From IMG/VR virus record IMGVR_UViG_3300020430_000105, positions 1 to 21,962 of that record: a stretch of 21,962 bases of DNA, one strand, 5' to 3'. Positions 1 through 21,962 of this stretch are shown one piece after another. Positions within the stretch are counted from its first letter, which is position 1. Each line of letters opens with the position of its first letter. The notes beneath the pieces were generated by a model. It searched no databases, had not been told where the DNA came from, and was given only the letters and a program-made list of their open reading frames with translations. Made by a program: the position numbers and the translations under genes. This stretch comes from a virus.

Positions 1-716
1 TTTTTTTCAGCTTCATCAATACGTATAAACTCTTTTAAACCATAATTAAATAAATTTCTTTCAAAACTTAAATCTTGATTATCTTGTTGTACAGATGAAA
101 AATATACAGGAGTTTCTTTTCTAATATCTGCAACTACATCAGGAGTTAAATTTATATTTCCATCAATAAAATTCATAACATCAACTATTGCAGTTCTTAA
201 TTTTTCGCTATATTGACCTTCAGTTCCTGCAAAATATCCTTTTGGAAATACTCCTGATTGTATTAAATAATCTTGAAATTGTTTTATTTCATTAGGAGTT
301 GCAAGCCTAGAAATTATATCGTCTGTAGATACGCCAAAATATGATTCATCAGGTGCTAATTTACCTGTATCTGGTTGTAATCTTAAACCAACACCATCAC
401 CACCAAGTGATGCTAAGTCTTGTGCTAATTGCTCTATATCTCCTGATATACCTAAATCTTGTGCTACTTTTATTATATAGTCTTCAGTTTGTGATTTAGG
501 TGCATCATCCTCTTCAACATTTAAAGGTGCTACAAATATATCAGAAAATGTTGCAAAATCTTGGTCACTTATAGCATCTTTAAGTCTTTGTTTTCTATCA
601 TCATCAAAAAATTGTGTTGGTAAATTATTGACTACTGTAACAACATTAAAATCACCTGTAAGCTCAATACCTAGTTGTGATGCATATTTTCTAATTAAAT
701 CTTTATATTGCTCCAT
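1..716 (-). CDS. Partial gene after the giant virion protein, C-terminus outside window
   Basis: An open frame starts with ATG at 716 (MEQYKDLIRKYASQLG) and runs off the left edge after 238 codons without a stop. The start lies one base past the TAA of the 1918-aa gene, so it is the next gene of the same packaging/virion operon. The product is acidic and mostly helical in appearance. Residues about 143-182 (IKQFQDYLIQSG, then GTEGQYSEKLRTAI) loosely resemble a peptidoglycan-binding type 1 repeat (G-x-Y-x-x-x-T-x-x-A-V pattern), which would suit a virion protein that contacts the cell wall, but the match is weak. I do not recognise the family; a structural or ejection-associated protein is inferred from position only. 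Confidence 0.75.
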   Translation of the reverse strand, partial: MEQYKDLIRKYASQLGIELTGDFNVVTVVNNLPTQFFDDDRKQRLKDAISDQDFATFSDIFVAPLNVEEDDAPKSQTEDYIIKVAQDLGISGDIEQLAQDLASLGGDGVGLRLQPDTGKLAPDESYFGVSTDDIISRLATPNEIKQFQDYLIQSGVFPKGYFAGTEGQYSEKLRTAIVDVMNFIDGNINLTPDVVADIRKETPVYFSSVQQDNQDLSFERNLFNYGLKEFIRIDEAEK

Positions 717-717
717 T

Positions 718-3700
718 TTAACTTTCTGAAATATAATCTAAATATTCGTAGTCATCTCTATATAACTTTAACATAACACCTTGCCATACATTATAAAACT
801 CTGGATATTCTTGTATTATTTGATTTGCTTTGTTATATATCCAAACACGCATAGTTCTAGCTTCTGGTGTAGTTGATGATAACCACCAATCTGGATTTTT
901 ACTTGGGCTATAAATTTTAGACAATCTTTCTGCTTCATCCCAAAATGGTTGAAATACAGCTAATCCTTGTGCAGCTTCTTGGTCAGCTAGTATAGGATTA
1001 ACACTATAACCAGTTTCTGTTTTGTTAATCCATACACGTTTCATTTCTTCATATTTTTCAAGACTTGATGTTGATGTTAAAGTACCATCTGGGTCTCTTA
1101 AATAACCAGGTAAATTTTCAACTAATTCGTTTTTATATGTTCTTTTTAATATATCTTCTTGTACTTTTGGCAGTTCTAATTCTTCTACATTTTCTGAAAA
1201 TGTTTTGTATCTTAAATATCCAATAGTGTCATTAATTGATTCTTGTGCTTGTTTAGGTGTCATTTGTTGTTTACCTCGTACAATATCGCTAAATGACCTT
1301 TCATCAAATGGATTGTCTACATTTAAATAATATGCAGTGCCTTTAGGTAATATTTCATAAATATCTAAATTTTCTCTTTTCCATTTTTCTGATGCACGTG
1401 TATAAGGTTCTCTAGGACCTTCTGTTTCTACATCACGAACAGTTATCCAAGGATGTTCAAAACCATACAATTGTAAGAACTCATTATATGTTGCTACTGG
1501 TTCTCCATCATTTTTATCTCTTATTCTGATATATTCCTGATATAAAACAGATTCACCCCAAAGATTACCTACATCATCTTTTATAAAAAATTGTGGTTGA
1601 AATCCTGTAGGACCAAAAAATTGTGTAATAAATTGATATCCAAATAATCTACCAGATGCAAGTTTTGAGTATTCTAAATATGCATCAGCTATTTGTCTTT
1701 TAGTAATAGTATCTGGACTCCATTGTCCTGGAAATAATTTATCTAAATGTTTATCTAATTTACCAGCATCATATAATTTATTATGTTGTCCTGCAGCCAT
1801 ACCATATCTAAATATATCAATAGTTGCATTAGCTCTAGCTTTTTCTGATTCGCTAGAACTATCATCTATTTGTTCAAATTCTTTTGTTTTTTGTACCCAA
1901 GCAAATAATTTTCTATAAGATGCAGATACTTGTTGTGTTGGGTCAACTAAATCTGTAATTTTTTCTGCTGGTGGAAATGTACCAAATAATGTTTCACGTA
2001 TTTCATCTCCAATATCATTATCAGGTAATACTTTGTTTACTGCAAAAGCTACTACTGGGTTTGGTCCAGGAACAAAACCTTGTCCTAATAAGTTAATACC
2101 TGTTACATAACCTCTTGGAGATATACGCACATCTGAATCATCACCAAATATAGAATCTGTTAAGAATCCACCAAATGGGTAAATAAACTTTTCTTCATCA
2201 GGATTACCTGGTGCTGGTGAAAAGAATCCATCATCAGAACTAGAACCTAATGAGTCAGCTCCACCTAATCCTCTAATTACAACATGACCTTGTCTTACAG
2301 CTGCTGGATTTTCTGCTAGTATTTTTCCCCATGTCTGAAAGACTTCAAACCATACTTCAGCAAATGGGAATATATTTGCAACTTTATCTGATAATGCATG
2401 TCTTTGCGTTGTATCATACAAAAGTTGTTGTACACCAGATAAACCAAAAGCTTTTGATTGATTATCAAATAATGTAAAATCTTTTATTTTTCCTGATGGA
2501 TACAATGCATCTAAACCTTTTAATTCATCAATTACAGATTTAGGTACTGCAGCATCTATAGCTTCTTTAATGTATTTTTTACGTAAACCTTTATCTAAAT
2601 TTTTAAATCTATTACCAATAAACTGCCATCTAAATTGTTTGAAAGCTGTTGACCTATTTAAATAACCTATTGGTTTTGTCATTAAATGTTCAAATACAAA
2701 ATCAAATGCATTATCTAATCCATCTAATATATTTTTATCATTTATATCTTCAGGAAACTTAACTGCTCCTACATCTAAATCTAAACCATCTGAATCAAGA
2801 TATTTGCTTAATCTATCTGTTACTGCACGTTTTTTAAAGAATTTTATTGTTTCTTCAGGATTTTCAGAAAAATCTAAATAATCTTTTTTAGTTGCTTTTG
2901 CTGCATTAGTAATATCAAAATCATCAGCAAACAATCTACCTTCTGCTATTGCATATCTAAGATTTGCATTACCATTATCAGAAGATGTTATATTGTATCT
3001 ATATTCCTGTGAGTTAGGTATTTTTCTATAATCTTTACCTTTAACAACATTACCACCAGTTTTAATTCTTATTCTTGCTTCTATTGATTGTAAATACTGG
3101 TCAATAAAATCTGCATCATCAAGTATTTTTTTATAATCTTGACCACCATAATCATATAAATTACGTCTTGCTTTAAAACCAGCATCACTATTTATCCAAG
3201 TTTTTAATTCATCACTACCGTATCTTAATTTTGCTACTTGTCTTGATATTTCATCATTACGTAACATAATTAATTCTGTAAAAGCACCAGATACGTATTT
3301 AGGTAAATTGTTTGCTAAATCTGCTTTTGTTTCTGCATAGTATTCAAGTCCTTTTGCATCTCTGTTATATTTAACTTTTCCTAAAAAATCACTACTAAGA
3401 AATGTTTGTTGAGCAGCTTTCATAGCTTCCTGTGATGACAATAGCTCTACACCATCTGCATTTGCTTTTTTTATACCAGGTAATTTTCTTAAACTTAAAA
3501 ACCATGGGTCTTTTGGATTATGTGCTGATAACCATTGTATATATCTAAATGGATGATTATATAAACCATCTAAACCTTTCATAGCAATACGTGCTTGTTC
3601 TTCCATAAATACACGTGTGAAAAATGCTGCTCGTAATAAAACCATAGGTTTAAATACATTTCTTGTGTAATAATTTGCTAATTTAGAAAATGTATCATCA

Positions 3701-6474
3701 GTTAATTTTTTAGTATTAATAATTCCATTTTCAAATGGATTATCATCTATAGCACCAAATTTGAATTTAGCATATTGTTTCGCATCATATACAAATCCTG
3801 CAGCTCCAGTTAATGCTTCTTCAGATGCATCTGCACGAAATACTTTACCCATAGCTCTGTTTAAAGCTTTATAGTCAAGTAAAGGCACTACATCATCTGA
3901 CATTTCACTAAACAAATGTGCAGTAACATGTTCTATATTTACAGCTTTTCCATCTTTAGGATTTCTTAAAGTAACAACAGTACCTCTAGAACCAACTGTA
4001 GGTAATGTTTCTTTATTTTTAGCTAAAGCATAAATTTTAGATTTTTTAAGACCTTCAAATGTTTGTTCTACAATTTGTGCTAATACTTCTCCATCTTTTT
4101 CTTTTGCCTTTACTAAATCTAAATCAACTTTCATTTGGTCATATGCAAAATCTCTTATAGAACCTTTATTTGAAAAATCTAATTTTCTAAACTTTTGTAG
4201 TTGTTTAGATGCTGTTTCCATATCATGTCCTACTATTTGCAAATGTGCTCCTAATTGTTTATATCCACTTGCAAAATTATTTAATGATATACCTAAATAA
4301 GGTACCATACCAAGCATTTTTCTATATGCTGGATTGTATGATGCATTAAATGCTGAACTAAAACCAAGATACTTTTCAAATTCTAATTTGCCATATGTTG
4401 GGTCTAAGTCATCAATTAACTTTTGTTTTTTAATCATTTCACCAGCAGCAGTTGTTCTATCAATAATTGTGTCATTTTTATTTATAGGTTTTACTTGTCT
4501 TAGTTTTTTAAGATTTTGACCAACCATATTGCCAAAACTTCTATAACTAGCATTTTCATTACCAAATGTAGATGCAACTCTTCCTAATGCTCTTGATGAT
4601 ATTGTTCCTTTTTTCTGCAACCTACTACCTGTTTCTGCAAGATTTCTAGATAATTTAGATAAAGTAAAAGAACCTTTAACAGGTAACAACCCATCTGATA
4701 CTGTATCTAATGTTTGTAGTAAATCTGATGTTAAGTTATTTTCAGTTGTAGCTTTAACAACATATCCTTCATCCATCATGTCACTAAATATTTTTTGTAT
4801 TTTTGCAGGGTTAGTTTCTTTTATTATTTCTTCAATAACTAATGGATGTAAATTTTTAAGTTTATTATTTGTTGCTACTGCAAATTCAACTGATTCATCT
4901 GTTTTTGCTAAAGCATTAAAAAATCCTTGCATTTGTCCTTGATTAAGTATTTCATCTTTAGTTACTTGAAAAAATCTTGGAACTCTACCAAATAATGTAT
5001 ATTCTTTTTTTAATTTTTTAGCAGCTTTTTTAGTTTGTTTTCTATTTGCAACAATATCTGTATTATGTTTTTTAAGTGTATTTGTTGTATAGTCAACAAG
5101 ATTGTCAAAATTACCTGTTCCTGTTAATGCATCAGCTTCTTTAGCAGTAGTTTCAACAACATCATCTGCAATAGCTCTAGGATTAATTTTTACTGATTTA
5201 CCAGTTTGTTTTACTATACCTAATTCTGAAGCTTCAAATGCTTTGTTTATACCTCTAAAACCTTTTCTTAAATTACGTAAACCTTTTAGGCCTTTACCAC
5301 CAACAAGCTCTGGAATTATTTGATTTACAGCATCTAATGTTCCAGATAAAGTATTAAACGCAACAGTACCAGGTGCATAAATATCTGCTGCTACTACTTT
5401 TCCTGGCGAGTATTCAAGTAATTCATTTGATTTTGCCCAATCAGGTCGGTAATAATCTTGATTAGTTTGACCAGCAAAAAAATATCTTTGTTTATTTCTA
5501 CCTGCATAAAAATTAATTTTATTTGGATTATATGAAGATGTGTAATGTATATTGCCATTTGTATCAAATTGTTTTATTGGTGTTCCAATATTGTTATATA
5601 TAAACTTTTTAGCTTCTTCTTCTGAATATCCATATTCTTCTATTAAATCTCTGTATATTGGAGTTTTTGTAGCATCAACAGATTCTATTGTAACCTTTGT
5701 ACCTCTATCAAAATTGACTGGTTTACCTGCTAATACTTGTCTAAACATGTTTGCAAGTAATGGTTCTCCTCCCATTTTGTGAGCTTCTTTAATAATATCA
5801 ATATGTTTTTTAAAATCTTCTATTAGGTTTGTATCTTTACCAATATTTTCTACTTCTGTCCAACTAACATCTACTTGCAACCTATCTTGTGCTTGTTGTG
5901 GTGTGTAGCCATCTTGTATTAATTTATCGAATTGTCTTAAATCTCTTGCATATGCTTGTGACCGACCTACTGTAGCTATTTGTCCAGGCACTAAAGCATT
6001 AATTGGTGCTAGTACAGAATACTTTCCAGAGCCACCAAGACTAAATGTTTGGAATAATGCGTCTAACCCAGCAAAAATCCAAACACCATATTGCACACCA
6101 AAAGGTTTTACACCACCTGGAGCAAAACCAGCAGTAGCCATATCCCATATTGTCATTTTCATATTTTGTTCTAAGTTTTCTGGTTGATATTTTTCGTATA
6201 ACTCAGTCCAAAGCTCTGCTTCTTTTCTTATTTTATTTTTAACAAGTTCATCTTCTATCTCACCTACAGCTTCAAAATTAGGATTTATATTATTTATACC
6301 CATAGCAACAACTACATCTGTAGGTAAAGCAGGATATTGTTCTGCTATTTGTTGTATATTGTTTACTAATTCTGGATTTTGTTGAAATGCAAGTTTGTAA
6401 TTATTAACTTGACTTAAAGCTTTTTTATATGCTTTTTCTTTATCTTGTTCTGCAAAATAATCAGGAAACAACAT
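718..6474 (-). CDS. Giant 1918-aa virion protein, putative ejection/internal protein
   Basis: This single frame takes a quarter of the window. It starts at 6474 with AGGAA about seven bases upstream and a one-base TAATG overlap with the preceding gene. It is charged and rich in K, D, N and Y, with a possibly membrane-active stretch near residues 108-160 (GVQYGVWIFAGLDALFQTF, then a G/P/A-rich segment). I see no catalytic motif: no lysozyme signature and no convincing single-subunit RNA polymerase motifs. Lying directly behind terminase and portal, it fits the very large internal or DNA-ejection proteins of short-tailed phages better than a tape measure, which normally follows the tail genes and carries long coiled coils. 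That role is inference. Its AT-rich codon usage matches its neighbours, and there is no sign of a frameshift over 5.7 kb. Confidence 0.85.
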   Translation of the reverse strand: MLFPDYFAEQDKEKAYKKALSQVNNYKLAFQQNPELVNNIQQIAEQYPALPTDVVVAMGINNINPNFEAVGEIEDELVKNKIRKEAELWTELYEKYQPENLEQNMKMTIWDMATAGFAPGGVKPFGVQYGVWIFAGLDALFQTFSLGGSGKYSVLAPINALVPGQIATVGRSQAYARDLRQFDKLIQDGYTPQQAQDRLQVDVSWTEVENIGKDTNLIEDFKKHIDIIKEAHKMGGEPLLANMFRQVLAGKPVNFDRGTKVTIESVDATKTPIYRDLIEEYGYSEEEAKKFIYNNIGTPIKQFDTNGNIHYTSSYNPNKINFYAGRNKQRYFFAGQTNQDYYRPDWAKSNELLEYSPGKVVAADIYAPGTVAFNTLSGTLDAVNQIIPELVGGKGLKGLRNLRKGFRGINKAFEASELGIVKQTGKSVKINPRAIADDVVETTAKEADALTGTGNFDNLVDYTTNTLKKHNTDIVANRKQTKKAAKKLKKEYTLFGRVPRFFQVTKDEILNQGQMQGFFNALAKTDESVEFAVATNNKLKNLHPLVIEEIIKETNPAKIQKIFSDMMDEGYVVKATTENNLTSDLLQTLDTVSDGLLPVKGSFTLSKLSRNLAETGSRLQKKGTISSRALGRVASTFGNENASYRSFGNMVGQNLKKLRQVKPINKNDTIIDRTTAAGEMIKKQKLIDDLDPTYGKLEFEKYLGFSSAFNASYNPAYRKMLGMVPYLGISLNNFASGYKQLGAHLQIVGHDMETASKQLQKFRKLDFSNKGSIRDFAYDQMKVDLDLVKAKEKDGEVLAQIVEQTFEGLKKSKIYALAKNKETLPTVGSRGTVVTLRNPKDGKAVNIEHVTAHLFSEMSDDVVPLLDYKALNRAMGKVFRADASEEALTGAAGFVYDAKQYAKFKFGAIDDNPFENGIINTKKLTDDTFSKLANYYTRNVFKPMVLLRAAFFTRVFMEEQARIAMKGLDGLYNHPFRYIQWLSAHNPKDPWFLSLRKLPGIKKANADGVELLSSQEAMKAAQQTFLSSDFLGKVKYNRDAKGLEYYAETKADLANNLPKYVSGAFTELIMLRNDEISRQVAKLRYGSDELKTWINSDAGFKARRNLYDYGGQDYKKILDDADFIDQYLQSIEARIRIKTGGNVVKGKDYRKIPNSQEYRYNITSSDNGNANLRYAIAEGRLFADDFDITNAAKATKKDYLDFSENPEETIKFFKKRAVTDRLSKYLDSDGLDLDVGAVKFPEDINDKNILDGLDNAFDFVFEHLMTKPIGYLNRSTAFKQFRWQFIGNRFKNLDKGLRKKYIKEAIDAAVPKSVIDELKGLDALYPSGKIKDFTLFDNQSKAFGLSGVQQLLYDTTQRHALSDKVANIFPFAEVWFEVFQTWGKILAENPAAVRQGHVVIRGLGGADSLGSSSDDGFFSPAPGNPDEEKFIYPFGGFLTDSIFGDDSDVRISPRGYVTGINLLGQGFVPGPNPVVAFAVNKVLPDNDIGDEIRETLFGTFPPAEKITDLVDPTQQVSASYRKLFAWVQKTKEFEQIDDSSSESEKARANATIDIFRYGMAAGQHNKLYDAGKLDKHLDKLFPGQWSPDTITKRQIADAYLEYSKLASGRLFGYQFITQFFGPTGFQPQFFIKDDVGNLWGESVLYQEYIRIRDKNDGEPVATYNEFLQLYGFEHPWITVRDVETEGPREPYTRASEKWKRENLDIYEILPKGTAYYLNVDNPFDERSFSDIVRGKQQMTPKQAQESINDTIGYLRYKTFSENVEELELPKVQEDILKRTYKNELVENLPGYLRDPDGTLTSTSSLEKYEEMKRVWINKTETGYSVNPILADQEAAQGLAVFQPFWDEAERLSKIYSPSKNPDWWLSSTTPEARTMRVWIYNKANQIIQEYPEFYNVWQGVMLKLYRDDYEYLDYISES

Positions 6475-6869
6475 TATACGTTCCTGTTATTTATTAACTC
6501 CAAAATTATTGGTGATGGGTTTGTTTGATAAAGAGCCTGTAATATTAAATCTGTATTGTCAGATACAACCATTGGCATATCTCCAGGACCAGTAGGTACA
6601 CCAGCTGTAATAGGTTCAGTAGGATTTTCTGTAGGTGCAAACACATTAGGAGCTACCATTGGCGGTGGTGTTGCTTTAGGTAAACCACCTCCAGCAGAAA
6701 CTTGGTCTTCTAATTTTTTTCTAGAACCATAATCTCCACCACGTGCAGCTACAGGTGCTGTAGGATTGCCATCTGTTCTTTGACTCAATGCTCCTGGACC
6801 AGAAACTGCATTAGATGTTTTAGCTTTTGGTTTTCTATATCCACCTCTACCACGATTATAAGTAGCCAT
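6474..6869 (-). CDS. Disordered 131-aa virion-operon protein
   Basis: The likely start is ATG at 6869 (MATYNRGRGGYRKPK), because AGGGGAA lies just upstream; a start at 6884 would place that sequence inside the gene. The N-terminal 30 residues are very basic (R/K/G), the middle is rich in P, G, A and T with no predicted fold, and the last 30 residues (DLILQALYQTNPSPIILELINN) look like a short amphipathic helix pair. Such a layout suits a scaffold-like or nucleic-acid-binding accessory protein of the head, but I do not recognise a family. It overlaps the 57-aa gene upstream by 14 bases and the 1918-aa gene downstream by one base. Confidence 0.8.
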   Translation of the reverse strand: MATYNRGRGGYRKPKAKTSNAVSGPGALSQRTDGNPTAPVAARGGDYGSRKKLEDQVSAGGGLPKATPPPMVAPNVFAPTENPTEPITAGVPTGPGDMPMVVSDNTDLILQALYQTNPSPIILELINNRNV

Positions 6870-7029
6870 CATTTCCCCTATCATAAAATTCTTTTGTTAT
6901 AAAAATAATTATGCCTTCTGCTGGGTATATAATATTTTCTACTTTTTCTGATAAAACATCAAATTCATCTTGTACACCATACTCATTGTATATCATGTCC
7001 CAAAATTCATTTTGTACGTAATCTTCCAT
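6856..7029 (-). CDS. Small 57-aa acidic protein between portal and disordered protein
   Basis: ATG at 7029 overlaps the portal stop codon (TAATG), and the frame runs 57 codons to TAA at 6856. The product begins MEDYVQNEFWDMIYNEYGVQ, is strongly acidic at its N-terminus and ends IIIFITKEFYDRGNDGYL. It fills the gap that would otherwise be the only non-coding stretch in this minus-strand operon, and its end overlaps the following gene by 14 bases, both good signs that it is real. Its function is unknown; no motif was recognised. Confidence 0.7.
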   Translation of the reverse strand: MEDYVQNEFWDMIYNEYGVQDEFDVLSEKVENIIYPAEGIIIFITKEFYDRGNDGYL

Positions 7030-8825
7030 TATCCCATTCCAAATGCTTGTGCAATAGTAGGTGGTTGGGCCTGTGGTGGTAGGCCCTGACCACCTAATGC
7101 TTGTTGCGCTATCAAAGCTTCTTGTTCAGGTGTCATTCCTGGTTCTTCAGGAGTGTAAAATTGTTTCATTACTTCTGTAATAGAATTAGGTTGTTCGTAT
7201 ATTGCTATAGCAGCCATTGTAGCAGCTGGGTCACCTTGTGCTGACCTAGCAAGTATTGAATCAAATAAAACACCTTCGGCTTTACCTTTCCTAATTCTCT
7301 CTTGTACTTTCTGTATATTCTCTAAACCATCAATATTATCTTGTAAAGTTTCTGTATCAATAACACCAGCTTGTAATAATTGCAATCCTGTAACAATTTT
7401 TTGTGGTTCATCAAAACCAGCCATGACTCCGTATATACGTCTTGTTACAGTATCTCCTCCAATATCTTTTAAAGGTTGATAGTTTTCAGAAAATGCAGCA
7501 CCGTTAAGATAACCACGTATAGGTTTCTTAGTTACGTCAGTACTCATAGCAATAATCATGTCCATTTCTAATCTTTTAGAATCCATTTGTTGAATACCTT
7601 TTTTAATAATTTCTCTGTATTCATTAATCATTAATGACATTGCACCATTTAATTCTTGCAGCCCTGCACCTGTTACGAATGAATTTGGTGACTGTGCGTC
7701 ATCAGTTACTGGATAACCACCAACAAGTCTTAATTGTCGTTCTAATCTATCAATTTGTTGAAACAACTGATAAGGCATATTGTTTTGTGGTTTAGATACT
7801 TGTGTACCAGGACTTAAATAGTTTACAGCAAATCTACCTTTTCTATATTGTCCTGACTCTATTTCACCAGAAATGTTTGTTTCTGTAAAAACAGCATCTT
7901 CCATGGCTATAGCTGACATAATATTTATTTTTGCCATCATACCCATCAAACCAATAACATGGTCATATTGACCTTTTAGTTGGTCAAAAGATACTCTTTT
8001 CATAAAAACAAAAGGAACAGTTGATAATGCGTTTGGTATAAAATCTAAAATTAATCTTTTTTCTGGAAATACTACATAAGTACCACCTAGGTCATAATAT
8101 TCAACAACTCTTACTCCTGCTCTAACATTATCTTCCCAATCATTAGAACTACCAGAATCATAGTTTAAAAACTGTGAAGGCACAGGTGTATAGTCTACAT
8201 TATCTAAATCATCATCATCTGTTGCTAATATCTCTTTTGCAAACTCTGGATAAATTTGTGCAAGTTTATATCTAGGTATTCTTCTTATAACAGCCATTTC
8301 TTTAGGTTGTTGGTCTGGACCATAGTTTCCAGGATATGTATCATAAGGGTCTCTTAGTTCTGCAGATGGATATACAAAACCATTTTCATCCATTTTTGTT
8401 GTAATAACCCATGCACAATATCCATAACCAGGTATCCATCTAGATGCTTGTGATAATTGATGTGATAAATTTTGTTTATCATCATAAGCAGTAACAATAC
8501 GTTCTAGTTTTTCTGCTTGAAACTTTGCTCTTTCTGATTCATTACCATTAGCAATATCTACTCGTACTTGAGGTACACCTGATATTTTTTGTGCAAGTCT
8601 ATCTATACCTGATTGTAATAAATTAGGAGCAGGTAATAAATCAGCGTCTCCTGCATCCATACTATTGCCTAGTAATGCAGTCAGACCTTCTACTCCACCA
8701 TTTAAAATTGCTTTAATTCTAGATTTTTGTGCTTGTCTTTGTTGTACTGCTTGACCACTTGTAAGTTCTGCTGCACTATCAATTATTTCATTGTAATTTT
8801 TTTTACCGATTGATTCTATTGCCAT
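7029..8825 (-). CDS. Portal protein
   Basis: A 598-aa protein directly behind the terminase, overlapping its end by 10 bases. Size, position and sequence character fit a phage portal, the dodecameric ring through which DNA enters and leaves the capsid. The N-terminal part (GIDRLAQKISGVPQVRVD, near residues 72-90) and the following WIPGYGYCAWVI segment resemble the region of portals of actinobacterial and related phages where an N-terminal helix leads into the beta-rich wing. The C-terminal 60 residues are rich in Q, P, G and A, as is common for the flexible portal crown or barrel. No Mu gp30-like fusion is apparent. The assignment rests on synteny plus general similarity; the major capsid and protease genes are not in this window. 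Confidence 0.85.
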   Translation of the reverse strand: MAIESIGKKNYNEIIDSAAELTSGQAVQQRQAQKSRIKAILNGGVEGLTALLGNSMDAGDADLLPAPNLLQSGIDRLAQKISGVPQVRVDIANGNESERAKFQAEKLERIVTAYDDKQNLSHQLSQASRWIPGYGYCAWVITTKMDENGFVYPSAELRDPYDTYPGNYGPDQQPKEMAVIRRIPRYKLAQIYPEFAKEILATDDDDLDNVDYTPVPSQFLNYDSGSSNDWEDNVRAGVRVVEYYDLGGTYVVFPEKRLILDFIPNALSTVPFVFMKRVSFDQLKGQYDHVIGLMGMMAKINIMSAIAMEDAVFTETNISGEIESGQYRKGRFAVNYLSPGTQVSKPQNNMPYQLFQQIDRLERQLRLVGGYPVTDDAQSPNSFVTGAGLQELNGAMSLMINEYREIIKKGIQQMDSKRLEMDMIIAMSTDVTKKPIRGYLNGAAFSENYQPLKDIGGDTVTRRIYGVMAGFDEPQKIVTGLQLLQAGVIDTETLQDNIDGLENIQKVQERIRKGKAEGVLFDSILARSAQGDPAATMAAIAIYEQPNSITEVMKQFYTPEEPGMTPEQEALIAQQALGGQGLPPQAQPPTIAQAFGMG

Positions 8826-10726
8826 GGTGCTTCATTCATATCTGTAATCTTATAATCTCCGTAACTAGGTGTATAATCAGTTCCTATGTCTGCAAGACGT
8901 TCTTTTTGCATACGTCTAAAAACTTTCATAGGAAACCAACTTGCCATCACTATATCTGTTTTTTCCTTGTTTCTTTTAGAAACAGGTTTACCATCAAAGT
9001 ATAACAACTGTTGCCTGTATTTTTGTATTTTAGCACTACTTTCTGAATCTCCTGTAGGTAAATGTATTTTTCTATTTTCAAACAAGTCTGCCATTGCACC
9101 TACACCATATAGAGGGTCATGTTTGTTTTTACCAGTCAAATGACCTTGTACTTGTATACCATTACGTAATGTAAACTCTTTTATTGATTCATCTAGCCTT
9201 ATGGCAGATTGGAAACCATTTTCTTCTACTATCCAATGTCTACAGTCATAATGGTGTAACCAATCAGACATTTGGTCTAATGCAGCTCTAATACCTCCAC
9301 CTTTACGATTTTCTAAATCTATAAGGTATAACTCGCCTCTATATGCATCTATACCCCATAATACAGATGCTTGAAAACCAGATGATGCAGGGTCAAGTCC
9401 AGCAACTAAATGTAAGTTATGGTAGTGTTCACCCATAATTAAATCAGGTCGCATACACTGGTCAATAATATTCATAGTAAAAATTTGTGTACCTTCTACA
9501 TAAGTCTGGTTGTAATAAACCATTTCAAATATTTGCCTACCACCTGTAGATGATGCTGACCTAGCTCTAGACATCAACCAATCAAAACTTCTTTTTGTTG
9601 GCCATAGAACACAATCAACATGTTCTTCTGGTGTATGTTCTGGTAAATCACAATCTAATCTATGTGCTGTTTCTACTATTGATGTAAAGTTATCACTATC
9701 AAGCAAGTGGTGATATAAATCATCAGGATGTTGCCTACTACCAATAACAACTACAGCTGTATGTTCTTCTTTACGACTTGATAATGTAGTTGTCCACCAT
9801 TGTCTTGTTGACTCTCTTGCACCAGGTTGCATAGTTGTTTGATGGTCTTCAATGTCATCAGCAATAATTAAATCACAGTCACGTGATAATATCTTACCAC
9901 CCTTACCTACAGCAACCATTGTCGGTGATTTAATACCTGCTACTGTTCTAGTGCCTACAGTAAATTGATTTTGACTCCAGTTCTTACCTGACCTGTTATC
10001 AGGTTTAAAGTTTGTACCAGGTGGACAGTATGCATCACGTAGTTCTTCATTAGTATCTAATACGTCTAGTACAGCAGATAGAGCATTTTTTGCTATATCC
10101 TCGTTACCACCTACCCACATAATTCTTATATTTGGATTTTTGCATATTTGATACACAGCAAAATGTATAAGCAGTTCTGTTTTACCATGTCTAGGTGGGC
10201 TAAGTATCAACAGTTCTTTTCCATTATCTATAGATTCTATTATGTTACTTATCCAGTTCTTATGAAAGTCCGCGGTTTCATACTTCTGCCCTTGTTCTGT
10301 ACGAAAATATTTTTCGCGAAAGCTAGAAAAATTTCTAAGGTTCCTTTTTGCTTCTTTGGATACTTGCCAGTCTTCGGCAGCAAGGGAGTTCCTGACATCT
10401 ACTTTATAGGCTGCTGACATCCTGGAGACTGTAGCCGAGCTAGTATCAAGGAGAAGAGCTACCTCAGCTACACTAATGTCTCCATTAGCTAGTAAGTCTG
10501 CATAGCCCTCACTTACAAAAGATTGGTAATACTGACCTCTCCGTACACTAGCGTAGTCGCCATCATCAGATTTTAGTTCCCTGTTAATTGGTTTGGTAAC
10601 CTTGTCGTTATGTCGCTTGTCAGATGCGAATTGTCTTTTCTGGCAAGTAGGAGAACAAAATTTTCTCTGTTTGCCTGTCAGACGCTTCCTACATCCTTTA
10701 GCTATACATACAACATTTTTGCTCAT
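8816..10726 (-). CDS. terL: Terminase large subunit with N-terminal zinc finger and HTH
   Basis: This 636-aa packaging motor shows a complete ATPase and nuclease. Walker A is SPPRHGKT at about 176-183 and Walker B is LIIADD with acidic residues at 290-291. The RNase H-like nuclease has D445 (AGLDPA), acidic residues at 501-502 (VEENG) and D591 (TDIVMA). It drives ATP-powered DNA translocation into the prohead and cuts the concatemer. Unusually, the first 130 residues carry four cysteines (C7, C12, C24, C28) in a zinc-finger arrangement followed by a helix-turn-helix at about 85-105 (ISVAEVALLLDTSSATVSRM), a DNA-recognition part normally supplied by a separate small subunit. Its start has only a weak AGAAAG upstream. 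It is the first gene after a strong promoter. Confidence 0.95.
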   Translation of the reverse strand: MSKNVVCIAKGCRKRLTGKQRKFCSPTCQKRQFASDKRHNDKVTKPINRELKSDDGDYASVRRGQYYQSFVSEGYADLLANGDISVAEVALLLDTSSATVSRMSAAYKVDVRNSLAAEDWQVSKEAKRNLRNFSSFREKYFRTEQGQKYETADFHKNWISNIIESIDNGKELLILSPPRHGKTELLIHFAVYQICKNPNIRIMWVGGNEDIAKNALSAVLDVLDTNEELRDAYCPPGTNFKPDNRSGKNWSQNQFTVGTRTVAGIKSPTMVAVGKGGKILSRDCDLIIADDIEDHQTTMQPGARESTRQWWTTTLSSRKEEHTAVVVIGSRQHPDDLYHHLLDSDNFTSIVETAHRLDCDLPEHTPEEHVDCVLWPTKRSFDWLMSRARSASSTGGRQIFEMVYYNQTYVEGTQIFTMNIIDQCMRPDLIMGEHYHNLHLVAGLDPASSGFQASVLWGIDAYRGELYLIDLENRKGGGIRAALDQMSDWLHHYDCRHWIVEENGFQSAIRLDESIKEFTLRNGIQVQGHLTGKNKHDPLYGVGAMADLFENRKIHLPTGDSESSAKIQKYRQQLLYFDGKPVSKRNKEKTDIVMASWFPMKVFRRMQKERLADIGTDYTPSYGDYKITDMNEAPWQ

Positions 10727-10761
10727 TTAACTAACTTTCTGTAGATGTTTGCGTAGTGCTA

Positions 10762-10790
10762 ATTATATGGTAACATAACCACAATTACAA
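10762..10790 (-). promoter_or_regulatory. Sigma70-like promoter for the terminase operon
   Basis: Read on the minus strand, TTGTAA (10785-10790) is followed by a 17-base spacer and a perfect TATAAT (10762-10767). This would start a transcript near 10755, about 30 bases before the terminase ATG at 10726. It is the best-scoring promoter I can see by eye in the window. Confidence 0.65.
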
Positions 10791-11064
10791 ACATTCAATA
10801 GGAGTAATTTACTACAAGTAAAGGTGCCATCGGGAGGCAGAAAGCTTAGAATCGGTAGAACGATACACTAGAAAGACAAACTAAGTACTCAAGGGTAGAC
10901 AAAATTATTGAATAAAACACAACATCTACTAATGCCCGCTACTGCCCAAAAAGACTGTAGCCACCTACTGTATTCTGGATTACCAGCATATTTTTTTATA
11001 CATACTGTATATGTATTGGGACTGTAGATTAACACTGGTAGGTCAAATAACTGTCTGTACATAC

Positions 11065-11220
11065 ACTATATATAGTATGCCTATACATATCTAGATACTT
11101 ACCTATTAGGTACAGCCAGTTACATAAATATACCTACCAGATATAGTATCCTTTACATTAAATACCACTATATGTAGTTAATTGATATACCTTTACTAGC
11201 TTATGGATACTATATATAGA
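11065..11220. repeat. Cluster of ACTATATATAGT operator-like palindromes
   Basis: ACTATATATAGT (11065-11076), ACTATATGTAGT (11167-11178) and ACTATATATAGA (11209-11220) share one 12-bp palindromic design, and a perfect inverted pair ATATAGTATCC (11141-11151) / GGATACTATAT (11205-11215) is interleaved. A fourth exact copy, with the same three following bases, lies at 17821-17835. They are best read as binding sites for a dimeric regulator; which protein binds them is unknown. Confidence 0.45.
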
Positions 11221-11365
11221 TACGCAGTATCTTGTGTTAATCAGGCACAATACTCTCTGACCAGTAGAACGCCAGACCTGTGTCTATCTTTAATACTGGC
11301 GTGACCAAGCCGAGTCTAGTTTCATATCAACAGTTTCAATATATCTATACCTTCTGGGCTCCGCA

Positions 11366-11390
11366 CTATGCTTTTTTCGGGAAAGCATAG
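11366..11390 (+). promoter_or_regulatory. Leader hairpin 1, before the 84-aa gene
   Basis: A perfect 9-bp stem CTATGCTTT (11366-11374) / AAAGCATAG (11382-11390) encloses the loop TTTCGGG. It ends 16 bases before the ribosome binding site AGGAG (11406-11410) of the gene starting at 11418. It has no U-tract, so it is not an intrinsic terminator. A second structure, GGAAAGC (11380-11386) with GCTTCC (11393-11398), would compete with it. Confidence 0.6.
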
Positions 11391-11417
11391 ATGCTTCCGC
11401 TACAAAGGAGATATATT

Positions 11418-11672
11418 ATGAATACTGTTGATTATAAAGAAACTATCGACTGTGGCTTATGTCACGAGCCAGTAGATAAAGAAGATAGAGCTCAGGTCCA
11501 AGGGCGTTCCAAGACTGGTGCGATATATTATTGGCCTGCCTTCATACACCAAGATTGTATATATAATCGTGGTCGTATTTCTATCTATGAAGCTCATAGA
11601 AATAGTCGTACCTATATAGCTAGGGCTAAAGCCAAGCTAGAAAAGGTAAATCAAATGGAATTAAAAATATGA
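11418..11672 (+). CDS. 84-aa zinc-binding protein, first gene of the plus-strand operon
   Basis: The start is ATG at 11418, with AGGAG eight bases upstream; an upstream in-frame ATG at 11391 sits directly behind the leader hairpin without a ribosome site. The protein has a CxxC pair (C12, C15) and an HxxC pair (H44, C47: FIHQDC), the spacing of a small treble-clef-like or LIM-like zinc knuckle. The C-terminal third is basic and helical (YEAHRNSRTYIARAKAKLE). The 97-aa product of 11925 shares this layout and looks like a paralogue. Being first in the early-type operon and zinc-binding suggests a host-takeover or regulatory protein, but that is inference. It overlaps the next gene by four bases (ATGA). 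Confidence 0.8.
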   Translation: MNTVDYKETIDCGLCHEPVDKEDRAQVQGRSKTGAIYYWPAFIHQDCIYNRGRISIYEAHRNSRTYIARAKAKLEKVNQMELKI

Positions 11673-11827
11673 AAAATTATATTCAATCCACTTGGCTTTA
11701 TTATTGGATATGGATTCCTATTGCTTGTGCTATTGAATCCAGAAGCAATCTATATCAAGTATATAGCGAGCTTTGGTTAATCAATAGCATCAAGCTAGGA
11801 AAATATAAGCAATGGTTAGGTGGATAA
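11669..11827 (+). CDS. 52-aa small membrane-type protein
   Basis: ATG at 11669 overlaps the stop of the preceding gene (ATGA), and the frame runs 52 codons to TAA at 11827. The product, MKNYIQSTWLYYWIWIPIAC at the N-terminus, has a strongly hydrophobic, tryptophan- and tyrosine-rich stretch at residues about 8-22 that could span or lie on the membrane, followed by a polar, basic tail. Function unknown. Translational coupling to the zinc protein is the main support that it is expressed. Confidence 0.6.
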   Translation: MKNYIQSTWLYYWIWIPIACAIESRSNLYQVYSELWLINSIKLGKYKQWLGG

Positions 11828-11836
11828 TGACTTTAT

Positions 11837-11873
11837 ATATAAGTATGTTCTTTATCGGAGAACATACTTATAT
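11837..11873 (+). promoter_or_regulatory. Leader hairpin 2, before the 97-aa gene
   Basis: A perfect 15-bp stem ATATAAGTATGTTCT (11837-11851) and its complement (11859-11873) enclose the loop TTATCGG. GATAAT, one base off a consensus -10 box, lies at 11823-11828, so a transcript could begin right at the foot of this stem. The ribosome site AAAGGAAA (from about 11905) lies downstream and is free. Confidence 0.65.
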
Positions 11874-11924
11874 CTATGAAAGTCATAGATATATTAGCTA
11901 TATAGAAAGGAAATGTGATTACTT

Positions 11925-12218
11925 ATGGCTAAACCAATGAATCCAGTTGTATGTGGTATAACTGGCGAAACACTCACCGAGTGGAATCAAAGGACATTTG
12001 TCCAACGATATATCAATGGTACGTTACAAACGCTACCATTGTATCTTGATATCGAAGCAGTCTTGGACTTGCATCGACAATCAGAAACATATATCGAAAA
12101 GAAAGCCAAAGAAAATGCTTTCGTCAACGCTGGGAACGTTAGTGACCCAGAAGTTGAAGAGATGGCAGATGGCGATGCTATGAATGACGAATACGATAGT
12201 GACAACACTATTGATTAG
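11925..12218 (+). CDS. 97-aa acidic protein, paralogue-like to the 84-aa zinc protein
   Basis: The protein starts MAKPMNPVVCGITGETL and ends in a strongly acidic tail (DGDAMNDEYDSDNTID). Its middle aligns by eye with the 84-aa protein: CGITGET against CGLCHEP, an R-x-x-V-Q stretch, and LHRQSETYIEKKAKE against AHRNSRTYIARAKAKLE. Only one of the four zinc ligands (the first Cys) remains, so if they are related this copy has lost the metal site. The spacing of about 13 bases between AAAGGAAA and ATG is long; no better start is seen. Function unknown. Confidence 0.75.
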   Translation: MAKPMNPVVCGITGETLTEWNQRTFVQRYINGTLQTLPLYLDIEAVLDLHRQSETYIEKKAKENAFVNAGNVSDPEVEEMADGDAMNDEYDSDNTID

Positions 12219-12239
12219 ATTAATTAGTATTATAATTTA

Positions 12240-12276
12240 TGTATATACTGTCGTTTTTCGGACGACAGTATATACA
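12240..12276 (+). promoter_or_regulatory. Leader hairpin 3, before the 51-aa gene
   Basis: A perfect 15-bp stem (12240-12254 with 12262-12276, core GTATATACTGTCGT and its complement) encloses the loop TTTTCGG. A perfect TATAAT stands at 12231-12236, though without a good -35, which would put the transcript start at the foot of the stem. The ribosome site GAAAGGA (12281-12287) follows directly and is unpaired. Confidence 0.7.
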
Positions 12277-12293
12277 ATACGAAAGGATAAACT

Positions 12294-12449
12294 ATGGAAT
12301 ATGCAACAATTGGCGTAGGATTTCTTACAATTCTGTTTGCGAAATTTGTATATGATTTACAAGCTAGATTAGATAAAGAACCACCAAAGACGCCATTACA
12401 ATTACAAGCTGAAGAATATCAGAAAATTTTGCCACAGGTTTGGGAGTAA
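12294..12449 (+). CDS. 51-aa single-span membrane protein
   Basis: ATG at 12294 has GAAAGGA seven bases upstream, a strong start. The N-terminal segment (ATIGVGFLTILFAKFVYDL, residues about 4-22) is a clear membrane helix; the rest is polar and proline-rich (KEPPKTPLQLQAEEYQKILPQ), predicted cytoplasmic or periplasmic. I do not recognise it. It is followed two bases later by the 64-aa gene, so the pair is probably co-translated. Confidence 0.65.
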   Translation: MEYATIGVGFLTILFAKFVYDLQARLDKEPPKTPLQLQAEEYQKILPQVWE

Positions 12450-12451
12450 AC

Positions 12452-12646
12452 ATGGGCGAGATGAAAAATTTAGTTGATACATTACAAAATGTAGAAAACG
12501 CATTTGAGGAATTATCAAAGTTTGTAGTAGAAACAAGAACACGATTGGACGCTATAGAAAAACAAATAACTATGCTAGATGAATACCTAGTTAAAGCGCA
12601 AAGTAAATATATGCAGGAAGGAATACCAGGTGATTTACATGAGTGA
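12452..12646 (+). CDS. 64-aa coiled-coil protein
   Basis: The start is ATG at 12452 (MGEMKNLVDTLQNVEN), with GGGAG five bases upstream inside the end of the previous gene; an upstream TTG at 12440 is less likely. Residues 4-55 show regular hydrophobic spacing (LVDTLQNVENAFEELSKFVV, then LDAIEKQITMLDEYLV) typical of a helical coiled coil with few other features. It probably forms a dimer or a hairpin with a partner. Function unknown. It overlaps the 55-aa gene by eight bases. Confidence 0.75.
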   Translation: MGEMKNLVDTLQNVENAFEELSKFVVETRTRLDAIEKQITMLDEYLVKAQSKYMQEGIPGDLHE

Positions 12647-12806
12647 TTTATCAGTAAATGAAGCTGATGGTATTGTTCTGATAGCTGAATTAGAAAAACG
12701 TTTTTCTTTCTATCCAGTAATCGTAACAAACGAAGATGGCGAACAAGAAATAAAAGCCATAATACCTTTAGTTAAAACTGTAATACAAACACCAGAGGAG
12801 GAATAA
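12639..12806 (+). CDS. 55-aa hypothetical protein
   Basis: ATG at 12639 lies eight bases inside the end of the coiled-coil gene (ATGAGTGA), and the frame runs 55 codons to TAA at 12806. The product reads MSDLSVNEADGIVLIAELEK at its start, then alternating hydrophobic strands (FSFYPVIVTNEDGEQEIKAI) as in a small beta-rich domain. It ends in the bases GAGGAGGAATAATG, so its own last codons provide a strong ribosome site for the next gene. Function unknown. Confidence 0.65.
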   Translation: MSDLSVNEADGIVLIAELEKRFSFYPVIVTNEDGEQEIKAIIPLVKTVIQTPEEE

Positions 12807-13021
12807 TGCAAAAACATGACGTCTATGAAATGGTTGACCAAACAGGTAAAAAAGATGAGAACTGTTTAACTGTTGATTTCTATTTCGAGTCAGATGTAAC
12901 TAAAGACGAAGCTGTAAGTCAAATAGATTTACTAGCTATGTTAGCTGATAACAATGACAAATTTACTTTTTTTAGTCATAGAGCAGCTATATTTACTAAA
13001 TCTAGATGGGCAGATGAATAA
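12806..13021 (+). CDS. 71-aa acidic hypothetical protein
   Basis: ATG at 12806 overlaps the previous stop (TAATG) and has GAGGAGGA just upstream, the strongest ribosome site in this cluster. The protein (MQKHDVYEMVDQTGKKDENC...) is acidic with alternating beta-like and helical segments, and ends SRWADE. Its last bases, TGGGCAGATGAATAA, contain the start of the next gene with an eight-base overlap. Unknown family. Confidence 0.75.
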   Translation: MQKHDVYEMVDQTGKKDENCLTVDFYFESDVTKDEAVSQIDLLAMLADNNDKFTFFSHRAAIFTKSRWADE

Positions 13022-13217
13022 ATTTAATACAGTCAAAACTTTATTAGATAATGATGTAGAGGTTTGTAAACATTTAACAAATATCGATGACATAAGAAAA
13101 ATAATTGCAAGATTAAAAACAGATGAATTTAATTATTTAATTTATAGAAACATCTGTAATTGCAATTTAAGTAAAAGACAACATTTTTCATATGAGAAAG
13201 ATTGGGCAAGTGAATAG
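13014..13217 (+). CDS. 67-aa hypothetical protein
   Basis: I place the start at ATG 13014, which overlaps the previous stop as ATGAATAA with GGG just upstream; a longer in-frame version from 12954 would overlap the neighbour by 68 bases. The product (MNKFNTVKTLLDNDVEVCKH...) is helical and has three cysteines (one near residue 19 and CNC around 48-50). It ends KDWASE, much like the SRWADE end of the gene before. Function unknown. Confidence 0.7.
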   Translation: MNKFNTVKTLLDNDVEVCKHLTNIDDIRKIIARLKTDEFNYLIYRNICNCNLSKRQHFSYEKDWASE

Positions 13218-13347
13218 TTATACTTGTTGGATTTGTGATGGTCAATTTCAAGGTTGGCCTAACAATGCAGAACCAATATCAGTTGGTGTATGCTGCGACC
13301 AATGTAACTACGAATTTGTAATACCAGCACGATTTGGGGAATACTAA
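13210..13347 (+). CDS. 45-aa zinc-ribbon mini-protein
   Basis: GTG at 13210 starts in the overlap GTGAATAG with the previous stop, preceded by TGGGCA exactly as at the previous junction. An alternative ATG at 13192 would add six residues but has no ribosome site. The product has C6-x2-C9 (TCWICDG) and C29-x2-C32 (CCDQC), with 19 residues between the pairs, a compact four-cysteine zinc ribbon. Such mini-ribbons often bind nucleic acid or a host polymerase, but here that is inference only. It is the last gene before a structured non-coding gap. Confidence 0.65.
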   Translation: MNSYTCWICDGQFQGWPNNAEPISVGVCCDQCNYEFVIPARFGEY

Positions 13348-13352
13348 AATTT

Positions 13353-13485
13353 GCTACCTACAGCTAGCTTGTATAGACCATATGCTACAAATGTAGTGTC
13401 TGTAGGTAGCTTGTAGTACATAGGTTAAACTTGTGTATTACAAGCTACGCAAGTAGCAATTCATATACAACCGCCCTGTTGTATA
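13353..13485 (+). ncRNA. Candidate structured RNA with nested inverted repeats
   Basis: Four inverted repeats follow each other. GCTACCTACAG (13353-13363) pairs with CTGTAGGTAGC (13400-13410) around a TTGTA/TACAA inner stem. GCTTGTA (13409-13415) pairs with TACAAGC (13439-13445). GCTAC-GCAA-GTAGC (13444-13457) is a short stem with a GNRA tetraloop. TATACAAC (13464-13471) pairs with GTTGTATA (13478-13485) around CGCCCT. No open frame covers the stretch. It may be an independent small RNA or the leader of the 158-aa/AAA/VWA operon. Confidence 0.4.
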
Positions 13486-13493
13486 CGTACTAA

Positions 13494-13562
13494 GTAAAGA
13501 AGTAAGAGAGGTAGAGTTTTGAAATCTTTCACAATAATGCCTACCTTTCTTTACTTCTTTAC
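13494..13562 (+). promoter_or_regulatory. Long alternative stem competing with leader hairpin 4
   Basis: GTAAAGAAGTAA (13494-13505) followed by GAGAGGTAG (13506-13514) can pair with 13541-13562 over about 21 base pairs, with one bulged T and one G-U pair. This uses up the left arm of the hairpin at 13544-13578, so only one of the two structures can form at a time. When the long stem forms, the ribosome site of the 158-aa gene is freed. Confidence 0.45.
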
Positions 13563-13578
13563 GCAAAGTAAAGAAAGG
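13544..13578 (+). promoter_or_regulatory. Leader hairpin 4, sequesters the ribosome site of the 158-aa gene
   Basis: A perfect 13-bp stem CCTTTCTTTACTT (13544-13556) / AAGTAAAGAAAGG (13566-13578) is capped by a C-A mismatch and the 7-nt loop TTTACGC (13558-13564). Unlike the other hairpins, its right arm contains GAAAGG, part of the ribosome site AAAGGAA (13574-13580) for ATG 13585, so the closed hairpin should lower translation. Confidence 0.6.
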
Positions 13579-13584
13579 AATCAT

Positions 13585-14061
13585 ATGGATAAAAACAAAG
13601 GTATACCATCAGCATTGGTACATGTACCTGCAAAAGAACAACAAGAATATGTTGTGCAAATGGCATTTGAACTACCAGATGTTGATAAAGAACATAAACT
13701 TACTGTTCATTTTGATGACACACAAGGATATAGTTTTCATATTTATGCATCAAGTATTATGGAAGCTATTGATAGAGCTTGGCAAGTTCTTATGGTTATG
13801 AAAGCAGAACTGGTAACTGGTTATCCAGCTATCTTAGAAGAAATTGATGACGATGATATTACTTATCATTCGTTGCATTCATTTAGGGCATTTTTGCTTG
13901 ATAAACATATCATAAAAAAATGGATGTTACTTGAGCCAATGAGCATGCAAGTATGCTTATTAAGTGACGAAGAAAAACTAAAAGACTTTACAGCAGATGT
14001 AGTTTATTCAGAAATGAAAAATACTGTATCAGATGTAGAGGACTTTTTAAAAGATAAATAA
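13585..14061 (+). CDS. 158-aa protein, first gene of the AAA/VWA operon
   Basis: The start is ATG at 13585 (MDKNKGIPSALVHVPAKEQQ), with AAAGGAA about five bases upstream; a TTG 66 bases earlier lies in the leader and encodes an implausible extension. The protein is acidic with a beta-rich first half (KLTVHFDDTQGYSFHIYASS) and a helical second half. An acidic run EEIDDDD lies near residues 86-92. I do not recognise a family. It sits 17 bases before the AAA+ ATPase gene and shares its leader RNA, so it may be a partner, adaptor or substrate of that ATPase; this is inference from position. Confidence 0.75.
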   Translation: MDKNKGIPSALVHVPAKEQQEYVVQMAFELPDVDKEHKLTVHFDDTQGYSFHIYASSIMEAIDRAWQVLMVMKAELVTGYPAILEEIDDDDITYHSLHSFRAFLLDKHIIKKWMLLEPMSMQVCLLSDEEKLKDFTADVVYSEMKNTVSDVEDFLKDK

Positions 14062-14078
14062 TACAGAAAGGAGCTAAT

Positions 14079-14807
14079 ATGTCAACAAATTGTTGGGATT
14101 TAGTAGAATCTGTGTTAGGGCAATCTCGTAGAATACTGTTGTACGGACCGCCTGGCACAGGCAAAACATACGCTGCAGTTAAAACTAATACGCCTACTGC
14201 GTTTAGTAAATCAGCAGGAAAAGAAATAGATAATATCTATCAAATCACTATGACAGAAGATACTGCTAGTGCAAATTTAGAAGGTTTTTACAGACCTAGT
14301 AGCACTGGTATGTTTGAATGGCATGATGGTATTGCAATACAGTCATGGAAAAATGGTGGTCGTTTGGTTATCAATGAGATAGACCATGCTTCACCAGACG
14401 CTATGACATTCTTACATGCAATACTAGATGACCAGGATATTGCTATGCTAACACTGAATAATGACAAGAAAGAGACTGTAAAACCTAAAGATGGTTTTCA
14501 AGTAGTTGCTACTACAAACAGTCCACCTGAATCATTACCACTAGCATTGAAAGACAGATTTCCTGTCAAGATACATGTTGATACGATACATCCAAAAGCC
14601 ATGGAAGGTTTTCCAGAAAAATGGTGGCAAACAATCAATGATACTTCTCTAGTAGAAGATGCTGAGGAACGTATATCTATCAGAGCATGGCGTGAGTTCT
14701 TTGATTTACAAGAGAAAGGCTTCAGCGAAGAAGAAGCTGGCAAGCTTATATTTGCTGATAAAGCTGAAGAACTTGTAGATGCAATCACACTTGCAGCCAG
14801 TGAGTAA
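14079..14807 (+). CDS. MoxR/CobS-like AAA+ ATPase
   Basis: This 242-aa AAA+ ATPase starts at ATG 14079 with AAAGGAG seven bases upstream. Walker A is GPPGTGKT (residues 23-30), Walker B RLVINEID (95-102), sensor 1 VVATTNS (142-148) and the arginine finger LKDRF (157-161). The ANLEGFYRP stretch (65-73) after the first core strands is typical of the MoxR/CobS branch. Known relatives work as hexameric remodellers with a von Willebrand A-domain partner, for example CobS with CobT in cobalt insertion or MoxR in enzyme maturation. Here the partner gene follows with overlap. The protein has only a short lid, so it is a minimal family member. Its substrate in the phage is unknown. Confidence 0.9.
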   Translation: MSTNCWDLVESVLGQSRRILLYGPPGTGKTYAAVKTNTPTAFSKSAGKEIDNIYQITMTEDTASANLEGFYRPSSTGMFEWHDGIAIQSWKNGGRLVINEIDHASPDAMTFLHAILDDQDIAMLTLNNDKKETVKPKDGFQVVATTNSPPESLPLALKDRFPVKIHVDTIHPKAMEGFPEKWWQTINDTSLVEDAEERISIRAWREFFDLQEKGFSEEEAGKLIFADKAEELVDAITLAASE

Positions 14808-16224
14808 GGCATATCCATACCCAGAAGTAGTTACAGGTGAGGCATGGACTGTACATGGTACACCAGATAACAAGCTAAATGGTACTACAGACAATCTAAA
14901 CAAGGTAATGACTGTACCATTGAATCGTGAATGCGAAAACTGTGGTATTAATCATGCTAGACAAATACGTAGACATGAGCTAGGTCATGCTAAATGGTCA
15001 CCTAAAACTATGGGTAAACTTAAACCAGGTGTACGTCCAGAGGCAATACATTTGCTAGAGGAGGTACGTATTAATAAATTACTATTTGAAGCTGGATTAG
15101 GTACAACTGATTGGATGGTATGTGAAGAACTTGTTCGTGCTAGAACTAGACAACTAATTGAAAAAGGTAGTATTGCTGAATTGATTATGTATGGTTTGGC
15201 AGCTTATTCTTTATCACTTAATCCAGACCAAAACAAAAGTTATTATAATTCAGTACCAGGTCGTGAATACAAAGTATTTACAGATGCAATGGCAGATGCA
15301 ATGAATGAAACAGAATTTACTACATTGCGTAGAGCAGATATTAAATATGCTCGAAGTGTTGTAGTTGCATATGTAACTAGACTTGTAGAAGGATATTATA
15401 GATTTGGTAATATTTCGTTCAGACGAGTACAAAAACTTGCTGAACCATTATCAGACATTCTGAATATGTTTCTTGATAGACCAGATGAACAAGAAATATT
15501 TGAATCAGATGATATTGATGGCGAAGGTGAATCAGAAAATCAAGATGGTGAATCAGTAGAAGAAGGTGGAATAGGTGATGGTGACCTAGAAAAACGTATG
15601 CGTAGAGCATTAGCTGAAAGAATGACATACAGCACTACTACTGAAATGGGTTATTGGGGTGATATGACTATAGTAAGACCACCATTGCCAGTTAATCTAA
15701 CAGCAAGACTAAAAGCTGGTAGAGCTTACAGACCTGCTGATTTTGGTTACAATCCTAAATATATCAACAGATTTTGTATTGACAAAAAGATATTCAAACA
15801 AAAACAAACAGTACTAGGCGGTACTATTTTGATTGATGCATCTGGTTCAATGTCATTTGATGGTAAAGATATACTTGATATATTGCAGCTGTTACCTGCA
15901 GCAACTATTGCAATGTATAATGGCTATGGAAATTCAGGTTGTTTACGTATTATTGCAAAAGCTGGACATAGGGTACATGAAGACTATCTAGATTCACATA
16001 CAGGTTCAGGTAATGTAGTAGATGGTCCAGCCTTAGATTGGTTATCAACAATGCCACCTAGAAGAATATGGGTATCTGACATGCATGTATTTGGTGGTAG
16101 TGGTTCTACAAATGGTTACAATTTACTCAAATATTGTTATGACATGGTTACTAAACACAGAATTATTAACCTTAAAAACATAGAAGAAGTTAAGGAACAT
16201 GCAATAAAATTAAATATGATATAG
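14800..16224 (+). CDS. HEXXH metallopeptidase-like/VWA-domain partner of the AAA+ ATPase
   Basis: I favour GTG 14800 (MSKAYPYPEVV, 474 aa), which overlaps the ATPase stop as GTGAGTAA; ATG 14779 would add seven residues. The N-terminal half has HELGH (residues 59-63), a zinc-protease HEXXH motif, with two cysteines before it (C45, C48) and LLEEVRIN near 85-92 supplying a possible third ligand (E88). An acidic linker (about 228-263) leads to a VWA domain with the MIDAS motif D346-A-S-G-S350 and a later aspartate at 427 (WVSDM). The layout is like the metallopeptidase-plus-VWA proteins (DUF2201 type) and CobT that pair with MoxR/CobS ATPases. Whether it cleaves protein or only binds metal cannot be told from sequence. 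Confidence 0.85.
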   Translation: MSKAYPYPEVVTGEAWTVHGTPDNKLNGTTDNLNKVMTVPLNRECENCGINHARQIRRHELGHAKWSPKTMGKLKPGVRPEAIHLLEEVRINKLLFEAGLGTTDWMVCEELVRARTRQLIEKGSIAELIMYGLAAYSLSLNPDQNKSYYNSVPGREYKVFTDAMADAMNETEFTTLRRADIKYARSVVVAYVTRLVEGYYRFGNISFRRVQKLAEPLSDILNMFLDRPDEQEIFESDDIDGEGESENQDGESVEEGGIGDGDLEKRMRRALAERMTYSTTTEMGYWGDMTIVRPPLPVNLTARLKAGRAYRPADFGYNPKYINRFCIDKKIFKQKQTVLGGTILIDASGSMSFDGKDILDILQLLPAATIAMYNGYGNSGCLRIIAKAGHRVHEDYLDSHTGSGNVVDGPALDWLSTMPPRRIWVSDMHVFGGSGSTNGYNLLKYCYDMVTKHRIINLKNIEEVKEHAIKLNMI

Positions 16225-16513
16225 TAAGGAAGTGATATTGTATGCAAATACAACAAAGTTTCCTTTCCTTTGGATATCGCAAGAAGTAGTTTAGGTAGAA
16301 TAGAGTGCAAAGAGAGTTTGCAACAAGGTATTTTATTCATCATGTCAACAGTGACCTATAGTGAACACTACCTAAACTATCATCATTCATAGCTACTACA
16401 GCTCCCGCCTATCGTGTCTTCGCTCCCTAGAACCTAGTCGCTGTGACACTCTACGGCTCAAGCTTACGTTGCTATTCATTTAAATCATTGACATATATAA
16501 AAATGAATATAAA
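16225..16513 (+). ncRNA. Non-coding gap with candidate structured RNA
   Basis: A TTGTAT-GCAA-ATACAA hairpin (16238-16253) is followed by a perfect 12-bp pair TAGTTTAGGTAG (16287-16298) / CTACCTAAACTA (16368-16379). The latter encloses TGCAAA/TTTGCA (16306-16322) and GTCA/TGAC (16344-16355), together a three-way-junction shape. Beyond it lie GTGTC (16414-16418) / GACAC (16445-16449) around CTAG-AAC-CTAG, and TATTCATTT (16473-16481) / AAATGAATA (16501-16509) flanking a TTGACA (16488-16493). The 16380-16480 part is visibly richer in GC than its surroundings. No gene of useful length was found and no tRNA fold fits. Confidence 0.4.
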
Positions 16514-16765
16514 ATGAAAAGTATGAAAGATGTAGAAAGCTTATTGAAAGAAGCAGAAAACGGAAAAAAATCTGCTACTTTTGATAGAATCACAGAAGAA
16601 GCTATGCCTTTCTGGCAGGGATGTATCGACCGCGTTAAATCTGGTCACAAATTAAAACCATATGTAGTTCATAGGTTATTACGTGAGCAATATGATATAA
16701 AAATAAGTGAATCAGCAATACGCAAATATTTTACGGACTTGATAGAAACGCATGGCAAAAAATAG
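16514..16765 (+). CDS. 83-aa helix-turn-helix DNA-binding protein
   Basis: A small, basic, helical protein. Residues about 46-70 (VVHRLLREQYDIKISESAIRKYF) read as a helix-turn-helix, with ISESAIRKYF as the recognition helix. This resembles DNA-binding N-terminal parts of small terminase subunits or phage regulators. The start is unclear: ATG 16514 has no ribosome site, and ATG 16523 (MKDVESLL) has only a weak GAAAAG. It overlaps the metallophosphoesterase gene by 14 bases, so the two are probably made together. It could regulate the palindromes seen at 11065-11220 and 17821, or serve in DNA processing with its neighbour; both are guesses. Confidence 0.7.
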   Translation: MKSMKDVESLLKEAENGKKSATFDRITEEAMPFWQGCIDRVKSGHKLKPYVVHRLLREQYDIKISESAIRKYFTDLIETHGKK

Positions 16766-17816
16766 TAAAGAAGTAGATAAGCTTATTGCAGAAGCTGAAT
16801 CTATCATAATACAAGAACTAAAAGCAGATAATCTTAGATTGCTTAAACAAGTAGATAAGCTTAAAAATAAAAAAGCTGATTTAATTGAAGCAATGTTTGA
16901 TGCAGTCAGAATGAATTTAGCTACATGGGCTAAACCTAAAATACCTATTCCTACTTTAAGTAAAAAAAATAAAAACGAAGAAGTAGCAGTAGCAATATTA
17001 TCTGACATACAATTAGCTAAAGTAACACCTGATTATAACAGTGATGTAGCGGAAGAACGTGTCGTAGCATATGCACATAAGATAGTGGAACTTACTAATC
17101 TGCAACGTAATGCACACCCAGTAAACAAGTGTGCTGTATTGGTTGCAGGTGATATAGTAGAAGGAGAGCTTATATTTCCTGGTCAATCACATTTGATTGA
17201 TGCTAGTTTATACAAACAAGTAACAATTGATGGACCAAGGATATTAACACAGTTTTTTGACATATTATTGGCTAATTTTAAAGAAGTAGAAGTTACATGG
17301 GTAATTGGTAATCATGGTTCACTTGGTGGAAGAGCACGTAAAGACTACCATCCAGATAGCAATAGTGACAGAATGCTAGGTAAAATTATGCAAATGGTGT
17401 ATGAAAAAGATAAAAGAATATCATTTCATGTACCAGACAGTACGACAGAAGACCATTGGTATGCTATTGCAAACCTTGGTAAAGGCTGCAAATTCTTCGT
17501 ATGGCATGGTGATAACGTTAGAGGACATTCGGGATTCCCATGGTATGGCTTTGGTAAGAAGCTGTTAGGATGGAAAGCATTAGCATCAAGAGAGTTAATG
17601 CCTGATTTTGACTATGCTATAGCTGGACACTTCCATACACCTACAACAATGTACGTAAATGACGTACGTTTATGGGTAAATGGCAGCACAGAAAGCTATA
17701 ACAGTTATGCAATGGAACAGTTAGCAAGCATGGGTAGACCATGTCAATGGCTATTATTCTGTAAACCAGGGCATGGTGTAACTGCTGAATACCTTGTAAA
17801 GCTAGATAAAGTGTAG
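16752..17816 (+). CDS. Calcineurin-like metallophosphoesterase, SbcD-type, with altered motif I
   Basis: A 354-aa protein with an N-terminal coiled coil (about residues 5-50) and a metallophosphoesterase domain from about 78. The motifs in order are SDIQ (84-87), GDIVEG (133-138), GNHG (186-189), WHGDN (251-255) and GHFH (292-295). These make the two-metal site of nucleases and phosphatases such as Mre11/SbcD. The usual D-x-H of motif I is D-I-Q here: the codon is CAA, so a metal-binding histidine is replaced. The other ligands are intact, so activity is plausible but with a changed metal site. Placement before the Rad52-like gene suggests DNA end processing, and phage relatives are often annotated as DNA repair exonucleases. 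Confidence 0.88.
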   Translation: MAKNSKEVDKLIAEAESIIIQELKADNLRLLKQVDKLKNKKADLIEAMFDAVRMNLATWAKPKIPIPTLSKKNKNEEVAVAILSDIQLAKVTPDYNSDVAEERVVAYAHKIVELTNLQRNAHPVNKCAVLVAGDIVEGELIFPGQSHLIDASLYKQVTIDGPRILTQFFDILLANFKEVEVTWVIGNHGSLGGRARKDYHPDSNSDRMLGKIMQMVYEKDKRISFHVPDSTTEDHWYAIANLGKGCKFFVWHGDNVRGHSGFPWYGFGKKLLGWKALASRELMPDFDYAIAGHFHTPTTMYVNDVRLWVNGSTESYNSYAMEQLASMGRPCQWLLFCKPGHGVTAEYLVKLDKV

Positions 17817-17820
17817 GTAT

Positions 17821-17835
17821 ACTATATATAGTATG
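17821..17835. repeat. Distant copy of the ACTATATATAGT palindrome
   Basis: ACTATATATAGTATG here is identical over 15 bases to 11065-11079. In this copy the palindrome extends to 16 bp (ATACTATATATAGTAT). It sits between the phosphoesterase stop and the ATG of the 49-aa frame, where a regulator could block or start transcription towards the Rad52-like block. Confidence 0.45.
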
Positions 17836-17982
17836 GATATAAAAGAAAATTCTCCAAGAATAGTATCTGTTGAATACGCTGGAGTAGGTAGTAAACCTTA
17901 TTTTGTTGTTAACAATAACAATGAAATTAAATTTATACCTATAGAACCAGGAGTTACTATGCTTAGAGATGTAATTAAATAG
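17833..17982 (+). CDS. 49-aa possible small protein
   Basis: The frame starts with ATG at 17833 (MDIKENSPRIVSVEYAGVGS) and ends with TAG at 17982. The predicted product alternates polar and hydrophobic residues like a small beta sheet (PYFVVNNNNEIKFIPIEPGV). There is no ribosome site, and the ATG overlaps the operator-like palindrome, which could mean a leaderless message or that the frame is fortuitous. The amino-acid composition looks natural. It ends just before leader hairpin 5. Confidence 0.45.
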   Translation: MDIKENSPRIVSVEYAGVGSKPYFVVNNNNEIKFIPIEPGVTMLRDVIK

Positions 17983-17983
17983 C

Positions 17984-18020
17984 TTATATTTTTTCTTTTT
18001 TTCGCAAAGAAAAAATATAA
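17984..18020 (+). promoter_or_regulatory. Leader hairpin 5, before the Rad52-like gene
   Basis: A perfect 15-bp, almost purely A-T stem TTATATTTTTTCTTT (17984-17998) and its complement (18006-18020) enclose the loop TTTTCGC. It ends six bases before the ribosome site GAAAGGAAG (18026-18034). A tract of A, not T, follows the loop, so it is not a terminator for plus-strand transcription. Confidence 0.6.
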
Positions 18021-18038
18021 TTATTGAAAGGAAGTTAT

Positions 18039-18572
18039 ATGAATAACGATAAACTGTTGTCTCCATTTCCAAAGGAGCTTGTAAAGAAAGCACCTGCTGG
18101 TAAGTTCGGTGATTATGTACCACATGCTAATTATGTTGAAAGATTACGTGATAGTGGCGTTCAATATAGTTGGTCTTGTGAACCAGTATATGGAACATTT
18201 AATGGAGAGAAAAGAATTGTTGGAGCTAAAGGTACCATAGCTATTGAAGGTATGGGTAAGTACGATGGCTTCGGTGATGTTGATACTTTCAAACTTAGTA
18301 ATTCTAAGTTTAATGATGGTAGCAACTTAAAAGACGCAGAGTCAGATGCCTTCAAACGTGCATGTATGCGGTTTGGTCTGGGTGTTGAGCTATGGACAGG
18401 TAGCAAGCAGACAGAAGAAGAGGCTAGGGCTGAGGTAGATGAACCTGAAGATAAGGTAGAAGTTACTAAGGTCGACATGCGTAAGAAAGAAAATAAACCA
18501 TCTCCTGAAGATATCAAGAAGATGGAAGCAATAATGGACAGTATCGTTGGTACTGTCGGAGAGGATAACTAA
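18039..18572 (+). CDS. Rad52/Rad22-like single-strand annealing protein
   Basis: The start is ATG 18039 (MNNDKLLSPFPKELVKKAPA, 177 aa), with GAAAGGAAG five bases upstream; a TTG at 18024 is part of the ribosome site. The N-terminal domain has the Rad52/Rad22 pattern: YVPHANYVERLRDSGVQYSW (26-45), then a beta sheet with KGTIAIEG, and the signature DAESDAFKRACMRFGLG (99-115). The C-terminal 55 residues are charged and probably flexible. Phage members of this family form rings that anneal complementary single strands during recombination and replication. The zinc-ribbon protein and two paralogous genes follow in the same operon. Confidence 0.88.
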   Translation: MNNDKLLSPFPKELVKKAPAGKFGDYVPHANYVERLRDSGVQYSWSCEPVYGTFNGEKRIVGAKGTIAIEGMGKYDGFGDVDTFKLSNSKFNDGSNLKDAESDAFKRACMRFGLGVELWTGSKQTEEEARAEVDEPEDKVEVTKVDMRKKENKPSPEDIKKMEAIMDSIVGTVGEDN

Positions 18573-18880
18573 TGCAATACACAATAGGACAGGTATTAGA
18601 TACATTACCTGAATCAATGCAAGCAAAAAAAGCAAGTGCATACTTGTTTGAAGAGCAATATAAGAACATACTAGATGCTACTCCTAACAAATGGGTAGCT
18701 ATGGATGTTGAAGACATTACTGGATTAGATAGAAAAGGAACTGAATATATAAAAAAGGTTGGTAAATACTATCACAGAGTAAAGTCTTGGAATAAAAAAT
18801 ATGATGATTATGAATTTAAAAACATAAGAACTGAATCTCAATTCATCATGTTTGGAAAGAGAGTAATCAATGGAATATAA
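18572..18880 (+). CDS. 102-aa protein, first of a tandem paralogue pair
   Basis: ATG 18572 overlaps the stop of the Rad52-like gene (TAATG). The product begins MQYTIGQVLDTLPESMQAKK and contains TPNKWVAMDVEDIT; these blocks recur in the next gene (DTLPESM, PNKWV). It is basic and looks alpha/beta, with a C-terminal strand-like end (SQFIMFGKRV). No known family is recognised. Coupling to an annealing protein suggests a helper in recombination or DNA binding. Confidence 0.8.
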   Translation: MQYTIGQVLDTLPESMQAKKASAYLFEEQYKNILDATPNKWVAMDVEDITGLDRKGTEYIKKVGKYYHRVKSWNKKYDDYEFKNIRTESQFIMFGKRVINGI

Positions 18881-19163
18881 AGTAGGAGAAACATTTGATA
18901 CTTTACCAGAATCTATGGCTAGAGGTACTGGAGGCTCTCATAGAGCAGTATTCTTGGTAGAAAACTATGCAGAAAGATTAACTGCAGAGCCAAACAAATG
19001 GGTTGTATTAGATACATTAGATGATTTAACTAAGTCTAAATTATATACACGTGTATCTAATTACAATAAAAAATACAATAGTAAGGGATTTGAATTTGCT
19101 AGAATTGTTACTGAAACAAATCAAATATTTTTGGGAAGATATAATCCAGATTTATTAGCATAA
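18870..19163 (+). CDS. 97-aa protein, second of the tandem paralogue pair
   Basis: It overlaps the preceding gene by 11 bases. MEYKVGETFDTLPESMARG parallels the start of the 102-aa protein, AEPNKWVVLD parallels its ATPNKWVAMD, and both have a later NKKY stretch followed by a strand ending in FGK or LGR. The two are best explained by gene duplication and divergence. This copy has a G-rich insertion (GTGGSHR). Function unknown; the next gene begins in its stop codon (TAATG). Confidence 0.8.
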   Translation: MEYKVGETFDTLPESMARGTGGSHRAVFLVENYAERLTAEPNKWVVLDTLDDLTKSKLYTRVSNYNKKYNSKGFEFARIVTETNQIFLGRYNPDLLA

Positions 19164-19720
19164 TGCAAAACCTTGATTTTATTTTATCAACTGTAACAGA
19201 AATGTGTTCAAGTGTAGAATCTGCAGAAACTGTAAGTAAAATTATTGGTTCTGCTAATCAATACGCACAGGTACGTAAGTATCCACAAGATAAAACACAA
19301 TGGTCTGACCAACAACTAGACGCATACTTTGGTATGATAGAAAAGTTGGTTGATATGCCTACTGTGTTTACACAAGAAAACTTTGATAGCATGTCCATAC
19401 AAGAAAAACTATCAGCAGTAGGTATAGAAACCGAAGACATAACTCCAGGCGTACAAGCTGCTGGTGATATGTTAGGAGGTATAGTAGATAAAATGGAAAA
19501 ACAAAATAGTTATAGGGATGACCTTAAATGTCCATATTGTAAGTCAATGGTGTATGACAATAGAAACAATAAAAAGTCAGACAATAGTCCAGACTTTGTT
19601 TGCAGCACTAATGACCCTATAGTATGTGGTGGACATACAGGCAAATGGCGGAAATCATGGTGGTTAGATAATAATGACATACCGAAGGAATGGGGTATCC
19701 ATGATGAAACACCATCTTAG
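19163..19720 (+). CDS. 185-aa protein with C-terminal zinc ribbon
   Basis: The N-terminal two thirds are helical and acidic with no recognised domain. Residues 123-155 hold four cysteines (CPYCKS at 123-126, C147, C155), followed by a basic, aromatic tail (GGHTGKWRKSWWLDNN) that would suit nucleic-acid binding. Being the fourth gene of the Rad52-like operon, it is plausibly a DNA-binding recombination or replication accessory. It has a few features of single-strand binding proteins with zinc tails, but no OB-fold motif can be claimed. The start overlaps the previous stop. Confidence 0.8.
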   Translation: MQNLDFILSTVTEMCSSVESAETVSKIIGSANQYAQVRKYPQDKTQWSDQQLDAYFGMIEKLVDMPTVFTQENFDSMSIQEKLSAVGIETEDITPGVQAAGDMLGGIVDKMEKQNSYRDDLKCPYCKSMVYDNRNNKKSDNSPDFVCSTNDPIVCGGHTGKWRKSWWLDNNDIPKEWGIHDETPS

Positions 19721-19758
19721 TAAATAGTTGGCTAGCTGCATGTGTAATACCTGTAGTA

Positions 19759-20154
19759 ATGAGTACAGCAAGTATGAATGAATACATAGAGTGTAGAGCA
19801 GATGCAGCAATAGTCAATCATGTAATAGAATACAAACCCCTTGTGGCTGATTATTTTAAAGAACAAGACATAACACAAGCCTTAAAAATTATCTTTTGTG
19901 AAAGCAGTGGAAAGAAAAATGCAAAAGGTCGTAATAGAGATGGGACAGAAGACATAGGTATCTGGCAGTTTAATGACAGAACATGGGCTTGGTTAAAACC
20001 TAAATTAGGTATAATAAGTGATAGAACAGATGCAGTAGTATCAACTAAAGTTGCTGCCTGGCTAGTTTATAACGATGGCTGGCATCATTGGAACAGCAGC
20101 AAAAGTTGTTGGAAAGGAACTAACAATGCATTATTACAATATAAAGAAAGGTGA
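19759..20154 (+). CDS. Lytic transglycosylase/lysozyme-like cell-wall enzyme
   Basis: The 131-aa product has a compact SLT/lysozyme-like pattern: IIFCESSGKKNAKGRN with the likely catalytic Glu48, then DIGIWQFNDRTW (65-76) and WLVYNDGWHHW (101-111). Two or three cysteines (11, 47, 117) may form disulphides, as expected of an exported enzyme. It would cut peptidoglycan glycan strands. ATG 19759 has no ribosome site, and in the same frame upstream lies a hydrophobic stretch (WLAACVIPVVMSTAS) that looks like a signal peptide but has no ATG, GTG or TTG start before the TGA at 19703. This suggests an unusual start or a frameshift. Confidence 0.8.
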   Translation: MSTASMNEYIECRADAAIVNHVIEYKPLVADYFKEQDITQALKIIFCESSGKKNAKGRNRDGTEDIGIWQFNDRTWAWLKPKLGIISDRTDAVVSTKVAAWLVYNDGWHHWNSSKSCWKGTNNALLQYKER

Positions 20155-20294
20155 ATGATAACGTCAACAATCTTTACAACATGCAATGCAAAATGTGTGG
20201 TGCATGTTTTCTTACAGATTATCCATTGGTAGATTTTTGTTCGGATTGTGAAGATGATGTTATGAAAATTATAAAGGAGTTTGATGAAAGCTAA
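20151..20294 (+). CDS. 47-aa zinc-ribbon mini-protein
   Basis: GTG 20151 starts in the overlap with the lysozyme stop (GTGA); ATG 20181 would give a 37-aa version. C13-x2-C16 (CKMCGAC) and C30-x2-C33 (CSDC) form a four-cysteine zinc ribbon, and the C-terminus is acidic (EDDVMKIIKEFDES). Its end contains the ribosome site AAAGGAG for the next gene. It is similar in style, but not sequence, to the 45-aa ribbon at 13210. Confidence 0.6.
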   Translation: MNDNVNNLYNMQCKMCGACFLTDYPLVDFCSDCEDDVMKIIKEFDES

Positions 20295-20502
20295 TTTTGA
20301 TAAAAAAGATATTGTTGATACCAACATATTTACTAATCCAGAATATATTAAGACGTGGGCAAAATCAATGCAAGATGCTTGTGGTAACGCATCAATGAAA
20401 ATACCACCAGACATGGGCAAATTAAAATGGTTAATGGATAAATTTGTTAATGATTATAATGAACAATTAGGTTTATTAGAGCCTATAGGAGAGGAAGAAT
20501 GA
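20284..20502 (+). CDS. 72-aa hypothetical helical protein
   Basis: ATG 20284 has AAAGGAG five bases upstream, so the TTG three bases earlier is rejected. The protein (MKANFDKKDIVDTNIFTNPE) is helical with a C-terminal acidic end (LLEPIGEEE). It ends in the bases GGAGAGGAAGAATGA, giving the ribosome site and start of the next gene. Unknown function. Confidence 0.75.
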   Translation: MKANFDKKDIVDTNIFTNPEYIKTWAKSMQDACGNASMKIPPDMGKLKWLMDKFVNDYNEQLGLLEPIGEEE

Positions 20503-21062
20503 AAAACATAAATACAACATTTGCTTCAGCAGAAGAAAAATATGCTGTAACACCTAGCGATACTAAGGTAAAATGGCACGCAAAGTTAAATCAATATAAA
20601 GAAAATGCAAAAAATAAAAATACTTTTGGGGGAAAAAGGTTTTTAGGTCATACCAAAAAAGGTGCAGAGGTATGGGTTTCATATACATTAGATAAAAAAA
20701 CTAAACAAATACAGATAAAAACTACACATAATCTAAACGCGCTACGAGACAATTCTGCACGACTTGCACCGAGACGCGTAACAGTAGCAAATAATACATC
20801 ATATATTGGTGATTTAAATGCAGTATCTGATAGAAATCATGGTAGAGTCACATCAAAAACACTTGAATATATAGAAACACTTATGGATTTTAGTCAAATG
20901 GGTATAGGTTTAGTATCTGGTGAATGCAGTAAACAGTTGTTTTTATATGTATCTAATGCAATTTATGAAGGCGGAACAGATTTAGCTAAAAATGAATGCC
21001 GATGGTCAGATATTATGGATACATGGGACTTACCAGCAGGACAATACTTTACAGTATATTAG
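20499..21062 (+). CDS. 187-aa hypothetical protein, last plus-strand gene
   Basis: ATG 20499 overlaps the previous stop (ATGA) and has GGAGAGGAA upstream. The first 75 residues are lysine-rich (KLNQYKENAKNKNTFGGKRF), the middle has an arginine patch (RLAPRRVTVANN), and the end is acidic and aromatic (WDLPAGQYFTVY). It may bind nucleic acid by charge, but no domain was recognised. It is the last gene before the convergent minus-strand cluster. Confidence 0.75.
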   Translation: MKNINTTFASAEEKYAVTPSDTKVKWHAKLNQYKENAKNKNTFGGKRFLGHTKKGAEVWVSYTLDKKTKQIQIKTTHNLNALRDNSARLAPRRVTVANNTSYIGDLNAVSDRNHGRVTSKTLEYIETLMDFSQMGIGLVSGECSKQLFLYVSNAIYEGGTDLAKNECRWSDIMDTWDLPAGQYFTVY

Positions 21063-21116
21063 TCCAAAATTGTAACATATAGGTCTTAAAACGTCTTAAA
21101 ACAGCAAATAGGACTA
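21060..21116. repeat. Convergent junction with 10-bp tandem repeat and flanking inverted repeat
   Basis: GTCTTAAAAC occurs twice in a row (21083-21092 and 21093-21102), exact over 20 bases. A 6-bp inverted repeat TAGTCC (21060-21065) / GGACTA (21111-21116) encloses the whole gap between the two convergent genes. It could act in transcription stopping on both strands; there is no strong GC stem. Confidence 0.4.
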
Positions 21117-21494
21117 TTTCTTACGTTTAATTTTTGGTTTCTGCATTCTAGAACTTGTAGGATATTCTCTAGCTAATGCTTTAAATTTACCTATAGCTCT
21201 TCTTTTATGCTCTATACTTTGCATTTTGTAAAGAGTTTCTCCAAGTTTTCTATTTTTATATGCTGCTTTTAATGTCCTATGAGCACCCGCTAACCTTTTA
21301 AAAGGATTAGTTTGGTCTAATGTATCTTGCAACATTGTCTCTTGTCTTCTTCTAGCTTTACCATATAAAGCTTTATGAGATTGAATCCTTGCTTGTAATT
21401 CTCTTTTTGGCATACTAAACGTAAGAGGGTCATCTTTTGCTGAACCTAATGGGCCAGGAAAATCTCTTTTAGGATTGTAAGGTGATTTTGCCAT
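21114..21494 (-). CDS. 126-aa very basic protein next to the holin
   Basis: The product (MAKSPYNPKRDFPGPLGSAK...) is extremely rich in lysine and arginine and ends MQKPKIKRKK. Residues 30-110 form a long helix-like stretch. It starts in the stop codon of the holin-like gene (TAATG), in the same direction. A nucleic-acid-binding or virion-packed basic protein is plausible; no family is recognised. Confidence 0.75.
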   Translation of the reverse strand: MAKSPYNPKRDFPGPLGSAKDDPLTFSMPKRELQARIQSHKALYGKARRRQETMLQDTLDQTNPFKRLAGAHRTLKAAYKNRKLGETLYKMQSIEHKRRAIGKFKALAREYPTSSRMQKPKIKRKK

Positions 21495-21775
21495 TACTTA
21501 CTAATTTGTTTTTTCGCGTATTCTTTTACTACTACTAACGCGGCACCGCCACCTGCAATAGCTGCTAGTTGTAATGTGTCTGCTTCAACACCAACGAGGG
21601 GACTAACAGTTAAAGCTCCAATAAAAGCTTCAACAAATGTCCATAACGTTTTTTCTAACATATTTTTTAATGAATCACTCATTTTATAACTCCATGCTTC
21701 GTTCCAAGGAGTCCACCCCACATCCTTCTTGAATGTGCCATCTTGGTTTCTTTCTCTTTTATTCTTTATAAACAT
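21494..21775 (-). CDS. Phage holin, r1t-like
   Basis: This 93-aa protein has a charged N-terminus, two hydrophobic segments (about 44-63, LWTFVEAFIGALTVSPLVGV, and 67-84, TLQLAAIAGGGAALVVVK) and a basic tail (EYAKKQISK). This matches the r1t-type holins common in phages of actinobacteria and lactococci. Holins form the lesion in the cytoplasmic membrane that triggers lysis. An internal Met32 could give a shorter form, but it has no ribosome site. The start overlaps the previous stop (TAATG). The lysozyme-like enzyme lies elsewhere, on the opposite strand. Confidence 0.8.
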   Translation of the reverse strand: MFIKNKRERNQDGTFKKDVGWTPWNEAWSYKMSDSLKNMLEKTLWTFVEAFIGALTVSPLVGVEADTLQLAAIAGGGAALVVVKEYAKKQISK

Positions 21776-21962
21776 TAATATTTAAATCCATAATCATCAA
21801 TTTTAGAACCATACAAATCAAAAGATTTCTTTTTTGCTTTAGGTAATGATGATAATACTGTAAATGCATCATAAGCTAACAATGCTGTACCAACTCCTGG
21901 TACTAATCTAGCAGCACCTTTAGCTACTAATTTTGCAGCAGCTTTTTTACCTACAACACCTT
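21775..21962 (-). CDS. Partial gene, C-terminus of a Gly/Ala-rich protein
   Basis: The frame enters from the right edge and ends in TAA at 21775, giving the last 62 residues. They start with a glycine/alanine-rich amphipathic stretch (KKAAAKLVAKGAARLVPGVG, then TALLAYDAFTVL), followed by a basic, aromatic tail ending DDYGFKY. Such PGVGTALLAYDA segments are seen in membrane-inserting parts of phage internal or tail-tip proteins and of some toxins, so a virion protein that contacts the membrane is likely but not certain. The holin gene follows with a one-base overlap. Confidence 0.7.
   Translation of the reverse strand, partial: GVVGKKAAAKLVAKGAARLVPGVGTALLAYDAFTVLSSLPKAKKKSFDLYGSKIDDYGFKY

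Follow-up and report, generated by a model that had tools for sequence, protein, structure and literature searches.

Start-associated repeats of actinophages have had, to our knowledge, no known function since their description in 2011. Those of cluster K (ESAS) occur in many copies per genome, in one orientation and only before the start codons of non-structural genes. They are inverted repeats right before the ribosome site, their consensus differs between subclusters, and their conserved arms (17-bp consensus) enclose a variable spacer of 4‒13 nt. The coat-protein operators of the single-stranded RNA phages MS2 and PP7 consist of a stem and a small apical loop by the start site, and the pair of loop and coat protein is lineage-specific. 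Microbacterium cluster EG phages carry short intergenic inverted repeats 14‒22 bp before start codons, with one conserved arm (GATCAACC NN GGTTGATC) and a 2-nt centre, similar to a classic protein-binding palindrome (PMC7302621). Gene 43 of T4 and RB69, an early replication gene, has as its operator an RNA hairpin before the ribosome site; the hairpin top is identical and the hairpin length differs between the phages, and the conserved loop is read by a phage protein that controls this one gene autogenously (PMC3014915).

The window analyzed here, the whole 21,962-nt stretch of the viral record IMGVR_UViG_3300020430_000105, contains five perfect hairpins in gene leaders; the hairpins and the genes named below lie on the plus strand. 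Hairpin 1 (11366‒11390; 9-bp stem, loop TTTCGGG) is located within a folded leader, at about 11338‒11417, of the gene for an 84-aa zinc-finger protein (11418‒11672; CxxC...HxxC), for which no Pfam or PHROG family matched. Hairpin 2 (11837‒11873; 15 bp, loop TTATCGG) lies in the leader of the gene for a 97-aa 'CGITG' protein (11925‒12218), an early gene conserved across the phage group. Hairpin 3 (12240‒12276; 15 bp, loop TTTTCGG) heads the gene for a 51-aa small protein (12294‒12449) and is followed by an unpaired Shine-Dalgarno sequence (SD), GAAAGGA (12282‒12288). Hairpin 4 (13544‒13578; 13 bp) belongs to the leader of the acidic protein p158 (13585‒14061), whose gene heads a block with a MoxR-type AAA ATPase (14079‒14807; AAA_5, E 2.7e-17) and a protein with a DASGSM (VWA-like) motif (14779‒16224). 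Hairpin 5 (17984‒18020; 15 bp, loop TTTTCGC) starts immediately 3' of the stop of the preceding ORF, and a free SD (18026‒18032) separates it from the gene for a single-strand annealing protein (SSAP, 18039‒18572; phrog_3290, E 1.8e-10).

The sequence-only reading, which had listed these five hairpins, placed them just upstream of ribosome sites and assigned them a near-constant 7-nt loop. The hairpins are there, with perfect stems of 13‒15 bp in four and 9 bp in one, but the placement has to be amended at two of them: hairpin 4 holds the SD GAAAGGA (13573‒13579) within its 3' arm, and about 50 nt, with further structure, separate the end of hairpin 2 from its start codon (11925). Since the C and A flanking the quoted heptamer of hairpin 4 stay unpaired, its loop is 9 nt long, CTTTACGCA. 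The five stems have no common sequence, and the SDs of the window leaders are of the ordinary GAAAGGA or AAAGGAG type. First-order shuffles give 1.05 stems per window at exactly 9 bp, 0.1 at 12 bp and none at 13 bp or more, and thus the four long hairpins are far above chance. Hairpin 1 is near chance on stem length by itself; its leader is strongly folded. Against dinucleotide shuffles, the leaders of hairpins 1‒5 fold with z of -4.2, -4.7, -6.0, -4.0, and -2.7, respectively.

Relatives were located via the DASGSM protein, which is absent from all annotated phages in the searched collection, and the resulting set comprises about 110 dereplicated genomes (1.5 Mb) of an uncultured marine phage group. 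These genomes contain 342 hairpins, whereas shuffling the same sequence gives 39, an approximately nine-fold excess. The hairpins occupy intergenic leaders of a small recurring set of early genes, at four to ten sites per genome, and structural genes are almost free of them. Nearly all leaders of SSAP orthologues carry one. At the p67 and SSAP loci, the SD follows the hairpin by a median of 8 nt, and the SD lies within the hairpin 3' arm in 21 of 38 p158 orthologues; since the distance is about 30 nt at the CGITG/zinc-finger and p70 leaders, the hairpin does not abut or overlap the SD at every locus. A folding test that is independent of the hairpin calls gave mean dinucleotide-shuffle z of -3.9 for p158, -3.9 for p67, -5.7 for p84, -2.5 for SSAP, and -2.2 for CGITG leaders, compared with -0.1 to -1.1 for control leaders of nine genes. 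MoxR leaders reached -2.4 versus shuffles, although none of these hairpins was called in them. The 32-kb contig of the window's virus yielded no further hairpins with this loop outside the early block.

Orthologous leaders retain the hairpin, and their stems share little sequence. The nine innermost pairs are 96‒99% paired, compared with 45‒57% when the arms are exchanged, and two to four Watson-Crick types occur per innermost stem position. Compensatory changes were found at two and three pairs in the alignments and at none in slid controls (alignment A6, with a gap misplaced within the stem, was left out). The proposal that selection acts on structure while the stem sequence is free is thus borne out by pairing that is kept through stem turnover, computed directly from the genomes. 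The loops behave differently from the stems. Among 21 representative genomes, a set that replaced a first clade definition lumping 54, loop similarity is 0.644 between different genes within a genome, 0.508 for the same gene across genomes and 0.509 otherwise (z 10.5, P 1e-4 for within-genome sharing); stem similarity in the same three classes is 0.532, 0.519, and 0.486. The loop therefore follows the genome and not the gene, and it is lineage-specific rather than fixed: the near-constancy noted in the window holds within its lineage, and relatives carry other loops. The two outcomes that the sequence-only reading had named as refuting it were both checked, and its proposal passed: relatives carry the hairpins, with compensatory stem changes and with loops shared inside each genome. 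CCTT-rich loops occur in some lineages.

Of the described elements at gene starts, cluster K ESAS come nearest, and the likeness suggested by the sequence-only reading extends to location and gene class but not to anatomy, which is opposite. The hairpins also keep to the starts of non-structural genes, in several copies and one orientation. Unlike in ESAS, however, the arms are perfect and vary in sequence, with no conserved 17-bp arm (within-genome stems 0.532 versus 0.486 for unrelated pairs), whereas the loop, the counterpart of the variable spacer, is what stays alike in a genome (0.644 versus 0.509). The 13-bp GGGATAGGAGCCC-like motif of cluster K SAS was not found at the ribosome sites of the window leaders. 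The cluster EG repeats share with the hairpins the 8‒10 copies, the start distance, and genes at one genome end, but their arm is conserved (PMC7302621), while the arms here are free. The gene 43 operator matches in having a conserved loop on a replaceable stem that overlaps or abuts the ribosome site, yet its loop serves one gene and has a known reader (PMC3014915), whereas here the loop is common to a gene set and the reader is putative. MS2 and PP7 have a single operator per genome, compared with several in these double-stranded DNA phages. A universal 5' bulge in the style of the coat-protein operators was rejected as not general, since the 126 distinct loops include 32 5'-bulged, 22 3'-bulged, and 56 unbulged cases. 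As for known RNA elements, a few loops fit a UNCG (CUUCGG) tetraloop apex (TCTACGGG in L043) and most do not, and Rfam 15 gave no gathering-score match in the window or six relatives, with only miRNA matches below threshold.

We consider, with a probability of about one half, that the hairpins are RNA operators of early genes, whose loop would be read by a lineage-specific trans-acting factor controlling translation. Action in RNA, a loop-bound factor, translation as the controlled step, and the direction of control are what we infer. The stem would need only to pair, displaying the apical loop beside or together with the SD; a factor particular to each phage lineage would recognize the loop and, by occluding or exposing the ribosome site, set how strongly the early genes are translated as a set. 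The loop partner envisaged in the sequence-only reading thus survives in altered form, as a genome-shared loop that seems to be read in trans, but not as a fixed sequence. At p158, the hairpin itself hides the SD. The 5' arm of hairpin 4 could alternatively pair with the strand 13492‒13514 (plus), whose AAGTAAAGAA (13492‒13501) repeats part of the 3' arm, making this strand a possible anti-sequestor. Pairing between loop and SD in a pseudoknot was rejected, with complementarity of 8.93 in the own leader and 8.88 with swapped leaders.

The 84-aa zinc-finger protein, encoded early and behind a leader hairpin of its own, is no more than a candidate loop-binding factor. Its distance between genomes correlates weakly with that of the loops at other loci (r 0.18, P 0.003). 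The neighboring CGITG protein likewise tracks loop distance (P 0.015), while five other early proteins do not, and linkage of the two genes is a caveat on the zinc-finger correlation. Fold searches with the zinc-finger protein gave no significant match (best E 0.17). We also considered p158 as the loop binder and rejected it, as it is very acidic (net -12 to -27) and has no fold match. More tentatively, the early leaders may carry a lineage-specific loop as a password in an RNA recognition code, with a matching, rapidly evolving RNA-binding protein; such a code would let related phages co-infect without cross-regulation. If true, it would be, as far as we know, the first double-stranded DNA phage regulon defined by a shared, lineage-specific RNA loop on interchangeable stems.

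A sizable minority chance goes to the hairpins being mRNA stabilizers or processing sites, which guard the 5' end of the transcript behind them or mark nuclease cleavage points that divide the early polycistronic RNA into units; the loop would then be read by that nuclease or by a guard protein. This would suit their position at the head of sub-blocks of tightly packed genes, and the SSAP and p67 hairpins, which stand a few nucleotides past the previous stop and ahead of a free SD. It would also suit the enrichment of -10-like hexamers 6‒11 nt before the hairpin (31 versus about 10 per 6-nt bin), from which some hairpins could be true 5' ends. In the window, GATAAT (11823‒11828) and TATAAT (12231‒12236) do precede hairpins 2 and 3, as had been noted. 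Across relatives, such hexamers end 4‒11 nt before the hairpin in 11 of 30 p67, 2 of 34 p158, and 4 of 26 SSAP leaders, and the p158 and SSAP hairpins are intercistronic. The idea that the message begins with the hairpin thus applies to a minority, and promoter placement was rejected as a general rule, as it holds for a subset of leaders only. Against this rival, a plain stabilizer has no need of a loop that differs between lineages and is common to several genes, nor of hiding the SD, as the p158 hairpin so often does.

We regard control of transcription as unlikely. Under it, the hairpins would act as factor-dependent terminators or nut/boxB-like sites, with a lineage-specific protein on the nascent-RNA loop altering RNA polymerase. 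In lambdoid phages, boxB sites and the N proteins vary from phage to phage in the same way, with a lineage-specific loop on a variable stem, and the sites here do lie between early genes. Their number per genome, however, is well above one or two, and they keep to the start codon rather than the stop: in gaps of at least 100 nt, the hairpin is closer to the next start than to the preceding stop in 61 of 61 cases, and among 260 intergenic hairpins (of 302 unique ones) only 2 lie in convergent gaps. Intrinsic termination, excluded earlier for want of U-tracts, indeed does not fit, as no U-tract follows any of the five window hairpins and convergent gaps hold almost none of the intergenic ones.

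It is improbable that the loops are not selected at all, merely reflecting recent ancestry after hairpin duplication within a genome and perfection of the arms by template switching. Stems of one genome do resemble each other a little beyond expectation (z 4.9), and part of the loop sharing may therefore come from duplication; yet ancestry alone predicts that the stems, which are constrained to pair, are at least as alike as the loops, and the opposite was found. Ancestry also leaves aside an oriented loop core common across lineages. Of 166 loops, 76 contain pyrimidine-T-N-pyrimidine-G, against 26 expected, and 81 contain T-W-Y-G, compared with 7 of their reverse complements. We rely on these counts for the core; motif sampling, run without a shuffled control, returned a loose oriented core, C-Y-U-W-Y-R, around which the loops differ by lineage. 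Least probable are DNA-level sites, either inverted repeats extruded or single-stranded in replication or targets of a dimeric DNA-binding protein: perfect inverted repeats do lie near recombination genes in the window, but the arm sequence is unconserved, unlike in a protein-binding palindrome, the loop core has a single orientation relative to the gene, and placement tracks start codons.

The group has a layout related to the start-associated repeats, and evolution itself has separated its parts, with stems free and loops common to a genome, so that what reads such elements becomes testable with reporters and a few early proteins. Should there be a loop-specific regulator, these phages would supply ready independent RNA-protein pairs. 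Regarding the host, no WhiB gene was found in 21 relatives. Among cellular records, the best match is a terminase (73% identity) on an Actinomycetota MAG contig that appears to be binned phage, and identity of the terminase to those of Streptomyces phages is about 25%.

The hairpins are best interpreted as a family of RNA operators whose loops are lineage-specific. In the window, a viral record of 21,962 bases from IMG/VR, the structural arm (terminase and neighbours) runs leftward and the early block rightward from ~11.4 kb. A stem scan recovered all five leader hairpins of the sequence-only reading, at 11366, 11837, 12240, 13544, and 17984. In first-order shuffles of the window, stems of 8, 9, and 12 bp arise 4.8, 1.05, and 0.1 times, respectively, and none exceeds 12 bp. 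Since shuffles yield nothing above 12 bp, the stems of 13, 15, 15, and 15 bp are not due to chance, and the 9-bp stem at 11366 could be of chance origin. All five leaders fold better than their dinucleotide shuffles (z = −2.7 to −6.0). The hairpin at 13544 had been assigned a 7-nt loop and a downstream ribosome site; the loop is 9 nt, and the site (GAAAGGA, 13573–13579) lies inside the 3′ arm instead.

The family is real and more general than that reading reported. To gather relatives, viral contigs were scanned three times, with the VWA, terminase, and single-strand annealing (SSAP) proteins as queries; the ~225 loci obtained were reduced to 114 at 97% identity. These 114 loci contain 342 hairpins, versus 39 in shuffles. 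By gene calls from a simple custom script, which missed or misplaced some genes, 260 of 302 unique hairpins are intergenic, and only two of those 260 lie between convergent genes. All 61 hairpins in intergenic gaps of at least 100 nt are closer to the start of the following gene than to the stop of the preceding one. In eight larger contigs, the early block holds almost all of the hairpins that have a start nearby. A longer contig of this virus (32,268 bases), whose searched proteins (VWA, terminase, and SSAP) match those of the window at 100% identity, has no added copy of the window's loop outside this block.

Most of the proteins encoded behind 181 hairpins belong to a small set of families: p158, the acidic protein heading the MoxR/VWA block (13585–14061; 38 genomes), p67 (32 genomes), SSAP (18039–18572; 27 genomes), a joint cluster of two small proteins with Cys residues, the zinc finger and CGITG (the latter at 11925–12218; 26 genomes for the cluster), and p70 (11 genomes). 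Independently of hairpin picking, orthologous leaders of hairpin-headed genes fold much better than shuffles, whereas those of nine control genes do not, except for the intermediate MoxR leaders. A hairpin stands between the previous stop and the Shine-Dalgarno (SD) sequence in nearly all of 64 distinct SSAP leaders, some hairpins with larger loops having escaped scoring and been identified by eye. Directly behind SSAP, the window encodes two adjacent small early proteins (18572–18880 and 18870–19163), both with DTLPESM near the start, which look like tandem paralogues.

The stems turn over while pairing stays. With the loop as anchor, orthologues show 96–99% standard pairing at the nine innermost positions, versus 45–57% with arms exchanged, percentages that are partly by construction because the sample was chosen for good stems. 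The two to four Watson-Crick types per position in these pairs and the leader z-scores are free of that effect. In two alignable sets, a covariation tool found 2 and 3 pairs, respectively, in which both bases had changed, with all cells paired, and slid controls of both sets had no pair altered on both sides.

The loops follow the genome. Among 73 hairpins of 21 representative genomes, ungapped loop similarity is 0.644 for different genes within a genome, 0.508 for one gene compared between genomes, and 0.509 for all remaining pairs; the stem values are 0.532, 0.519, and 0.486 (z = 4.9). When loops were permuted among genomes within each locus, 0 of 10,000 permutations reached the observed value (z = 10.5), with the genomes taken as independent, which is only roughly true. 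Viral locus L068 has the loop ATAAAAA, and the contig of L079 repeats CTGACTTAAAAGT; loops resemble ATCCTTACGG in L010 and L022, have a CTTATG core in L105, and read TTWTCGG in the window and in the neighbouring L084 and L085. A loose core shared across lineages (C/T, T/C, T, A/T, C/T, G/A) is oriented relative to the gene, which argues for action as RNA; pyrimidine-T-N-pyrimidine-G occurs in 76 of 166 loops (26 expected), and T-W-Y-G in 81 loops, compared with 7 when the loops are reverse-complemented. CCTT or TCCTT, resembling an anti-Shine-Dalgarno, appears in loops of several lineages (L009 9472, L060 3052, L071 3095, and others); CCTT is found in 31 loops versus 8 expected and is not specific to the loop's own leader.

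The data best fit a group of RNA operators on early genes, whose lineage-specific loops would be read by a trans-acting factor differing by lineage and controlling translation. Such a reader is supported chiefly by the loop statistic, and hairpin position points to translation as the site of action. A candidate reader is the 84-residue CxxC...HxxC zinc-finger protein (11418–11672). Its family is represented in 62 dereplicated loci and accompanies the p158 hairpin in 33 of 38 genomes; in the other five, this hairpin lies within 2 kb of the contig edge, to which we attribute the absence. Among 31 genomes, loop distance at other loci correlates with zinc-finger distance (r = 0.18, P = 0.003) and CGITG distance (r = 0.18, P = 0.015) but not with p67, p158, MoxR, VWA, or SSAP distances (P = 0.20–0.74). 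Most top fold matches of an AlphaFold model of a zinc-finger family member (pLDDT 87.9) are eL24-type ribosomal proteins at E 0.17 or worse, a likeness that serves as a lead only. A host factor differing between hosts would account for the loop pattern as well as a phage-encoded reader. The 54-kb contig PBPX01000048.1 (L227, L229) carries this terminase close to each end (73 and 77% identity) and may represent either one phage genome whose assembly overran its length or a pair of related phages; its presence in an Actinomycetota MAG is a weak hint to the host.

For the translational operators proposed here, the spacing to the SD varies by gene. The SD follows the hairpin at a median distance of 8 nt for p67 and SSAP and of about 30 nt for CGITG/zinc finger and p70, and it lies within the 3′ arm in 21 of 38 p158 leaders. 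The hairpin-to-start distance of CGITG leaders is long (43–59 nt), also in many relatives, and extra structure (CTATGAAAGTCATAG) lies between hairpin and start in the window (11874–11924). Since −10-like hexamers are enriched 6–11 nt before hairpins (31 versus roughly 10 per bin; mostly p67), some hairpins may begin a transcript.

The hairpins would work like a translational operator set, and we assign them to none of the known systems. The SAS/ESAS of cluster K phages resemble the hairpins in location, gene class, orientation, and group-specific consensus, but their arms are conserved and their spacers variable (PMC3203893). Related layouts occur in Microbacterium EF and EG phages, but with a sequence-conserved motif or arms (PMC7302621). 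The T4/RB69 gp43 operator has the same anatomy, in which the top and loop are conserved although the hairpins differ, whereas the family here extends over several genes (PMC3014915). No Rfam family matches the hairpins, and no published description was found in the literature searched, which covers few subscription papers.

Among p158 leaders, those that sequester the SD score higher than the others for an upstream copy of a 3′-arm segment (Mann-Whitney P ~1e-4; 18 versus 17 leaders, which are not independent in phylogeny); the difference was not significant in a threshold test (P = 0.09). In the window, 13492–13501 (AAGTAAAGAA) lets an alternative fold win. The arm copy and the alternative fold suggest a two-state switch. 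The p158 leader also carries a second, sequence-conserved element (window 13406–13448; L053 2500–2790; L057 8205–8495), with inverted ends TAGCTTGTAGYACATA and TGTGTRTTACAAGCTA, an interior of 9 to 100 nt, and no Rfam match. Its roughly 47 distinct interiors behave as if they were exchanged cassettes: some recur in distant phages, and L053 and L057 are near-identical outside the element but differ entirely in the interior. In relatives, judging from sequence, the 5′ end of the element (GTAGGTAGC) can pair with upstream GCTACYTACATT or downstream TACAAGCTATCTAT, and the 200–280-nt leader (window 13348–13543 and relatives) may form mutually exclusive helices upstream of the SD-hiding hairpin.
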